From the IMG/VR virus record IMGVR_UViG_3300032229_000533, positions 62,001 through 126,000 of that record: a stretch of 64,000 nucleotides of DNA; one strand, given 5' to 3'. The notes beneath the pieces were generated by a model. That model saw only the letters and a list, made by a program, of their open reading frames with translations, was not told the DNA's origin and made no database searches. Below, piece by piece: positions 1 through 64,000 of this stretch. Origin of the DNA: a virus. The position numbers were made by a program, and so were the translations under genes. Every line of letters begins with the position of its first letter. The stretch's first letter is position 1.

Positions 1-2236
1 CCATACGACTCATACTATTACCCGCTTTGGTTTTTTCGGTTAGACGTTTTTTATAATCATCCATGGTTAACTTAACCTTAGCTCTTTGAGCAATTTTACT
101 TAATGGAACACGTTTGTCAAAAATCTTTTGTAAGTATTCGTAGTAGTATTCCACAAATGCTTTACCGTCACCCTGAAGCAACATCTTAACTCCCTTGTCC
201 AAAAACTCCTCAATATAAAGTGGAAGTTTCTTTGATTTGATACTATTACCTGTCAATTTGATTTTACCTTTCGCATCCATAACCGCATAGTTCTTACGAG
301 CTAAGTTAATACACGAAGGCCAAACCCCATCCGTATCAAGAGCCATTTCACCTCTCATGAAGATATCGTTATACTCTGCAACATCTGCTTCAGGGCCATA
401 ATATTCTTTACCCAATTTAACTTTCCAATTCAAACCACGACCAACATAAACTCTGTCTTTTGCATCAGACGGAGTTGAAAAGTTCACACCGTCCGTGTCC
501 ATTACCAAAGGAACATAACCTTTAGTCATGAAGAATTTAATCATTTGACGAAGGTATTGCCTACCTGTACAAGTAATTTGTTCTCCCATGTACATATCAC
601 CCCAAGCATAAACCTGTGGGGCTGACAACGCACCGAACATGGAGTTAATAAAGATTTTAATAGGTAATTGTTTGTTACCATATGATTCAGATTTCTTACG
701 GTCTGTTTCATAGTATTGTTCCGCAAGTTGTTTGTATTTGATACGAGTATCACGGAAATACTTTAACATTCCTTTCATCGCACCTGTAACATCACAATCA
801 GGAAATACATCGTGTACCAACTGAATAGAGGGGTATAGAGACGAGAAGTCGAGCTTAAGTACATCTTTAGAGTAACCAACCTTAAGTAGTCTTGAAAGAC
901 CTCCTACGAAGTCTGTCTTACCTTGTTTCGCGGGAATGGCAAGTCCATGTTTGTATGACCAAGCCAACATTAACATTTTCCATAATGTTGCGGTACCCAT
1001 GGTTGAAACCCTTTCATATGTTGTTGGAATCATCGCCGCCAACAAGAATGAACCTTGGTTGAACTCTTGGTCAACCTTCAGGGTTTCATCCAAGTCATCG
1101 TCAAGATACATCTCAACCAACTTGTCACCCGTAATCTTGTTATAAACATCAGAACGCTTTGAACACGCTTCGTCAATCTTAGAATCGGCACCAACTTTTT
1201 TATACTTTCCATTTTGAGTGTTTAACCAAAACTCTTCCTTCTTTGCATAGAATGGTCCGATATCCAAGTGGTCAATATATACACGGTCAGGTGCTTCAGC
1301 ATTAATGTATTGGGTAATGTATTTCAAACCCGCAGCCTTAATACTTGAGTTGATTGCCTGAGCTCTACGAACAGCGTGGATAATATCAATTACATTGTAA
1401 CCCCAAATAGAAGTTTGAGTAAATGTCTCAACCTCATTTGCGAGTTTCAACATACTATCTTTTCTTGTAAATGAATGGTCGGGGTGTAATGACCTACATA
1501 TTTTTTTTGGGTCAATTCCCAATATGTTACATCTCTCAAAAATCCAATGCCAGTCAAAGTTTGCTGAGTTATAACCACCAATAATACTTGGTTTTAATTC
1601 GTTAATAACTTTAAAGAATTCAATGATGGCATTTTTTTCTTCTGCTTCATCCATACACTCAATAACTCGGTGATATCCTTTATTTGTTTTAATTCCAATC
1701 ATGAAGATACGACCGTCCTTTGGTTCAAGAGCGGTCGTCTCCAAGTCATATACAAGTCTGGTTACCTCGTCATAGTTTTCAAATCCTTTAAATAAACGTT
1801 TTTCTTTTGAAATAAGATATTGTTCTACAGGAGGTAGAATCATTATTTTGTCTTTGGTCTTTTCACCCCATGGGTCACAACCACCCTCTCTAAAGAACTG
1901 AATAAGTTCTCTATATCCTTTGAGTGATTTAACCATGAAAGTCATACCATTCTGTAATCTTTCATTACCATGGGTTTCCAACTTGTCAATCATAATACCA
2001 TGTTTGGTCATGGCTTCTTTCTGAGCGGCTTTTGAGTTACCGTAAAAGTTAATACCACGTAGGTCACCTACCCAAGCAAATGGTGTAAATGTGTCCTTAC
2101 GGATTTCTTTTCCTTTACCAGGAATCTCTTTAATTTTGTAAATGCAGTTTTCGCGATAATCGTATTCGATTGCGACTATAAATTCTTCAGGGTCATTCCC
2201 GTGCAAGAACGATTCAATTTCTTCGTTTGATATCAT
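1..2236 (-). CDS. 43: Family B DNA polymerase, T4 gp43-like (C-terminus beyond window)
   Basis: Replicative DNA polymerase with proofreading exonuclease. I translated this frame by hand: it opens with ATG at 2236 and stays open for about 745 residues to the window edge; T4 gp43 is about 900 residues, so the thumb region is missing. Visible motifs: exonuclease motif I DLETT (about residues 164-168); polymerase motif A DFSSLYPSI (about 462-470); motif B NSMFGA (about 530); motif C DTDG (about 579-582), so both catalytic aspartate motifs are intact. It is preceded by a Bacteroidota-type promoter (2293-2323) and lacks the TATTTAT motif of the structural genes, which fits early expression. The family call is very secure; the exact C-terminus is unknown. 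Confidence 0.97.
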   Translation of the reverse strand, partial: MISNEEIESFLHGNDPEEFIVAIEYDYRENCIYKIKEIPGKGKEIRKDTFTPFAWVGDLRGINFYGNSKAAQKEAMTKHGIMIDKLETHGNERLQNGMTFMVKSLKGYRELIQFFREGGCDPWGEKTKDKIMILPPVEQYLISKEKRLFKGFENYDEVTRLVYDLETTALEPKDGRIFMIGIKTNKGYHRVIECMDEAEEKNAIIEFFKVINELKPSIIGGYNSANFDWHWIFERCNILGIDPKKICRSLHPDHSFTRKDSMLKLANEVETFTQTSIWGYNVIDIIHAVRRAQAINSSIKAAGLKYITQYINAEAPDRVYIDHLDIGPFYAKKEEFWLNTQNGKYKKVGADSKIDEACSKRSDVYNKITGDKLVEMYLDDDLDETLKVDQEFNQGSFLLAAMIPTTYERVSTMGTATLWKMLMLAWSYKHGLAIPAKQGKTDFVGGLSRLLKVGYSKDVLKLDFSSLYPSIQLVHDVFPDCDVTGAMKGMLKYFRDTRIKYKQLAEQYYETDRKKSESYGNKQLPIKIFINSMFGALSAPQVYAWGDMYMGEQITCTGRQYLRQMIKFFMTKGYVPLVMDTDGVNFSTPSDAKDRVYVGRGLNWKVKLGKEYYGPEADVAEYNDIFMRGEMALDTDGVWPSCINLARKNYAVMDAKGKIKLTGNSIKSKKLPLYIEEFLDKGVKMLLQGDGKAFVEYYYEYLQKIFDKRVPLSKIAQRAKVKLTMDDYKKRLTEKTKAGNSMSRM

Positions 2237-2292
2237 ATTTTAAACAGTTGGTTCATTAGCTTTCACACCATCGTGAAATTTACCTTCTAATG

Positions 2293-2323
2293 CAAATATA
2301 AAATAAAAAACTTAGTAATCAAA
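2293..2323 (-). promoter_or_regulatory. Bacteroidota-type promoter for DNA polymerase
   Basis: On the minus strand TTTG (2323-2320) is separated by 19 bases from TATATTTG (2300-2293). This matches the Bacteroidota housekeeping sigma consensus of a TTTG-like -33 box and TAnnTTTG at -7 with a 17-23 base spacer. The predicted transcript would start near 2286, giving a leader of about 50 bases before the polymerase ATG. The rest of the 2237-2323 gap holds nothing else I can see. Confidence 0.7.
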
Positions 2324-2701
2324 TTAACAACACGCGGTTTCTGAAATAAAACTTTCTTGGATATTAATATATAGTTCTTCTCTAATTGGAAGAATTAAAT
2401 TACCTTCGTCATTCCTAATTAAGAATTGACCTTGATATCTACCTGGTGTATTTGTATCCCTTGCGGTGAATTGAAAATATACGTAATATTCGGGAGCGGC
2501 ACCAATAGGTAATATTAAAGGTACGATACCGCATGGTGCGGAAACTATTTTAGGAATTCCTGTCTCCACATCTATCATTGTGAAATAGATTGTAGAAACC
2601 GCTAAATCTTCCATTAGTTGTAGAAATCCCGCTCTACCATCTTTAACAACCTGCATTTTTAATACAGGAAGAGTTGCGTTTTGTTTTATGTAAAATTCCA
2701 T
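2324..2701 (-). CDS. Small putative virion protein, possibly BppU/Ig-like
   Basis: Protein of 125 residues of unknown function. The composition suggests an all-beta domain. The opening YIKQNATLPVLKMQVVKDGR and the later Y-x-G-Q-F-L strand pattern resemble the N-terminal Ig-like domain of baseplate upper (BppU) proteins, which hold receptor-binding proteins; this is weak pattern similarity only. The protein ends in a Cys-Cys pair. A TATTTAT motif lies 4 bases before the ATG, and the start codon lies in a perfect 10-bp inverted repeat that also covers the stop codon of the preceding gene. Nothing shows a signal peptide or membrane segment. Confidence 0.6.
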   Translation of the reverse strand: MEFYIKQNATLPVLKMQVVKDGRAGFLQLMEDLAVSTIYFTMIDVETGIPKIVSAPCGIVPLILPIGAAPEYYVYFQFTARDTNTPGRYQGQFLIRNDEGNLILPIREELYINIQESFISETACC

Positions 2702-2722
2702 AACAATAAATATATTGTTATG
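2699..2722 (-). promoter_or_regulatory. Inverted repeat over a stop/start junction, with TATTTAT
   Basis: CATAACAATA (2699-2708) and TATTGTTATG (2713-2722) are perfect 10-bp inverted copies around an AATA loop. The arms include the ATG of the 2324-2701 gene and the stop of the 2718-4388 gene, so an mRNA hairpin could hide the start codon. The loop side carries the sense-strand TATTTAT motif (2712-2706). Confidence 0.45.
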
Positions 2723-4388
2723 ACTCTTTTCTTAAACTTCTTTCATAATGGTCAAACCTATCATGTTCAGTTGGGGTCATAAGTAATAACCCAGGATGTA
2801 ATTCACCTTTTTTAACTAACTGATACATGTGACTCATCCATGTTTGTTCAAACGGGTGAGCCCAAGTTGTATCTAAAAACATTTTTTGATTACCTGTTCT
2901 GCTTACAATCTGAGGCCAATTACAATAATAAACTTCACCTGTCACATATGGTACCCCTTGATATGTGTTAACAGAATCATAAACAGCTCTTGGAGCATTT
3001 GGGTCTAACCCTTGTTCAGGTAATCTATTTTTACCTGGCCAATATTTTTGTCTAACATTTTGTGGAACGTTGTACCAAGACCATTGGGTACCGTTATCAC
3101 CAAAGAATTCACTATAGTTAAGTTTTAAAAAATCAAAGTTTTCTTTTTTAACAATCTGTAGTGTTTTTGAATATAAGTTTGGAACATATCTATTAAACCC
3201 ATTACGACACACCTTACATTCATGTGGATAAAAGAACATGTCATCTTCAAAAAATAAGTAAAAATCTAAATCAGTTTCATTTTGAAAATGTTCGGCAATC
3301 CATTGACGACCACCACAAATACCTAAATTATCTTTTTTAATATGTTCAAAACCATACTCTTCACATAATTTCAAATATTCCTCAGTGGTTGACAAATCAC
3401 TTGAATTATCTAATAAGAATTTTTTTGTTTTAGAAATATAATCCTTATCGTATGCATTCATAGAATCAATTAAAGTTCTGAATTGATTAGGACTATTAAA
3501 TGTTATAACGTATAAACCAACTTTGTTCGTATCTAAAGTATTTTCTACTTTGATAGTACTTTCAGATTTAGGTTTTAATTCATTATTCTTTAAGTCTTCA
3601 AAAAATTTACCAAATAACCCATTAGATTCAATTTCAAAATAATTAATTAAATCCGAATGAGTGTAACACATTATACTAAAAATTGATTCTTCAGTTCCCA
3701 TATAATTTTCATCTAATGTAGTTTTTAGAAAATTATAATAGATACCATTAATATCGCTAATACTATGTTTTGGACCACCAAAAAATCCACCTCTGGCAAC
3801 TTTATTAACTTTTGCTCCTGCAATTGAATTCAACTTATTAAATTCAAATCCATGTATTTCGTTTTCTGCTTCATATGGAAAACAAACAAAAGAAAATTTT
3901 GAAATATATTTAGATAAGTTATTTAAAACTTTATCATGTGTAAAATATCCAGGATGAACCGTATTAGTTAGACCTGCGTCTATCCAAAACATCATTTCAG
4001 AATCAAATGGGTCCATGATTCTTGCATCGTTTAATAGAAACATTTTAGACATTACTAAAGGGTTATACATCTCTAATTTTGCCTGTGTTGATTCTGATAA
4101 CCACCCCGCCAAATTATACCAATCAGGGTTGGTTCTTATTTCTTGAATTTTATTGTAAAATTCATTTTTAAACCATTCTTGACTTCTATTAACAAATAAA
4201 GTATTTTCACGACTTCTTCTTTCAAAAACAAATGATTCTAATTCAGAATCACCAAAAATAATCATTGGATTATCAACTTTTAAAAGTTCTTCAAATTTAT
4301 TTAAATAGTGTTGAAATGAACGAGACCACCCTTGAGTAAGTCCGTCTCTTTTAATATTCCAAAGTCCTGTTACTAATGTTATTCCCAT
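2718..4388 (-). CDS. Two-domain glycosyltransferase (HtrL/YibB-like plus GT2-like)
   Basis: Protein of 556 residues. The N-terminal half (about 1-270) resembles HtrL/YibB-type putative glycosyltransferases: it opens ITLVTGLWNIKRDG and contains MMFWIDAGLTNT, a W-D-x-G pattern typical of that family. The C-terminal half (about 290-556) looks like a GT-A fold: it opens VGLYVITFNSPNQF and contains FYLFFEDDMFF, where EDD is a plausible metal-binding DxD equivalent. Acceptor and donor are unknown. It is the last gene of the minus-strand glycan cluster, separated from the next upstream gene by 19 bases. The start ATG has no Shine-Dalgarno sequence. Class is fairly secure; specificity is not. Confidence 0.75.
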   Translation of the reverse strand: MGITLVTGLWNIKRDGLTQGWSRSFQHYLNKFEELLKVDNPMIIFGDSELESFVFERRSRENTLFVNRSQEWFKNEFYNKIQEIRTNPDWYNLAGWLSESTQAKLEMYNPLVMSKMFLLNDARIMDPFDSEMMFWIDAGLTNTVHPGYFTHDKVLNNLSKYISKFSFVCFPYEAENEIHGFEFNKLNSIAGAKVNKVARGGFFGGPKHSISDINGIYYNFLKTTLDENYMGTEESIFSIMCYTHSDLINYFEIESNGLFGKFFEDLKNNELKPKSESTIKVENTLDTNKVGLYVITFNSPNQFRTLIDSMNAYDKDYISKTKKFLLDNSSDLSTTEEYLKLCEEYGFEHIKKDNLGICGGRQWIAEHFQNETDLDFYLFFEDDMFFYPHECKVCRNGFNRYVPNLYSKTLQIVKKENFDFLKLNYSEFFGDNGTQWSWYNVPQNVRQKYWPGKNRLPEQGLDPNAPRAVYDSVNTYQGVPYVTGEVYYCNWPQIVSRTGNQKMFLDTTWAHPFEQTWMSHMYQLVKKGELHPGLLLMTPTEHDRFDHYERSLRKES

Positions 4389-4407
4389 AAATTATTGTAT
4401 ATATGTT

Positions 4408-5355
4408 TTATAAAAAAATATTAAAATCGTCAAGAAAAGAAACGATTGTTTTAAATTGATTCTCAGGTAGACAATTATTAATAAACCATCTTTTTGATTC
4501 CTGAATCATATCATTATATTGGTTAGTCATACTAAACTCTAAAATCTCATTAACTTTTTCATCAATTATTGAATCAACGTTTTCTTTAGATAAAATTTTT
4601 TGTACCAAATCATCATTTATAAATTCAACATAATGAACATCCTTTATAATTGGTTCATAGGTTTTAGAATTAAGAGGTTGTCTCAAGTTTAAAACCCCGA
4701 GGCCAAATAATTCCAAGTCTCTATAACAAATGTTTGCAGCGCCATTTAAACTTAGCCCAAATCTGTGTTTAGAAACTTCATCATAATAGTCTTTCTTTTG
4801 TCTAAAATGTTCAGGGTTACCTTTTGTTCTAATATTAAAAAACGAATTATTTGATAATGAATTTAAAACATTTTCCCTAATACCGTGATTCAACCCGTTA
4901 AAATATGCTTTGTTGTCTTTAATTGATTGAGATTCAGTTGAAATTATGTATTCAATGTCTTTCCAATTTTCAACGTAATATACTGAAGGTTGTACAATAA
5001 TTTTATCTTTATACTCATCAATGATTGAATCGGTTAAATTAGAAACGCAAGAAAATTTAACAACATTAAAATTATTAGTTACAGAATATTTTAATATTTC
5101 AGGTGCATAGTCATACCAACTATGTACAAAAAATTTATCAGTAGTTTGATTGTAAATTACAAGGTTATACCAATTAAAAATATTACCTGTTTGATTGTTT
5201 AATGTTTTACCAAATCTGTGAGATAAATCACGTAAAGAAACATACTCAAATTGGATATTTGTTATTTCAGATAATTGTTTATGAAAATATTTGTAAAATT
5301 CACTAACATACCAATTATTATATCCTTGTTCGTACGATATGATTAATTTGTCCAT
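4408..5355 (-). CDS. Putative glycosyltransferase, CAP10/exostosin-like
   Basis: Protein of 315 residues, probably a glycosyltransferase. The stretch HRFGLSLNGAANICYRDLEL followed by FGLGVLNLRQPL recalls the C-terminal donor-binding half of CAP10 (GT90) or exostosin-like enzymes, where a conserved serine/glycine-rich loop precedes an acidic residue and a helix; this is my pattern reading, not a search. The start ATG overlaps the stop of the upstream gene by one base (TAATG), so the two are likely translationally coupled. It is soluble, with no signal peptide or membrane helix seen. It could be another GT-B family. Confidence 0.55.
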   Translation of the reverse strand: MDKLIISYEQGYNNWYVSEFYKYFHKQLSEITNIQFEYVSLRDLSHRFGKTLNNQTGNIFNWYNLVIYNQTTDKFFVHSWYDYAPEILKYSVTNNFNVVKFSCVSNLTDSIIDEYKDKIIVQPSVYYVENWKDIEYIISTESQSIKDNKAYFNGLNHGIRENVLNSLSNNSFFNIRTKGNPEHFRQKKDYYDEVSKHRFGLSLNGAANICYRDLELFGLGVLNLRQPLNSKTYEPIIKDVHYVEFINDDLVQKILSKENVDSIIDEKVNEILEFSMTNQYNDMIQESKRWFINNCLPENQFKTIVSFLDDFNIFL

Positions 5356-6215
5356 TATTTTTCAGTTGCGTGTACCGTACCTGCTCTAGGTCCTGTTTTA
5401 TATCCATTAGGTGTAAAAACTTTACTCCATATAGGATGAGAATACGAAATATCTAAATCTTTAAATCCTGCGGTTAATGCTGATACTCCAATTTCAAAAC
5501 CTTCTGCCCAAGTACCAAAAGTATAATCTTTGTTATTTAAATAATCATAAAACCATTTCCATTGTTCTACCATTTTATTTAATTTACCGTTATTGTTATA
5601 AAAGATTATAAGATATTCTGAAGGAAATGATGCTTCACCCCACTTGTGGTTCTCACCTTCAACAACTTGATTGATATTTGTATCCACCAAATCATAGTTA
5701 AATAATTTATGCCATGCAAGTGTACACAAATCATAATCTAATGAGTCGGTGTGTGGATTTTTCTTACAAAATGTGTTGTATTTTGATATCAAATTTTTAA
5801 ACTTGAGTCCTGTTCTTGGTGCAAAATAATCATAACCATTTTCAAAATTTGTTTTAACAAAGTTTAAAACTTGTTCTTTATCCCACCAGTCAAAAGAATT
5901 ATCACAATCCGTAAAAATAATGATTGCGTCATCAATATTTTTTACATGGTCTAAACACAAATATCTCATGTTAAAATTAAAATCACGAGCACCTTTATTT
6001 GGTCCAATAGGTAACGAAACTTTTAAATCTTCACGTTTAATTTCGTTATATTTGATTCTATCTGAATTACCATATTTTTCTTCAATTAAATGTCTACAAT
6101 CAGTAGTTATGTACATTTCAATATCAGTTAAAGATAAAACATCTTCAATCATTCGTAGTGTGTAATCTTTAGTGTAATTTTCACCAAAGCTTAAAGTTGT
6201 TATTATTATTTTCAT
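5355..6215 (-). CDS. Putative GT-A glycosyltransferase
   Basis: Protein of 286 residues beginning MKIIITTLSFGENY, a beta-strand start typical of GT-A transferases. IIIFTDCDNSFDW (about residues 98-110) carries a DxD-like TDCD element at the position expected for metal and nucleotide-sugar binding. A later acidic stretch EGENHKWGEASFPSEYLI may line the acceptor site. Overlaps the upstream gene by four bases (ATGA) and the downstream one by one base (TAATG), so it belongs to a translationally coupled operon. The sugar donor and acceptor cannot be told from sequence. Confidence 0.6.
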   Translation of the reverse strand: MKIIITTLSFGENYTKDYTLRMIEDVLSLTDIEMYITTDCRHLIEEKYGNSDRIKYNEIKREDLKVSLPIGPNKGARDFNFNMRYLCLDHVKNIDDAIIIFTDCDNSFDWWDKEQVLNFVKTNFENGYDYFAPRTGLKFKNLISKYNTFCKKNPHTDSLDYDLCTLAWHKLFNYDLVDTNINQVVEGENHKWGEASFPSEYLIIFYNNNGKLNKMVEQWKWFYDYLNNKDYTFGTWAEGFEIGVSALTAGFKDLDISYSHPIWSKVFTPNGYKTGPRAGTVHATEK

Positions 6216-7099
6216 ATTACAATATTTGTTAGTTTAACTTTTTTTATGTTTATAGGATACCAATTAAATAAACTTGTATAACTCATATCTCCACAATAGT
6301 ATATGTTTTTACATTTACTTAATATTATTAATTCCCCAACAACATACAATGCTTCATCAATAGTTTGTCCAAACCTAACAAATCCAGTTGATATATAATT
6401 TGGGCTATGATTTTCTAAATCACGATACATTTTAATATCTAAATTAGTTTCTGAAAATACTTTTTTCACAAAACTAGAATTTGAACATATAAAATATTTT
6501 TTGTTTGGGTTTAAAGTTTCAACTAAACGGTTTTTAAAATTCAAAATTCGTTCAGAGTTGAGGGGAGGTAACGAGCGATAATATATAGATTCAAAATCTT
6601 CTTCAAAATTATCGGAAATAAATTTATTTACATTATTTACAATATCTTTATTAAAGACATCAAAATCTTTTGCTCTGTCGTCATTATCGTTAAATGTAAA
6701 ATCAATAAATGGTATGTTTAAATTTTTAACCTCATCATAGTTACTTGTTGGCACATACACATCAAAAATTCCGTTAGTGTCATTGAATACGTCATTATTC
6801 CTACCTGAATACAATCTCTTATATTCAATATCACCGTATGTTGAAAACCCATTTACGGATACAAATAAATTATCTTTATTTAAAATTTTAAATTCATCAA
6901 AAAACTCATTGAAAAAATCAATATTTAATACTTCCTCTAAAGTTTTAACATTGTACTTATCATTTATAAGTAAAATGAATTGAAAATTTGTGTATTGATT
7001 TTTTAAAAAATCAACACAATTAACAATATCAAACACACTTAAAAATGTGTCTCCCCATCCATTTTCAAAACTGAATTTAAATAAGATTTTATTATTCAT
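6212..7099 (-). CDS. Unknown protein of glycan cluster, possible GT-B transferase
   Basis: Protein of 295 residues that I do not recognise with confidence. It starts ILFKFSFENGWGDTFLSV, where the Gly-rich loop after a first strand resembles the N-terminus of heptosyl- or fucosyl-type GT-B enzymes. Near the C-terminus GELIILSKCKNIYYCGDMS looks like the 'lists of suspects' helix-strand that ends the donor-binding domain of such enzymes. Rich in Asn, Asp and Phe. Overlaps its neighbours by four bases and one base, so it belongs to the same coupled operon. A role in glycan transfer is inferred mainly from context. Confidence 0.5.
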   Translation of the reverse strand: MNNKILFKFSFENGWGDTFLSVFDIVNCVDFLKNQYTNFQFILLINDKYNVKTLEEVLNIDFFNEFFDEFKILNKDNLFVSVNGFSTYGDIEYKRLYSGRNNDVFNDTNGIFDVYVPTSNYDEVKNLNIPFIDFTFNDNDDRAKDFDVFNKDIVNNVNKFISDNFEEDFESIYYRSLPPLNSERILNFKNRLVETLNPNKKYFICSNSSFVKKVFSETNLDIKMYRDLENHSPNYISTGFVRFGQTIDEALYVVGELIILSKCKNIYYCGDMSYTSLFNWYPINIKKVKLTNIVI

Positions 7100-7650
7100 T
7101 AATTATTTTTTTTCTTGAATGCACAGTAGTAATAATAGTGAGTACCCATATCAATTGGGATTTTTAATTCTTTACCGTTAAGATTAATCATTTCTAACAT
7201 TGGATAATGTTCTGCCATAATGGCGTCATCCAAGTCTGGTTGTAAGTGAATTTCATATTTATTACCAAAAACTTCATCTTGAGGCAAATAATATGGAACA
7301 ACAACGATTAGTTCTCTACATTTGTCTTTTAACTTATTTAAAAGGTTCTTAGCATCTTCTCTTGATAAGTGTTCAAGAATATCACCCATAATAATAATGT
7401 CATAATATTCAAACTCAAAATCTAATATGTTAACGTTGAATACGTTATCGTACATTTCGGTTAATTTATATTCCTCAATATAAGGTTCCCAAACTTCAAC
7501 CGCATCAAATTTTTTGAAGTAATCACCTAATAGTTTAATGTAGAATCCGTGACCACAACCAATGTCTAATATTGAACATGTTGGTTCAAAGTTTTCGGTT
7601 AAGTATTGTTTGACATCTGGGCCTAAATAACCCCAATTTCCTGGCATCAT
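7099..7650 (-). CDS. SAM-dependent methyltransferase (class I)
   Basis: Protein of 183 residues with a clear class I methyltransferase core. Motif I is ILDIGCGHGFY (about residues 33-43), which binds S-adenosylmethionine; IIIMGDILEHLSREDA (about 87-102) fits motif IV with the usual D-x-L-E-H pattern. It probably methylates a sugar or sugar nucleotide, judged from its place between glycosyltransferase genes. The start is one of two adjacent ATGs (MMPGNW). The stop overlaps the next start by one base. Confidence 0.85.
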   Translation of the reverse strand: MMPGNWGYLGPDVKQYLTENFEPTCSILDIGCGHGFYIKLLGDYFKKFDAVEVWEPYIEEYKLTEMYDNVFNVNILDFEFEYYDIIIMGDILEHLSREDAKNLLNKLKDKCRELIVVVPYYLPQDEVFGNKYEIHLQPDLDDAIMAEHYPMLEMINLNGKELKIPIDMGTHYYYYCAFKKKNN

Positions 7651-7654
7651 AGTT

Positions 7655-8524
7655 TTAATTTATAAATTTTTTTAGTTTATGTTTTATATTTTCATCTGAA
7701 TTTAAAATGTTATTAAGTATATCTTTAGAATTAACATTAGCTTCTAAAAATTTACCATGTCTAACAATCTCAATATAATCAATTAATAGAAAATCTGTAG
7801 ATAATGGTTTTTCATCTACATGATATGTGATTGGCGGATAGTGGTAACAGAAATTATTGAACCCATAATCAAAAAAGTTTTCTTTGTTTTCGTAAAAAGA
7901 AAAATTAAAAAACTCACTTAATTGTCTATTTTCACCTTTCTTGTTTAAGATATTGGTATTATCTAGTTGATGTAAAGTAAGTGATGGGTTGTGGGTTAAT
8001 AATTCTATTAGAGAAGATTTTTTCCAAACACATGGTTGTACTGAATACATATGTCGTGCAGTCACATCAAATTTATAAAAACATCCATCAGGAAACCCAT
8101 ATTCCGATAATGTTATATTTGGTTTTTCCCAATTAACCACAAAATTTTCAATGTGTTTTTGTGTACCCAAGGCTAAATAATCACCATTAATTTTATCTAA
8201 AATATTAATAATGTTATCAAATCTATTTTTATTTATTGGTGATTTAATTAGATAATCATCACACAAGAATAATATATAATCTTCAGGTATCTGATTTAAT
8301 GCGAATAATAAACTATCTCTAAAATGTGAACCATCACCTGAAAAATTAACATTTGAATCAATATAATTTACCCCATCAAATTTTTCATGTTGAGGTATTT
8401 TATTTGAAACAACATTAATTGTCTTGTTTAAATCTTTTGTGTTTTCTATTGTATAAGGCAGTGTTAGATACAATAAGTCAAAATAGTTTTCATTGGTAAA
8501 AACTACAAATGATATGTCTTTCAT
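7655..8524 (-). CDS. Putative glycosyltransferase (GT-A, GT2-like)
   Basis: Protein of 289 residues. It opens with a strand-loop typical of GT-A enzymes (ISFVVFTNENYFDLLYLTLP), and EDYILFLCDDYLI (about residues 89-101) holds a CDD element where a DxD motif is expected. HQLDNTNILNKKGENRQLSE and FCYHYPPITYHVDEKPL near the C-terminus recall the acceptor-side His/Asp residues of DUF-type phage glycosyltransferases. Separated by two bases from the upstream gene and four from the next. Donor and acceptor are unknown. Confidence 0.65.
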   Translation of the reverse strand: MKDISFVVFTNENYFDLLYLTLPYTIENTKDLNKTINVVSNKIPQHEKFDGVNYIDSNVNFSGDGSHFRDSLLFALNQIPEDYILFLCDDYLIKSPINKNRFDNIINILDKINGDYLALGTQKHIENFVVNWEKPNITLSEYGFPDGCFYKFDVTARHMYSVQPCVWKKSSLIELLTHNPSLTLHQLDNTNILNKKGENRQLSEFFNFSFYENKENFFDYGFNNFCYHYPPITYHVDEKPLSTDFLLIDYIEIVRHGKFLEANVNSKDILNNILNSDENIKHKLKKFIN

Positions 8525-8526
8525 AT

Positions 8527-9885
8527 TTATTTTTTATTTTCTAAATAAAAGTTTAAGTCTTCTGGAGTACCTAAACCCCACATATTATTAACTTCGTAAA
8601 CTCTTATTTTTTTATTGTCTTCTACCGCTTGATTGAAAACAGGACATACATAAAATTCATTATTGACTCTAATATTTTTTTGAATCATTTGTTCGGCGTA
8701 TTTTACAAAATCTGAACCATGTTTCCAATAATAAAAACCAACCGTTGCGTTATCTGAAATTGGATTTTTTTCTGCAACTTCACTAACGTATCCATTGTCA
8801 TCTACTTTTGCAAAAGACCATTTAGGGTGAGTCGCTTTAAAAGTTACGATACCACCATCCGCGTCAGTCTCATTCATTTTATACATGAATTCATTTGAAT
8901 CCCATTCAACAAACTGGTCTGAGTTTGCAAAAAACAAAGGCGAGTTATTGTTAATATATTCTTTAGCTAATAATGCAGTACAAGCTGCTCCTTCTGTAAT
9001 ACCATCAACCTCAACAATTTTACAATTTGGGGTTATTAAATTTAAGAGTGTATCTAAATTATATTTTTCACGATGTGATTTTTGGACCACATAAATGTAA
9101 TTTGCGTTTATGTTTAGATTGTCAACCACAACTTGAATCATTGGTTTATTATGAACATCAATAAGAGGTTTTGGAAATGTGTAACCTGCTTGTTGAAATC
9201 TTGAACCCGCACCCGCCATTGGGATTAGTACATTTAAATTATTATCTTCCCATTTTGGTGTCATAATATTGTGTCCTGATTTTATTTCTAATATTTTTTT
9301 TGTTATGTTAATGTAGGTAACCTCAATCGGAGATTTTACTCTAAATACATGTGACTTACTTCTTGACGCAGCTAATAAACCGTAAGGAGAATCCTCAACA
9401 ATTAATGTTTCTTCAGGTAAACACCCTACCATAGATATTGCCTTCCAATAAATTTCAGGATGTGGTTTTGAATTTTTTACATCTTCGTTTGAAAGTATTA
9501 AATCAAAAAACTCAATAATACCCAACTTACTCAAAACAGTTAAAACAGTTTTTCTAATACTATTAGAACATACCGCTAATTTATAACCTTCATTAACCAA
9601 CATAGTCATTGTTGTTACCAAATCAGGGTTATATTTTAAAGTTCTTAACGATTGTAATGTATAGGTTTGTTTATTGTCCCAAATCTCTTTAAATTTTTCT
9701 TTAGGTAAACCTTTTCGTTCATGTAACATATCTAATTTTTGATTGGTTTTTAAACCATCATAAATTGATAAATGTTCATCCCAAGTGATAGAATAATCAC
9801 CTAACGCTTTATTTAAAGATTCATAATGAATTTCTTTAGCGTCAACCAATACACCATCTAAATCAAATATTATTGTTTTAATCAT
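8527..9885 (-). CDS. Bifunctional HAD phosphatase / sugar nucleotidyltransferase
   Basis: Fusion of two enzymes in 452 residues. Residues about 1-210 are a beta-phosphoglucomutase-like HAD domain: motif I DLDGVLVDA with both aspartates, motif II CSNS, the lysine in NSKPHPEIY, and VEDSPYGLLAA for motif IV. Residues about 221-452 are a nucleotidyltransferase: LIPMAGAGSRF and PKPLIDV form the glycine-rich NTP loop and the sugar-phosphate lysine of NDP-sugar pyrophosphorylases. The pair could convert a sugar phosphate to an NDP-sugar for the nearby transferases; that coupling is inferred. The gene overlaps the upstream one by 8 bases. Confidence 0.88.
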   Translation of the reverse strand: MIKTIIFDLDGVLVDAKEIHYESLNKALGDYSITWDEHLSIYDGLKTNQKLDMLHERKGLPKEKFKEIWDNKQTYTLQSLRTLKYNPDLVTTMTMLVNEGYKLAVCSNSIRKTVLTVLSKLGIIEFFDLILSNEDVKNSKPHPEIYWKAISMVGCLPEETLIVEDSPYGLLAASRSKSHVFRVKSPIEVTYINITKKILEIKSGHNIMTPKWEDNNLNVLIPMAGAGSRFQQAGYTFPKPLIDVHNKPMIQVVVDNLNINANYIYVVQKSHREKYNLDTLLNLITPNCKIVEVDGITEGAACTALLAKEYINNNSPLFFANSDQFVEWDSNEFMYKMNETDADGGIVTFKATHPKWSFAKVDDNGYVSEVAEKNPISDNATVGFYYWKHGSDFVKYAEQMIQKNIRVNNEFYVCPVFNQAVEDNKKIRVYEVNNMWGLGTPEDLNFYLENKK

Positions 9886-10312
9886 TATATCTTTTTATAA
9901 AGTCTGAGCATACACCCAAACATTTTGAAATGTCGTCATTATGTATTTCAGGCATAACCGCAATACTTCCAGTTATAGGTTGTTTACCAGGATATACCCA
10001 CATATAATTTTTAGATGTTAATGTTAGTGTATCTTGTTCATGCCAAAAATAATGTAATGAGGTACTTCTAATCCAATTTAAAGATTCAACATTCTTACAA
10101 TGAATCCATAATTTATCAACTCTTTCACCTAACCACTCATCACTAACTTCATATTGTGGTTCATCGTGTCCTAAATAAACTTTACCATCAACCCACCATA
10201 AGTCAACTTCAACATCGTATCCTTCAGCAATAGCTTCCATAATATAATATGGTGAGTTTTCTCTAACCTCATTAGGACCGTTTAAATTTCCTCTATGTGA
10301 AATTAATATCAT
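9878..10312 (-). CDS. Short glycerophosphodiester phosphodiesterase-like protein
   Basis: Protein of 144 residues with the N-terminal half of a GDPD fold. SHRG (His6, Arg7), EN-S (18-20), E-x-D (Glu35, Asp37) and GHD (His49, Asp50) match the metal and catalytic residues of the family. Usual members are 230-300 residues long, so the C-terminal half of the barrel is short or replaced. It may cleave a phosphodiester from a glycan or lipid, or process a phosphoglycerol substituent. It overlaps its neighbours by 1 and 8 bases in the glycan operon. Confidence 0.78.
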   Translation of the reverse strand: MILISHRGNLNGPNEVRENSPYYIMEAIAEGYDVEVDLWWVDGKVYLGHDEPQYEVSDEWLGERVDKLWIHCKNVESLNWIRSTSLHYFWHEQDTLTLTSKNYMWVYPGKQPITGSIAVMPEIHNDDISKCLGVCSDFIKRYND

Positions 10313-11577
10313 TAACTCACGGTATTATGTGTTAATTGACCTGTAATTCTATCACACCATCCTTTTGATTCTGAGTGAGGCCAAACCACCCAATGTGAAG
10401 GTAACTCATCAGTTTGAAATTCTCTCCATACCTTACAATATTTGTCAGGGTCTCTCATGAAACCTGCAATTTCATTTTTGTCTGCGTCTTTACGGAACAA
10501 TGTTTTATCGTCTTTACCATGGAATGCAACAACCCAAAAATCATAATCAGTTTCAGGAACTTGAGAATATCCGATATCAATACAATGTTTGAACATCATA
10601 CAAAAACTATCTCTCCATTCTTGTTCTGTTTCAAAATTATATGGGTTAGGAGGATAATTTTTATCTAAAGTATATTTGTCAATTGCTCTTTTTGAAAAGA
10701 GAATACCAGCATATTTTTCATAATCTGTTAAACTTCTAACAGGACCAAAACCATAAGGACCATCATGACCTTCTTGAGTTTCACCATCCATACCAAATAA
10801 TTTTCTATTTGTTAAGTGCGAATGACTATTTTTTTGTCCCCAAGTTTTATCATCATCCCATTGTTTTGTTCTACCTTTACGAGTGTACTCATGATAAACA
10901 ACAGGAATATGTGGATGGAATAAATCATAACCCCAAGTGTAAGCTCTTGCAGCGATTGAAATCTCTTCACCGTGGAAATAATATTCAGGATTGTGTTGAA
11001 CTTCGGTTGAGAATTGACCTAATGTGAAACAGAAGTGAGCAGAATAGAATCTTGCAGTTACAGGTTTTGTCATCTCTTTCCAACCTGGAATTGTTTCAGG
11101 TAAGAAGAACACAGCTCCTTCAGGAATGAATCGGTCAAACACCATTCTCCAAGCATCGGTTGCTCTTCCTGCTGGGTCGTTCTCGGGGTCAAAAGAAGGA
11201 ACGTAGCCCGTAAGTAGAGGCTTTTTATAACCGTCCTTCTGTAACCCCTTTATCATCTTGATAAGGATGTCATCCCAATCCTTAACAAATCTCATGTGAG
11301 AATCAATTTGTAATGTGTACGTTTCACCTTTATAAAGTTGTTGAACTTGGTGTCTTGCCCAACATACACCTTTGGCATCTTGATATGGAATATCTAAGAT
11401 TCTAAATCTTTTGTCATTTTTATATTCATCTAAGTTATCAAATCCGTCTTCAGGACTATATTGTCTAGCAATACCGATAACAAGGTTATTTGGTTTTTTG
11501 GCATTTGCCAACATGTCTTTAATAGTAGGAACCAACTGAGGGTCTCTGTAAGATGCTATTTGAACGAATATTTTCAT
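10312..11577 (-). CDS. GT60/PF11397-type glycosyltransferase (GlcNAc transferase family)
   Basis: Protein of 421 residues. IFVQIASYRDPQLVPTIKDM at the N-terminus, CWARHQVQQLYKGE and then LQIDSHMRFVKDWD (the DxH element at about 93-97) are hallmarks of the GlcNAc family (PF11397), known from Dictyostelium Skp1 polypeptide N-acetylglucosaminyltransferase that modifies hydroxyproline. FHGEEISIAARAYTWGYDLF (about 200-220) is also conserved there. It is the first gene of the minus-strand glycan cluster, lying directly downstream of the Thr/Pro-repeat fibre genes but separated from them by a terminator (11606-11633). A role in glycosylating those fibres is an inference. Confidence 0.85.
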   Translation of the reverse strand: MKIFVQIASYRDPQLVPTIKDMLANAKKPNNLVIGIARQYSPEDGFDNLDEYKNDKRFRILDIPYQDAKGVCWARHQVQQLYKGETYTLQIDSHMRFVKDWDDILIKMIKGLQKDGYKKPLLTGYVPSFDPENDPAGRATDAWRMVFDRFIPEGAVFFLPETIPGWKEMTKPVTARFYSAHFCFTLGQFSTEVQHNPEYYFHGEEISIAARAYTWGYDLFHPHIPVVYHEYTRKGRTKQWDDDKTWGQKNSHSHLTNRKLFGMDGETQEGHDGPYGFGPVRSLTDYEKYAGILFSKRAIDKYTLDKNYPPNPYNFETEQEWRDSFCMMFKHCIDIGYSQVPETDYDFWVVAFHGKDDKTLFRKDADKNEIAGFMRDPDKYCKVWREFQTDELPSHWVVWPHSESKGWCDRITGQLTHNTVS

Positions 11578-11605
11578 GTATAATATAATTTATACATAAA
11601 AATAA

Positions 11606-11633
11606 AAAACCCTCCACAAAGGTGAAGGGTTTT
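11606..11633 (-). terminator. Rho-independent terminator after the 11655-13130 gene
   Basis: The minus-strand transcript reads ACCCTTCAC, loop CTTT, GTGGAGGGT and then a T-rich run. The stem has 9 pairs with one U-G pair that works only in the minus direction. It ends the fibre transcript before the GT60-type gene. A related terminator lies at 13165-13193. Confidence 0.85.
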
Positions 11634-11654
11634 CTAAAATATATTGTTTTGATT

Positions 11655-13130
11655 TTAGAACGCCGCATTTAAAACATTTGCACTGTTTGATAATAATGAT
11701 TGGTTACCTGAGCTTGGTTGGTCACCTGTTGTTTGATTCGAACTATCCCAAGAACTTTTAGGTAAACTTCCTAATAAGAAATCTGTAACAGCATTGTTTA
11801 ATGATGCTTGGGTAAACGCACAATCACTAATATCAATTAGTGTTAATGTTTGTGGTAATGTTGGTAATGAAGACAATACCGTACAACCTCCAGCAGATAA
11901 CAATGTAAGTGTATTTGGTAAGTTTGGTATTGAAGTTATTTGTGTATTTAGATTCATCAATAAATTTTGTAATGATGTTCCTGATAGTTGAGGTAAACTT
12001 GTTAAACTTGTTGTACCATATATTTCTAACGTAACTAAAGTTGAAGGTAATGATGGTAATGACGTTATTGAGGTGTTATAGTTCAACTTCAATGTTGTTA
12101 ACGATGTTGCCGATAATGTCGGTAACGATGGTAAGTTAACAAAACCTGCGTTTAAAGACACCAACGAATCAGGTAATTGACTTATACTTGTAAAATTAGT
12201 TTGTTGTAAAATATTAATATTAGTTACATTAAAAACGCTTGCTGTAATGTCTCCTGAAGTGTTATTAAACGCAGTAACAACCGCATTAGGGTTGTTATTA
12301 ACATTAGGTGAAGTACCACCACTAATTAACCAATTTTGGAAATCTTGTTGTGTAAATCCTGTCCATGTGCTATTTTCTAATTGAATGTATTCAATTGTTG
12401 GTGTAGTACTTGGTGTTGGTGTGTTAGTTGGAGTTATTGATGGTGTGACCGTGTTTGTCGGTGTATTTGTTGGAGTTTGTGTTAAAGTTGGTGTTTGAGT
12501 AGGTGTTGGAGTAGGACAGGTACCATATACTGAAATAGTTGAGCCAGTAATACAACCTATACCACAACTTCCATTTACCAAATAAATTATTCCATTTTCC
12601 ACATAGTATCCCTCTGGATTACCAGTATTTACCCCAAATTGGTCAGACCAAGCTAATGTAGAATTGGACAGGTTTGTTCCATTAACAAATAAAGTCGCTG
12701 TTTGTAAACAAGCGCAGGCCCCATTTGGGTCACCTTCGTCATGGCAAATTCCCGCGAGAACAGTTCTAACAATATTGGTAGGTGTTAGTGTAATTGTTGG
12801 AGTTGTAGTAACAGTTGGTGTAACCGTATTTGTTGGAGTTGTAGTAACAGTTGGTGTTACTGTATTAGTAGGTGTTATACTTGGTGTTGGGGTTGGGGCT
12901 TGAGTTCTTGTTGGAGTTGGAGTTAATGGGTATACTCCGTCATTAACTAATACGATACTTGACTCAAAAATTTGAGCAACGTCATAAGTTCCGTCAATTA
13001 ACCAAATATTTTTAGTTTGATTTGGTAATAGATTTACTTGATATTCCCACATGGAATCGTCACATCTTCTGTAATTGAAGTTAATCGCTGTTGTACCAGT
13101 ATTTGTCAAAGTATATTTACTACACGCCAT
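11655..13130 (-). CDS. Modular fibre/adhesin: anchor domain, Thr-Pro stalks, leucine-rich tip
   Basis: Protein of 491 residues. Residues 1-72 form a compact domain nearly identical to the start of the next gene upstream (13230-13871), so probably a shared virion anchor. Two Thr/Pro stalks follow (TPTNTVTPTV-type), separated by a Cys-rich knob (about 119-205, with ACACLQ and CGIGC). The tip (about 290-450) has repeats of about 20 residues of the ITSLP-x-LP-xx-L type, an LRR-like solenoid. Probably a receptor-binding or decoration fibre; no enzymatic motif is seen. It has its own TATTTAT motif 15 bases before the ATG and its own terminator, so it may be a single-gene unit. Confidence 0.8.
   Translation of the reverse strand: MACSKYTLTNTGTTAINFNYRRCDDSMWEYQVNLLPNQTKNIWLIDGTYDVAQIFESSIVLVNDGVYPLTPTPTRTQAPTPTPSITPTNTVTPTVTTTPTNTVTPTVTTTPTITLTPTNIVRTVLAGICHDEGDPNGACACLQTATLFVNGTNLSNSTLAWSDQFGVNTGNPEGYYVENGIIYLVNGSCGIGCITGSTISVYGTCPTPTPTQTPTLTQTPTNTPTNTVTPSITPTNTPTPSTTPTIEYIQLENSTWTGFTQQDFQNWLISGGTSPNVNNNPNAVVTAFNNTSGDITASVFNVTNINILQQTNFTSISQLPDSLVSLNAGFVNLPSLPTLSATSLTTLKLNYNTSITSLPSLPSTLVTLEIYGTTSLTSLPQLSGTSLQNLLMNLNTQITSIPNLPNTLTLLSAGGCTVLSSLPTLPQTLTLIDISDCAFTQASLNNAVTDFLLGSLPKSSWDSSNQTTGDQPSSGNQSLLSNSANVLNAAF
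12915..13130 (-). repeat. Duplicated anchor-domain sequence, copy 1 (copy 2 at 13656-13871)
   Basis: The first 72 codons of the two neighbouring fibre genes are near-identical at protein level (about six differences), and the terminators that follow both genes are also related. This indicates tandem duplication of a gene-plus-terminator unit. Confidence 0.85.
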
Positions 13131-13145
13131 AATTTTATTTTATAT

Positions 13146-13152
13146 ATAAATA
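13146..13152 (-). promoter_or_regulatory. TATTTAT motif (candidate late promoter) of 11655-13130
   Basis: Sense-strand TATTTAT followed by ATA, ending 15 bases before the ATG and just downstream of the preceding terminator, where a new transcript would have to start. Confidence 0.5.
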
Positions 13153-13164
13153 TAAAGAAATAAA

Positions 13165-13193
13165 AAAACCCTCCACGAATGTGAAAGGGTTTC
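13165..13193 (-). terminator. Rho-independent terminator after the 13230-13871 gene
   Basis: The minus-strand RNA would pair AACCCT-TTCAC with GTGG-AGGGTT around an ATTC loop, with one bulge, followed by seven U residues. Similar in sequence to the terminator at 11606-11633, supporting duplication. Confidence 0.8.
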
Positions 13194-13229
13194 TAAAATA
13201 TATTGGTATTGTTTTTTTTTTATTAAAAA

Positions 13230-13871
13230 TTATAGTGTTGGGGTTGGTGTTGGAGTTGGAGTGCCACTTGGTGTTTGAGTTTGAGTATTAGTTGGTGTTT
13301 GAGTATTAGTTGGTGTTATACTTGGTGTTGGAGTTGAAGTTGCACTTGAGGTTGGTGTTTGAGTATTAGTTGGTGTTTGAGTATTAGTTGGTGTTTGAGT
13401 TTGAGTATTAGTTGGTGTTTGAGTTGGAGTCTCACTTGGTGTTTGAGTTTGAGTATTAGTTGGTGTTTGAGTTTGAGTATTAGTCGGTGTTTGAGTCGGT
13501 GTTTGAGTTGCCGTAACACTTGGTGTTGGAGTATTAGTTGGTGTTTGAGTTTGAGTCTGAGTTGGTGTTTGAGTTTGAGTCTGAGTTGGTGTTTGAGTTG
13601 CCGTAACACTTGGTGTTGGAGTCTGAGTTGGGGTCTGAGTTGGAGTTCTTGTCGGAGTTGGAGTTAATGGGTATACTCCACTATCAAATAATACAATACT
13701 TGACTCAAAAATTTGAGCTGTATCATAAGTTCCGTCAATTAACCAAATATTTTTAGTTTGATTTGGGTCAAGGTTTACTTGATATTCCCACATAGAGTCA
13801 TCGCATCTTCTATAGTTGAAGTTAATCGCGGTTGTACCCGTATTTGTTAAAGTATATTTACTACAAGCCAT
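13230..13871 (-). CDS. Anchor domain with Thr-Pro-Gln repeat tail
   Basis: Protein of 213 residues: the 72-residue anchor domain of the neighbouring fibre, then about 140 residues of nearly uninterrupted TPTQ/TPTN repeats to the C-terminus, with no knob or tip domain. It may be a bare mucin-like stalk, a decoy surface or a degenerate copy whose tip was lost. The repeat is rich in Thr and Pro and so is a natural O-glycan acceptor; a glycosyltransferase operon follows within 2 kb. A TATTTAT motif lies 18 bases before the ATG and a terminator follows the stop. Confidence 0.75.
13232..13665 (-). repeat. Low-complexity tandem repeat coding Thr-Pro-Gln/Asn
   Basis: Short units such as ggtgtttgagtttgagt and ggtgtttgagtattagtt (plus strand) recur throughout, coding [12 protein letters not shown]. 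Such near-identical units are prone to slippage and recombination, so length variation between relatives is expected. Similar shorter stalk repeats lie at about 12396-12510, 12778-12925, 16751-16860, 17319-17430, 18058-18375, 18463-18535, 18850-19125 and 19605-19715. Confidence 0.9.
13656..13871 (-). repeat. Duplicated anchor-domain sequence, copy 2
   Basis: Second copy of the 216-base anchor-domain coding block described at 12915-13130. Confidence 0.85.
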
Positions 13872-13889
13872 CTTAAATTCTGTTTAAAT

Positions 13890-13896
13890 ATAAATA
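13890..13896 (-). promoter_or_regulatory. TATTTAT motif of 13230-13871
   Basis: The sense strand reads GTATTTATATTT, 18 bases before the ATG, in the 79-base gap after the preceding fibre gene. Nothing else is seen in the gap. Confidence 0.5.
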
Positions 13897-13950
13897 CTAC
13901 ATTATTGTTTATTATTTTGAAATTTATTTAAATTTTATAATTTGTGTATA

Positions 13951-16050
13951 TTACACAACAATAATTGGTTCTGCAACAATTGTTCCTCCACTTAAGAATG
14001 TTAACTTTTGACTACTATCCGCAGCATCTAATACAACATTCACAGGTATATTTGTGTAAAGTATTGGATTACCACCAGTTCCACCTGAAAGAGTATAATT
14101 TCCTGTTAAACCAGTAAATGTGAAATTATTGTTTTCACAATTACCTGAATAATCATAATCTCTGAACATTACGCCCTGCACTCCATAAGAAGTTCTATTA
14201 TTAACAAAATAATCAGCAATATCGTTATTAGCAAATTGGTCACCAATTGTATTATCATAGAAATATTCTCCGATAACATTACCTTGGAAACCATTTCCAA
14301 TTACATTACCTCTATAGTTTCCTCCTCCGAATCCAAAATCATTTGCAATTGTATTATTAATAAAGATATTACCAATTTGGTTGTATGAAAAATTGGTTGC
14401 TATTGTATTACTACCAAAGTCATATCCGACTTTATTATATTGGGATGCTCCTGTGATAACATTGTCACTAACATTCCCTTGGAATGAATTATACTGAAAG
14501 TAATAACCTTCAATGTTGTTCACATCACCTATAGTATTCCTATAGAAATTAGAACCTAAACTATTTTCTGTAACAATGTTGTAAAAATTATTTTCGTAAA
14601 AGAGTGGTCCGCCAGTATTTTTTTCAAAGTTACCGTAGAAATTATTGGTATATACATCAGTTCCAAGTACATTATCTCTAAATGTTTGTGTGATGTTGTT
14701 AGTGTTAAATCCGTTACCAATTTGATTGTCATCAAAAGCGCCTGTTATGGTATTATACGCAAAGTTATTACCAATTACGTTTCTTGCAAAACTAAGATGA
14801 ATTACATTTTCAACAAAATTATTACCAATTATATTGTTGATACAATCGCTATCACTGAAAGTAAAAAAGTTGTTTCGGAATCCCCAACCTACTTGATTAA
14901 AATCAAAATCTTGCCCGTCATTGTCTCCTAACATATTATATTGAAAATTACCAACAACAGTATTCCCTTGAAAATCACATTCTATAAAGTTGAATTTGAA
15001 ATCAGGACCAATAGTACTTCTATCAAAATTATTGGTTATAATATTATATTGGAAAAATGGTGCACAGGTGGTGCTGGTCATAAAATTGTCAAACGTGTTA
15101 CCAACAACATTACCTTCAAATGTCATATCTTCATAATTACCACCCTGAAACACGTTGTTAGACAAAATAAAGTCACTATAATTTTGATTGTCACCTAAAT
15201 ATGTGTTGAAGTTTTGATTTGCGTTGAATGTGTAATATTCGGTAAATCCTGTGTAGGATTCTGATTGTACGTTACATTTAAATGGGGACCTTATACCTCC
15301 CATAAGACCTCGTGAATAAAATCTATTACTTGTGGGATAGAAGGTTGTACCTGTTACTGTCATACCCGATACACTTGGAACAGTTAAAATTTCATAATAC
15401 GCAAAACCACCAATAAGGTTAGTGTTTGTTGTTGATATACCTAAAATTTGACCAACACTAAAATCGTTGATAAAATCAGTACCGACTCCGACAACATTAC
15501 CTGAACCATCTATTGACACGGTACCTCCATAATAAGCTTCAGAAAAAAATGCTTGATATCTAATAAACTGAACCGCTCTGAAGTCGTAATCTGCTCGGTT
15601 ATTTTTTTCATCAATTCTTTCGGTAATTCTACCTTTTGCAGGTGAACCTGTTACTTCAGTGGTACTCCAAGTAAAATCATATGATATTTTATCTTTAGGA
15701 TAAAGTGTGGAATATACAGTTGGTGAGAATTCATTTGCTGATATTGCCAACAATAAAATTGGTTCTGTAGTTCCTGTTTTATAATTTCCTGTTGTTATTG
15801 CAACACCCTGATTATCATAATTTGGTTGGTCATAACAAGTTTGGAAATCTGTCATTAAATAATATTGACCAACAATTAAACTACTAGTACTAGACCCTAT
15901 AGTTAATCCTGAATACGTAGATTGAGTATAGTTAATACCTGAAAAGGGGATATGATAAGTCGTACCCGCCTCTTCAACTGGAATTAAAAGGTTATTTGTT
16001 GTATAATCTAATGCGGTTAATTCGCCGATTGTTTTTCCTGTAAGTGCCAT
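13951..16050 (-). CDS. Tail fibre-like protein with Asn-Phe-Ile beta-helix repeats
   Basis: Protein of 699 residues. The N-terminus (MALTGKTIGELTALD) resembles short virion-attachment leaders of phage fibres. Residues about 30-260 are a beta-rich head. From about 270 to 620 an F-xx-N-x-I-G/N-xx-F-xx-N pattern repeats about every 8-10 residues with Phe, Ile/Val and Asn at fixed spacing, as expected for a right-handed beta-helix or pentapeptide-like solenoid with an Asn ladder. The last 80 residues form a separate C-terminal domain. Probably a trimeric fibre; no enzymatic motif is seen. A TATTTAT motif lies 13 bases upstream. Its target is unknown. Confidence 0.75.
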   Translation of the reverse strand: MALTGKTIGELTALDYTTNNLLIPVEEAGTTYHIPFSGINYTQSTYSGLTIGSSTSSLIVGQYYLMTDFQTCYDQPNYDNQGVAITTGNYKTGTTEPILLLAISANEFSPTVYSTLYPKDKISYDFTWSTTEVTGSPAKGRITERIDEKNNRADYDFRAVQFIRYQAFFSEAYYGGTVSIDGSGNVVGVGTDFINDFSVGQILGISTTNTNLIGGFAYYEILTVPSVSGMTVTGTTFYPTSNRFYSRGLMGGIRSPFKCNVQSESYTGFTEYYTFNANQNFNTYLGDNQNYSDFILSNNVFQGGNYEDMTFEGNVVGNTFDNFMTSTTCAPFFQYNIITNNFDRSTIGPDFKFNFIECDFQGNTVVGNFQYNMLGDNDGQDFDFNQVGWGFRNNFFTFSDSDCINNIIGNNFVENVIHLSFARNVIGNNFAYNTITGAFDDNQIGNGFNTNNITQTFRDNVLGTDVYTNNFYGNFEKNTGGPLFYENNFYNIVTENSLGSNFYRNTIGDVNNIEGYYFQYNSFQGNVSDNVITGASQYNKVGYDFGSNTIATNFSYNQIGNIFINNTIANDFGFGGGNYRGNVIGNGFQGNVIGEYFYDNTIGDQFANNDIADYFVNNRTSYGVQGVMFRDYDYSGNCENNNFTFTGLTGNYTLSGGTGGNPILYTNIPVNVVLDAADSSQKLTFLSGGTIVAEPIIVV

Positions 16051-16063
16051 AGTTTTTTATAAT

Positions 16064-16070
16064 ATAAATA
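16064..16070 (-). promoter_or_regulatory. TATTTAT motif of 13951-16050
   Basis: Sense TATTTATATTATA, 13 bases before the ATG and squeezed into a 25-base gap. The 13-base string is almost the same as that before the portal gene (57644-57650). Confidence 0.5.
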
Positions 16071-16075
16071 TGTTT

Positions 16076-19000
16076 TTATAATCCGTATTTTGATTTATTG
16101 GCATTGAAGTTTTGTAATACTTGAGAACCTGTCAGTGCTGAGTTATACATTCTAACAACACCCATTCTACCATTCAACCATTGAGAGAATTGTCCACCAT
16201 TAAATGAACCCAAATATAAAGGTGACGATGTGTTTTTAATACTTGTAACCGAATGAGAAATGCTTCCAATTAAACTACCATTTATGTAAAGGGCTAATGA
16301 ATTACTTGCAACGTTAGTCCATACACCAACAACTTGATACCAAGTGTTAATACTTAAAGTAGATGATGGAGTTGTAGTTGATGTCGAGCCATTACCTATT
16401 TCCATAAATGTACCACCATTTGCTATAGTCCTTAAACCATAACCCCAATCCGCAGAGTTACCACCATCAGTTTTTGCAATTAAAATTCTACTCGCCCCTG
16501 TAATTACAGAATGATTAACCCAAAACTCAATAGTCCAATCCCCAGTTCCTGGTTCTAACAAAATATTGTCGGCAACACTGACTTGAGAAGATGTACCATT
16601 AAATGAGAAATATGGTGATGTAAATGTGATGTTGGACATTGTTCCATTCAAACCATTACCCGATAAATCATTTATTGTGGTACCACTACCTGAATAACTT
16701 GATGAATTACTTGGGTCATAATATAATACAAGATTACTTGATACAGGGGCATTAGGTGTTGAAGTCGGTGTCGGAGTAGTGGTTGTTGTTGGTGTATTAG
16801 TTGGAGTTACTGTGGGGGTAGATGTTGGTGTTGTTGTTGGAGTTGGTGTTACTAATGAGTTTTCAATTGTCATTACAATTGAACTTGAATTTGCCCCTGA
16901 ACCCCATGCCCATGTGTATGTTCCAGGTGTTAGTCCCATACTTGTAATTGTTGCTCCCGTATAAGTTGCAGTTCCACTAATAACTGTATTTGATGTATAT
17001 CCTGAAGGTACTATTATTACACGTCCACTTACACCACCAGAAACAACACCAAATGTTGAACCTGAAGATATTGGGGTTGGAACAACAAGGTTGTTTCCAA
17101 AAGTGGTTGAGTAACCAGTCAACGACGCACCTCCATATCGTTGAACTGACGAGGATGGGCCGATTGCCCAAATACCAGCAAGCGCCTGAAATGCCGACCC
17201 ATTAGTTCCACTACTAGCTAAAGATAATGCGCTTAAATTAAAACTACCTGAACCACTCCATACAACATTAGGTCCTACTTCGGAAACTCTTACTGTAAAG
17301 ATATTAGTTGCCGCTGATGTGGGTGTTGGAGTTGATGTAGTTGTGGTGGTAGGTGTAACCGTTGTAGTGTTGGTTGGCGTTTGTGTTACTGTATTAGTTG
17401 GTGTTTGTGTAACCGTTGGTGTTGGGGTTACCTCAATAAAATTTGGGGATAAGAAATTATACATTTGGTTTATCTCAGAAAAACTTAATTTTCTATCGTA
17501 GAAATATAGATTTGCCAAATACCCAAATGATTGTCCTGCAAGAAGGTTATTACCCCACATTACGTGAATATCTCCACCCGCACCATAAGCAACCGTTCCA
17601 ACCTGCGTTCCGTTAATATAGAAAATACTTGATGTACTATCACCAACAACCGCATATTGAGTCCACACATCTTCAATCGGTGTAACATCGTACCCTGAAT
17701 CTCTAAACACACTATCATAGAACCCTAAATTATCGGTATTTACTTGAACTAAAATTGGTAACTCATTATTTGTTCTTAATAAGGACCTCCAACCTGAAGA
17801 GCTTGGTATAATTCTTGACCAAGTAACATATGTATAACCTGATGTTGGTAATGATGGTCCAGTACCATTAACCTGAACTGACTCAGTACCTGTACTACAA
17901 TCAAAACATTTTACACCATTTAGAGTTGTGAATGTTGCTCCACCCGATAAAGTGTTATCGTATGAACCTGTTAAATCAAAAACTGTTGTACCCGTACCAG
18001 GATAACTATCAGTTTTATTAGCATCTAACTGCATAATAAGACCTGATAATACAATATTAGGTGTTGGTGTTACTGTTGGAGTATTAGTCGGAGTTTCAGT
18101 ATTAGTAGGTGTTACAGTATTAGTTGGCGTCTCTGTATTAGTCGGTGTTGGTGTTACTGTATTAGTTGGCGTCTCTGTATTAGTCGGTGTTGGTGTTACT
18201 GTTGGAGTATTAGTCGGCGTCTCTGTGTTTGTAGGCGTAGGTGTGTTAGTCGGCGTCTCTGTGTTTGTAGGTGTTGGAGTATTAGTTGGGGTTTCGGTTA
18301 CTGTTGGAGTTGGTGTTTCAGTATTAGTTGGCGTCTGAGTTGGTGTTTCTGTGTTGGTTGGTGTTGGCGATGGCATTGGGTCAACAAACATTAAGTACTC
18401 ATCGGTACCAACACTCAAATATTCGTTAATACCAACCAATATTGGGTTTATTAATTGTGTCTCAAATGTTGGTGTCGGTGTTGGCGTTTGGGTTGGGGTT
18501 TCTGTATTAGTTGGGGTAGGAGTTGGTGTTGCATTATAAGTGTACCCTGTTACAAATGCATATGTGTAAGTGGTTCCTGTTTGAGTTACGGTAATTCCAC
18601 TGAAATTAGAAATTTGAGTTGCGTCTAAATAAGCGTCAAATAGTACCGTTTGAGTAAACCCTGTCAATTCTCCAAATGGGATTGTTACTGATACAGGATT
18701 GAGTATTTCGTAAGGTGGTGTTGAAGTTTCTATTTGGTCAACAAATGATACTGTAATTGTCTCATTGAGTACCGTACTGGCAGTTACTCCGTATCCCGCA
18801 TAAATTGAACCAGGAGAGTAATACGATTCAATAGTTAGTATAACAGATGCTGGCGTTTGAGTAGGGGTTTGAGTATTTGTTGGTGTTAATGTTTGCGTTG
18901 GTGTATTAGTTGGAGTTTCAGTTGGAGTTGGTGTATTAGTTGGAGTTTCACTTGGCGTTAATCCAATAGTAACTGAAGGTGTTGGTGTGTTAGTTGGAGT

Positions 19001-19321
19001 TTCGGTGTTAGTTGGGGTTGGAGTATTGGTATTAGTTGTGGTTGGAGTATTTGTATTAGTTGGTGTAATAGTTGGTGTTGGAGTAATAGTTGGCGTTAAA
19101 CTACTTGTCGGAGTTGGAGTTGGTTCAGGAATGGTAAGTGTGTATGTATAATCATAAGTTGGAACGTAACAATCGTAAGTACCGTAATAATAACTTGATA
19201 GATATGGAAATGGAAAAACTTTAGTACCCAAATCAATGGTACCTCCACTTTGCGGATAATATGTTACATAGGTGGTTTGACCACTTAAATTATCACTTAA
19301 AATTCTTACTCCTAATGCCAT
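16076..19321 (-). CDS. Giant modular adhesin: Thr-Pro stalks, two LamG domains
   Basis: Protein of 1081 residues from the start chosen here (MALGVRIL). A longer frame begins at 19363, but that start overlaps the upstream gene by 17 bases, whereas 19321 leaves a normal gap with a TATTTAT motif. Order of modules: N-terminal domain; Thr/Pro stalk; beta domain (about 155-270); long TPTNTETP stalks; a LamG-like (concanavalin-type) domain (about 425-600); stalk; a domain like that of PEP-CTERM-associated proteins (VPSGYTSNTVISG, then GLTPGTYTWAWGSG); stalk; a C-terminal LamG domain (about 870-1081, with WTIEFWVNH). LamG folds often bind glycans, so this is likely a host-recognition fibre. Confidence 0.82.
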   Translation of the reverse strand: MALGVRILSDNLSGQTTYVTYYPQSGGTIDLGTKVFPFPYLSSYYYGTYDCYVPTYDYTYTLTIPEPTPTPTSSLTPTITPTPTITPTNTNTPTTTNTNTPTPTNTETPTNTPTPSVTIGLTPSETPTNTPTPTETPTNTPTQTLTPTNTQTPTQTPASVILTIESYYSPGSIYAGYGVTASTVLNETITVSFVDQIETSTPPYEILNPVSVTIPFGELTGFTQTVLFDAYLDATQISNFSGITVTQTGTTYTYAFVTGYTYNATPTPTPTNTETPTQTPTPTPTFETQLINPILVGINEYLSVGTDEYLMFVDPMPSPTPTNTETPTQTPTNTETPTPTVTETPTNTPTPTNTETPTNTPTPTNTETPTNTPTVTPTPTNTETPTNTVTPTPTNTETPTNTVTPTNTETPTNTPTVTPTPNIVLSGLIMQLDANKTDSYPGTGTTVFDLTGSYDNTLSGGATFTTLNGVKCFDCSTGTESVQVNGTGPSLPTSGYTYVTWSRIIPSSSGWRSLLRTNNELPILVQVNTDNLGFYDSVFRDSGYDVTPIEDVWTQYAVVGDSTSSIFYINGTQVGTVAYGAGGDIHVMWGNNLLAGQSFGYLANLYFYDRKLSFSEINQMYNFLSPNFIEVTPTPTVTQTPTNTVTQTPTNTTTVTPTTTTTSTPTPTSAATNIFTVRVSEVGPNVVWSGSGSFNLSALSLASSGTNGSAFQALAGIWAIGPSSSVQRYGGASLTGYSTTFGNNLVVPTPISSGSTFGVVSGGVSGRVIIVPSGYTSNTVISGTATYTGATITSMGLTPGTYTWAWGSGANSSSIVMTIENSLVTPTPTTTPTSTPTVTPTNTPTTTTTPTPTSTPNAPVSSNLVLYYDPSNSSSYSGSGTTINDLSGNGLNGTMSNITFTSPYFSFNGTSSQVSVADNILLEPGTGDWTIEFWVNHSVITGASRILIAKTDGGNSADWGYGLRTIANGGTFMEIGNGSTSTTTPSSTLSINTWYQVVGVWTNVASNSLALYINGSLIGSISHSVTSIKNTSSPLYLGSFNGGQFSQWLNGRMGVVRMYNSALTGSQVLQNFNANKSKYGL

Positions 19322-19325
19322 CTTT

Positions 19326-19332
19326 ATAAATA
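19326..19332 (-). promoter_or_regulatory. TATTTAT motif of 16076-19321
   Basis: Sense TATTTATAAAG followed directly by ATG (4 bases between motif and start). If this is a -10-like element the transcript would be leaderless, as at 40521 and 2706. Confidence 0.4.
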
Positions 19333-19346
19333 TTGAATCGTTATTT

Positions 19347-19916
19347 TTAACATAGACCCACATTTAACACCAAAGTACCACTAATCTGTATAAATCTAGA
19401 ACCATTTGATATTGTGAAGTTTGAGTTTATTGGTGGAATTGTTAACGATGAATTACCAAACACGTTATCACCAGGAACTAAAAGTCCAAATGGTTTTGTT
19501 GTGTATATCGTTACATTTGCTGGATTCGCAAACATATTTGCCGCCTCACAAGCGTTTTGATAATAACCACCGCTCCATAAGTTATAATTAAAAATAACGT
19601 TTGGTGTTGTGCTAGGTGTTGGGGTAGGTGTAGGTGTTACAGGTGTTGGGGTAGGTGTAGGTGTTACAGGTGTTGGGGTAGGTGTAGGTGTTATGGTTGG
19701 TGTAGGAGTGTTTGAAGGGCATAATCCAATGAAAACAACATTAAGTGGTGCCCCATATTCTTCAACCAATATGTCTTTGGCACAAAAATAACTTGTTTGC
19801 AAGGGTTCAACAGGGGTTACACCAATAATATCAGTACATCCCGTCCATCTATAATACCCTTCTTGGACATTATTATAATTTGTTATTCTAAAATAATTAC
19901 AATCTGTTGTATACAT
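19347..19916 (-). CDS. Small fibre protein: two Cys-containing domains joined by a Thr-Pro stalk
   Basis: Protein of 189 residues: an N-terminal domain (about 1-68) with several cysteines (C6, C27, C45), a Thr/Pro stalk (about 69-105) made of three TPTPTPTPV units, and a C-terminal knob (about 106-189) with ACEAANMFANPANVTIY and an ending GTLVLNVGLC. The knob shares its ACxxA and aromatic pattern with the Cys-rich module inside the 11655-13130 protein, so both may carry the same small binding module. It starts five bases before the stop-side end of the 19922-21820 gene and is likely co-transcribed with it. Confidence 0.7.
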   Translation of the reverse strand: MYTTDCNYFRITNYNNVQEGYYRWTGCTDIIGVTPVEPLQTSYFCAKDILVEEYGAPLNVVFIGLCPSNTPTPTITPTPTPTPVTPTPTPTPVTPTPTPTPSTTPNVIFNYNLWSGGYYQNACEAANMFANPANVTIYTTKPFGLLVPGDNVFGNSSLTIPPINSNFTISNGSRFIQISGTLVLNVGLC

Positions 19917-19921
19917 TTTTA

Positions 19922-21820
19922 TTACTCAATTAATAGATAATACAAATCATTCGCAGGTATTGTTATTCTACAATTAGGACAATCTGGATTTAATAAATTG
20001 TATTTATTTTTTAATATTTTAAAATTGTGTTTTATTTGTGCTGGATTTAATGGTTCAGTATACATTCTAAATGCACTGATATCTCCAATCATACTACCAC
20101 CAAACAATTCTTCTAATCTAATTTGAGTGGTTAATCCTGAATAAATTGTATTGTCTAAATCATGAGTTGTTAAACACTCTGGGTCTTGTTGATATTGAAG
20201 TCCGCTTAAATCAACTGGACATCCACCTGAAAAAGTTAAGTTGTCGTGAAGACCTTGGGTACCACCACCAATTGAAATGTTATATCCAACACCAATTTGT
20301 TTTTCTTTTTCAACATTTAGTAATCTTGGAATAATTTCTTCAAAGTTTTCCGCAACCATGAATAACTTACCATTAACATAGAACTTAAGAGTACCTAATC
20401 TATACTTTTGTTCTTCAGTCCACATGTCATTAAATGTAACAACTTCAGTCGACGCTGGGTCATAAGGTTGTTCGTGTGTAATTGGTGGCTCAATTAATGA
20501 AACACTCCTACCTTCAATTGTTGCAAAATACACATCTTTAACTAACAACCCTAATCCACCCTTATCATAAAGGTCACAAGTGTCTAACCACTCATATCTT
20601 TGGAATACCGCATCAATTTGAGCCCAATGTTCAACATTTTGATATGTCGTACCAGAACAATCATCAAATATTCCTCTTGTTGAACACCATTCGGTTACCG
20701 ATGTTCCTGTAACATAAGTTATTCCTGTCAAACAAGTTCCAGTACTTTCACACCCTCCTGTTATTCTGTATGTTTTAACACACAATCTTGGGCTACCAGT
20801 ATCCCCACTTAATCTTAATGACAACGCGTTTGAAACCTCATCATACAATGGGTCTTTTTCTGGATATTGGGCTTTGGTTGTACAATCACACGCGCATCCA
20901 CAATTACATGTTGTTATTGTTCCTCCTGATGGTTGATAAACTTGAAGGCATTGTGATGATGTATTTGCACTACTTGCACATCCACAAGTGTGCATACAAG
21001 TTAAACCTGAAGTAACTCTTGTATATCCTGTGTCTTGTTTTGGGCTACCATCGGCATAGTGATAAAATTTATTTTCGGCTCTTGCCCCCATGTAAAAGAA
21101 TGTCCCTTTATTTTCAGGGTATCTAACATTTAAACCAACTGAAGTATTACCAGTCCATCTATATTTTAACATGAACTCTGCAGTCCAACCTAAACTAACT
21201 CTTTCAGGAAAAACTTGATAATCATATCCAGCAAGTTTGTAGAATCCTTGATAGAATCCACCATTTAAAGTTGCAACATATCCAATATCTCCACCAGCGT
21301 TTGTATACGATAAATTATAATCGTATGAACCATCATTCCACAATCTATTTTGTGTTGTTGTAAAACCAGTGATAGGATGAAGTTTCATTCTCCTATCATA
21401 CTTATATCTGCTAAATTTATCAGAAATATTTGTGTATAACCCTGTTGTTACTTGAATAGTCTCTCCTGACATGTTCTGTACCAACCCGTTATCAATACCT
21501 GTCAGTCCAACATCACATAAGTTAGTAACTATGGGACAAAAATTTGGGTCAGTATCAGTTGGGTTCCAATAATTTTCAGAAACAATGGTATCACTACTAA
21601 AAACACAAGGTGAAACCTGACATAATGTGGTACCACTACTATTAAAATCAAATCTGAATGGCATTCTATTACCATCATCCTCACCAATCAATAACGGTGA
21701 AAAGATAACTTCTTGGTCATAATCTTTTTCGTCAGAAGCAAGACATAAGTCGGTCACTTCATTAACAGGTTTTAGACCAAATCTTCTAAAATTATATTGA
21801 TTAATATTTTGATATGCCAT
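19922..21820 (-). CDS. Large virion-like protein, LamG-like fold with Cys-rich insertion
   Basis: Protein of 632 residues. The middle section (WTAEFMLKYRW, then GTFFYMGARAENKF) and the C-terminal part (LGTLKFYVNGKLFMVAENFE, then GDISAFRMYTEPLNPAQIKH) follow the concanavalin/LamG strand pattern, but the fold is split by a Cys-rich insertion of about 130 residues that holds CMHTCGCA and CNCGCACDC, which look like metal-binding clusters or dense disulfides. First gene of the fibre block on this strand, with a TATTTAT motif 9 bases upstream that shares a divergent promoter region with 21874. Probably a tail or baseplate-attached structural protein. Confidence 0.7.
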   Translation of the reverse strand: MAYQNINQYNFRRFGLKPVNEVTDLCLASDEKDYDQEVIFSPLLIGEDDGNRMPFRFDFNSSGTTLCQVSPCVFSSDTIVSENYWNPTDTDPNFCPIVTNLCDVGLTGIDNGLVQNMSGETIQVTTGLYTNISDKFSRYKYDRRMKLHPITGFTTTQNRLWNDGSYDYNLSYTNAGGDIGYVATLNGGFYQGFYKLAGYDYQVFPERVSLGWTAEFMLKYRWTGNTSVGLNVRYPENKGTFFYMGARAENKFYHYADGSPKQDTGYTRVTSGLTCMHTCGCASSANTSSQCLQVYQPSGGTITTCNCGCACDCTTKAQYPEKDPLYDEVSNALSLRLSGDTGSPRLCVKTYRITGGCESTGTCLTGITYVTGTSVTEWCSTRGIFDDCSGTTYQNVEHWAQIDAVFQRYEWLDTCDLYDKGGLGLLVKDVYFATIEGRSVSLIEPPITHEQPYDPASTEVVTFNDMWTEEQKYRLGTLKFYVNGKLFMVAENFEEIIPRLLNVEKEKQIGVGYNISIGGGTQGLHDNLTFSGGCPVDLSGLQYQQDPECLTTHDLDNTIYSGLTTQIRLEELFGGSMIGDISAFRMYTEPLNPAQIKHNFKILKNKYNLLNPDCPNCRITIPANDLYYLLIE

Positions 21821-21828
21821 ATTACAAT

Positions 21829-21857
21829 GATAAATACCTTGTGAGCTAGTATTTATA
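21829..21857. promoter_or_regulatory. Divergent TATTTAT pair, inverted repeat
   Basis: ATAAATAC (21830-21837) and GTATTTAT (21849-21856) are perfect 8-bp inverted copies with an 11-base spacer. They point outward: TATTTAT in sense 9 bases before the 21820 start on the minus strand, and 17 bases before the 21874 start on the plus strand. This is the clearest evidence that the motif is directional. The 53-base gap holds nothing else. Confidence 0.65.
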
Positions 21858-21873
21858 AGATAAAAAAGAAGAG

Positions 21874-22704
21874 ATGATTACAACAGATACAGAATTTTAT
21901 TCATCACCATACTACTTTCTACTAAGAGATAAAGGTAATAAATACTCTTTATACTACTCTGTGGAGGAAAATTTAACAGAAGCTCGTAAAAAAGACGAGG
22001 TAATTCATTTTGAAAAAAGTAAAGGTGATAAGGTTAAAAACCATCTTAAGAAAGTTGCCAAAGAGAAAAAAATTAAAACAACTAAAGGTCTTAAGAAAGA
22101 TTTAGAAGAATTAGTAAATTTAGACGGGGCGTTATCCAACTCTAAAGTTCCAATTCTTGACCCAAGACTTCACCCAATGAAAACAATGGACCAAACCGTT
22201 GCCGCGGCAAGAATAACAAATGACCCTATTTCTCGTGGTTATAGAACATATTACGGTGAATCGGTTGAAGAAGTTAGTGAAATTGATATGTCGGGAGCTT
22301 TTGGTTATGAAGAGACAGAAGATATGGACGGAGCAGAAACTTACAAATATTTAGTTAAAAAGATGGGTATGAACCCTGACGAAGCAAAAGAAAGAACAAA
22401 ACAAAAAGGTCAAGACCCAACAGGTAATAAAGATAAAAAATCAAAATATTATAAAGACAAAAATTTTGTAACAAGAGCAACCTTATCGGAAATTCAAAAA
22501 CAAAAGATGATTAAAGTTGTAGAGGATATATTGATGAATAAAAAAAATTCAGATAATTCTGAAGTTGGTAAAAAAGAAATGGGTAAAAGCATTGATGAAT
22601 TACCATTATTAATTAGAAAGAATTTAAAATCTCTTTTAAATCATGTTGAAAAAAACGGTTATTCAAAAGAAGATTTAATTAAATTAATAAAAAAAGGTGA
22701 ATAA
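21874..22704 (+). CDS. Unknown Lys/Glu-rich protein
   Basis: Protein of 276 residues with no recognisable domain. Highly charged; a basic N-terminal half (about 60-100) is followed by an acidic stretch (about 125-150: VEEVSEIDMSGAFGYEETED) and long predicted helices. No signal peptide or membrane helix. A TATTTAT motif lies 17 bases upstream, so it is first in a plus-strand unit with the next four genes; a virion or assembly role would fit but is unproven. The overlapping next gene uses a GTG start. Confidence 0.6.
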   Translation: MITTDTEFYSSPYYFLLRDKGNKYSLYYSVEENLTEARKKDEVIHFEKSKGDKVKNHLKKVAKEKKIKTTKGLKKDLEELVNLDGALSNSKVPILDPRLHPMKTMDQTVAAARITNDPISRGYRTYYGESVEEVSEIDMSGAFGYEETEDMDGAETYKYLVKKMGMNPDEAKERTKQKGQDPTGNKDKKSKYYKDKNFVTRATLSEIQKQKMIKVVEDILMNKKNSDNSEVGKKEMGKSIDELPLLIRKNLKSLLNHVEKNGYSKEDLIKLIKKGE

Positions 22705-23164
22705 AAGTTTATACGATAACGAAATAGAATTCCCGTCCGACAAAAGGGAACATATGAAAAAATGTTTTCATATGGTAAAGAATGCGGATGAAAATACTGA
22801 AGGTTATAATAGAAACAAAGAACTTCAATCTCAAAAATTCATTACTTATAAACAATTAAAAAGAATTAAAAACTTTTTTGATACGTTTAAAGGTAACCAC
22901 AAAGAACCTTCATTTATTTTAAATGGTGGTGTTGAAATCAAAAATTGGGTTAATGATGAATTAAGAAAAATGAGAGAGTATGTGAAAAACACCAAAACAA
23001 ATAAAATGAATGCGGGTATGATGAACCAATTTATTGACCCTCACGAAAAAAAAGATTTTACAAATGTAAGACCATCTCAAGAACATTCAAAAACGGTGGA
23101 CAAATATAATCCATCGGTTAATGAAAGTATTAAGAGAATAAATGAACTAATAACAAAAATATAA
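22697..23164 (+). CDS. Unknown basic helical protein
   Basis: Protein of 155 residues, unknown function. It opens with GTG at 22697, overlapping the upstream stop by 8 bases; the next in-frame ATG (22754) would shorten it by 19 residues and is a possible alternative. Rich in Lys, Asn and Glu, with predicted helices and a central motif FILNGGVEIKNWVNDEL. No membrane segment or known catalytic motif. Probably co-translated with its neighbours. Confidence 0.55.
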   Translation: MNKSLYDNEIEFPSDKREHMKKCFHMVKNADENTEGYNRNKELQSQKFITYKQLKRIKNFFDTFKGNHKEPSFILNGGVEIKNWVNDELRKMREYVKNTKTNKMNAGMMNQFIDPHEKKDFTNVRPSQEHSKTVDKYNPSVNESIKRINELITKI

Positions 23165-23168
23165 AACT

Positions 23169-23462
23169 ATGCCTAGTCAAATTAACGTAGATTTATCTCA
23201 AAACGTACCAAACGCACTTACTGCAGTCGCAGACCAAGAAAGAACTAAATTAATCCCAAAGAATGATTATAATAAAGTCGGCAACGAATATTCTGTAGTT
23301 AATAAAGATGCAGTTGCTGATGGAGACTCTTTAGGTAGAGGAACTGGTTCATTCTTAGATGTGTATAACACGACCGCAGGAACAATTGAAGACGTTGTTG
23401 AAAGAAAAAACGAAATAAAAATTAATAAATTTAACTCGTCAAAAGTATACCCTAATTTCTAA
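23169..23462 (+). CDS. Unknown small protein
   Basis: Protein of 97 residues, unknown function. It starts 4 bases after the previous stop and its own stop overlaps the next ATG by one base (TAATG), so it is probably co-translated with them. No known motif; it is polar and lacks a hydrophobic segment. Its place in a run of small genes between fibres and a glycan cluster suggests a virion-associated or connector role, without direct support. Confidence 0.5.
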   Translation: MPSQINVDLSQNVPNALTAVADQERTKLIPKNDYNKVGNEYSVVNKDAVADGDSLGRGTGSFLDVYNTTAGTIEDVVERKNEIKINKFNSSKVYPNF

Positions 23463-23902
23463 TGAAACTTCAAGGAGCATTAAAAGGTCTAATTTGTGAA
23501 ATCGCTTCTTTAGATAGTATTATTGATGCTATTAAAGGTAGAAAGATTGTCGTTATCTATTACGATGGTGATGAACCAGGTGGTAGAGGTTTAAGACAAA
23601 TTGAACCTGTGTGCCTAGGAGTTAGTAAAGCGGGTAATAAAGTTTTAAGAGCGTGGGACAGTGAAGGAGCGTCACATACAGGATATAAAGGAGAACAACC
23701 ATTACCTGGATGGAGACTTTTTAGATTAGATAAAATACTATCAAACAAACCTACAGGTGAGGTTTACAATGAACCTAAACCAGGTTATAATTTTAACGGT
23801 GATAAAAGTATGGTCAGCGTTATAATAAATGCTAAATTTGATAATAATCCTCAAACACCACCAACTCAAACACCACCAACTCAACCTCAAACACCTGAAT
23901 AA
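23462..23902 (+). CDS. WYL-like domain protein
   Basis: Protein of 146 residues. YYDGDEPGGRGLRQIEPVCL then VLRAWDSEGASH and WRLFRLDKILSN follow the WYL signature: a Y-x5-G-x-R start, an IEP strand, a W/Y-x-L-like strand and a closing FRLDKI. WYL domains bind ligands such as nucleic acids or nucleotides and regulate defence systems and transcription in bacteria; here there is no HTH or enzymatic partner, so it stands alone. The C-terminus is a Pro/Thr/Gln tail. The family call is from pattern reading; the function in a phage is open. Confidence 0.65.
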   Translation: MKLQGALKGLICEIASLDSIIDAIKGRKIVVIYYDGDEPGGRGLRQIEPVCLGVSKAGNKVLRAWDSEGASHTGYKGEQPLPGWRLFRLDKILSNKPTGEVYNEPKPGYNFNGDKSMVSVIINAKFDNNPQTPPTQTPPTQPQTPE

Positions 23903-23918
23903 GAAAATATAACATAAT

Positions 23919-24545
23919 ATGGATAGATTAATGGAAAAATTAGCTTTGTCTAAAGCAATTATGGATAAGGCGGATGGAATTAAAAGTTCAAATTCTATGA
24001 ACGGAGGATTACCACCCACATCATTACAACAATTAAATTCACCTGAAACATTTGATATACCAAATGTAAAATATAATATTCCTGCAGAATTTTTACAGGA
24101 ATCAGAACAAACGCAACAACCTTACCTTTCAAATGTACCAAGAGAAAATACCAAGCCAGTTGGGGTTCCAACAGTAGACGCAATTAAAAATTCTAAATTA
24201 CCTGATGAAATTAAAAGGTTAATGATGGAACACCCTATTGGACAACCTCAACAACAAAGTACTACAATATCTAATGATGTGATTGAAAGAGCATCAAGAT
24301 TAATGAACGCAAACAAAGAAGGATATATCCCTGAATCGGCAAAACCAAAACAACAACCACAATCCTCTGTGTCAGGAATTGACTATAAATTAATTAAAAA
24401 AATGATTAATGAGGCGGTTAATGATGCATTACATGAAAATGGTTTAATAACCGAAAGTTCCGAAAAATCAAACGAAGTTTTTAGTTTTAAAGTTGGTAAA
24501 CATATCTTTGAGGGTAAAGTTACCAAAATTAAAAAATTGTCCTAA
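23919..24545 (+). CDS. Unknown Pro/Gln-rich protein
   Basis: Protein of 208 residues with no recognised domain. A short N-terminal helix (MDRLMEKLALSKAIMDKADG) is followed by a long Pro/Gln/Ser-rich linker (about 30-150), then a helix-rich C-terminus (about 150-208) ending VFSFKVGKHIFEGKVTKIKK, which looks like a small beta hairpin. Similar disordered linker proteins act as virion assembly or scaffolding factors, but this is speculation. Last in the plus-strand run before the glycan cluster. Confidence 0.5.
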   Translation: MDRLMEKLALSKAIMDKADGIKSSNSMNGGLPPTSLQQLNSPETFDIPNVKYNIPAEFLQESEQTQQPYLSNVPRENTKPVGVPTVDAIKNSKLPDEIKRLMMEHPIGQPQQQSTTISNDVIERASRLMNANKEGYIPESAKPKQQPQSSVSGIDYKLIKKMINEAVNDALHENGLITESSEKSNEVFSFKVGKHIFEGKVTKIKKLS

Positions 24546-24551
24546 CCGCTT

Positions 24552-24558
24552 TATTTAT
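24552..24558 (+). promoter_or_regulatory. Possible TATTTAT motif before the plus-strand glycan cluster
   Basis: TATTTATCA, 43 bases before the 24602 ATG. The gap 24546-24601 also has a weak Bacteroidota-like box, TATATTTT, near 24574. Either could start the cluster; the evidence is weak. Confidence 0.3.
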
Positions 24559-24601
24559 CACTTATAAATTACTATATTTTTAAAAAATATATTAATTTAT
24601 T

Positions 24602-25810
24602 ATGTCTAAAATCAAAGTATTAGTAGTCCCATCTGATAGAACTGGTGTGGGTAAATTTAGGTCTGTTGACCCTCACGTCTTTTTACAAAATCTTTACGGT
24701 GACGATTTCCACGTAGATATCGTATATGAACCATCATATGATGATATGAATTTTTGGAAAGAATATCAAATAGTTGCATTCCATAGAAGTATTGGTTCTG
24801 ATTTTGATAGAGCCAACAGATTAATTCAAATGTTAAACTCATTAGGGATTATAACTGTTTGCGATATTGATGATTATTGGATGCCAGGCAAAGAACATCC
24901 AATTCATGATATTATTAGAGTTAATAAGATTAACGAAAAAATCATGGCAAACCTTAAGGTTTCAAAATATGTTACAACAACCACAACAATTTTTGCAGAT
25001 GAAATTAAAAAATTAAACAAAAATGTTGTTGTATTCCCTAACGCTATCAATCCTAATGAACCACAATTTAAAGAACCTACACTTGAATCAAACCGATTAA
25101 GGGTTGGTTGGTTAGGTGGTTCTTCTCACTTACATGACCTACAACTATTAGATTTTGGTAGATTAGGTCAATATAACGACAAATTACAATTTGTTTTATG
25201 TGGATTTGATACAAGAGGTACGGTTACTGAAATAAATCAACAAACAGGTGAACAAAAGAAAAGAAACATTTTACCCCATGAAACTGTTTGGGCTCAATAT
25301 GAAAAAATATTCACAAAAAACTTAACAACGGTTTCCGAAGATTATAAAAAATTCTTATTAAATTACACTCAAGAGTCATATCCAAATGAAATGAATGAAC
25401 CTTATTTAAGAGTGTGGACAAAACCTGTTACATCTTATGCTAAGAATTATTCAAAATTTGATGTATCTTTGGCTCCAATTAAAAACCATCTGTTTAATAG
25501 AGTTAAATCACAATTAAAAGTTATTGAGGCTGGTTTCTATAAAAAAGCTGTTATTGCGTCTAACGTTGGACCATACACTATTGATTTAAAACATTGTTTA
25601 AATCATGGTGAATTTGTTGATGGAAATGCAATGTTGGTTGAAGAAAAAAGAAACCATTCTGATTGGTCTAAGTACATTGAAAAATTAATTAAAAACCCAA
25701 ATATGGCAAAAGATATGGGGGAAAGACTATATGAAACAGTTAAAGACAAATATGATTTAAATAACGTAACAAAAGACAGAGCAGAATTTTATAAATCAAT
25801 AATCAAATGA
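24602..25810 (+). CDS. GT-B (GT4-like) glycosyltransferase
   Basis: Protein of 402 residues. RVGWLGGSSHLHDLQLLDFG (about 162-181) and VSLAPIKNHLFNRVKSQLKV (about 296-315) followed by EAGFYKKAVIASNVGPY mark the two-domain GT-B fold, with the donor-domain acidic residue in the last motif. It opens the second glycan cluster. No membrane segment. It overlaps the next gene by four bases (ATGA). Donor and acceptor are unknown. Confidence 0.8.
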   Translation: MSKIKVLVVPSDRTGVGKFRSVDPHVFLQNLYGDDFHVDIVYEPSYDDMNFWKEYQIVAFHRSIGSDFDRANRLIQMLNSLGIITVCDIDDYWMPGKEHPIHDIIRVNKINEKIMANLKVSKYVTTTTTIFADEIKKLNKNVVVFPNAINPNEPQFKEPTLESNRLRVGWLGGSSHLHDLQLLDFGRLGQYNDKLQFVLCGFDTRGTVTEINQQTGEQKKRNILPHETVWAQYEKIFTKNLTTVSEDYKKFLLNYTQESYPNEMNEPYLRVWTKPVTSYAKNYSKFDVSLAPIKNHLFNRVKSQLKVIEAGFYKKAVIASNVGPYTIDLKHCLNHGEFVDGNAMLVEEKRNHSDWSKYIEKLIKNPNMAKDMGERLYETVKDKYDLNNVTKDRAEFYKSIIK

Positions 25811-26508
25811 TAAACATACCAATTACCAAATTATTATTTTTAGACATTGAAACCGTAGGTATTCAACCTGATTGGAAATCTCTTGAAGAAAACCGACCTG
25901 AGTTGGCATTCCAATTTCAAAACTATCACGATTGGTTCCAAAAAAGATTCCCTGAAGACGCGGACAAACCTGTTGGTGATATGTTTGTTAATAGAGCAGC
26001 GTTAGTTCCTGAATTTGCAAGAATTGCATGTGTTAGTGTTGCGTTTGTAACCGATAAAGGTGATGTTAAAATGCAATCATTTAGTGACCCTGATGAAAAG
26101 AAACTATTACAGGATGTTCAAAAACTTTTATATAGAGTTGGTGAACTTGGGTTCCATTTATGTGGTCACAATGTGAAAGGATTTGATATTCCAATGATGG
26201 CTAAAAGAATGATTATGAATGGTATTATGCCACCTAAGATTTTACCAGGTCACGACACAAAACCATGGGAAATTAAAGCTTTAGATACTAAAGAGGTATG
26301 GCAATATGGTGGATATGGTTCAATTGCGTCATTAGAACTTATGTGTGTTTGCTTAGGTGTTGAGTCATCTAAAACAATGGAAGTCACAGGTAATAAAGTT
26401 CATGAAGCATTTTGGGATAAAAAAGATATTGAAGGTATTGTAAAATATTGTGAAAAAGATGTGTCAGTATTAATTGATGTAATAAAAAAATTAAACGAAT
26501 TAAAATAA
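25807..26508 (+). CDS. 3'-5' exonuclease, PF10108-like (PolB-type exonuclease)
   Basis: Protein of 233 residues, a stand-alone DEDD-family 3'-5' exonuclease. Motif Exo I LFLDIETV (about 10-17), an HNVKGFDIPMM Exo II element (about 122-132) and a YCEKDVSVL Exo III element (about 216-224) carry the four acidic residues. Such proteins (predicted 3'-5' exonuclease related to PolB) are common in Bacteroidota. The window's DNA polymerase already has a proofreading domain, so this is an extra nuclease. Sits between a glycosyltransferase and a dUTPase gene in a coupled operon. Confidence 0.85.
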   Translation: MINIPITKLLFLDIETVGIQPDWKSLEENRPELAFQFQNYHDWFQKRFPEDADKPVGDMFVNRAALVPEFARIACVSVAFVTDKGDVKMQSFSDPDEKKLLQDVQKLLYRVGELGFHLCGHNVKGFDIPMMAKRMIMNGIMPPKILPGHDTKPWEIKALDTKEVWQYGGYGSIASLELMCVCLGVESSKTMEVTGNKVHEAFWDKKDIEGIVKYCEKDVSVLIDVIKKLNELK

Positions 26509-27131
26509 TGATAGACTTAGGAAATCTTGGTCATTTTGACCCAAAAGTTAGAGAAGAGATTGAGAAACAATTTAAAAAAATTCAATCTGAAATGGGTATT
26601 GAGCCCGATGATGAATATCAAAAAGAATTAGAAGACATGTTAGGTATTTCATTTGAAGAAATGGAAGCCGAAATTAACAATGTTGCCAAATTAAGAACAC
26701 TTAAAGTTGAGTTAACTCATGAAAACGCGGTTCTTCCAAAATACGCATACCCTTCTGATTCAGGATTTGATTTACACGCAACTGAAGAAGTTATTATTGG
26801 TCCATTTGGTAGAGCGTTAGTCCCAACAGGATTAAAGGTTTCTTTTGAAGAAGGATATGAAATACAAGTTAGACCTAAAAGTGGGTTGGCTATTAAACAA
26901 GGACTAACTGTTCTTAACACACCAGGAACTGTAGACCAAGGATATACAGGTGAAATACAAGTAATTGTTTTTAACACTAATAACACGACCGTAACTATTC
27001 CAAAAGGAATGAAAGTTGGTCAGGCAGTTTTATGCCCCGTAGTACAAGGTAAATTTGTTATGATTGAAACCGTTAAAAAGGTTGAAGATAAAGATAGAGG
27101 AAATAATGGTTTTGGAAGTACAGGAATATAA
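26508..27131 (+). CDS. dut: dUTPase with N-terminal extension
   Basis: dUTP diphosphatase, which removes dUTP and makes dUMP for thymidylate. All five trimeric dUTPase motifs are present: YPSDSGFDLHA (motif 1), RPKSGLA (2), TPGTVDQGYTGEI (3), IPKGMKVGQAV (4) and RGNNGFGSTG (5). The first about 60 residues are a charged, helical extension not found in the usual 140-155-residue enzyme; its job is unknown. The gene overlaps both neighbours by one base (TAATG). Confidence 0.95.
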   Translation: MIDLGNLGHFDPKVREEIEKQFKKIQSEMGIEPDDEYQKELEDMLGISFEEMEAEINNVAKLRTLKVELTHENAVLPKYAYPSDSGFDLHATEEVIIGPFGRALVPTGLKVSFEEGYEIQVRPKSGLAIKQGLTVLNTPGTVDQGYTGEIQVIVFNTNNTTVTIPKGMKVGQAVLCPVVQGKFVMIETVKKVEDKDRGNNGFGSTGI

Positions 27132-27517
27132 TGGAAAATAGTATTAGTCCCTCATTACCTGATGGTGTCAAAAATTATTTAATTGACATTGACGGAACAA
27201 TTACTGATGACATTCCAAATGAAGAGCCATGGAGAATGGAAACATCATTACCATATGATGGTTCTGTTGAAATGATTAACTCTTGGTTTGATGATGGTCA
27301 TATCATTACTTTCTTTACATCAAGAACATATGAACACGAAATAGTTACTAAACAATGGTTAGATAAACATGGTTTTAAATACCATAACATCTTATTTAAC
27401 AAACCTCGTGGTGGTAATTACCATTGGATTGATAATCACATTGTAAGAGCAACACGTTACGATGGAAGATGGAGTGAATTAATTAAAAAAGAACATAAAA
27501 TAGAAGTTTTTAAATGA
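27131..27517 (+). CDS. Small HAD-like phosphatase
   Basis: Protein of 128 residues with a minimal HAD core. LIDIDGTITDD holds motif I (D19 and D21), TFFTSRTYEH fits motif II with the Thr/Ser, and WIDNHIVRATRYDG fits motif III/IV; a KPRGGN lysine lies between. The cap is absent or very small, like phage and plasmid nucleotidase/sugar phosphatase homologs. The substrate could be a sugar phosphate for the surrounding glycan genes or a nucleotide. The one-base overlap with the upstream gene indicates coupling. Confidence 0.8.
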   Translation: MENSISPSLPDGVKNYLIDIDGTITDDIPNEEPWRMETSLPYDGSVEMINSWFDDGHIITFFTSRTYEHEIVTKQWLDKHGFKYHNILFNKPRGGNYHWIDNHIVRATRYDGRWSELIKKEHKIEVFK

Positions 27518-29139
27518 TAACAATAGGATACTCTACAAGAGAACATAACCCAAAATTTATTGAATACTTGAAAAAAAGTTCAGGGAACAAAAAAATTGAG
27601 GTGATTGAAAAAATTAATAATGGGGATAAATCCCTTTCTCAAGTTTATAACGAGATACTTGACGAAGCAAAAACTGACATAGTTGTATTGTGTCATGACG
27701 ACATTTACTTTGACACTAATAGTTGGTACTACAAATTGAAGACTCACTTTGAAAGTAGTGAGTATGGTATTTTAGGTGTTGCAGGAACAACTGAAATGCC
27801 CGCTTCAGGTCAATGGTGGGAAACACGAAGAAAAATGATTGGTATTGTAAACCATGAAAGTGGTGGAAAAAAATGGACTTCAAAGTACTCTGAAGATTTG
27901 GGTAAATCAATCAGAGAAACAGTAATTGTTGACGGTCTTTTCATTGCATTAAGTAAATCAAGAATTAAACATAATTTTGATGAAGAGTTTAAAGGGTTCC
28001 ATTTCTATGACATTGGGTTTTGTTTTAAAAATCAAATAGAAGGTGTTAAGGTTGGAGTGATTTCAAACATTAGAATTACACATAAATCTATCGGACAAAC
28101 TAATCAACAATGGGAGGAAAATAAAAATTTATTTGCTCAAAAATATAGTGACATTTTACCCGTTAAAATTCCATTTGACCCAAATAAAAAACTAAAAGTT
28201 TTATTGTCTTGTATTTCATTTAGAAACTTTACGGGTTCAGAATTGTATGTTTTTGAATTAGCAAAAAGTTTAATCAAATTAAACTGTAGTGTTACCGTAT
28301 TATCACAAATTGGTGGTCCAGTAACCGATATGGCAAAGAAACTTGGTATTAAATGTGTTTCATTTGAAAATGCACCAGGATTTAAACTTGGGGATGGTCA
28401 GTGGGGTATTAACACACCTGAAGGATTTAAACCATCAACCCCAAATGCATTATATAGGGTTTCAGATGTAGATTATGACATCATTCATTTCCAACACAAA
28501 CCTGTTGCCGAAAGAATACTTAATATGTATCCTGAATTACCTAAGATAAGTGCGATTCACTCAGAAGTCATTTCACTAGAAGACCCTGTTGTTGACCCAA
28601 CAATTAAAAAGTACATTGCAATTCGTCCTGAAATTAAGGAACATATGGTTAACAATTTTGACATACCTGAAGAAATGATTGAGGTTATTTACAATCCTGT
28701 TGATAATGAAAAGTTCCAATCTAAAAAAGTATCTGAAGAAAATTATGTTTTGTTTGTTGGTACCATAGATTATTTAAGAAAAGAGACAATCTTAGATTTA
28801 ATTGAATATACAAGAGAACTTGGAAAAGAACTTTGGTTAGTTGGTGAAAACAATGGAAATTATTTAGAAAATGTTCTGTTAGAAGACCACGTTAAACATT
28901 TCCCTTCGACTTGGAAAATTGAAGACTTCATTTTAAAGTCGTACGAAACTGCAGGAATCCAATTAGGTAGAACAACCATTGAAAGTTGGATGTGTGGAAA
29001 ATCAAGTTGGATTTATAAAGTGGATAAGGGCGGATTTATTTTATCAAAAGAAAAATTTGACCCACCATCAGATATTGAAAAATATCACACTTTAAAAGTC
29101 GCCCAACAAATAAAAGATGAATACTTAAAACTATTATAA
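27514..29139 (+). CDS. Two-domain glycosyltransferase (GT2-like plus GT4-like)
   Basis: Protein of 541 residues. The N-terminal half (about 1-215) is GT-A-like: TDIVVLCHDDIYFDTNSWYY with the DD pair as DxD, then VAGTTEMPASGQWWETRRKM, resembling the Glyco_tranf_2_5 family. The C-terminal half (about 225-541) is GT-B-like: LLSCISFRNFTGSELYVFEL at its start and FVGTIDYLRKETILD plus GIQLGRTTIESWMCGKSS near its end. Two active sites suggest sequential sugar transfers. Overlaps the upstream gene by four bases. Acceptor and donors are unknown. Confidence 0.8.
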   Translation: MITIGYSTREHNPKFIEYLKKSSGNKKIEVIEKINNGDKSLSQVYNEILDEAKTDIVVLCHDDIYFDTNSWYYKLKTHFESSEYGILGVAGTTEMPASGQWWETRRKMIGIVNHESGGKKWTSKYSEDLGKSIRETVIVDGLFIALSKSRIKHNFDEEFKGFHFYDIGFCFKNQIEGVKVGVISNIRITHKSIGQTNQQWEENKNLFAQKYSDILPVKIPFDPNKKLKVLLSCISFRNFTGSELYVFELAKSLIKLNCSVTVLSQIGGPVTDMAKKLGIKCVSFENAPGFKLGDGQWGINTPEGFKPSTPNALYRVSDVDYDIIHFQHKPVAERILNMYPELPKISAIHSEVISLEDPVVDPTIKKYIAIRPEIKEHMVNNFDIPEEMIEVIYNPVDNEKFQSKKVSEENYVLFVGTIDYLRKETILDLIEYTRELGKELWLVGENNGNYLENVLLEDHVKHFPSTWKIEDFILKSYETAGIQLGRTTIESWMCGKSSWIYKVDKGGFILSKEKFDPPSDIEKYHTLKVAQQIKDEYLKLL

Positions 29140-29918
29140 TGAATAGAATAATTGACTATAAAAATTTATCCGAAGAAATACAAAATTGGATAATAAATTA
29201 TGTTAATGAATATAATATTAAAACGTTAGTCATTGGCGTTTCAGGCGGCATTGACTCTGCGGTTGTATCTACACTATGTGCTAAAACAGGTATACCGACA
29301 ATTGCGGTTGGGATGCCGTTAAATTCAAAACCTGAAAATACAAGGTTATCAAACTTACAATTAGATTTTTTATCTAAGTTAAATGTAAAAACTTTTGAGT
29401 ATGATTTAACTAAAACTTTTAATTCGTTTGAGACTTTAATGTCGGAATTTTTTAACTCTGATTTATCAAGCGCTAATAGTAAATCAAGAATGAGGATGAT
29501 GACTTTGTATCACATTGCAACAACGGTAAAAGGTATTGTTGTTGGTACAGGAAATAAAGTTGAAGACTTTGGCGTTGGGTTTTATACAAAATATGGTGAT
29601 GGAGGTGTTGATATATCTCCAATTGCCGACCTATATAAAACAGAAGTCAGAGAACTTGGTCGTTACTTAGGGGTACCACAAGAAATTATTAATGCGACCC
29701 CAACCGATGGTTTATGGGATGATGACAGAAACGATGAAGAACAAATCGGTGCGACATATGAAGAATTAGAATGGGTTATGGAATATGGAATTAATAAACA
29801 AGCGTACACAGAAAAAGAATTTAGAGTTTTAGAAATTTATCAAAACTTTAATGAAAAGAATAAACACAAGATGGTACCAATACCAATTTTTGATTTAAAA
29901 GAAAACGAAATTATATGA
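29139..29918 (+). CDS. nadE: NAD(+) synthetase, ammonia-dependent type
   Basis: Protein of 259 residues that completes NAD from nicotinate adenine dinucleotide, ATP and ammonia. GVSGGIDSAVVS (about 33-44) is the ATP-pyrophosphatase P-loop; VVGTGNKVEDFGVGFYTKYG followed by DISPIADLYKTEVREL holds the conserved substrate and metal-binding residues. The length fits the single-domain enzyme without a glutaminase part. Phage NadE could replenish NAD during infection or oppose NAD-depleting host defences; both are inferences. It lies in a coupled operon of sugar-nucleotide and transferase genes. Confidence 0.93.
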   Translation: MNRIIDYKNLSEEIQNWIINYVNEYNIKTLVIGVSGGIDSAVVSTLCAKTGIPTIAVGMPLNSKPENTRLSNLQLDFLSKLNVKTFEYDLTKTFNSFETLMSEFFNSDLSSANSKSRMRMMTLYHIATTVKGIVVGTGNKVEDFGVGFYTKYGDGGVDISPIADLYKTEVRELGRYLGVPQEIINATPTDGLWDDDRNDEEQIGATYEELEWVMEYGINKQAYTEKEFRVLEIYQNFNEKNKHKMVPIPIFDLKENEII

Positions 29919-31072
29919 AAATAGGAATTATCGGAGCAGGTAGATTAGGATTAACTTTTGCTCTATTATGTGAAAAAAATGGATACGATGTTATTGTATC
30001 GGATGTTAGAGAAGATTATGTCTTTAACCTAAACAAAAGAATTTGTAATACAAATGAACCATTAATTCAATCAATGTTATTGGATGCTAAAAATTTTAGT
30101 GCAACCACCAACAATATTGAAATTATTAAAAACTCTGATGTTATTTTTACATTTGTTGCAACACCATCAACATTGGATGGTAATTACGACACTGCAAGAG
30201 TATTTGAAGTTGTTGCTGATTTTTATAGTGCATCATCATTAAACATTCCATTGTATGATAAAAAATTCATTGTTGGTTGTACTACAAATCCTGGTGACGT
30301 AGAACAAGTTCAAACAAGATTAAACATGTTTAACATTCAAGTGGCGTATAACCCAGAATTTATTGCTCAAGGTGAAATTGTAAAAGGTCTTGAACAATCA
30401 GACATTGTTTTAATAGGTACTGAATATACTGAATTGGCAAATGATTTAATTGGAATTTACAATAAAATTCAGACTACTCCAGTGAATGCTTATGTTATGT
30501 CGCCAAAAGCTGCTGAGATAACTAAAATAGGTATCAATTGTTTCTTAACAACAAAAATTAGTTATGCAAACATGATGGGGGAAATAATGATTAAGGCTGG
30601 CATACAAGATGAAATTGATATGGTATTAGGAGCAATTGGGGGAGACTCAAGAGTTGGTAAAAAATATTTGAAATATGGTTTTGGTTTTGGAGGTCCTTGT
30701 CTACCAAGAGATAATAGAGCTTTAGGTCATTTTGCTAATAATCTTGGTATGGAATTAAACTTACCATTAACGGTAGATAACTTTAATAAAGAACACGCAA
30801 ACTTTGTTAAAAACTATTTTATGGAGAAAAACCCTGATAGGTCGGTTCCATTTGTTATGGAATATATCACATATAAAAAAGGTACTGATATATTGGAAGA
30901 ATCACAGCAATTCCAATTGTGTGTTGATTTATTAAATGAAGGTTATACTTTACATGTAATTGAAATTGATGCAATCACAAATAAATTACAACAAATGAGT
31001 GAATCATACAACAACAGATTAAAATTCTTTAGACCAGGAACTAAACCAGAAGGATATAAAATTACATTATAA
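29915..31072 (+). CDS. UDP-glucose/GDP-mannose dehydrogenase family protein
   Basis: Protein of 385 residues. Rossmann loop GIIGAGRLG (about 3-11) for NAD(P), the FVATPSTLDG strand, FIVGCTTNPGD, then AYNPEFIAQGEIVKGL of the central domain, and GFGFGGPCLPRDNRAL with the catalytic cysteine (C262) in the position of the family's FGGSCFPKD. The family oxidises UDP-glucose, UDP-ManNAc or GDP-mannose to the uronic acid; I cannot tell which. It is somewhat shorter than usual (about 440) and the C-terminal UDP-binding domain is reduced. It may use the NAD made by the preceding gene's product. Confidence 0.88.
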   Translation: MKIGIIGAGRLGLTFALLCEKNGYDVIVSDVREDYVFNLNKRICNTNEPLIQSMLLDAKNFSATTNNIEIIKNSDVIFTFVATPSTLDGNYDTARVFEVVADFYSASSLNIPLYDKKFIVGCTTNPGDVEQVQTRLNMFNIQVAYNPEFIAQGEIVKGLEQSDIVLIGTEYTELANDLIGIYNKIQTTPVNAYVMSPKAAEITKIGINCFLTTKISYANMMGEIMIKAGIQDEIDMVLGAIGGDSRVGKKYLKYGFGFGGPCLPRDNRALGHFANNLGMELNLPLTVDNFNKEHANFVKNYFMEKNPDRSVPFVMEYITYKKGTDILEESQQFQLCVDLLNEGYTLHVIEIDAITNKLQQMSESYNNRLKFFRPGTKPEGYKITL

Positions 31073-31798
31073 ATGATTAAAATAGTTAGTTGTTTTTGGA
31101 ACGCAGAGAAATATATTGAGAATTGTATTAGAACACTTAAAAATCAAAAAAGTATAGATTTTCAAGTGTATTTAATTGATGACATGTCAACAGATAATTC
31201 CGTAAGTGTTGTAAAAGAATTAATTGGTAATGATTCAAGATTTAAATTAATTGTTAACACAGAAAAAAAATTTAAATTAAAAAACTTAGATGACCTAATC
31301 AGTACATTTGATGATGAGGATATTGTGGTGGAATTAGATGGTGACGATTTTTTACTTGGTGATGATGTTATTACCGAAATAAAACAAATGTATAGTAATA
31401 AAAATGTTTGGTTAACAAACGGTTCTTTTATGTATACAAACGGTAATAACGGATTTTCATCAAAGGCTGACTGCAAAAACATAAGAACTTCAGTATTCAC
31501 ATTTTCGCATTTGAGAACGTGGAAATCTTTTCTATGGAAATCAATCCCAAAAGAATATTTTATGGATTTAAATGGTCAATATTTTAAATCCGCATCTGAC
31601 GTTGCGTATTCAATACCTCTTTTAGAATTGTCAGGTGAAGAACACTATAGATTTAATCCAAAAATATTATATGTTTATAATGGAGACTCACCATATAATG
31701 ACCATAAAGAAGGAAGCGCAACAGGTGGTTTATCCGAACAATCTAGAAGTGCTAACATTATACGAAACAAACCAAAATTAAATAAATTAATTAGATAA
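31073..31798 (+). CDS. GT2 family glycosyltransferase
   Basis: Protein of 241 residues. Starts IKIVSCFWNAEKYIENCIRT, then QVYLIDDMSTDNSVSVVKEL (GT2 nucleotide-binding strand with the DD) and VVELDGDDFLLGDDV with the DxD metal-binding element (about 82-90). Short but complete GT-A core. It lies immediately after the dehydrogenase gene and 5 bases before the fucosyltransferase-like gene. Donor and acceptor unknown. Confidence 0.85.
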   Translation: MIKIVSCFWNAEKYIENCIRTLKNQKSIDFQVYLIDDMSTDNSVSVVKELIGNDSRFKLIVNTEKKFKLKNLDDLISTFDDEDIVVELDGDDFLLGDDVITEIKQMYSNKNVWLTNGSFMYTNGNNGFSSKADCKNIRTSVFTFSHLRTWKSFLWKSIPKEYFMDLNGQYFKSASDVAYSIPLLELSGEEHYRFNPKILYVYNGDSPYNDHKEGSATGGLSEQSRSANIIRNKPKLNKLIR

Positions 31799-31803
31799 AA
31801 AAT

Positions 31804-32646
31804 ATGAAAGGATTAACTAGTTTAGAAATTTTACATCATCATAATGGTAGGTTTGGAAACCAATTATTTAGAATTGGTACTATCATTGGTGAGTCATTAA
31901 AAAGAAATGTTGAGTATTACATACCGAGTGAATGGGAACACTCTAATAAATTCCCAAATTTAAAAAATGTTATTTCAGTTAATGAAATTAGACCAAAAAT
32001 AACATCTAACCACAGAGAATCAAAATTTGGATATCATAATATACCTGACACTCAAGGAATATTGGAAATTACGGGATATTTTCAATCTTGGAAATTTTTT
32101 GAAGAATTTGAAAATGAAGTTAGAAATTCTTTATCGTTTTCAGACGAGTTAATTGAAAAAGCGGCATCAAGAATGTCTAAAGACACTATTAAACTTTGTC
32201 TCCATGTTAGATGGGGGGACATTTATGATAGAAAAACAAATGGTGGACACAAAGGGGTTGAAAATTTTCATCCTGTAATGACCCTTCAATATTATGAAAA
32301 TGCCCTAAATCTTATATTAAGTGAAACTAAAATTGATGAGATTTTGGTTTTTACCGATAATGTAGACACAAAAGAATTTATTGAAGGCAAATTTGAAAAA
32401 TTTGGTGTTAAAGTTATTTATTTTGACTATAGTGACGATTTTATTAATGACTTTATTTGTCAAAGTCTTTGTGACCATTTTATAATTGCAAATAGTACTT
32501 TTTCATGGTGGGCATCATTTCTAAGTAAAAATGAAAACAAAATTGTTTGTTGTCCAAAAGAAGAAGATTGGTTTGGACCATCTTATCGTAATTTGGATAG
32601 AAGCACTCTATTGCCTTTAAATTGGAAAAGAATATCTCAAAATTAA
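31804..32646 (+). CDS. GT11 alpha-1,2-fucosyltransferase-like protein
   Basis: Protein of 280 residues. NGRFGNQLFR (about 14-23), HVRWGDIYD (about 137-145, the HxRRGD equivalent) and NSTFSWWASFLS (about 232-243) are the three conserved GT11 motifs that bind GDP-fucose-type donors. No fucose synthase is in the window; the nearby GDP-mannose 3,5-epimerase would give GDP-L-galactose, a 6-hydroxy relative of GDP-L-fucose, so this enzyme could use that donor. This is an inference. The junction to the next gene is exactly stop, one base, ATG. Confidence 0.87.
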   Translation: MKGLTSLEILHHHNGRFGNQLFRIGTIIGESLKRNVEYYIPSEWEHSNKFPNLKNVISVNEIRPKITSNHRESKFGYHNIPDTQGILEITGYFQSWKFFEEFENEVRNSLSFSDELIEKAASRMSKDTIKLCLHVRWGDIYDRKTNGGHKGVENFHPVMTLQYYENALNLILSETKIDEILVFTDNVDTKEFIEGKFEKFGVKVIYFDYSDDFINDFICQSLCDHFIIANSTFSWWASFLSKNENKIVCCPKEEDWFGPSYRNLDRSTLLPLNWKRISQN

Positions 32647-32647
32647 T

Positions 32648-33379
32648 ATGAATAAAATTTTACTTGAAAACATTGATTTTAAATGTATCAGTTTACTTAA
32701 AAGAACTGATAGAAGAGAATGGGTTGATTCACATTTAAAAACATTTAACATCCCTTTTGAATATTTTGACGCACTGTCATCAAACGATAATCGTACCAAT
32801 ATTAAATTTTTACAAGGTATTAAATCAGGTAATATTGGTTGTACATTATCTCACTATAATTTAATTAAAAATTATGAAGGGGAAAAAATACTCGGTATTT
32901 TTGAAGATGATGTATTACTATGTGAAGATTTTAATGAAAGATTCTCATATATAGAAAATAATTTTAATCTTGATTGGGATATATTTTTCTTATCTTCTTT
33001 CTACCATTTAAATGACGATAAAAATAGATGGAACCAAACAGGTGATTTTGAGTTCACCGATATTAAATACATTCATAGAGTTTATGGGTCATTCTGTACT
33101 CATTCATATTTGGTAAATCCAAAGTCTAAAGATAAAATCATTAAATTAATGGAGGAAAATTTTAATAGGTCTTATGCAATAGACCATCTGTATATTTTAA
33201 TCCAACCTAAACTTAATTGCTTTTCATTTACACCAGGATTAGCAAATCAAATTGTTAGTAGCAGTGACATTGATGGTGTAGTTAAAAACCAAAATTCTTT
33301 TGAACAAACAGTTGGACCACATTATTTTGTAAATAACTTAAAAGATTTTGATTATGACAAATACTTTAAATTAAAATAA
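32648..33379 (+). CDS. GT25-like glycosyltransferase
   Basis: Protein of 243 residues. ISLLKRTDRREWVDSH (about 14-29), IGCTLSHYNLIKNYEG (about 63-78) and LGIFEDDVLL (about 83-92) are the standard GT25 (LPS beta-galactosyltransferase) motifs, EDD being the metal site. Such enzymes add sugars to lipooligosaccharide or collagen-like proteins. No signal peptide. It starts one base after the previous stop (TAATATG) and ends in the same pattern before the next gene. Confidence 0.86.
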   Translation: MNKILLENIDFKCISLLKRTDRREWVDSHLKTFNIPFEYFDALSSNDNRTNIKFLQGIKSGNIGCTLSHYNLIKNYEGEKILGIFEDDVLLCEDFNERFSYIENNFNLDWDIFFLSSFYHLNDDKNRWNQTGDFEFTDIKYIHRVYGSFCTHSYLVNPKSKDKIIKLMEENFNRSYAIDHLYILIQPKLNCFSFTPGLANQIVSSSDIDGVVKNQNSFEQTVGPHYFVNNLKDFDYDKYFKLK

Positions 33380-33380
33380 T

Positions 33381-34115
33381 ATGAATAATATTTCAAACCA
33401 AATAAAAAAATACATTTTAAAAGTAGAATCTGCAACCTACATAATTAACAATTATGATTATTTTACATCACAGTATAACCTACCTAGTGATAAAGAAATT
33501 AATCTTCCCGATGACTATAGAGTTTTATTAAATTTAACCAAAAAAGTATCTAAAGATAAGTCAATTATTGATATCGGAGGTAATTGCGGTTTATATTGTA
33601 TACCAGTTGCAAAAGAGGGGTACCAAGTTTTTACATTTGAACCAATTAACATGAATGTAGAGTTATTAAAATTAAATAAAGTTATAAATAATTGTGATAA
33701 TCTTACAATAATACAAAAGGCATTATCAAATAATAACAATAAAAAGAAAATTTTTATACCATATTGTTCTGATAACACATCATTTAATTTGTCTGTTGCA
33801 ATTAGTAATATGAAGATTAAAGATTATGTTGAAGAGGTTGTTAGTTGTCAAACATTTGATAGTTGGATTAATAAAAATAAAGATGTTAATGTTGGATTTA
33901 TAAAAATTGATGTTCAGGGATATGAAAAAGAAGTTTTAGAGGGGATGCAAAAATTTCTTAATAAATGTAATGATGTTTATATATTCATTGAATGGGATGA
34001 AAAACATACCACCCAAGCAGGGTCGTCTTTGGATGAATTAGAAAGATTAATAACTTCAAATGGGTTTACCGCACTTGAACAAATTTTTGGAGATAAATTA
34101 TTTTATAAAAATTAA
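33381..34115 (+). CDS. FkbM family methyltransferase
   Basis: Protein of 244 residues. SIIDIGGNCGLYCIPVAKEG (about 55-74) is SAM motif I, FTFEPINMNVELLKLN the motif II region, and VGFIKIDVQGYEKEVLEGM (about 171-189) the family-specific motif IV with D-x-Q-G. FkbM proteins methylate hydroxyls of sugars or polyketides; among glycosyltransferase genes a sugar O-methylation is likely. A second, more divergent copy follows. Confidence 0.87.
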   Translation: MNNISNQIKKYILKVESATYIINNYDYFTSQYNLPSDKEINLPDDYRVLLNLTKKVSKDKSIIDIGGNCGLYCIPVAKEGYQVFTFEPINMNVELLKLNKVINNCDNLTIIQKALSNNNNKKKIFIPYCSDNTSFNLSVAISNMKIKDYVEEVVSCQTFDSWINKNKDVNVGFIKIDVQGYEKEVLEGMQKFLNKCNDVYIFIEWDEKHTTQAGSSLDELERLITSNGFTALEQIFGDKLFYKN

Positions 34116-34121
34116 GATACA

Positions 34122-34802
34122 ATGGAACATATAACATATAACAAAATATTAATATCTTATCCAATATACCAAATACCTAAAATTATTGAATTACCTCATC
34201 AAAAAAGATGGGAGGACGATAATGGAGATTTTACTAAAATTTTAGATTACCCTATAGACAGTACATCGCAAGTTATTGAGCTAGGTGGATACATTGGAGA
34301 ATGGACTGAAAAAATAGTTAATAAGTTTAACCCAAAACTTTTAATCATTGAACCAATACCAATGTTTGTAAAACAACTAAAAAGTAAATTTAGTGATAAC
34401 CCAAATGTTATTATTGATAATTCTGCAATATCAACTTCAAACAAAAAAATAGAATTACATGTATTAGACTCTAGAACTTCAGAATCAATTAAAGTTTCTA
34501 ATAATAAAATAAAAGTTAAAGCGTATAACATTGAACATTTTATTGAAAAATACAATTTAAATAAAATTGATTTAATACAAGTTAATATAGAATGTGAAGA
34601 ATACCCTTTATTATTACATTGGATTAACACAGATTTTTTGAAAAATGTAAGATTTATTCAAATACAATTTCACACATTTTGTGATAACTACGAGGAAAAT
34701 TATTCTATCATTAGTGAAGGTCTTAAAAATTTAGGATTTGAAATTAGATATAGATATGATTTTGTTTGGGAATCATGGGAAAATAAAAATTTTAATAAAT
34801 AA
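34122..34802 (+). CDS. FkbM-like methyltransferase, divergent
   Basis: Protein of 226 residues. QVIELGGYIGEWTEK (about 50-64) corresponds to SAM motif I, LLIIEPIPMFVKQLKSKF to motif II, and KIDLIQVNIECEEYPLLLHW (about 148-167) to the D-x-Q-G element, here N-x-E-C, so the fourth motif is altered. It probably methylates a glycan, or could be inactive. Six bases separate it from the previous gene and three from the next. Confidence 0.7.
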   Translation: MEHITYNKILISYPIYQIPKIIELPHQKRWEDDNGDFTKILDYPIDSTSQVIELGGYIGEWTEKIVNKFNPKLLIIEPIPMFVKQLKSKFSDNPNVIIDNSAISTSNKKIELHVLDSRTSESIKVSNNKIKVKAYNIEHFIEKYNLNKIDLIQVNIECEEYPLLLHWINTDFLKNVRFIQIQFHTFCDNYEENYSIISEGLKNLGFEIRYRYDFVWESWENKNFNK

Positions 34803-34805
34803 ATT

Positions 34806-35186
34806 ATGATTACAATACCTGTTAGTGTTGGAGAATTAATTGATAAATTATCAATCCTTCACGTAAAAAAAATAAAAATAAATAACACAGAAAAATTAGT
34901 ACACGTTAATAGAGAATTTGAACTATTATATAATTTTTCTTCAGTTTATTTAAACAACGAAGAAATATCAAAATTATACCATGAATTGGTTGATACTAAC
35001 TCAAAACTATGGGAAATTGAAGATATGTTAAGAGTTATTGAAACTGAGAAAAATTTTGATTCAAAATTTATTGAACTTTCAAGAAGTGTGTATCACACGA
35101 ACGATAAAAGATTCAGTTTAAAAAACGAAATAAACGAAAGAACTTCTTCTGAAATTAGAGAAGTCAAAGAATATGTAGAATATTAA
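34806..35186 (+). CDS. DUF6165-like protein
   Basis: Protein of 126 residues, nearly all helical. It begins ITIPVSVGELIDKLSILHVK, which I recall as the signature of DUF6165, small proteins found in polysaccharide gene clusters; the name is from memory and not verified. Its molecular role is unknown. The position between a methyltransferase and an epimerase gene agrees with a role in glycan assembly. Confidence 0.65.
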   Translation: MITIPVSVGELIDKLSILHVKKIKINNTEKLVHVNREFELLYNFSSVYLNNEEISKLYHELVDTNSKLWEIEDMLRVIETEKNFDSKFIELSRSVYHTNDKRFSLKNEINERTSSEIREVKEYVEY

Positions 35187-35188
35187 TT

Positions 35189-36268
35189 ATGAAAAAAATA
35201 TTAGTTCTTGGTGGTGGCGGATTTATTGGAGGTCACTTAGCAAAAAAACTAAAAGATGAAGGCAACTGGGTTAGAGTTGTTGATATTAAAAAACACGAAT
35301 ATTTCACTGAAGATGAAATGTGTGATGAGTTCTTAACTTATGATTTACGTGACCCAAGAAATGTGGAAGCGGTCATTAGGTTAGAACAATTTGGAGATGA
35401 ATTTAGAAAAAATAACATATTACCATTTTCATATCTTAAACAACCTTATTCCGAGTTGGTGCCTTTTGATGAAGTTTATCAACTTGCCGCGGATATGGGT
35501 GGAGCTGGATATATTTTTACAGGAGAACACGATGCAGATGTTATGCATAACTCGGCGATGATTAACTTAAATGTCGCTAAAGAATGTGTTAACTATGGTG
35601 TTAAAAAAGTGTTCTACTCATCATCAGCATGTATGTACCCTGAACATAATCAATTAGACCCAACCAACCCAAATTGTGAAGAGTCTTCTGCGTATCCCGC
35701 AAACCCTGACTCAGAATATGGTTGGGAAAAATTGTTCTCTGAAAGACTATTTTTATCATTTCATAGAAACTATGGATTAAATGTTAGAATCGCAAGATTC
35801 CATAACATCTTTGGACCAATGGGAACTTGGAAAGGTGGTAAAGAAAAATCACCTGCAGCAATGTGTAGAAAAGCGGCTGAAGCTAAAGACGGAGATGTTA
35901 TTGAGGTTTGGGGTGATGGAAAACAAACACGTTCATTTCTTTACATTGATGATTGCGTTGAAGCAGTACAAAGATTAATGGATAGTGATTTTATCGGTCC
36001 TGTTAATATTGGTAGTGAAGAGATGGTTACAATTAACCAATTAGCGGGAATAGCAATTGCAATTTCAGATAAAGATTTAAACATTAAAAATATTGATGGT
36101 CAGGATTTTATTGACAAATATGGGTTTAAATGTCCTTTAGGCGTTAAAGGTAGAAACTCAGATAATAGATTATATAAAGAAAAAATAGGTTGGGAGGTAA
36201 ATCAACCATTATCAATCGGTCTTAAAAAGACATATGAGTGGATTAAATCTCAAGTTGAGAAATCATAA
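35189..36268 (+). CDS. GDP-mannose 3,5-epimerase-like protein
   Basis: Protein of 359 residues, extended SDR family. NAD loop VLGGGGFIGGHLAKKL; AADMGGAGYIF; SSSACMYPE with cysteine C148; YGWEKLFSER with catalytic Y177 and K181; RFHNIFGPMGTWKGGKEK; and SPAAMCRKA. These closely follow plant GDP-mannose 3,5-epimerase, in which the equivalents (C145, Y174, K178) catalyse double epimerisation of GDP-D-mannose to GDP-L-galactose. This would supply an unusual L-sugar donor; no GDP-mannose synthesis genes were seen, so the host may supply GDP-mannose. Strong family call; product assumed. Confidence 0.9.
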   Translation: MKKILVLGGGGFIGGHLAKKLKDEGNWVRVVDIKKHEYFTEDEMCDEFLTYDLRDPRNVEAVIRLEQFGDEFRKNNILPFSYLKQPYSELVPFDEVYQLAADMGGAGYIFTGEHDADVMHNSAMINLNVAKECVNYGVKKVFYSSSACMYPEHNQLDPTNPNCEESSAYPANPDSEYGWEKLFSERLFLSFHRNYGLNVRIARFHNIFGPMGTWKGGKEKSPAAMCRKAAEAKDGDVIEVWGDGKQTRSFLYIDDCVEAVQRLMDSDFIGPVNIGSEEMVTINQLAGIAIAISDKDLNIKNIDGQDFIDKYGFKCPLGVKGRNSDNRLYKEKIGWEVNQPLSIGLKKTYEWIKSQVEKS

Positions 36269-36288
36269 AAAAATTAAAAACAAAATAG

Positions 36289-37038
36289 ATGGCTAACACA
36301 AGACCAAAGAAATCACCAGTACCAACCCCTTCAATGGAAGAGGGTCACAATAAAACAAGAAAAGAAGTAATTTGTTCAATTTTAAAAAAGAAAACTAAAG
36401 AAAAATTTCTAACTCAAACACAAAAAAGATATTACGATACTTTAATTTCAAGTGAAGTAACAATATGTTCAGGACCAGCTGGTGTAGGTAAAAGTTATAT
36501 TACAATGAAGGCTGCAATTGATTTACTCTCAGACCCAAACACACCTTATGAAAAAATTATTATTGTAAGACCTGCAGTAGAGGCTGAAGAAAAATTAGGT
36601 AGTCTACCTGGTAATGTTGAAGAAAAATTAGACCCTTATATTTTTCCGTCATATTATTTGTTAAATAAAATAATTGGTAAAGAAGTAAGAGAAAAATTAA
36701 AAGAACTTGAAATTGTTGAGGTATTTGCGTTGGCCTTTATGAGAGGTATGAACATTGACAATTCAATTTTAATTTTTGAAGAAGGTCAAAATGCAACACC
36801 AAGTCAAATGAAACTTCTATTGACAAGAATTGGTTTTAATAGTAAATTTTTTATATCAGGGGATGTTGAACAATCTGACAGATATAAAAACAAAACTCAT
36901 AGTGGGTTATGGGACGCAATGGAAAAATTCAGAGATGATAAATATATTTCAACTTTTGAGTTTAAAGATAAAAATGATATTGTTAGAAATCCTCTAATTA
37001 GTAAGATATTACAAAAATACGATAACGAAACGGAATGA
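36289..37038 (+). CDS. phoH: PhoH-like ATPase
   Basis: Protein of 249 residues. Walker A GPAGVGKSYIT (about 64-74), then IIVRPAVEAEEKLGSLPGNV (the PhoH-specific RP...LG.LPG stretch), FMRGMN, and Walker B SILIFEEGQNATPSQMK (about 162-178), followed by FISGDVEQSD. Phage PhoH proteins are common; a role in RNA or nucleotide metabolism is assumed, not proven. The gene overlaps the next one by four bases. Confidence 0.92.
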   Translation: MANTRPKKSPVPTPSMEEGHNKTRKEVICSILKKKTKEKFLTQTQKRYYDTLISSEVTICSGPAGVGKSYITMKAAIDLLSDPNTPYEKIIIVRPAVEAEEKLGSLPGNVEEKLDPYIFPSYYLLNKIIGKEVREKLKELEIVEVFALAFMRGMNIDNSILIFEEGQNATPSQMKLLLTRIGFNSKFFISGDVEQSDRYKNKTHSGLWDAMEKFRDDKYISTFEFKDKNDIVRNPLISKILQKYDNETE

Positions 37039-37631
37039 GAATTGCAATAGAATTAAATGGAGTATTACGAGATACATTAAAAAAAATACAACAAGAGTAT
37101 GAAAAATGGTATTTAGAAAACCCATTCAAAGAAGATGAAGAAAAATCTGATTATGAAGTAATTTCTGATTTAACAACTTTAGATATTTTAAAACATCTTA
37201 AGTTTAAAGATGAAGATGAATTGTACAATTTTTTATACAAGGAACACACTATGGAAATTTTTGGTCACGCAGGTTCAGTAGAAACTTCAAGTATGATGGA
37301 CTTTAATGACTTTTATTTAGATATGAGAGACAATCATGATATTCTAATTGTTTCCGATGAAATAGGTAAATCAAAACCAGCTTCATTATTTTTTATATCA
37401 AAATTTGGTTGTCTTGTTGAAACGGTTAAATTTTACAGTGAACCAACAATTATTTCAATGTGGGACTCAATTGACATTTTACTTACTGCGAATCCTAACT
37501 TATTATTAAATCATCCAAACGGAAAAACTGTTATTAAATATGAAACATCATATAATCAAGATATTAAAACTGAATATTCAATAACAAAATTAAAAGAATT
37601 GCAAACAAAAATAAAAGAGATATATGATTAA
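37035..37631 (+). CDS. HAD-like protein lacking catalytic aspartates (possible pseudoenzyme)
   Basis: Protein of 198 residues. It opens MRIAIELNGVLRDT, which aligns with HAD motif I (DxDGxL) except that both catalytic aspartates are replaced (E6 and N8). LIVSDEIGKSKPASLFFISK (about 114-133) resembles the motif II/III region with its lysine. The cap region (about 30-90) is large and acidic. If this is a true HAD relative, it cannot form the usual aspartyl-phosphate, so a binding or regulatory role is likely. It may also be an unrelated Rossmann-like protein. Overlaps both neighbours. Confidence 0.55.
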   Translation: MRIAIELNGVLRDTLKKIQQEYEKWYLENPFKEDEEKSDYEVISDLTTLDILKHLKFKDEDELYNFLYKEHTMEIFGHAGSVETSSMMDFNDFYLDMRDNHDILIVSDEIGKSKPASLFFISKFGCLVETVKFYSEPTIISMWDSIDILLTANPNLLLNHPNGKTVIKYETSYNQDIKTEYSITKLKELQTKIKEIYD

Positions 37632-37905
37632 AGTATTAGGAGAAAACTACTATATTGATTTAGACAAGGTTGAAGAATATTTGGACATGTCTGACCAATA
37701 TCCTGAAGGAGAAAATTCAGGTAGCACAGAAACAAAGATTAACATCATAAAATTTGAAATGGTAAAAATGTTGATGGATACCGTTTTAACTGAACATGAA
37801 GAGATTGATGAACAGTTAGGAATGAAATCAAGTTCAAACACAAGTATACCTTTCAGATTAGCATTTAATAGCTTATTAAATAAAAAACTTATAAATCATT
37901 ATTAA
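37624..37905 (+). CDS. Unknown small acidic protein
   Basis: Protein of 93 residues, unknown function. Acidic, helix-rich, with IKVLGENYYIDLDKVEEYLD at the start, like small regulators of the host or of enzyme subunits. Overlaps the upstream gene by 8 bases and ends exactly at stop, one base, ATG of the next. No membrane segment or catalytic motif. Confidence 0.5.
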   Translation: MIKVLGENYYIDLDKVEEYLDMSDQYPEGENSGSTETKINIIKFEMVKMLMDTVLTEHEEIDEQLGMKSSSNTSIPFRLAFNSLLNKKLINHY

Positions 37906-37906
37906 T

Positions 37907-38959
37907 ATGGATACATCGTTAAACGAAAAAGTAAAACAATCAATTCAGAATCTAAAAGATAAGAACTCAAGAATTTATTTTCTTATTCAAGATACTAAGG
38001 GTAACGCAAAAGCGTCAGTTAGATTAATTTATCAAATGGCAAAGTCGCTATTGGATGCAGGATTTAATCCTATAATTCTCCATGAGAAAAAAGAATATGC
38101 TGGAGTTGTTGCTTGGCTTGACGAAGAATATATGTCAATTCCTCACAGAGCAATTGAAGGTCAAAACTTAGAGATTGCACCTGAAGATTTTATTGTTGTA
38201 CCTGAAGTATTTGGGTATGTTATGGAACAAATTAAAAACTTACCTTGTGGTAAAATAGTTTTTACTCAAAACTACAATCACATTGTTGAAACTCTACAAC
38301 CTGGTCAAAATTGGGCACAATATGGATTTTTTAAATGTTTAACAACTACTACAAAACAACAAGAATATATTGAAACTGTAATGAGACAATCAAGTTTTGA
38401 TATTATTAAACCTTTAATTACTGACAGTTTTTATCCAAAAAACCTACCTCCAATGCCAATTATTGGTGTTCACACTAAAGACCAATCAGATACGATTAAT
38501 ATAATTAAAACGTTCTATTTGAAATTCCCACAATACAGATGGTTTACATTTAGAGATTTAAGAGGTCTTTCTGAAAAAGAATTTGCAAACTCATTGAGAG
38601 ATTGTTTTGTTAGTGTTTGGATTGACGATGAAAGTGGTTTTGGTACTTTCCCATTAGAATCTATGGCGTCAGGAGTACCTGTTATTGGTAAGGTTCCAAA
38701 TATTCAACCTGAATGGATGAATGACGATAATGGTGTTTGGATTACAAACAAAACACTAATATGTGATTTTATTGCGGATTATATCCAAAATTGGTTGGAA
38801 GATAATATCAAAACTGAACTTTATGAAAACATGAAGAAAACAGTTGAAAACTACACAAATAAACAAGAATTTGACTCTACTGTAATTTCGTTATTTGAAA
38901 ATTACCTAAACGTAAGAGCAGAATCATTTGAACAACAAATATCTAAAACAGAAGAATAA
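37907..38959 (+). CDS. GT-B glycosyltransferase
   Basis: Protein of 350 residues. IYFLIQDTKGNAKASVRLIY at the N-terminus, then DDESGFGTFPLESMASGVPV (about 240-259), which is the E-x7-E-like donor-binding element of GT4 enzymes with a following GK. The N-terminal domain is short, and the C-terminal helix may be a coiled coil. Next-to-last transferase of the plus-strand cluster. Donor and acceptor are unknown. Confidence 0.78.
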   Translation: MDTSLNEKVKQSIQNLKDKNSRIYFLIQDTKGNAKASVRLIYQMAKSLLDAGFNPIILHEKKEYAGVVAWLDEEYMSIPHRAIEGQNLEIAPEDFIVVPEVFGYVMEQIKNLPCGKIVFTQNYNHIVETLQPGQNWAQYGFFKCLTTTTKQQEYIETVMRQSSFDIIKPLITDSFYPKNLPPMPIIGVHTKDQSDTINIIKTFYLKFPQYRWFTFRDLRGLSEKEFANSLRDCFVSVWIDDESGFGTFPLESMASGVPVIGKVPNIQPEWMNDDNGVWITNKTLICDFIADYIQNWLEDNIKTELYENMKKTVENYTNKQEFDSTVISLFENYLNVRAESFEQQISKTEE

Positions 38960-38960
38960 T

Positions 38961-39767
38961 ATGAAAGAAAAATTATCACTATCCATTATACTACCTATTA
39001 AATCATCTAAATCTAGAGATTTTAATGAGTACTTTGAAAAAGCAATGAATTCAATTAAAACACAAACTGTTGATATTGAAGAATTAATAATTGTCCACAC
39101 ACCTGAAGAATCATTAGTTGAACATTTAAATGGTTATGATTTTGAATCGTTAAATGTTACAAAATTGTTATGGGATAAAGAACCTAGTTATGCGGAACAA
39201 GTAAATTATGGTATTAAGAACGCTAAAGGTACTTGGGTTTCATTATTTGAATTTGATGATGAGTATGCTTCAATTTGGTTTAAAAATGTTAAAAAATACA
39301 TTGAATCTTTCCCTGAAACTCAAGTATTTTTACCCGTAGTGGTTGAAACTGACGAAAAAGGTTTATTCGCAGGATTTACTAACGAAGCAACATTTGCGGC
39401 AAATTTTAGTCAAGAAATGGGATTCTTAACTAATGAAACTTTACAAGAATATCAAAATTTCCAAACAGCTGGTGCGGTTATTAAAAAACAAATTATTGAA
39501 GATTTTGGAGGATTTAAACCTTCAATCAAATTGACTTTTGTTTATGAGTTTTTATTAAGATTAACTTACAATTCTGTGTCAATTATGACAATACCTAAAC
39601 TTGGGTATAAACATACCAACATGAGAGAAGGTTCTATTTTTTGGAATTATAAATTTGGTGAAAACAAAATGTTAGAAGATGAGGTTAAATTTTGGGTTCA
39701 AACTGCAAAGAAAGAATTTTTCTTTGTTGACGATAGGGTCATAAAATATCAATCAGAAAATGGATAA
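38961..39767 (+). CDS. GT2 family glycosyltransferase
   Basis: Protein of 268 residues. I set the start at the ATG at 38961, one base after the previous stop, rather than at an in-frame codon inside the previous gene (38928). LSLSIILPIKSSKSRD begins a GT-A strand; WVSLFEFDDEYASIWF (about 92-107) supplies the DxD-like FDD. The C-terminal VYEFLLRLTYNSVSIMTIP and GYKHTNMREGS fit the acceptor side. Last glycosyltransferase of the cluster, followed in a one-base overlap by the sigma factor gene. Confidence 0.75.
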   Translation: MKEKLSLSIILPIKSSKSRDFNEYFEKAMNSIKTQTVDIEELIIVHTPEESLVEHLNGYDFESLNVTKLLWDKEPSYAEQVNYGIKNAKGTWVSLFEFDDEYASIWFKNVKKYIESFPETQVFLPVVVETDEKGLFAGFTNEATFAANFSQEMGFLTNETLQEYQNFQTAGAVIKKQIIEDFGGFKPSIKLTFVYEFLLRLTYNSVSIMTIPKLGYKHTNMREGSIFWNYKFGENKMLEDEVKFWVQTAKKEFFFVDDRVIKYQSENG

Positions 39768-40516
39768 TGCTAGAAACTCTATCTGCAACAACAGAAGATG
39801 TTTCATCTAAAAAAAGGGGTAGGAAAACGGTAAATGTAAATTATTTTGATGTTAGAGAAGAGACCGCGGTAAGAAATTTTTTATTAGCAGAAACTTCAGA
39901 AGAGAAGAACAAAATATATAACGAATTCTTAAGAGGTCCTTTAGATAAGATGATATCATCTATTATTAGAAGATATAAACTATATCGTAAAGATATGGAT
40001 TTTAATGAAATTCATTGTGATACTCATTCATTTTTAATGACCAAGGTTGATAAATTCAAACCTTCAAAAGAAAAAAAGGCATACTCTTATTTTGGTACTA
40101 TTTGTAAAAATTACTTAATGGGCCAAATAATAAAAGACCAAAAAGAAACTAACAGAAAAGTTTCTTATGAAGATATGTCAGAAAGTATTGAGCAAAGACC
40201 TGATATGATGTATCGTATTGATGAATATCAAGTTGACACTAGTATTATAATTACAGAATATCTAAGAGAATTAAAGGACTTTATTGAGGGTGAGAATTTA
40301 AATGATAATGAAAAAAAATTAGGTTATGCGTTAATTGATTTATTTGATAACTATGAGTCTATATTCTCTGGTGCTGATAATAATAAGTTTAATAAAAATG
40401 TAATTCTTTTGTCTTTAAGAGAAATGACAAATTTAAGTACAAAAGAAATTCGTAGTTCAATGAAAAGGTTCAAAAAATTATATACTTTTATTCAAAGTAA
40501 AATGAAAACCGATTAA
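39767..40516 (+). CDS. 55: Late-transcription sigma factor, T4 gp55-like
   Basis: Protein of 249 residues, a putative phage sigma factor for late promoters. KFKPSKEKKAYSYFGTICKN then YLMGQIIKDQK (about 105-135) matches the region 2-like core of gp55 (a KFxP start, the AYSYF aromatic patch and the following helix), which binds the host RNA polymerase coiled coil. T4 gp55 is 185 residues; the extra N-terminal and C-terminal parts have no clear match. Downstream genes carry TATTTAT upstream elements that are candidate targets. The gp45 and gp33 partners are not in the window. Confidence 0.75.
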   Translation: MLETLSATTEDVSSKKRGRKTVNVNYFDVREETAVRNFLLAETSEEKNKIYNEFLRGPLDKMISSIIRRYKLYRKDMDFNEIHCDTHSFLMTKVDKFKPSKEKKAYSYFGTICKNYLMGQIIKDQKETNRKVSYEDMSESIEQRPDMMYRIDEYQVDTSIIITEYLRELKDFIEGENLNDNEKKLGYALIDLFDNYESIFSGADNNKFNKNVILLSLREMTNLSTKEIRSSMKRFKKLYTFIQSKMKTD

Positions 40517-40520
40517 AAAG

Positions 40521-40527
40521 TATTTAT
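40521..40527 (+). promoter_or_regulatory. TATTTAT motif of 40532
   Basis: GTATTTATAGATATG: the motif ends 4 bases before the ATG of the first gene after the sigma factor, in a 15-base gap. Confidence 0.45.
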
Positions 40528-40531
40528 AGAT

Positions 40532-40900
40532 ATGCCTAGACCACAACGTAAAGAAATTAATTTTAGTAAAGATTCAATCCTATCTTTAATGCAAGAAATA
40601 TATAATGAACTTGTAGAACAAAGACAAACAGCAATTAGGATTCAAAATAAAATGTTATCAATGTTAAAAGACCCTAATGATATGATGACTATTGGACCTG
40701 TGATTGAAAAACAACAAAAAATTGTAAACGATTGCGTTGAGAAAAAAATTAGTTTATCTAAACTACAATCAAGTATTTGGGAAAAATCTAACAGCAATAA
40801 TAATGAATCTTTTTCTCTTGCGGATTTAGATGACGACCTTATTCAAAATTTAATTGATAAGGATATTTCTAATGATGAAGAGACTTATAAAATGAAGTAA
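40532..40900 (+). CDS. Unknown helical protein
   Basis: Protein of 122 residues, unknown. Largely helical with Gln/Lys-rich heptad-like spacing (residues about 15-90), ending in an acidic tail. Starts a run of virion genes; a baseplate or tail-associated role is possible. The next gene begins 2 bases after its stop. No Shine-Dalgarno sequence. Confidence 0.55.
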   Translation: MPRPQRKEINFSKDSILSLMQEIYNELVEQRQTAIRIQNKMLSMLKDPNDMMTIGPVIEKQQKIVNDCVEKKISLSKLQSSIWEKSNSNNNESFSLADLDDDLIQNLIDKDISNDEETYKMK

Positions 40901-40902
40901 TA

Positions 40903-43005
40903 ATGGCGGATTTAAATCAAAGTTATGATACTGCAAAAAGTCAAATAAGTGCTCTCAAATCTTATAAAGAGATTTCAGCTGGTACTAAAGAACTAAAAAA
41001 ATCTGCAGGTAATTCATTTTCACAATCAGCTGCAAAGCTAAATTCTTCTTTAGATAAAGTTTCAAATCAACAAAAAAGGTATTTAAGAGACCAACCAACA
41101 TCATTTGACCAATTAACTCAATTAATAAGTATTACAAGTGGTAGTGGGTCGAGTTCTACAAGATTGTTAAAACAAAAACTTTTAGAAGTTGTTGTTAAAA
41201 TAGAACCTCAAGTACAAAAACTTATAACCGAAGAGGCGTTAAAAGCTTTAGGTTGTTCACAAGAACAAACATTTAAAGGATATGATAAGTCAAATTTACA
41301 ACTAAATCCTTTAACAACACTTCCAGCTGGTGAAGGAATTTATGTGCCAGTACAATCTTTAGATTTAGCAAATTTACTAAAAAATCCTGTTGATAGTAAA
41401 TTAGGTAAAATTTCATTTGAAAAAAATGACCCGACAGTTAAATCAGGAGTATTTAAACCTTATTCAGGTCCTCTTCCATTCCCAATGAATAAGACATTAA
41501 ATCTTAGAATGGAGAATTCAAATTTATCTAGGTCATACTATCAAGAGTATGGTAAGAATTACCAAGGAACATCAGGTTTAGATTTATTTGATTTTGTTTA
41601 CAGTACAACAAACCAATATGGTGTAAACCAACCTTGTTATAGAGTCGCATTAATTGATAAACCTGCAAACACTTTAACAATATCAGGAATAACTTCAGGT
41701 GAAAAAATCAATAAAGTTGGAGAATTTTTAAATGACTATTATTCAACAATTAGATTGGTTGACAAAGTTGATTTTGTTGCAATACTCTTAAATATAATTT
41801 CTGGAGTACTTAATATTCAATCTAATTTAAGCGCTCAAGAAATAGAAAAAGGAACACAATTTTCTTTAATTATTCAAAGAATATTAGGTCTTTGTTTTGA
41901 CAATAGAAGGGAAATTGATGTTAGTGGTGTTTCAAAAGTTGCCGAATTAGATGGTGTTGATGATTCATTTTTTGAATTAACTGAAGTTGATTTGAGAAAT
42001 ATTGAAATTAGAATATCTAATATTCAAAATGGTGTCATGGAATTTGAAGATTGTGAAAACGTTAAATTACCTGTTGATTACGAGACATTAATTGATGAAT
42101 TAATTAAATTTAGAGATACTGTTGATGACCAAACACCTGAACAACAAGTAAAAAGTATTAGTAACATTTTAGATACATTATATCAAAATCCTGATTGGCA
42201 AGCATTTTTACCAACAAATTTTAATCTTGAAGTTGCGGTTAATAAAGAAATTATTAAACAAATTCCTTTAGCGGTTGCATCCGCAATACTGAGTCCTAAA
42301 GTATTATTTCCAATTTTTACTCTATTACAAGTTGTTGAAGGTCAAGCAAAAAATACATATAATCAAGCGGTAACCTCAGGTAATACATATATACAATCGG
42401 GTAATACAACTCTTGGTGGGGTAAATAATATCATTAATAACGGAGTAGATTTTTTAAAAGTATTTAGAAGTTTTAATATCCAATTAATTTCAAAAATAGG
42501 TTCAATTTTCTTAAAGGCGTTGTACGACATCTTAAAAAGAGATATTTTACTTTTAGTTAGTTCGGTAATTTCAGATATTTCAAAATCACAGAAGTTAAAA
42601 AGATATACAATAATTTTAAGATTGGTTAACATACTTTTAATATTAGCCCAATTACTTGATGATTATAGAAAATGTAAATCACTAATTAACGACATTTTAT
42701 CGTTATTAAGAACAATATTTGGAGAGTCGGATGGAGCAATACCATTTCCACTACTATTACTTACCGAGTTTTTACCAGGAACTTCACCTGAAAGGTCAAC
42801 AATAAATACAATTGAATTATTACAGGGGGTTGGTATACCAACTGGAGTATTACCTGATGGTTCACCTAATTTAATGGGAATATATAATTTAATGACACAT
42901 AAAGGTGCTGATAAAGAAGAGTCTGAAAATGGTAAAGTTGAAGGTACAGTAATTGTTCCTCCATTAACTGGTGGCCTACTTAAAGTGTGGGGTAAAAAAA
43001 GATAA
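40903..43005 (+). CDS. Large virion protein of unknown role (baseplate region)
   Basis: Protein of 700 residues with no named domain. The first 120 residues are Ser/Gln/Lys-rich and helical; the middle (about 120-450) is mixed; residues about 440-600 hold several long hydrophobic helices (for example IILRLVNILLILAQLLDDY and IPLAVASAILSPKVLFPIFT) that may form a membrane-interacting or buried core. The last 60 residues are flexible. Position just before the OB-fold hub-like gene suggests a baseplate component, a contextual inference. Confidence 0.55.
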   Translation: MADLNQSYDTAKSQISALKSYKEISAGTKELKKSAGNSFSQSAAKLNSSLDKVSNQQKRYLRDQPTSFDQLTQLISITSGSGSSSTRLLKQKLLEVVVKIEPQVQKLITEEALKALGCSQEQTFKGYDKSNLQLNPLTTLPAGEGIYVPVQSLDLANLLKNPVDSKLGKISFEKNDPTVKSGVFKPYSGPLPFPMNKTLNLRMENSNLSRSYYQEYGKNYQGTSGLDLFDFVYSTTNQYGVNQPCYRVALIDKPANTLTISGITSGEKINKVGEFLNDYYSTIRLVDKVDFVAILLNIISGVLNIQSNLSAQEIEKGTQFSLIIQRILGLCFDNRREIDVSGVSKVAELDGVDDSFFELTEVDLRNIEIRISNIQNGVMEFEDCENVKLPVDYETLIDELIKFRDTVDDQTPEQQVKSISNILDTLYQNPDWQAFLPTNFNLEVAVNKEIIKQIPLAVASAILSPKVLFPIFTLLQVVEGQAKNTYNQAVTSGNTYIQSGNTTLGGVNNIINNGVDFLKVFRSFNIQLISKIGSIFLKALYDILKRDILLLVSSVISDISKSQKLKRYTIILRLVNILLILAQLLDDYRKCKSLINDILSLLRTIFGESDGAIPFPLLLLTEFLPGTSPERSTINTIELLQGVGIPTGVLPDGSPNLMGIYNLMTHKGADKEESENGKVEGTVIVPPLTGGLLKVWGKKR

Positions 43006-43006
43006 T

Positions 43007-43210
43007 ATGAGTAAAGAAGAATTTGAAAATATAGTAAAAGAATTAGGTGATTTGAAAAATCTACCTAATACTAAGTTAATTGAAATCATGGATAAACTAA
43101 CCACTGATTTTGATTTAACAAAAAATAACATAATTGGTCTAACTGTTTATTTAGATAGTGTAGAAGAATTATATAATAAAACATTAAAAGAATACCAATC
43201 TAGAGCATAA
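43007..43210 (+). CDS. Unknown small helical protein
   Basis: Protein of 67 residues. I use the ATG at 43007, one base after the preceding stop; a longer frame (42971) would lie inside the previous gene. Mostly helical, with IVKELGDLKNLPNTKLIEIM near the start. It may be a small chaperone or baseplate co-factor. Its stop overlaps the next ATG by one base. Confidence 0.55.
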   Translation: MSKEEFENIVKELGDLKNLPNTKLIEIMDKLTTDFDLTKNNIIGLTVYLDSVEELYNKTLKEYQSRA

Positions 43211-45036
43211 TGAATAATAATACATTACTTTATCAGGGAGTTGTACTTGATAATGAAGACCCGATGATGTTAGGTAGGGTTAGAGCCAGATTTCAAAATC
43301 CGCCATCTGACATGGGTAGTTATGATGATATTATAAAATCAATTAAAAACCCACCTTGGAATGAAGAAAAAGATAAGTGGACCCCAAGAGACCCTTTTGT
43401 TTTTACCCCGCTTATACCATACTTTATTTATCAAGTACCAAAAAACGAGGAATTAATTCAATTAATGTATCTTAACAAAGATTACAAATTCCAAAACCAA
43501 TATTACATACAAAGTAATTTTTCAACACCTACTGCAACAAAATTTGAATACAATCAAGGTAGTAATAAATTTACGGGTATGGGTACCCAGTTTGTCGCGC
43601 CAAAACCATTAAAAAATCAAGATGGTACTTACACTAATTCTGCAATTCATAAAGGTGTATTTCCAGAACCTGGTGATAATGGAGTATTAGGTCGTGGTAG
43701 TGCAGATGTTATTGTAAAAGAAAATGAAGTATTAATTAGGGCAGGTAAATTTAGAGGTACTTCCCTTGAGCCAAACGTTATTCCATCAGGAAATCCTAAA
43801 AGAGGATTTTTACAATTATCAAAATTTAATCTAACAAAAGTTAAACAACCTGATAAAATTGTTACACAACTTAACGAAGAAATTGTTTCAGTAAAACATC
43901 TAATTGAATGGGTTATTACAAATCCTGAAAATACTCAAGAAAAATTTACAGGTACTGTTTATCTTTATAGGTTAAAAAATGATTTATCTACTAACTCAAA
44001 AAATTTAACTGTTGGTAGTGCGGTCAAAGAAAATTTAAAATCATTAGTTGCTTCTGAAACTTTTAGTTTATTATCTAAATTAGAAGTTGTTGCATTTATA
44101 AATAATTTTATACAAACTTGTAATACCTCAAACACAACAAAATCAGGGATTCAATTATTTACCGACACAAATAATAAATTTCCAATTTTTTATAGACCAA
44201 ACAATTTAACATATAATATTTTAAAATCATCGGTACCGCCAGCTCCAATATACAATCAAAATTATTATTCTATTGGGTACAAAACTTTGGCTCCTATTCC
44301 TAGTGTTAATTGTAATGTTACAATACAAGTTATTGATGTTGTAAGTGCTAATGTTGTTGCAACTGGTACCGCAGACGGAAATGAAAATTTATTAGATGAA
44401 CTTTATCAAAGTGTTGTTAGTCAAGTAACAAATAGTTTAATTTCACAAAAAATAGAGAATGTATTGTTACCAACTGTTGATGAGTTAGACGGTACAACAA
44501 TAACTGCACCAACAACAATTAATACCGCAGAATCTACCGCATCATTTAGAAATGTTACGGAGATTTACAATCAAATAAAATTAAAACCAGCATTAAGAAT
44601 TCCTGGATACGGTTTAATTTATGCTCAAGATAAAGTTGGGGTTCCAACAAACTTACAATCAACAACTGTTCCACAATCAAAATCTTTTGCCGACCCAACA
44701 ACATATGGAGCATTGGCTAGTGATTACCTATACTTATTATCACATAACTCATCAATACCTGGTAAAGGTAAAATTAACTTTGATAACACTTTATATGGTA
44801 TTAATCTTGACCAATTTGTAGATGAAATACTTCCAAAAACATCAAGTTTAGTTAGAGGTGAAGAACTTTTAGAGTTAATTAATATGATTGTTAGATTTCT
44901 TACGACACACACCCATGCATACCCTGGACTACCTCCAGTGCCTGTTACACAAGATGGGTCAAACATTGCGGATATGTTAACGGAAATGCAAAATGCATAC
45001 ACAAAAATTCTTAATAGCAATATCCGACTTAATTGA
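43210..45036 (+). CDS. Baseplate hub-like protein with gp5/VgrG-type OB fold
   Basis: Protein of 608 residues. YQGVVLDNEDPMMLGRVRAR (about 8-27) is the OB-fold start found in T4 gp5 and VgrG spikes (V-x-D-x-x-D-P-x-x-x-G-R-V-R-V/A-R). It is followed by an insertion-rich region without an obvious lysozyme motif. The C-terminal part holds IRFLTTHTHAYPGLPPVPV-like sequence, with the HTH-x-Y pattern seen in some spike-like proteins. Length and context favour a central hub or wedge component. Confidence 0.7.
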   Translation: MNNNTLLYQGVVLDNEDPMMLGRVRARFQNPPSDMGSYDDIIKSIKNPPWNEEKDKWTPRDPFVFTPLIPYFIYQVPKNEELIQLMYLNKDYKFQNQYYIQSNFSTPTATKFEYNQGSNKFTGMGTQFVAPKPLKNQDGTYTNSAIHKGVFPEPGDNGVLGRGSADVIVKENEVLIRAGKFRGTSLEPNVIPSGNPKRGFLQLSKFNLTKVKQPDKIVTQLNEEIVSVKHLIEWVITNPENTQEKFTGTVYLYRLKNDLSTNSKNLTVGSAVKENLKSLVASETFSLLSKLEVVAFINNFIQTCNTSNTTKSGIQLFTDTNNKFPIFYRPNNLTYNILKSSVPPAPIYNQNYYSIGYKTLAPIPSVNCNVTIQVIDVVSANVVATGTADGNENLLDELYQSVVSQVTNSLISQKIENVLLPTVDELDGTTITAPTTINTAESTASFRNVTEIYNQIKLKPALRIPGYGLIYAQDKVGVPTNLQSTTVPQSKSFADPTTYGALASDYLYLLSHNSSIPGKGKINFDNTLYGINLDQFVDEILPKTSSLVRGEELLELINMIVRFLTTHTHAYPGLPPVPVTQDGSNIADMLTEMQNAYTKILNSNIRLN

Positions 45037-45043
45037 TATTTAT
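45037..45043 (+). promoter_or_regulatory. TATTTAT motif of 45056
   Basis: GATATTTATAAATAA, 12 bases before the ATG; the motif starts directly after the previous stop. It also contains the reverse-complement sequence, so strand cannot be fixed here. Confidence 0.4.
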
Positions 45044-45055
45044 AAATAAAAAATA

Positions 45056-46576
45056 ATGTCAATTTTAAGGTCATACGTAGATAAGAACAACACAATACAA
45101 TCAAATTCATATGTTAATACGGGTAGAAATCCTATTATTGAATTGAATTTTGGTGCGTCTGATTTTATCGTTCCAAATTATGGTTATAGTAGATTACTGT
45201 TTAACTTAGATTTAAGTCTATTAAGAGAAAATATTGCATCAGGTGTAATATCAACAGGATGTACAACAGGAATGACTCACGTTCTTAGTATGACAAATAC
45301 GTCATCATTTGATAATGAGTTGTTAAACACTTTCATGTCAAATGAAAGAAGAAGAGCAACTTCATTTGATTTAATTTTATTTAGAATACCAAAGACATCA
45401 GGCAGTACAGGAAACCCTCAACCTTGGGATGAAGGTGTTGGATTTGATTATAGTGATTCTAATGTTAACCAAAATAGCCCATACGGTGGTTCTACTCCAA
45501 TAACTTATGTTGATAGTAGAGCATTCTCAACAAGACCGTCAAATTGGTACCAAACAACTACGATTAGTGGTTGGTCTCAATCAGGTGTTTATAACAACAA
45601 AAATGAAGGTTCCGTAAATTTCTCAGGTCTAACTATTGTTGCAAGACAACATTTTGAACTTGGTAATGAGAATATTAATATGGATATGACCAATGAGATA
45701 AATGGTATATTAAACGGTACTATCACAGGTGTTACAGGTTGGGGAATTGCATACTTACCACAAATTGAAAACATTACAGGTTTAACTGACAGTTATAGTG
45801 TGGCGTTCTTTTCAAGACACACTCAAACATTTTATCAACCATTCCTTCAAACAACTTATGATGATTTAATTAAGGACAATAGAAACTTATTCTTGAAGAG
45901 CCAAGAAAATAAACTTTATTTGTATGTTTATCAAAATGGTGATTATAAGAATTTAGATTCAAACCCCGTTGTTAGAATTGAGGACCGAAATGGTGACGCA
46001 GTTACTGGTATGGCAACATTATCTACTTGTTTAAGAACAAGAGGAATATATGAAGTTATAGTACCTAATGGATTTTCAGGTTCTCCAACACCATGTCAAT
46101 ATTATGATATTTGGTCAGGTTTAACAATTAATGGACAAGCTTTACCAAATGTTACCAATCAATTTACATTACAACAATATAGTTCAGGTATTCAAATAGG
46201 TTCAACTTCAAAAGAACCTGAGATATATGGATTTGATTTTTACGGTATATTACAAGATGAAAAAATACTAAATTCAGATATCAGAAAAGTTGGGGTTACA
46301 ATTAAAAAAGCTTACACTGGTCAAGTTTTATTACAAGATATTTCCGCTTTCTATAGAGTTTACGTTAGAGAAGGAACAACTGAAGTATTAGTTCAAGATT
46401 GGACTCCAATCAATAGAACACCAAACGAGTATTACTTTATGTTTGATACGAGAGATAAAATACCTAATCAATATTATGTTGATATTCAAGTGAATACTTC
46501 AGGAGAGAAAGATACTTATAAGAAACAATTAACCTTTAACATAGTAAATAAAAAACAAAATTATCCTACAATATAA
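45056..46576 (+). CDS. Virion structural protein, unknown
   Basis: Protein of 506 residues with beta-rich composition, many aromatic, Ser, Thr and Asn residues and no known catalytic motif. It begins MSILRSYVDKNNTIQSNSYV and includes ELNFGASDFIVPNYGYSRLL, a pattern suggestive of an outer structural domain. The C-terminus contains YRVYVREGTTEVLVQDWTPI. It may be a baseplate wedge or tail protein. It has its own TATTTAT motif and the next ATG overlaps its stop by one base. Confidence 0.6.
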   Translation: MSILRSYVDKNNTIQSNSYVNTGRNPIIELNFGASDFIVPNYGYSRLLFNLDLSLLRENIASGVISTGCTTGMTHVLSMTNTSSFDNELLNTFMSNERRRATSFDLILFRIPKTSGSTGNPQPWDEGVGFDYSDSNVNQNSPYGGSTPITYVDSRAFSTRPSNWYQTTTISGWSQSGVYNNKNEGSVNFSGLTIVARQHFELGNENINMDMTNEINGILNGTITGVTGWGIAYLPQIENITGLTDSYSVAFFSRHTQTFYQPFLQTTYDDLIKDNRNLFLKSQENKLYLYVYQNGDYKNLDSNPVVRIEDRNGDAVTGMATLSTCLRTRGIYEVIVPNGFSGSPTPCQYYDIWSGLTINGQALPNVTNQFTLQQYSSGIQIGSTSKEPEIYGFDFYGILQDEKILNSDIRKVGVTIKKAYTGQVLLQDISAFYRVYVREGTTEVLVQDWTPINRTPNEYYFMFDTRDKIPNQYYVDIQVNTSGEKDTYKKQLTFNIVNKKQNYPTI

Positions 46577-47043
46577 TGAAAACAGTTAAATTAACAGAAT
46601 CAGATATCACAAGATTAGTTAAAAGAGTATTATCTGAGCAAGAAGTTGAACAATCAAATTACATGTTCTTTTCTAATTTAAAACAAATGAAAAGACAAAT
46701 TGAAATGATGTTAGACATGGACCCTAACATGATTGACGATATTATTCAAAATGGTCATGATTGGGCTGATGACCACATCTCAGAAGCAAAAACAAATATG
46801 GACCAAGTATTTGATTTCTTAAAAAATGAAATGGATAAGGAATCAGAATATGTGGATTATGAAGAAATGACTGAAGGTAGAAAAAAAACAGGTACAAAAC
46901 TTTGTGCTAGAGGTAAGGCAGCGGCAAAAGCTAAATTTGACGTGTATCCCTCAGCTTATGCAAATGGGTTCGCCGTTCAAGTATGTAAAGGTAGGATGCC
47001 AGGTTTAGACGGTAAAAAACATTGCTCAGGAGCGTACTGTTAA
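46576..47043 (+). CDS. Possible prohead-packaged protein with LSE cleavage site
   Basis: Protein of 155 residues. The N-terminus MKTVKLTESDITRLVKRVLS ends just before EQ, giving an LSE-Q motif. T4 internal head proteins carry a short N-terminal capsid-targeting helix that begins MKT and is cleaved by the prohead protease after (L/I)xE, so this may be such a peptide. The middle is acidic and helical (about 45-110); the C-terminus is basic and Cys-containing, with LCARGKAAAKAKFDVYPSAY and CSGAYC. The function of the C-terminal part is unknown. Confidence 0.55.
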   Translation: MKTVKLTESDITRLVKRVLSEQEVEQSNYMFFSNLKQMKRQIEMMLDMDPNMIDDIIQNGHDWADDHISEAKTNMDQVFDFLKNEMDKESEYVDYEEMTEGRKKTGTKLCARGKAAAKAKFDVYPSAYANGFAVQVCKGRMPGLDGKKHCSGAYC

Positions 47044-47058
47044 TTTTTTTAAATACGT

Positions 47059-47089
47059 TTTTCTTATTCAAATTTTTTGATTATCTTTG
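47059..47089 (+). promoter_or_regulatory. Bacteroidota-like promoter of 47114
   Basis: TATCTTTG (47082-47089) fits the TAnnTTTG -7 element, with a weak TTTT at 47059-47062 as -33 box (19-base spacer). The transcript would start near 47096, about 18 bases before the ATG. One of two host-type promoters recognised in the window. Confidence 0.5.
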
Positions 47090-47113
47090 TTGTGTTATAT
47101 TAATCCAACAAAA

Positions 47114-47515
47114 ATGAATTCACATCTACACAAACTAAGACGACTAATCCAAAAATGGTATATCTCATTAGTAAGAATGACAACTCCTCATATTGAGAAA
47201 TCTGAATACGAAAGAGACTGTATTGCAATTTGTAAAAAACTAATTTCAAAAGAAGACACGGTACTTTTACTCACCCCAATTTCCCACAAACGTTATATTA
47301 GAAATGAAGAATTACAAATCTTTGTGATTCTTGAAGGTCATACTGTTAAAGTTATTAACCACGTATATTCTTACACTGTATTTTTAGAACAAAAAGAGTG
47401 GGATAACGTTATTCATTACTTTGATAATGAAGTAGAAAAACGTAGAGAAGAATTTGAAAAAGAAATCACTTCAAATATTAAGCATTCACTACAAAACATT
47501 TTACAGAATATCTAA
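47114..47515 (+). CDS. Unknown small protein, possibly early
   Basis: Protein of 133 residues. I chose the ATG at 47114; an upstream TTG at 47087 lies inside the promoter and is unlikely. No domain recognised. Starts MNSHLHKLRRLIQKWYISLV, basic and helical; the centre looks alpha/beta with EDTVLLLTPISHKRYI; the C-terminus is a charged helix. It is preceded by a host-like promoter, so it is perhaps expressed early and acts on the host. Its stop overlaps the next ATG by one base. Confidence 0.55.
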   Translation: MNSHLHKLRRLIQKWYISLVRMTTPHIEKSEYERDCIAICKKLISKEDTVLLLTPISHKRYIRNEELQIFVILEGHTVKVINHVYSYTVFLEQKEWDNVIHYFDNEVEKRREEFEKEITSNIKHSLQNILQNI

Positions 47516-47850
47516 TGAAGAAAAATAATTCATTTAAGACGACATTCTACTTGGGGTTAACTATATTACTAATTATTGGGTCAGTAGTATCCTTAATTGT
47601 AGTTAACGTATTTAATGTTTTAACCACTAAATTTGCTAAGGATAAAGATAAAGTTGAAATTTATATTGATAATGTTACACCTGAAAAAGAAATTATTCAC
47701 GATACAGTATATATTGACAAACCTACTGTTAAAATTAATAACACTCTTAAGGATGTTACCACTGTAACTCCAAAAAGTTTACCTGTAACACAAAGTGAAA
47801 AGGATACCGATAATGTAACTAAATCAATAATTACGGATACGATTAAATAG
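47515..47850 (+). CDS. Single-pass membrane protein
   Basis: Protein of 111 residues. One clear hydrophobic segment (about residues 12-33: LGLTILLIIGSVVSLIVVNV) after a basic N-terminus, followed by a polar Thr/Asp/Lys tail likely on the outer side of the membrane (N-in, C-out by the positive-inside rule). It could be a holin-like, spanin-like or superinfection-type protein, but there is no second helix, lysozyme or spanin partner to decide. Its last 8 bases overlap the convergent 47843-48535 gene. Confidence 0.6.
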   Translation: MKKNNSFKTTFYLGLTILLIIGSVVSLIVVNVFNVLTTKFAKDKDKVEIYIDNVTPEKEIIHDTVYIDKPTVKINNTLKDVTTVTPKSLPVTQSEKDTDNVTKSIITDTIK

Positions 47851-48535
47851 AATTTTTGTATTCGTTAAGTATTGTTGTAATTGTATCTCTTAACGATTCA
47901 TTTTTAGGTTTGTATGATACCATAGTTGGCTTGTTACCTTTACCAACTTTAGGGTCTTTTTTCTCTTCTCTTCTTTTTTGAGAACATGCTGATTTTTTTT
48001 GAGCATCTGTCATTTTGGATGCAACACCTGCGGCTCTACATTTAGGATAACCTTTAGAATCTGCTTCAGGTCTACCACACGGTGGATGACCACCACCTTC
48101 TTTTTTTCTACATATATTAACCCAAGGACCTTTTGGTTGTTTTGAACCTTTTGGTTTTTTCTTTGTTCCAAACCAAACTGCCAAATCTTCTTTTAATGGA
48201 CCTACAGCTTGTTGTATAATTTTTTCGGGGTCTTCAACATCACCAAGAACACTACCTTCATCATCATTTTGCCCTGTATAAAAACTTTTCAAATAAGCAT
48301 CTACCTGAGATATTCTATCAGTTCTTCTTTCAATACGGGCTCTTTCTTCAGGAGTTTCTTTAAAATCACCGTCAGCTTCTTCATAGGCTAACTCAGCGTT
48401 ATCATAATTATAAACATCAATAGTGAAAGGGGCAACTTGTTTGTCAGTCCAAGGTTGTGGTGAAAGCACAATTGGAACTTTGAAATGTCCTGCATTTCCT
48501 GAACCAGTTGCTTCACTTATTCTATTTTTTTTCAT
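47843..48535 (-). CDS. Cys-rich protein with PCGR...YPKCR domain
   Basis: Protein of 230 residues. The N-terminus (about 1-110) is acidic and alpha/beta-like. The C-terminal half carries a short Cys-containing domain: GPWVNICRKKEGGGHPPCGR, then YPKCRAAGVASKMTDAQKK and CSQKRREEK, with Cys and basic residues as in small phage proteins of unknown function. It may bind metal or nucleic acid, or be packaged with the head. The last 20 residues (SLRDTITTILNEYKN) form a helix. A TATTTAT motif lies 11 bases upstream. Confidence 0.6.
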   Translation of the reverse strand: MKKNRISEATGSGNAGHFKVPIVLSPQPWTDKQVAPFTIDVYNYDNAELAYEEADGDFKETPEERARIERRTDRISQVDAYLKSFYTGQNDDEGSVLGDVEDPEKIIQQAVGPLKEDLAVWFGTKKKPKGSKQPKGPWVNICRKKEGGGHPPCGRPEADSKGYPKCRAAGVASKMTDAQKKSACSQKRREEKKDPKVGKGNKPTMVSYKPKNESLRDTITTILNEYKNSI

Positions 48536-48545
48536 ATACTTATAC

Positions 48546-48553
48546 TATAAATA
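48546..48553. promoter_or_regulatory. TATAAATA / TATTTATA between divergent genes
   Basis: TATAAATA on the plus strand (15 bases before 48569) is TATTTATA on the minus strand (11 bases before 48535). As the sequence serves both directions, orientation cannot be judged here; elsewhere the sense-strand TATTTAT form dominates. Confidence 0.4.
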
Positions 48554-48568
48554 TACGGATAATACATT

Positions 48569-48775
48569 ATGGAACAACAAAAACAACCAATATTATTTCT
48601 ATTTGAAGATGTTGCAATATACAAACCTGAAGACATTGATAATTTGATAGATTCCCTAACTGAAGAACAAGCAAAATTTATGTTGATAAGGGCGGTTCAA
48701 ATGGCTTATAAGAATGGATTATATTCTTTAACTGAATCAGAACTTGTTTCAAAATCGCTTAGAATTTTAAAATAA
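48569..48775 (+). CDS. Unknown small protein
   Basis: Protein of 68 residues. Amphipathic and helical (EDIDNLIDSLTEEQAKFMLI), with no known motif. A lone plus-strand gene between two minus-strand genes, ending in a strong terminator. It could be a small regulator, but no function can be named. Confidence 0.55.
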   Translation: MEQQKQPILFLFEDVAIYKPEDIDNLIDSLTEEQAKFMLIRAVQMAYKNGLYSLTESELVSKSLRILK

Positions 48776-48803
48776 AAAAAGGAGTCTCACGGGACTCCTT
48801 TTT
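48776..48803. terminator. Bidirectional terminator between convergent genes
   Basis: AAAAAGGAGTC, loop TCACGG, GACTCCTTTTT form a perfect 11-bp stem with A/T tracts on both sides, serving the 48569 gene on the plus strand and the 48806 gene on the minus strand. Confidence 0.9.
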
Positions 48804-48805
48804 AT

Positions 48806-49528
48806 TTATAACTTATTTCCGCAAGACGGACAAAATTTATATTTTGATTTTGTCTTGGTACCACACTCAGTACAATAATGTTTAATGTCATCTGTAGTTT
48901 TATTTTTAATACCTAATGGTAATATCTTGAAAATAATTTGACGAGATGCATTATATTCAAAATTTTGATACGAATTAATAAATTGTTGTTTTGATTTACC
49001 ACCTTTTTCAACCCTACCTGTTTCAATAGTATTACTAACGGATGAAGTGTTAGAATAATATGACATTGGAGCAGAATTTGATGTTGTAAATGTCATATCA
49101 CCATAGTACGGTGAACCTGTATGGATTGTGGTATTTACGTTACCTCCTAATGTTAAACCATAATTTGGTTGATAAGTTTGTTCGTTATAGAACTCAATTC
49201 TAACATCCCCGTTTAAATCAATTGCCGTCCTGTTTGCCGACGTATCTTTTACTTCGTAGGTACTGAACTCAAACTTGTTGTTAGTGTCAAGGAAACGTTC
49301 TAAAAACACTCTCTGACCTGGTTTAATAACAACACCACCTGTTGAGATGTATTCACCATTCAATTTAATTTTACAGAGAACAGATTTTTGTGTTGGGTTA
49401 TGAATTTCAAATTCAAAATTATCCTTATCTCCAAGGAAAACGGTGTTACCGTTGTAGACTTTAAGACGCGACTTTTTCTTTGTGATGTGAGCAGTCGGTT
49501 TACCCACGTTTGTTGTTGTGTAATACAT
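48806..49528 (-). CDS. Putative virion protein with C-terminal zinc ribbon
   Basis: Protein of 240 residues. Residues about 1-205 are beta-rich (for example FEFEIHNPTQKSVLCKIKLN and then NGEYIS), suggestive of an Ig-like or decoration domain; a Ser/Thr/Asn-rich middle follows. At the C-terminus C219-xx-C222 and C233-xx-C236 form a short zinc ribbon (CTECG and CPSCG). It follows the capsid gene (separated by a terminator) and may be a head-decoration or assembly protein, an inference. A TATTTAT motif lies 105 bases upstream, leaving a long leader. Confidence 0.7.
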   Translation of the reverse strand: MYYTTTNVGKPTAHITKKKSRLKVYNGNTVFLGDKDNFEFEIHNPTQKSVLCKIKLNGEYISTGGVVIKPGQRVFLERFLDTNNKFEFSTYEVKDTSANRTAIDLNGDVRIEFYNEQTYQPNYGLTLGGNVNTTIHTGSPYYGDMTFTTSNSAPMSYYSNTSSVSNTIETGRVEKGGKSKQQFINSYQNFEYNASRQIIFKILPLGIKNKTTDDIKHYCTECGTKTKSKYKFCPSCGNKL

Positions 49529-49640
49529 TTTCTTTAATTTTATAATAGTTAATGACTATGTTACCAATACCTTCGTGTCCGTGAATACTCAACAGCTTGT
49601 TAGGGCTGGGGACTGATAAACTAAAATCTAAAAATAAATA
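49529..49640 (-). promoter_or_regulatory. Long leader with GC-richer structured island
   Basis: A TATTTAT motif (49634-49640, sense minus) would start a leader of about 100 bases before the 49528 ATG. The stretch 49553-49620 is clearly richer in G+C than its surroundings and can fold: GTCC...GGAC encloses CAGC...GCTG. No tRNA T-loop consensus (GTTCRA), ribosome binding site or open frame is seen. It may be a structured 5' UTR or a small RNA. Confidence 0.4.
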
Positions 49641-49668
49641 TAATCAATTTGAGATTTTGGTAAACAAA

Positions 49669-49698
49669 AAAAGGGAGACAATTTCTTGTCTCCCTTTT
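49669..49698 (-). terminator. Terminator after the major capsid gene
   Basis: AAAAGGGAGACAA, loop TTTC, TTGTCTCCCTTTT: a perfect 13-bp stem followed on the minus strand by a T run. It ends the capsid transcript and separates it from the zinc-ribbon gene. Confidence 0.92.
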
Positions 49699-49719
49699 GG
49701 TATCTAAATAAGATATTGA

Positions 49720-51525
49720 TTATCTCAATTCTCTTAAGTCGAATGTTCTAACACCATCAACTGTGATACGTCCGTAGAATCTGTTATTCACCATTTTCTT
49801 AGCGTATCTAGTCATGATACCTTTGATTGGTGTAAAGTTGAACGGATTGTACATAGTTGGAGTTAATTGTAGAGGTACGTACGGTGCGTAGATGTAACCT
49901 GTGTCTAACAATGATGTTCCTTTGTGTCCCATTAACACTTGGTTAGGTGGGAAGTAAGGGTCACGGTAAACTTGGTAACGACCTGCTAATGTACCAACTC
50001 TTTCAATACCCATGTTGTATTGGTCTTGCTCAGGAGCTGCATTTGATACGTGGAAATATTCCAAGTCATCAAAGATTGCACTGATTTCAGAAGAAACAAC
50101 AATCCAGTTTGCTCCACCTCTTAATGTAGATTTGTGGATTTGTGCTGAAATTTGGTTGATTGCTGTGATTAAAGTTTGGTTCCAATCTTTTTGAGTGTAA
50201 GGAACTGCACTTGAACCAAGACGTTTCCAACCATTGTAGTCCCATCTTAAGTTCCAAGCTGCACCTTTACGTAAATCTCTTAAGATTTCACGGTCGATTT
50301 CAGCCGCAACTTGTTCAGATAATAAAGCTGTTAATTCAGCTTCAGCATCAATGTTGTGGAACGCTGCAACGTCTTGAGCCATTTCTGGAGACCATTGAGC
50401 TCTTAATTTTCTTTCAGTTACAGAAACTGTTACTGACATAAGGTCAAACGATACCTCACCGATTCTATCTTCAAACTCTAAGTTTTTGTAGATTCTGTAA
50501 GTTCCCGTAAATGCTGCGTTACTTGCAGTTGTTGAAGAGAATGTTGAACCTGTGTAACCGTCCATAGAACCACCACAAGTGATACATACTGGAACTTGTA
50601 AGTCAACTTCTAAGTAGATTTTACCTTCAGCGTCACATAAGTTGTCATATTGACCACCATCAGTTTTACTGTTAGGGAATACTAACGTAGCGTTGTTGTT
50701 ACCGTATTGTACAATACCTTTACCGTATCTTTGAGTTACAACTCTGAATAAGTAAGGATTACTTGCGTTTGCCGCAGTTGTTGGGTTACCAGCAACTCCG
50801 TAGATAGTTAAATCAGATAAGAAAGCTTCGTTATCCATTGGTTGACCATCAGGACCGATTAATTTACCAGCTCCATCAGATGCAAAACCTGACATAACAA
50901 CTAATACTTTTCTGTAATCAGAAGTAGTATAAGCTGAAGGTACTAAATTGTCATCTAACCAAGCAACAGTAACAACTGGTGCAGTGATTGCTGAATATTG
51001 TCCTTTAGAATAGTCAAATAAACCTGGTGGGTCTAATGCTGGTTCGTTACCTTCGTAGAATCTATCGTAAAGGTCTTTAGTGTTGTTGTAATCGTAACCA
51101 CTGTTTGGAGTTTGGTCCGAAGCTGCGTTTGGTGAACCATACGGTGCATAGTGAATACCTGTATTCGCTAAGTTAGTTGGGTCAGTGTACGCTTGGATGT
51201 TAGGTACAAAGTAGAATAATTTACCAATAGGTAAGTTCATAGCTTGTACTGATACGATGTCATTCGCTAATAATTTAGAGAATACACGTCTAACAATTGG
51301 GAAAACTACTGTTTCAAATGCACCTGTATCAGATGTAGATGATGCTTCATTGATTAAGAATGATGCTTGGTTTTCGTATAATTGTGCTACGTTTTCTCTC
51401 ATGTGACCTTTAAGACCTTCTAAAAAGCCTAATTTGTCCCATTTGTTGATTGTGTCTTCTTTGATAACTTTAAGGTGTTTTAAACCGATATTACCAACAA
51501 GACCTGATTCTAATAATGCTCCCAT
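49720..51525 (-). CDS. 23: Major capsid protein, T4 gp23-like
   Basis: Protein of 601 residues forming the capsid hexamers. VAQLYENQASFLINE followed by ASSTSDTGAF gives a (I/L)xE cleavage site after Glu60 like that cut in T4 gp23 by the prohead protease. ETVVFPIVRRVFSKLLANDI and VQAMNLPIGKLFYF (about 71-110) and EVSFDLMSVTVSVTERKLRA with EAELTALLSEQVAAEIDREI (about 360-400) are typical gp23 segments. Insertions around 120-340 make it longer than T4 gp23 (521 aa). It shares a transcript with the scaffold upstream (44-base gap without terminator). Confidence 0.94.
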   Translation of the reverse strand: MGALLESGLVGNIGLKHLKVIKEDTINKWDKLGFLEGLKGHMRENVAQLYENQASFLINEASSTSDTGAFETVVFPIVRRVFSKLLANDIVSVQAMNLPIGKLFYFVPNIQAYTDPTNLANTGIHYAPYGSPNAASDQTPNSGYDYNNTKDLYDRFYEGNEPALDPPGLFDYSKGQYSAITAPVVTVAWLDDNLVPSAYTTSDYRKVLVVMSGFASDGAGKLIGPDGQPMDNEAFLSDLTIYGVAGNPTTAANASNPYLFRVVTQRYGKGIVQYGNNNATLVFPNSKTDGGQYDNLCDAEGKIYLEVDLQVPVCITCGGSMDGYTGSTFSSTTASNAAFTGTYRIYKNLEFEDRIGEVSFDLMSVTVSVTERKLRAQWSPEMAQDVAAFHNIDAEAELTALLSEQVAAEIDREILRDLRKGAAWNLRWDYNGWKRLGSSAVPYTQKDWNQTLITAINQISAQIHKSTLRGGANWIVVSSEISAIFDDLEYFHVSNAAPEQDQYNMGIERVGTLAGRYQVYRDPYFPPNQVLMGHKGTSLLDTGYIYAPYVPLQLTPTMYNPFNFTPIKGIMTRYAKKMVNNRFYGRITVDGVRTFDLRELR

Positions 51526-51569
51526 TTTAGTATTTGTTTTTGTTTTTAGTTTATTTTAATTTTATTTTT

Positions 51570-53132
51570 TTACCCTAATTTACCCATTAAATCTTTCATT
51601 CTTAAGAACTGAGGATTTTCATAAGTTTTTGATTCAATTAGAGTAGTTGATGAACCTGTAGTTACTGTTTTATTTAATTTTGCACTTACCGACTCATTAA
51701 TTGATTTTGTTTCTACCTTAGATAATTCGTCTTTGATTGACTTATAAAGATTTTTAGATTCTTTTAAAGTTTCAACATCGTCAAATCTTCTTAGGATGTT
51801 TATTTTTTCTTTCTTAGTAGTTGAGTGTTCTGTGAACAATCTTGTAGCATAAGCTAAATTTGAATTGAAGATTGCAACTTCATTAAGTTTTTCTCTAAAA
51901 ACATTTAATGCTTTTCTGTACTCTTCATTCTTTTCTCTCAACATTCTAACTTCTTCTTGAGTAGATTCAACTTTAACACCACCTTTACCATAAACATAGT
52001 TTCTGTTATTAGTGATACCTTTTCTTAATCCTCTACCTTCTTTAGACCCCATGCCGTATGTTCTAGCAGCTTCTTTGGTTTCTTCTTTTTCAAACGCTTT
52101 TTCTCCTTTAGAATTTGACATACCTTTTTTAGTAGTGTAATCTTCTTTACCTTTCATGGTTTTAGATTTATCACCTCTATTCATTCCGTAATCGCCTTCT
52201 TTAGTTTCAGTTTTAACAACTTTAGACTTACCTTCCATGTTAGCACCTTTTTTGTAATCAAATTTTGCTTTACCCGTACCAACAGATTTAGGACCTTGTT
52301 TCATGTCTTCTTTAAATCCACCTGTTGTTTTCTTGTAATCAAATTTAGGTTTACCCATACCAACACCTTTAGGTTTGATGTTTTCATTAGTTAAATCTTC
52401 CATGTCATCTTCTTCCATCATTTCAGAATCCTCTTCATCCATCATTTCAGAATCATCTTCTTCCATCATTTCAGAATCCTCTTCATCCATCATTTCAGAA
52501 TCGTCATCTAATGTAATTTCGTAAACAACTTCTTCGTCTTCTTCAGACATATCTTCAGAATCCACATCTGACATATTTCCACTAAAAATAGCGTCAATAA
52601 CATCATCAACTGACTCATCAAATTCTCCATCATCATACATCATATCATCTTCCATCATGTCATCAGACATCATATCATCTTCCATCATGTCGTCTTCTGA
52701 TTCACCAAGCTTAACAAGATATTCTACATCAGCATTGTCGTCAGATAAATGAACATTCTCACCGTCTTTTTTAACAATGATTCCGTCATCTTCACCCATC
52801 GCTTTGAATACTTTCAAAATTTCTTCGTCAGAAGCGTCAGTTAAATCAATTGGAGTTTCGTCTGAATCCATACCAAAGTCCATGTCCATATCTTCATCAT
52901 CTGAATCAACGTCCATGTCTAAGTCTACTTCATCATTATCAGCGGACATATCCATGTCAGCATCTAATTCAACCTCATCTTCGTCAGATTGCTCGGAAAG
53001 AGATTCTTTTACTAGTTGATTGATTTCTTCCTTCATAGTAGAAGCAAGTATTCCTTTTGCGTTTTCGGCTATAGCTTCTTCAACTTGTTTCATTTGAATA
53101 AGAGCCTCTTGAACTAATTTGTTTTCTTTCAT
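51570..53132 (-). CDS. Acidic prohead core/scaffold protein, gp22 position
   Basis: Protein of 520 residues. Residues about 30-100 and 150-250 are extremely acidic (D/E/M-rich), including four 8-residue DSEMMDEE/DSEMMEED units; the middle (about 255-380) is basic and Gly-rich; the C-terminus (about 390-490) is a predicted coiled coil (EEVRMLREKNEEYRKALNVF). Candidate prohead-protease sites (IAE-N, LSE-Q) lie in the first 50 residues. Its place between the prohead protease and capsid genes is that of T4 gene 22, which also makes a helical, acidic core protein that is removed during maturation. Twice as long as T4 gp22. Confidence 0.78.
   Translation of the reverse strand: MKENKLVQEALIQMKQVEEAIAENAKGILASTMKEEINQLVKESLSEQSDEDEVELDADMDMSADNDEVDLDMDVDSDDEDMDMDFGMDSDETPIDLTDASDEEILKVFKAMGEDDGIIVKKDGENVHLSDDNADVEYLVKLGESEDDMMEDDMMSDDMMEDDMMYDDGEFDESVDDVIDAIFSGNMSDVDSEDMSEEDEEVVYEITLDDDSEMMDEEDSEMMEEDDSEMMDEEDSEMMEEDDMEDLTNENIKPKGVGMGKPKFDYKKTTGGFKEDMKQGPKSVGTGKAKFDYKKGANMEGKSKVVKTETKEGDYGMNRGDKSKTMKGKEDYTTKKGMSNSKGEKAFEKEETKEAARTYGMGSKEGRGLRKGITNNRNYVYGKGGVKVESTQEEVRMLREKNEEYRKALNVFREKLNEVAIFNSNLAYATRLFTEHSTTKKEKINILRRFDDVETLKESKNLYKSIKDELSKVETKSINESVSAKLNKTVTTGSSTTLIESKTYENPQFLRMKDLMGKLG
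52407..52502 (-). repeat. Four 24-base repeats coding DSEMMDEE/DSEMMEED
   Basis: Plus-strand units of 24 bases alternate between two forms, giving four acidic octapeptides in the scaffold protein. Tandem expansion is likely. Confidence 0.9.
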
Positions 53133-53157
53133 ATAGAAAATCTATTTATTTTAACTA

Positions 53158-53164
53158 ATAAATA
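53158..53164 (-). promoter_or_regulatory. TATTTAT motif of scaffold-capsid unit
   Basis: Sense TATTTATTAGTTA, 25 bases before the scaffold ATG. A second copy lies at 53265-53271, about 130 bases upstream and just after the terminator. The gap 53133-53335 otherwise holds nothing recognised. Confidence 0.5.
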
Positions 53165-53264
53165 TTACCAAAAAACAAAAAATATCATTTTTGATTGATA
53201 TATCTTTTATTTTTCAATACTTTATGATTATTAATCTTGCGGAAATGCAATATTGTATCAACAT

Positions 53265-53271
53265 ATAAATA
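53265..53271 (-). promoter_or_regulatory. Second TATTTAT motif upstream of scaffold gene
   Basis: Sense TATTTAT inside a short palindrome (acatat-aa-atatgt), 132 bases before the scaffold ATG and about 15 bases downstream of the terminator. Confidence 0.35.
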
Positions 53272-53286
53272 TGTACAAGCAAAAAA

Positions 53287-53310
53287 AAAGTGGTCAAAAT
53301 TGACCACTTT
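53287..53310 (-). terminator. Terminator after the DUF4494-like gene
   Basis: AAAGTGGTCA, loop AAAT, TGACCACTTT: 10-bp perfect stem followed on the minus strand by a run of nine T. Closes the 53336-54276 unit. Confidence 0.9.
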
Positions 53311-53335
53311 AATTTAATTAGCTTATTTTAACCAA

Positions 53336-53545
53336 TTATTCAATAACTTCATCTATTTTACTTTCAGACACTGAAGTGATTCTCCAATCATGAGTAAACC
53401 CTTCATATTTTGCCGTAACCTTTGCTTCTACATCGGTAACAGAATATCCTCTTACAAGTTTCTCTTCTCTGATTTTTTTAATTTTACCACTGTTTTCGTC
53501 AGGTAAATCATACTGAACTTTTGCTACAAAAAATTTTTCTTCCAT
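53336..53545 (-). CDS. DUF4494-like small protein
   Basis: Protein of 69 residues. FFVAKVQYDLPDENSGKIKK then EEKLVRGYSVTDVEAKV and a closing ITSVSESKI resemble DUF4494, a family I know mainly from Bacteroidota (open with WFECKVKY, later V-x-A-x-S-F-T-E-A-E). The role is unknown. It lies between the prohead protease and scaffold genes and is followed by a terminator. The family match is from memory. Confidence 0.6.
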   Translation of the reverse strand: MEEKFFVAKVQYDLPDENSGKIKKIREEKLVRGYSVTDVEAKVTAKYEGFTHDWRITSVSESKIDEVIE

Positions 53546-53553
53546 AATTAATT

Positions 53554-54276
53554 TTATTTTCCCAAATAATCGGTTAATTTTTTCATTAAGTCAACTCCTT
53601 TGGATTGGAATTCTGAATTTTCTGGTGATTTATGTCGTTTTTCTTCTTCTAAGTTTTCTTCGTACTTGCTTCTATCATCAGGATTACTAAACAAATAAGC
53701 CCCTGGTGTTGATGGTGATGATACTAAGTCAAAACAAATTAATTCAAAATCATCTTGTACTTCATTTCTTTCCCCAACCTTTTTTAAAGAACCTACTCCT
53801 CTTGAAGAAACTCCCATTGTAACACCTTGTCTCATTAAGTTAGCCGCTTGGTCTCCTTTAGTTGAAACAATCCCCCTTTCGTGAAATCCTGGTGATGTCA
53901 ACAATTTTAGTTTACCCATCAAGATATTTTTATCCCACCATATATCAGTGATGATGTGAGATACTCTATCCAAGTCAATTAAAGATGACTCAGGGTGATT
54001 AAGTTCTGAAGTTGATAAACCCTTGGCAATTGCCTTCTTATAATTCTCAGCTTCTCTTTTTAATATTCTTTCAGGGTAGAATCTTCCGTTTCTATTTGGT
54101 GTATCGTATTTCTGTAATACGGCATAAAACTCAAATGGGTTTCTATAATCTAAGTTAGCAGCTTCCTTTAACATTTCTGAATTACGAATGTCTTTTGGGG
54201 AAACCCAACCCGCATCCATCTCAATCAATATACCATGACCGACTTCACTTGCTTCTAAAATTCTTAATTGTTTCAT
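53554..54276 (-). CDS. 21: Prohead core protease, T4 gp21-like
   Basis: Protein of 240 residues. The herpesvirus/gp21-type serine protease signature is visible: ELNHPESS (His94), GVTMGVSSRGVGS (Ser157/158) and FDLVSSPSTPGAYL. It cleaves scaffold and capsid proteins after (L/I)xE. WDKNILMGKLKLLTSPGF between them is also family-typical. The TATTTAT motif lies 14 bases upstream of the ATG. Confident family call. Confidence 0.93.
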   Translation of the reverse strand: MKQLRILEASEVGHGILIEMDAGWVSPKDIRNSEMLKEAANLDYRNPFEFYAVLQKYDTPNRNGRFYPERILKREAENYKKAIAKGLSTSELNHPESSLIDLDRVSHIITDIWWDKNILMGKLKLLTSPGFHERGIVSTKGDQAANLMRQGVTMGVSSRGVGSLKKVGERNEVQDDFELICFDLVSSPSTPGAYLFSNPDDRSKYEENLEEEKRHKSPENSEFQSKGVDLMKKLTDYLGK

Positions 54277-54290
54277 TAATAGTTTTTAAG

Positions 54291-54297
54291 ATAAATA
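54291..54297 (-). promoter_or_regulatory. TATTTAT motif of prohead protease gene
   Basis: Sense TATTTATCTTAAA, 14 bases before the ATG, in a 45-base gap. Confidence 0.5.
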
Positions 54298-54321
54298 TAT
54301 CAAAAGAGTTCTTTATTGATT

Positions 54322-54753
54322 TTATTTAGTTTTTGATATTGAAAAATCAAAGTATTTGTTTTCAATAACATTATCCCTTACAATACTTCTTACTATTTTT
54401 TTAACGGATTCCTTTAATTCAGGAGATTTAAAATCAAATTCTTGATTGGTATACAAATTAACCTCTAAATTAAAAAATGATTTTTTTCCGTGGGATATCC
54501 CACTTGTTCTTAAATCTAAATCAACAATACTATTTTCTTTAAAAAGACTCGTGTCAATTGAATTAAATACGGAATGTTTTATTTCTCGGTTTAGATTACA
54601 CACGACCCGATTCCAATTATCGTGGTCAAATTTGGGGGAGACCCATGATTGAATGTTTATGTATAATGATTTTAAATTTTTAGAATCTACCGTACCATAT
54701 ACCGATTTTATCGGACTGAATAGATTTAACTTTACACTTTTTCCTTTTTTCAT
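54322..54753 (-). CDS. Unknown head-module protein
   Basis: Protein of 143 residues, no known motif. Basic N-terminus (MKKGKSVKLN), mixed alpha/beta middle with GISHGKKSFFNLEVNLYT, and a helical C-terminus. By position it occupies the place of T4 gene 67/68 (small prohead core proteins) between the portal and the prohead protease, but no sequence similarity could be judged. The gap 54754-54854 upstream has an AT-rich sequence with no clear TATTTAT in the minus direction. Confidence 0.55.
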   Translation of the reverse strand: MKKGKSVKLNLFSPIKSVYGTVDSKNLKSLYINIQSWVSPKFDHDNWNRVVCNLNREIKHSVFNSIDTSLFKENSIVDLDLRTSGISHGKKSFFNLEVNLYTNQEFDFKSPELKESVKKIVRSIVRDNVIENKYFDFSISKTK

Positions 54754-54854
54754 TAATTTTCATTGATGTCAATGTTTATTTGTTTTTTTAAAAAATAACA
54801 CAAATAAATTCCATTGTCAAAAATTTTTCAATAAATTGCGATATTTCTAATAAT

Positions 54855-55043
54855 ATGCTAATAGTAGAAGTAAAAAAAGACGGAATAGAAAAAGCCTTGA
54901 AAACTTTAAAGTCTAAAGTTATCAAGACTAAGCAAAATCAAATTCTATTTGAAAAAAAAGAATTTGTTAAAAAATCAGTTGTAAGACGAGCTCAGGTGTT
55001 GAAAGCGTCGTATGTGCAAAAAGTAAAAAATTCTTTAAATTGA
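54855..55043 (+). CDS. rpsU: Ribosomal protein bS21 homolog
   Basis: Protein of 62 residues. MLIVEVKKDGIEKALKTLKS, then EFVKKSVVRRAQVLKASYVQ, follows bS21: an N-terminal strand, first helix KALKxLK, the basic RR/KKEF loop and a final helix. Phage bS21 copies are known in large phages and may replace or compete with the host protein. In Bacteroidota bS21 helps to hide the anti-Shine-Dalgarno sequence. A lone plus-strand gene in the minus-strand head module; its 3' end overlaps the convergent 55035-55733 gene by 9 bases. Confidence 0.9.
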   Translation: MLIVEVKKDGIEKALKTLKSKVIKTKQNQILFEKKEFVKKSVVRRAQVLKASYVQKVKNSLN

Positions 55044-55733
55044 TTCTTCTAAGTTTTTTAACTTAAGGAAATTCAATTGGTCAAACTTTTCAGTTTTCAA
55101 CCTATCTATGGTTTCAGACAATTTTGTCTTTAACTCAAATTCCTCTTCTTTTTCTAAGATGACATTAAGTTTACTAATCGCACTTTCACGAATAGTTTCA
55201 AACTTGTCTTCAAGAGATTTTGAATCTTCAGAAATTAATTGAAGGAATTCTTTTTTAGATGATTCATCAAGATTTTCAACATATTTGTTCAAAGTTTGGT
55301 TTGCAATACTAACCATTGATTTCAATGGGATATTGATAGATTCTTTAACAATATTATTTGTTGAAGTTAACACACTTGTAATATTTTTTTTGGAATTAAC
55401 CCTTTCTAACAAATTTAATTTATTTGTATAAACAAGGGCGTCAATATCGGAATATCTATTTTGAACATTCTCAGATAAAGTTCTTGGTAATTTAATACTT
55501 GGCAGTAATTGTTGGATTAAACTAATACCTTCTTCTAAGAAGTCTTTAGCATCAGATTCGTTTAGTCCTTGAGGAGTACTCAATTGGTCGTACAAAGAAT
55601 ACAATTTAGACATAGTTTTGTTACTCAAAACATTTTGTTTGAATTCTTTCAACGATTTCTTAAATTCCTTTTCATCTTTGTAGGATTCAAGAAGATTGTT
55701 TTCAATTATGGATTTGATTTTTCCGAAAGTCAT
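55035..55733 (-). CDS. Unknown helical head-module protein (gp67/68 position)
   Basis: Protein of 232 residues, almost all helix and rich in Glu, Lys, Leu and Ser. No known motif. It lies between the portal and prohead protease genes, where T4 has core proteins gp67 and gp68, and its composition suits a prohead core component cleaved during maturation. Its last 9 bases overlap the bS21 gene. A TATTTAT motif lies 17 bases before the start. Confidence 0.6.
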   Translation of the reverse strand: MTFGKIKSIIENNLLESYKDEKEFKKSLKEFKQNVLSNKTMSKLYSLYDQLSTPQGLNESDAKDFLEEGISLIQQLLPSIKLPRTLSENVQNRYSDIDALVYTNKLNLLERVNSKKNITSVLTSTNNIVKESINIPLKSMVSIANQTLNKYVENLDESSKKEFLQLISEDSKSLEDKFETIRESAISKLNVILEKEEEFELKTKLSETIDRLKTEKFDQLNFLKLKNLEESI

Positions 55734-55750
55734 TATAGTGTGTTTTCAAT

Positions 55751-55757
55751 ATAAATA
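55751..55757 (-). promoter_or_regulatory. TATTTAT motif of 55035-55733
   Basis: Sense TATTTATATTGAA, 17 bases before the ATG; directly abuts the stop codon of the portal gene. Confidence 0.5.
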
Positions 55758-57614
55758 TTAGGAATTTAGTAACTTATCCAATTCTTTTGAAATTTCTCCT
55801 AAAGATTCTTGAGCTTGACCTAAATCTAAAAATGTTGACCCTTCTAATAGGTTACTTTCAACCAATAAATTCATGTTTTTAATCTTTGATTCTGGTGTAA
55901 CCGCAGCTTCTCCACCTTCAGGTGCTCCACCTTCTGCTGGTGGTGGAGGTGCCGCCTCTTCACCTCCAGCTGGCGGTGCAGTTTCAAAACCACCTCCACC
56001 TCCAAATGATTCTTCACCACCTGTTGTAGTTGTTGCTGCAGCTGTTGCAGTTCCTCCTGTAGTATTACCATAAAGTTTATCTATATTATCAAATAAACCT
56101 GTTTTACTAATAACCGTAGGAGTTGCTTTAAGTTCTTCACCAACCGCTCTTTCAATTCTTTGTTGTTGTAAATCCAATCTAATTTCTTCATCAGACCAAT
56201 TAAATATGTGTTTCTTAGCCCAAGTTGAAGATGTTGGTTGAATACCATTTCCTGGGTCAGCAACTAAATCTTTATACAATAAAACTTTTTCTTTCCAAAC
56301 ATCAATTTTTAATAAATCCGCTTGTGTTGATGGATTAGACAAACCTAATGTAAAGTTTTGTAATTCGTCTTCAAATCCCAATAAGAATAAGTGAATGATT
56401 GCAATTTTGTTTAACTCCGCAATCATACTTTTTTGAATTCTGTTGATTGTACGAGCAAAACGAATATCTTGTAATGATAAATTTTTACCATCACCAACAA
56501 CTTCTTCAAAACCTAAAAATGCTTTAGGTACACGAAGAGCCGTTAATAATTTCTTTTGAATATATTCAATATCGGCAATCTCTGATAAGTTAGTTGCTCC
56601 TGGTAATGTTGTAATTGGGTCTGGTGCTGCAGGGTCACGAACAGGAATAAAATAATCTTGGTCTACCGCCATTTGGTTAAACCTCATATCAACATTACCT
56701 GTTTTAGCATCCACAACTTGTTCTCTCTTGAACTTGTTGGCAACACGGTTTACATATGCTTCAACGTCGTCATCGTTCATGTTTCCAACAAACACCTTAA
56801 ACATTCTTCGTTCAGGTGCTCTTGACGTACGATAGATTAACATCGCATCTTCAGATAACAATAATTGTTTCCAAATACGTCTTGCCTTTTCTAACATGGA
56901 AGTACCGTACGGAAGTTTTCGGTCATCACCTAATAATCTAAAGTGAGCTATTTCCCATGATTGGAATTCCATATTTCTATTTTTCCAAGTAAAATGAAGA
57001 GCCTTTTTATTCTCATCTTTTTCTTGTGTAATATCCACAGTAATTTTGGCAGATACTCCAACCTCATGACGTTCAATTTCAATTGTTGGTAATTGTTGAC
57101 AACCAATAATACCTTTTTCAGGGTCTAATTTAAGGTAAACAAAGTTATCACCATACTTACAAGTGTTTCTTGTCCACATTGGTAAGTTGGTGTTAATATC
57201 AAGTGCATTATTAAATAAATCCGCTAATACAGATTTAATACGTTTTGATTCAGAATAAATTTGAAGGATAAAGCCATCTTCGTTTGTTGTTGTAGATTCT
57301 TCAGAATAAATGTCTAACGCCGCTGAAATTTCAGGAGTGTATTCCATTGATTCATAATCATACTGAGCGGATAATCTTGATGGTTCATAATAAATCGCTT
57401 GAGAGTATAAATTGTTTTCAACTTTAGCCCATTGATTTGTTAAATAAAATGTTTGTTGCGCTTGGAGTTTTTCTCTTTCGTAATCATCGCGATTTGGAGT
57501 ACGCAAAAGTTCTTTTTTATCAAACTTAAAAGTTGGATAATCTTGTTTTAATAAAGAGTTTGGTCCAAATGTTTTGGACAACCTCTGCCATACCGTTAAA
57601 TTATTATCACTCAT
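55758..57614 (-). CDS. 20: Portal protein, T4 gp20-like
   Basis: Protein of 618 residues that forms the DNA-entry vertex. LTVWQRLSKTFGPNSLLKQD then YESMEYTPEISAALDIYSEE (about 80-99), RNTCKYGDNFVYLKL and DRKLPYGTSMLEKARRIWKQ (about 221-240), and YRTSRAPERRMFKVFVGNM are classical gp20 segments. The C-terminal 100 residues are Gly/Ala/Pro-rich (GGEEAAPPPPAEGG) and may be flexible. Own TATTTAT motif 29 bases upstream. Confidence 0.94.
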   Translation of the reverse strand: MSDNNLTVWQRLSKTFGPNSLLKQDYPTFKFDKKELLRTPNRDDYEREKLQAQQTFYLTNQWAKVENNLYSQAIYYEPSRLSAQYDYESMEYTPEISAALDIYSEESTTTNEDGFILQIYSESKRIKSVLADLFNNALDINTNLPMWTRNTCKYGDNFVYLKLDPEKGIIGCQQLPTIEIERHEVGVSAKITVDITQEKDENKKALHFTWKNRNMEFQSWEIAHFRLLGDDRKLPYGTSMLEKARRIWKQLLLSEDAMLIYRTSRAPERRMFKVFVGNMNDDDVEAYVNRVANKFKREQVVDAKTGNVDMRFNQMAVDQDYFIPVRDPAAPDPITTLPGATNLSEIADIEYIQKKLLTALRVPKAFLGFEEVVGDGKNLSLQDIRFARTINRIQKSMIAELNKIAIIHLFLLGFEDELQNFTLGLSNPSTQADLLKIDVWKEKVLLYKDLVADPGNGIQPTSSTWAKKHIFNWSDEEIRLDLQQQRIERAVGEELKATPTVISKTGLFDNIDKLYGNTTGGTATAAATTTTGGEESFGGGGGFETAPPAGGEEAAPPPPAEGGAPEGGEAAVTPESKIKNMNLLVESNLLEGSTFLDLGQAQESLGEISKELDKLLNS

Positions 57615-57643
57615 AGTTTAAATTTACTAATTACCTTGATAAT

Positions 57644-57650
57644 ATAAATA
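57644..57650 (-). promoter_or_regulatory. TATTTAT motif of portal gene
   Basis: Sense TATTTATATTATC, 29 bases before the portal ATG, just after the terminase stop. Confidence 0.5.
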
Positions 57651-57651
57651 G

Positions 57652-59415
57652 TTAGCGCGAACCAAATAACCATCCATATTTTTGGTAATCAGCCTTGGTG
57701 GCCTCACCTTGATTATTCATACCATTACCCCTACCCATTTGTGGAACCATTGGGTTAAAGAAATCAGAAGAGTTTTTATTTTCATTAACCGTGGTTGCCC
57801 ATGAGTTAATCATTGCTTTAGTATGATTAGTTACTTTCTCTAAAGATTGAAACGATTTTTCCGCAACATACAACGCCATGGAAACACCCATAATACAGTC
57901 ATCATGATGACCTTTTTGGTGGTCAGGTCTACCGTTGATATATACAAACGTATTCATTTCATTGTATAATCTATTTGAATATACTTTAAATCCATGCCTA
58001 ACACCTTCTTCAAATGATGCAATAATCTGAACCCTTTTAGAGTTAAAATTAATACCAGGAATTTTTTCGTTAATTTTTGGGTCCCATTTCCACTTATTAC
58101 TTGTATCAACGTTATCAATATATAAACCACCCTGATAGTTTAATTCTTGTAATTTTCTCGCAGTAGAAATACCCATACCCCCTGTGATATCAATTACACA
58201 GTAAGCATTATACATTGTCCCCCATTTATATGCTATTTCAGCCAATACATCAGGTGGAATTTTTGCAACGTATTCTAATACTTGTTCTCTTTCATCAAAA
58301 TCAATAATTTGGATACACGAAAAGTCCTCAGAATCACCACGAGATACATCCACACCCATAACGTATTTGTGACCGTTTACAGGTTCTTTAAATATCCACA
58401 ATGAACCACCCATAAGTTTAGCTTGTGGTTCACGTAAAGTATTTTTAGCAATACCTTGCATTAATTCAGATTCAAATACGTTATCACCTGAACCTAAGAA
58501 GTTACATTCCAACTCTTGAGCTACTTTTCTTCGGTCAAACTTTAACTTTTTAACCATACTTTCAAACCACGCAGAACATGGTTTATATCCTTGGGAGATG
58601 TAATCAGTTACAACAGAATGGTCTCTGTCGTATGGATTTTCCATAGACAAATCAACAATATCTTTATCAGAATATTCTTCTCGGTTTAACAAATAGTGAA
58701 CCAAATCATTAGTTTTAACCATATACAAATCTTTTGTATATCTTGGGTCACGATACCAAAACATCTCAGATATTTTGAAATCGTTCATGTTTCTTAATGA
58801 CTGGTCATAGATTTCATAGTAGATTGGGTCATATCCGTTTGGAGTGGATACAACAATAACTTTACCCCCTGTAGATAGGGACGCCATACACGCAGACCAG
58901 AAATCTGAATCCGCTTCAATAAACGCCGCCTCGTCAAATACAAGGATAGTAGGGGTATAACCCCTCAAAGCATCCTTTGACGTTGCAACCGCTTTTACTT
59001 CACAGTCGTTACTTAATTTGAAATGTCTTTGGGAATTTTTTTCTTTTGAAAAAGTAACTCCGACCCATGCAGGCCATTGTTCTGTAAACCCTCTCACCTT
59101 GTTAGCCATCTCCATTGAGGTATCTAACTTGTTTGCAATTATAAGGATTTTTTCAGGTTTGTTCTTTTTGGCAAATACTAATCTTTTAGATATCCATGCC
59201 GCAGTTACGGTGGATACACCTGCCTGACGATACTTCAATGCAATATTTTCATTGTAGTTATCGTAATCTTCAATTAAACTAACTTGGTCGGGAAATAAGT
59301 CCAATGGGACATATTTGGATACGGTATTATCGTATGTTTGTAAGTAAGTACGAAGTGCGTAAGGAGTATTCCTCATACACTTCGTAACTTCAATAATCAG
59401 TTGTTCTCTATTCAC
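57652..59415 (-). CDS. 17: Terminase large subunit, T4 gp17-like
   Basis: Protein of 587 residues. ATPase: Walker A-like KYRQAGVST (61-69, deviant), Walker B ILVFDEAAF (157-165, D161 and E162). RNase H-type nuclease: GVDVSRGD with D356, VIDITGG with D409 and HHDDC with D505/D506. It cuts and pumps DNA into the prohead. The start at 59415 is GTG: TAA lies in frame 9 bases upstream, so no ATG lies before it, and an internal ATG (about residue 14) would be late. No Shine-Dalgarno sequence. Confidence 0.95.
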   Translation of the reverse strand: MNREQLIIEVTKCMRNTPYALRTYLQTYDNTVSKYVPLDLFPDQVSLIEDYDNYNENIALKYRQAGVSTVTAAWISKRLVFAKKNKPEKILIIANKLDTSMEMANKVRGFTEQWPAWVGVTFSKEKNSQRHFKLSNDCEVKAVATSKDALRGYTPTILVFDEAAFIEADSDFWSACMASLSTGGKVIVVSTPNGYDPIYYEIYDQSLRNMNDFKISEMFWYRDPRYTKDLYMVKTNDLVHYLLNREEYSDKDIVDLSMENPYDRDHSVVTDYISQGYKPCSAWFESMVKKLKFDRRKVAQELECNFLGSGDNVFESELMQGIAKNTLREPQAKLMGGSLWIFKEPVNGHKYVMGVDVSRGDSEDFSCIQIIDFDEREQVLEYVAKIPPDVLAEIAYKWGTMYNAYCVIDITGGMGISTARKLQELNYQGGLYIDNVDTSNKWKWDPKINEKIPGINFNSKRVQIIASFEEGVRHGFKVYSNRLYNEMNTFVYINGRPDHQKGHHDDCIMGVSMALYVAEKSFQSLEKVTNHTKAMINSWATTVNENKNSSDFFNPMVPQMGRGNGMNNQGEATKADYQKYGWLFGSR

Positions 59416-59421
59416 AAAATG

Positions 59422-60708
59422 TTATTTAGGTAGTGTTATACCTAAACCACTTAAAAAGTCATCTAAACCATCATCGTCATCCTCATCTGAATCAATATTT
59501 TCTTCTTCTTTGTAGTTTTCAAATTCTTCTTTCATTTGAATCGCTTCTTTCATGATTTCTTTAAATCTTGAGGTGGCTTTTTTAACTTTTGAAGAATCTT
59601 CAGAGATGGCATTTCCAATAATTTCTAAAAACTCTTGTGCTGGTATTTGATATAACAATATATGGAACCAGTTTATTAGTCCTTTATTATCTTGGTCATA
59701 CATTTCATCGGGTAATGCAAATCTAATTTTTTCAACAATTTCAGGACCAATTCTTAATTGCATTGGTTCATTAGATAAAATGTCTGTTTGACCTTGTACT
59801 TTTTGACGAAGACTTGGTTCTTTTGGTAATCCGTGTCTACCTTTAGCTTCTTCTAATCCTTTAATAATTTCATGACAAAGAATCGGGAAAATCATACCTG
59901 TAGCCATGATTTTTGTGTCAGGTTGTGATTCACCTTCTTCTCCACCTTCATCTTCATCGGCATCACCTAATTCTACTTTACCTGCAACACCTTGACCTGT
60001 TTGACTCATCATTTCAATCATTTGTTCCATACTAAAATACAAGAAATCATTGATTGCCATAATACCCAAATAATCTCTATAAAGAGACGGGTCAATAGCA
60101 TCTAATCTTGCTTTAACTTCAGGTTTTTGAAAAAGATAATGTCCTTTTTTTGCAGCACCTTGGATAATTGCGTTAATAATATTTCTTTTGTGTTTTTCTA
60201 ACTCTAAAATTTCTTCGTCGGTTAAATCTTCAATATCAAAAGATGGGAATTCCAAAGATTCTTCCTTTTCTTCTTCATCCTCTTTATCATCTTCAGGTTC
60301 AAATCTAAAATTACCAGTATCTGGCATACCTAAAGTAGCTTCAATTTGATACCAATCTGCAGGAACTTCGGCCTCATCTAAAGACGCTTCTTTTGCTAAA
60401 TCAATAAGTTCATCCCTATTAGCTGCTTCTATTCTCATAATATTAGGAAGCTTTCTCATCATTTCTTGGTAAATCATACCTTGAACTTGTTTAGAACTAA
60501 GGTCTTCTATTCCAGTTACTTGTCTTAATTTATTAGCAACTTTTTGAAATCTACTACTAACTAATCTTTGAACATCTTGGGTTCCTCTTTGTAGTGCAGG
60601 ATTACTTGCGTAAATATTTTCAGGACTTCCCAATTTTCTTTCCAAATTTGGGTCCATTCTTTCAGGTCTATTACCGTAATCTATTTGTTCGTTAAATTTC
60701 TTTGCCAT
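59422..60708 (-). CDS. Unknown head/packaging-module protein
   Basis: Protein of 428 residues, no known family. Acidic and helix-rich; residues about 130-170 and 265-285 are strongly acidic, as is the C-terminus (EENIDSDEDDDDGLDDFLSG). It may be a scaffold or neck factor, or a packaging regulator. Six bases separate it from the terminase GTG, so translational coupling is likely. No membrane segment seen. Confidence 0.55.
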   Translation of the reverse strand: MAKKFNEQIDYGNRPERMDPNLERKLGSPENIYASNPALQRGTQDVQRLVSSRFQKVANKLRQVTGIEDLSSKQVQGMIYQEMMRKLPNIMRIEAANRDELIDLAKEASLDEAEVPADWYQIEATLGMPDTGNFRFEPEDDKEDEEEKEESLEFPSFDIEDLTDEEILELEKHKRNIINAIIQGAAKKGHYLFQKPEVKARLDAIDPSLYRDYLGIMAINDFLYFSMEQMIEMMSQTGQGVAGKVELGDADEDEGGEEGESQPDTKIMATGMIFPILCHEIIKGLEEAKGRHGLPKEPSLRQKVQGQTDILSNEPMQLRIGPEIVEKIRFALPDEMYDQDNKGLINWFHILLYQIPAQEFLEIIGNAISEDSSKVKKATSRFKEIMKEAIQMKEEFENYKEEENIDSDEDDDDGLDDFLSGLGITLPK

Positions 60709-60711
60709 AAA

Positions 60712-61575
60712 TTATTTCTTTAATAAGTTCATTATCACATCAATCACTTTGTCTTTAGCCTGTTCAGGTGAAACTTTTGTCGCTTTTGGTGCGGGATTTT
60801 CACCAGGGTTTGGGTTTTTACCAGGATGAGCAGGTCTACTTGGTTTTGTAGTTGGTTTTGTTGTTGGTTTTGTTGTAGGTGCGGGTGCAGTTTGTTGTTC
60901 TTTTGTTTCACTTTTTTTTGCCTTTGGAGCAGGATTCTCTCCAGGGTTTGGGTTTTTACCAGGATGTGCAGGTCTTGTTGTAGGTCTTGTTGTAGGTTTT
61001 GTTTTTGGTTTTGTTGGTGCAACCGCTGGTTCTGATTCTGAAAGAACCTTCATTAAATCGCCTTTTGTAATTCTTGGGGGTATATGTTTTTCCACTATTC
61101 TTTCTATTTGAGTTTCCAAGAACAAAGATACAGGATTTTTCCCTTCTTTCAATTGTTTTTTTACTTCTCTTACACATCTCTCCCACTTTCTTGATTTTTT
61201 AGGTCCGACTTGTGAATGACAAATAGCCCAAGGATTTGGACCATCTTTTTCTTCCATCATTCCCATACCATCTGTTTCATCACCAAATCCATCATCAGAT
61301 GAAGGGCCTACTTGATGAGGGTCTTGAGTTTCAGTATCTTTATTTGGGTCTAAAGTTACTTCTTCTTCTTCATCAAGTTCTTTTTCATAAACTTGAAATG
61401 GTTTTTTTTCACTTTTTAACTTATTAATTGTTGCGGAATCTGTTTTTGACACCATTGTTTGTTCAACAAATAATTTTTTATGTAAAGTATCAATTTGTGA
61501 CTCAGTTAATCTACTAACTGTTTTAGACGATAAACCTTTATCAATCAATTCAAGGGCTTTTTTATTAACTTTCAT
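60712..61575 (-). CDS. Unknown protein with Pro/Thr/Lys repeats
   Basis: Protein of 287 residues. The N-terminal half is helical with a conserved-looking patch GPNPWAICHSQVGPKKSRKW (about 111-130) reminiscent of the short Cys/Trp patch in the 47843-48535 protein. The C-terminal half is low-complexity: TKPTTRP/TKPTTKPS stretches plus two copies of RPAHPGKNPNPGENPAPKA. Probably an exposed structural or scaffold protein; function unknown. Its first 11 bases overlap the next gene upstream. Confidence 0.55.
   Translation of the reverse strand: MKVNKKALELIDKGLSSKTVSRLTESQIDTLHKKLFVEQTMVSKTDSATINKLKSEKKPFQVYEKELDEEEEVTLDPNKDTETQDPHQVGPSSDDGFGDETDGMGMMEEKDGPNPWAICHSQVGPKKSRKWERCVREVKKQLKEGKNPVSLFLETQIERIVEKHIPPRITKGDLMKVLSESEPAVAPTKPKTKPTTRPTTRPAHPGKNPNPGENPAPKAKKSETKEQQTAPAPTTKPTTKPTTKPSRPAHPGKNPNPGENPAPKATKVSPEQAKDKVIDVIMNLLKK
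60782..60836 (-). repeat. Pro-rich repeat copy A (copy B at 60921-60974)
   Basis: The two copies code nearly the same RPAHPGKNPNPGENPAPKA segment, separated by a TKP-rich linker. Confidence 0.85.
60921..60974 (-). repeat. Pro-rich repeat copy B
   Basis: Second copy of the repeat described at 60782-60836; a few third-position and neutral differences. Confidence 0.85.
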
Positions 61576-61960
61576 ATACTAATTTTTTTTCAAATTCTAA
61601 AATTAAGTCTCTTTCATAGAGTTTATCTTTAATTTCCTGTTCAGAACTACCAAATCTAAAAACCATTCTTTTTTGTCCTTCAGATTCTTCTTGTTCCCAG
61701 GCTAACGCAACAACGTCATCCATTGCGTCTATCATACAAAAAAAATCGGAGTTCTGAATCAATTCCAATTTTAAATCAGTATTTCTCAGAACTCCTACTT
61801 TCTTAATATATTGTAATTCAGGTGGAGTTGGATAACCGTTGGAAGGTTTACTTTCCCAAGATTCTCCCCAAACGTCCAAACTATCTGAAAATATAAATTC
61901 GTATAAATTATCTCCCTTATAGTTAGGACCTAGTCCGTTAACATAAGTTAAATAGCTCAT
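61565..61960 (-). CDS. Unknown protein
   Basis: Protein of 131 residues, no recognised family. Mixed alpha/beta with many aromatic residues (WGESWESKPSNGYPTPPELQ) and an acidic helical C-terminus. Overlaps both neighbours (4 and 11 bases), so co-translated with them in the packaging operon; a virion or chaperone role is possible. Confidence 0.55.
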   Translation of the reverse strand: MSYLTYVNGLGPNYKGDNLYEFIFSDSLDVWGESWESKPSNGYPTPPELQYIKKVGVLRNTDLKLELIQNSDFFCMIDAMDDVVALAWEQEESEGQKRMVFRFGSSEQEIKDKLYERDLILEFEKKLVYES

Positions 61961-63201
61961 ATCAAATCTCCGTTTGGTGTAATTCTTACTTGACCTGTTT
62001 TAGTTTCAAAAACTAAATTCTTTTTGTTTGTGATTCCAACAAATTTAGAATTTAAATTTTCTTTTACAAATTTCTTAGCTGCTAATTCTTGTTCAATAGT
62101 TTCAGTCATTTTAACAACTGATTCCATAATCTGATTAACTATTGATTTTTTCTTCGCAGTTTCTTGGATTTGTTTTTCTTTACCTTCTCTAATTTCTTTT
62201 TTAGAAACCTCAAAATATTTTGAAATTACTTTGTCTACTTTTGATTCACTAAAAATACTATCAAAGATTGCTCCATTACCATAATCTTCTTCTTCCATTT
62301 CATACCCCTCAACAGGAATATCCATATCAGCTTGAATATCTTCAACTTCAGTATCGTCAGTCATATCTTCACCGTCCATATCATCTTCTTGACCAAAATC
62401 TTCAGTTTCATCTTCTTCAAATTTAGACATGATGTCTTCCTTATCTTCCTCTGATAATGATTTTAAATCTAATGAAGATAATACCATATTAATTACATAC
62501 TTAATATCTTCAGAAGTCATTCCTTCTTGAGAATCAAGGGTTCTAATTTTTTGAGTTAATTTACCTGTAAGTTTTTGAATTGTTTTAAACGTAACTTGTC
62601 CTTCATTTTCTTCTCCACCTTCTTCAGCGTTAACGTCAACATCAATGTCAACATCATCTACTTCAGGTGCGTCATCTACTTCAGGTGCATCATCTACTTC
62701 AGGTGCATCTTCCATTCCCATGTCTTCACCTCCACCCATTGGTGATGGTGGTAATTCAGGTGATGGTACTGCTGGTGGTGCCGCTGGTGGTGCAATAGGT
62801 GCCTCAGCTGCAGGTTCAGGTTTTGGGGTTTTTAATGTGAATTTTTTTTGTTCACCATACAATGAAACACCTTCTTCGTTTTCATTAATTCTGTTTAATT
62901 CTCCCGCAACAAGATTTAATCTTTTAAACGCTTGCGAATATGAAGAATAGTATTTTCTATTTTTCATAGGTTCAATATATTCAGTTTCAGATTCAGAAAT
63001 AGTTTTCTTAATAATATATCCTTGTCTTTCTCTTACAATTTCATACTTGTTTCCGTCGGCAAGAGACACTGAATATTCAGATTTTGCAGTTTCATTAATT
63101 GATTTTGGCATCACTTCTTTGAAACGAGCGATTTCCATAATTCTACTTATTTTGTCTTGGCCTGTTAGTTTTTCACTACCAATTGGTTTTAAGTCTGCCA
63201 T
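61957..63201 (-). CDS. Acidic virion or scaffold-like protein with repeats
   Basis: Protein of 414 residues. Residues about 1-130 are mixed alpha/beta; about 130-170 Ala/Pro-rich; about 165-190 hold three APEVDD repeats plus acidic stretches, and about 265-310 are again strongly acidic; the C-terminus (about 320-414) is helical and ends in a beta hairpin. Resembles prohead core proteins in composition, but no motif is diagnostic. Its stop overlaps the next ATG by four bases. Confidence 0.55.
   Translation of the reverse strand: MADLKPIGSEKLTGQDKISRIMEIARFKEVMPKSINETAKSEYSVSLADGNKYEIVRERQGYIIKKTISESETEYIEPMKNRKYYSSYSQAFKRLNLVAGELNRINENEEGVSLYGEQKKFTLKTPKPEPAAEAPIAPPAAPPAVPSPELPPSPMGGGEDMGMEDAPEVDDAPEVDDAPEVDDVDIDVDVNAEEGGEENEGQVTFKTIQKLTGKLTQKIRTLDSQEGMTSEDIKYVINMVLSSLDLKSLSEEDKEDIMSKFEEDETEDFGQEDDMDGEDMTDDTEVEDIQADMDIPVEGYEMEEEDYGNGAIFDSIFSESKVDKVISKYFEVSKKEIREGKEKQIQETAKKKSIVNQIMESVVKMTETIEQELAAKKFVKENLNSKFVGITNKKNLVFETKTGQVRITPNGDLI
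62653..62706 (-). repeat. Three 18-base repeats coding APEVDD
   Basis: Units of 18 bases at 62653-62670, 62671-62688 and 62689-62706, differing by one base, code three APEVDD hexapeptides. Confidence 0.9.
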
Positions 63202-63220
63202 ATTTTCTTATTTTATATTT

Positions 63221-63415
63221 TTAATTATTTAATCCGTTAAACCCACCTAAGGTTATCGCGTTTAGTTGTATGATTGGTTCATTGTCTGCGTTAGAAAATA
63301 CGGGGTGAGGAGCAACCCCATTAGCAGGACCTCCCTCTGTTATTGAACCACCACTAAAATTACCTAAAATTCCAACGGTATACTCGTATTGTGTATTTGC
63401 AGAATATGTTGCCAT
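63221..63415 (-). CDS. Unknown small protein
   Basis: Protein of 64 residues with a beta-like, Gly/Asn-rich composition (SITEGGPANGVAPHPVFSNA). It has its own TATTTAT motif 17 bases upstream and is first in the minus-strand packaging unit. No known function; perhaps a small virion protein. Confidence 0.55.
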   Translation of the reverse strand: MATYSANTQYEYTVGILGNFSGGSITEGGPANGVAPHPVFSNADNEPIIQLNAITLGGFNGLNN

Positions 63416-63432
63416 GTGTTTTAATTTTCTTA

Positions 63433-63439
63433 ATAAATA
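63433..63439 (-). promoter_or_regulatory. TATTTAT motif of 63221-63415
   Basis: Sense TATTTATTAAG, 17 bases before the ATG, in a 47-base gap after the gene at the right edge. Confidence 0.5.
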
Positions 63440-63462
63440 TACGACCGATACAAATAATTTAA

Positions 63463-64000
63463 CTATTCTTGAATTGTTCTTTCAATAGACAACTCTTTAT
63501 CCGTCTCTTTATTTACGGTATCAAATAATTTTTCTATGTGACCCGACCTTCTTAAAAATTTAAAAACCAAATTTTCATAAGATAATTCACCATCTTTTTC
63601 TAATCCAGACTTTCTATAATCTTTAAGTTTAGTCTTAATTGTTTCTAAATTTTTATCCTCGTCAATCGCGGTATCAATCTTTTCTGTCCAAGATTTTATC
63701 TTTTTTTCAAGAACTGATTTGTCAATTTCGTTTTTGAATTTTTTTGGTTTGCTAACCCATTCATCATTCATAACAGAATATACCCCTGAACTATAATGTG
63801 GTTCTTCTGCATCTTGTGCATATAACTCAACATCGTAACCAAAAATTTTGATATTATGTTTGTCGTTAAAAACTTGTTTTTTTAAATTGAATAATTCTTT
63901 ATATAAGTCACTTTGTTTTTCATATTGTTTTAAATCAACAATTACATGTAAATCAAAGTCTGAAAATTCTGACCAATTAAAATTTGCTAATGAACCTGTA
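63463..64000 (-). CDS. Nucleotidyltransferase-like protein, N-terminus beyond window
   Basis: The frame stays open from the right edge to the stop at 63463 (about 179 residues visible). Near the cut end GSLANFNWSEFSDFDLHVIV has the GS-xn-DxD signature of polymerase beta-like minimal nucleotidyltransferases, with DVELYAQD as a possible third acidic site. An internal ATG at 63771 would drop this domain and is unlikely to be the start. The C-terminal 100 residues are helical and charged. It could add nucleotides to RNA, protein or small molecules. Confidence 0.75.
   Translation of the reverse strand, partial: TGSLANFNWSEFSDFDLHVIVDLKQYEKQSDLYKELFNLKKQVFNDKHNIKIFGYDVELYAQDAEEPHYSSGVYSVMNDEWVSKPKKFKNEIDKSVLEKKIKSWTEKIDTAIDEDKNLETIKTKLKDYRKSGLEKDGELSYENLVFKFLRRSGHIEKLFDTVNKETDKELSIERTIQE

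Follow-up and report, generated by a model that had tools for sequence, protein, structure and literature searches.

Ribosomal protein bS21 is described as the most common ribosomal protein carried by phages. The described systems closest to the locus examined here are freshwater Bacteroidetes phages in which a bS21 gene lies between two genes for hypothetical proteins, on the strand opposite to that of the surrounding region encoding the large terminase (TerL), portal, protease, and major capsid protein (MCP) (Chen et al. 2022; PMC9723584). The phage proteins carry an aromatic residue at position 54, have an N-terminus that has diverged from that of the host protein, and are expressed late (PMC9723584). 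Chen et al. proposed that they substitute for their host counterpart on ribosomes and thereby favor phage mRNAs (PMC9723584). Similarly, Pelagibacter phage HTVC008M is a large myovirus with a bS21 gene for which ribosome exchange has been proposed (PMC6375957), and a pelagiphage bS21 was incorporated into E. coli ribosomes (Mizuno et al. 2019; PMC6375957). Both the opposite-strand phage bS21 and the idea of ribosome takeover are already published (PMC9723584; PMC6375957).

Some features of the host protein also bear on how a phage copy might act. In Flavobacterium johnsoniae, ribosomes lacking bS21 autoregulate bS21 synthesis via an extended Shine-Dalgarno (SD) sequence in rpsU, and initiation on SD-less mRNAs is weaker after loss of bS21 or of its C-terminus (PMC9976891). 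McNutt et al. have speculated that a phage-encoded protease directed against host bS21 might exist.

The bS21 gene and its place in the head module

The window is a stretch of 64,000 nucleotides that forms part of a 182,339-bp IMG/VR record. A first-pass annotation had placed a bS21 gene at positions 54855-55043, and this identity is confirmed by two matches of the 62-aa open reading frame (MLIVEVKKDGIEKALKTLKSKVIKTKQNQILFEKKEFVKKSVVRRAQVLKASYVQKVKNSLN). Pfam family PF01165 (Ribosomal_S21) is matched across the full domain, with residues 4-55 aligned to profile positions 2-54 of 55 (28.8 bits, E 9.8e-7, curated cut-off 27), and the best solved-structure match is F. johnsoniae bS21 (7jil_z, E 5.6e-9, residues 1-61), to which the protein is 45% identical in a full-length alignment. 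HTVC008M belongs to a Pelagibacter lineage, and the window protein is without a match in the cultured-phage collection (tblastn against 50,697 records, zero matches at E <= 0.01). A PHROGs search with the same protein gave no significant match to the S21 family. An in-frame start further upstream was ruled out, as residue 1 aligns to Met1 of F. johnsoniae bS21, and is also contradicted by an in-frame stop shortly 5' of the ATG in one relative (L041).

The first-pass annotation had suggested comparing the phage and host residues that contact the 16S 3' end, and this comparison finds the tyrosine that stacks on the anti-Shine-Dalgarno (ASD) sequence retained. Specifically, Tyr53 of the window protein aligns with Tyr54 of 7jil_z, the residue involved in aromatic stacking on A1534 of 16S rRNA. 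Among 31 group 1 phage, 24 group 2 phage, and 57 host sequences (the two phage groups are defined below), tyrosine occupies this position in 97%, 88%, and 100%, respectively. The N-terminal region behaves differently. Residues P5, G9, E10, R18, R21, and F23 are conserved in 100% of the 57 host sequences, and D24 (96%) and G27 (95%) are near-invariant, but all eight are substituted or deleted in most phage copies, with R18, R21, F23, and D24 changed in nearly all of them. The replacement for P5 is mostly acidic in group 1 and mostly Lys in group 2. Group 1 proteins also carry a one-residue deletion near positions 9-10. Elsewhere in the N-terminal region of this group, Ser predominates in place of R21 and Ile in place of D24, Thr or Ile is usual for R18 and Val or Ile for F23, and G27 is replaced by Lys or Arg. 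These alignments support classification of the phage protein as a Bacteroidota-type bS21 with the ASD-stacking aromatic kept. Clues to the host come from the solved match (Flavobacterium) and from genome relatives that are overwhelmingly Flavobacteriales. Because two host-type sequences were part of the search profile, however, this host set backs a Bacteroidota-type protein and does not identify the host.

The surrounding genes follow the order of a T4-like head module: TerL, portal, 232-aa protein, bS21 on the plus strand, 143-aa protein, prohead protease, DUF4494 protein, 520-aa protein, and MCP. As the first-pass annotation had stated, bS21 is opposite in strand to its head-module neighbors, all of the named ones being on the minus strand (Table 1). 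The bS21 gene shares 9 nt with the 3' end of the 232-aa gene, and a 101-bp intergenic region separates bS21 from the 143-aa gene. This region (54754-54854), located between the two divergent genes, also contains an inverted repeat, TTTATTTGT ... ACAAATAAA.

Table 1. Positions of the bS21 gene, its neighbors, and upstream elements in the window
Feature	Position	Strand	Basis
Major capsid protein (gp23-like)	49720..51525	-	PF07068 1.5e-71
Prohead core serine protease (gp21-like)	53554..54276	-	PF03420 1.1e-22
Conserved hypothetical, 143 aa, divergent from bS21	54322..54753	-	ORF call, relatives
Conserved TTGTCAAAA box, 5' half of the promoter-like element of bS21	54814..54822	+	Conserved in relatives
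-10/-7-like box GATATTTCTA, its end 5 nt from the ATG	54840..54849	+	PWM 8.9, start-abutting class
Phage bS21 (rpsU-like), 62 aa	54855..55043	+	PF01165 match, 7jil_z match, dN/dS
Conserved hypothetical, 232 aa, convergent with bS21	55035..55733	-	ORF call, relatives
Portal protein (gp20-like)	55758..57614	-	PF07230 1.2e-75
Large terminase (TerL)	57652..59415	-	PF03237 4.7e-14; phrog_2 1.5e-38
TATTTATA box adjoining the start codon of gene 40532-40900 (122 aa)	40521..40528	+	Comparison case

The same arrangement recurs among relatives. Group 1 comprises the 80 loci kept out of 464 relatives from a scan of viral contigs, and group 2 was obtained by using a more distant bS21 copy as a second query, which gave 80 more relatives, of which 79 were used, for a total of 159 loci. 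At all 159 loci, wherever a homologue of a flanking head gene was detected, it has the expected position relative to bS21 and is encoded on the other strand. Detections in the two sets number 80 and 77 loci for the 232-aa gene and 78 and 77 for the 143-aa gene. Moreover, the median dN/dS in group 1 is ~0.12 (406 pairs, 38 distinct sequences). On the evidence of these sequence comparisons, bS21 in this lineage is a fixed, syntenic gene under purifying selection and is not a recent moron. The earlier description of bS21 as an inserted moron gene therefore survives only in part. Flavobacterium phage vB_FspM_immuto_2-6A (NC_055915), a cultured phage, has a similar T4-like head order (portal 37% identity over 62%), but its genes from portal to MCP are on one strand and its head genes are without an annotated bS21, which is consistent with insertion. 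However, the synteny in nearly all 159 relatives and the low dN/dS speak against a recent arrival. Taken together, the term moron describes a possible origin rather than the present state of the gene.

The window shares with the phages of Chen et al. the strand opposition of bS21 to TerL, portal, prohead protease, and MCP, the two conserved hypothetical genes that flank it (the 232-aa gene being positioned like one of theirs), the aromatic residue at position 54, an AT-rich genome, and many tRNA genes. The N-terminal changes in its relatives likewise agree with the divergence those authors described (PMC9723584). Three features go beyond what the available text of that report describes, namely the loss of the rpsU SD leader, the promoter-like box abutting the start codon, and a wider class of start-abutting TATTTATA boxes. 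With regard to other genome content, a near-complete set of 24 minus-strand tRNA genes for 19 amino acids (no Trp) lies at contig positions of about 139,659-150,633 (L086 13659-18913 and L087 58-4633), and a match to the Clp protease family (PF00574, 2.3e-56) occurs among 85 contig proteins.

Upstream boxes and Shine-Dalgarno usage

The motif TATTTATA occurs upstream of contig genes 26 times, compared with 0.9 expected, and falls into two classes according to its distance from the ATG. In one of these classes the box abuts the start codon, an arrangement found for ~15 contig genes besides bS21, although some of the start codons in this class may be wrong because a simple ATG caller was used to define the reading frames. 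The better-supported starts are those of bS21, by homology, and of the gene at 40532, by its conserved N-terminus. Box spacing is unchanged in 51 of 52 distinct relatives of gene 40532-40900 and in 21 of 28 distinct relatives of gene 2324-2701. Phage immuto has the same TATTTATA motif, mostly at leadered distances. There is some resemblance to the late promoters of T4, which have the consensus TATAAATA, in that an AT-rich 8-bp box is located 5' of structural genes in a T4-like phage. However, the contig consensus is TATTTATA and does not conform to TATAAATA, and no late sigma (gp55-like) family is present among the family matches listed for contig proteins.

Upstream of bS21, the TTG of the TTGTCAAAA box is located 23 nt 5' of GATATTT[G/C]. 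Most group 1 relatives carry GATATTTGTA where the window has GATATTTCTA, and both TTGTCAAAA and GATATTTGTA are kept at near-constant spacing immediately 5' of the ATG in this group; these upstream-element patterns apply among the matches listed, and the pooled loci are biased toward bS21 because many were fetched for bS21. The gap between the end of GATATTTG and the ATG is 6-8 nt in the 80 group 1 loci, whereas the TAnnTTTG boxes of Flavobacterium host rpsU genes are 18-44 nt from the start codon. Given that the distance from the -7 box to the transcription start site is 4-5 nt for F. johnsoniae promoters (PMC6847099), a gap of 6-8 nt leaves a predicted leader of a few nucleotides at most. This geometry predicts that the group 1 bS21 mRNA is leaderless or nearly so.

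The assignment of this box to the contig-wide motif deserves some care. The bS21 box is a moderate match (8.9 versus a threshold of 7.16), with G or C at an otherwise strongly conserved position that is A in 88% of the contig sites. Other possible identities are an RNA element and the -7 box of a host sigma factor, and the conserved TTGTCAAAA box is a putative promoter half only. With a motif threshold and distance classes that were both derived from this contig, 48 of 76 distinct upstream regions exceed the threshold at the start codon, and 12 of these 48 do so at a second place as well; 6 pass only further 5', and 22 at neither place. Many group 2 relatives, L283 and L287 among them, have a TATATTTA box ~36 nt 5' of the ATG with a TAGTCAAAA box between, so transcripts there are probably leadered and near-leaderless expression would not be universal. 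One group 2 locus (L277) has the TATATTTA/TAGTCAAAA arrangement plus a start-abutting GATATATATA.

SD-like matches of 4 nt or more precede 9.1% of 164 contig genes, compared with 6.2 +/- 1.6% in shuffled sequences. SD sites on the contig are close to chance level, with clear enrichment absent, which bears out the earlier observation that start sites here lack clear SD sequences. The first-pass annotation had also reasoned that, through ASD sequestration, a phage bS21 could redirect host ribosomes to phage messages. Its premises hold with regard to protein identity, the paucity of SD sites, and the Bacteroidota type of the bS21, but there is a gap in the logic. Bacteroidetes mRNAs are likewise SD-less (PMC6847099), so ASD sequestration alone cannot favor phage mRNAs over those of the host. 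Any preference for phage mRNAs would need another source, either the changed N-terminal helix or features of the mRNA 5' end.

A clearer contrast emerges between the leaders of the bS21 genes themselves. GGAGG is present within 25 nt 5' of the start at 70 of 80 flavobacterial-type rpsU loci versus 0 of 159 phage bS21 loci, and the median stability of the duplex between leader and 16S tail is -17.9 kcal/mol for host and -1.5 kcal/mol for phage genes (distinct leaders). Compared with host rpsU and its product, the phage gene has changed N-terminal residues (one of them deleted in group 1) and is without the SD. Because the GGAGG leader is missing, phage bS21 appears to be outside the host autoregulatory loop. 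The promoter-like box, together with the missing SD feedback signal, suggests a possible route to bS21 production outside host control.

Candidate roles for the phage protein

The explanation that we favor, and hold to be somewhat probable, is that phage bS21 replaces host bS21 on the 30S subunit late in infection, freed from host feedback. The observations that underlie it are the protein family, the synteny, the purifying selection, the kept Tyr54 equivalent, the lack of clear SD usage among the phage genes, the SD-less bS21 leader, and the promoter-like box abutting the start codon. According to this scheme, the bS21 transcript would start at or within ~3 nt of the AUG, and the protein would be expressed outside the loop in which bS21-less ribosomes translate rpsU via its strong SD. 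Phage bS21 would enter host ribosomes, and its ASD-contacting tyrosine would yield bS21-replete ribosomes of the kind that, in F. johnsoniae, initiate well on SD-less mRNA. The supply of bS21 could then continue while host rpsU is repressed. An altered N-terminal helix adding further bias is possible but unproven.

Several other explanations must be weighed against this one. Phage bS21 might instead create specialized ribosomes by shifting mRNA selection toward late phage mRNAs (Chen et al. 2022), a proposal that draws on the alteration of R18, R21, F23, and D24 in nearly all phage copies, on the placement of the N-terminal helix where mRNA would bind, and on late co-expression with structural genes (PMC9723584). 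However, with host and phage mRNAs both SD-less (PMC6847099), an obvious sequence handle for such selection is missing, and we regard this proposal as rather unlikely. A less benign effect is conceivable as well. In vitro, ribosomes with a tagged pelagiphage bS21 had only ~5% activity (PMC6375957). Substitution might thus impair translation instead of sustaining it, and phage bS21 could in principle lower host translation while phage factors rescue phage mRNAs. That figure, however, comes from E. coli ribosomes carrying the protein of a pelagiphage, and active ribosomes are required for late structural synthesis, which leaves a shut-off role quite improbable. Least likely, by far, is a role outside the ribosome, such as a protein packaged in the virion or an antisense or regulatory RNA. 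The bS21 gene is inside the head module, and encapsidation was raised as a possibility by Chen et al. (PMC9723584), but a dN/dS of ~0.12 reflects purifying selection at the protein level, and the ASD-stacking tyrosine is kept.

A separate question concerns where the bS21 transcript begins. If a promoter near -50 directed transcription from a start close to TTGTCAAAA, the conserved boxes would be RNA elements in a leader of ~40 nt. The arrangement in group 2, where TATATTTA sits just 5' of a similar TAGTCAAAA box, fits such a model. In group 1, however, the -50 region is variable while GATATTT[G/C]TA and its distance from the ATG are kept, and gene 40532 has the start-abutting geometry at fixed spacing, making a leader of this type doubtful. 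A fuller version of the substitution explanation can be offered tentatively, as something plausible that we stop short of calling probable. A phage-type promoter pressed on the start codon would make a subset of transcripts leaderless, bS21 included, and bS21 synthesis would be independent of SD feedback. Ribosomes would be kept bS21-replete, and perhaps adapted to phage mRNAs that are SD-less or leaderless, with host rpsU shut down.

Regardless of which version applies, the contrast between the SD leader of the host gene and the SD-less phage gene with its box at the start codon narrows the general notion of ribosome hijacking to the question whether the phage protein both escapes and overrides autoregulation of bS21 by the host. 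F. johnsoniae transcripts are mostly leadered (PMC6847099). If the start-abutting class is true, these phages would produce leaderless transcripts in a host group whose own transcripts mostly carry leaders.
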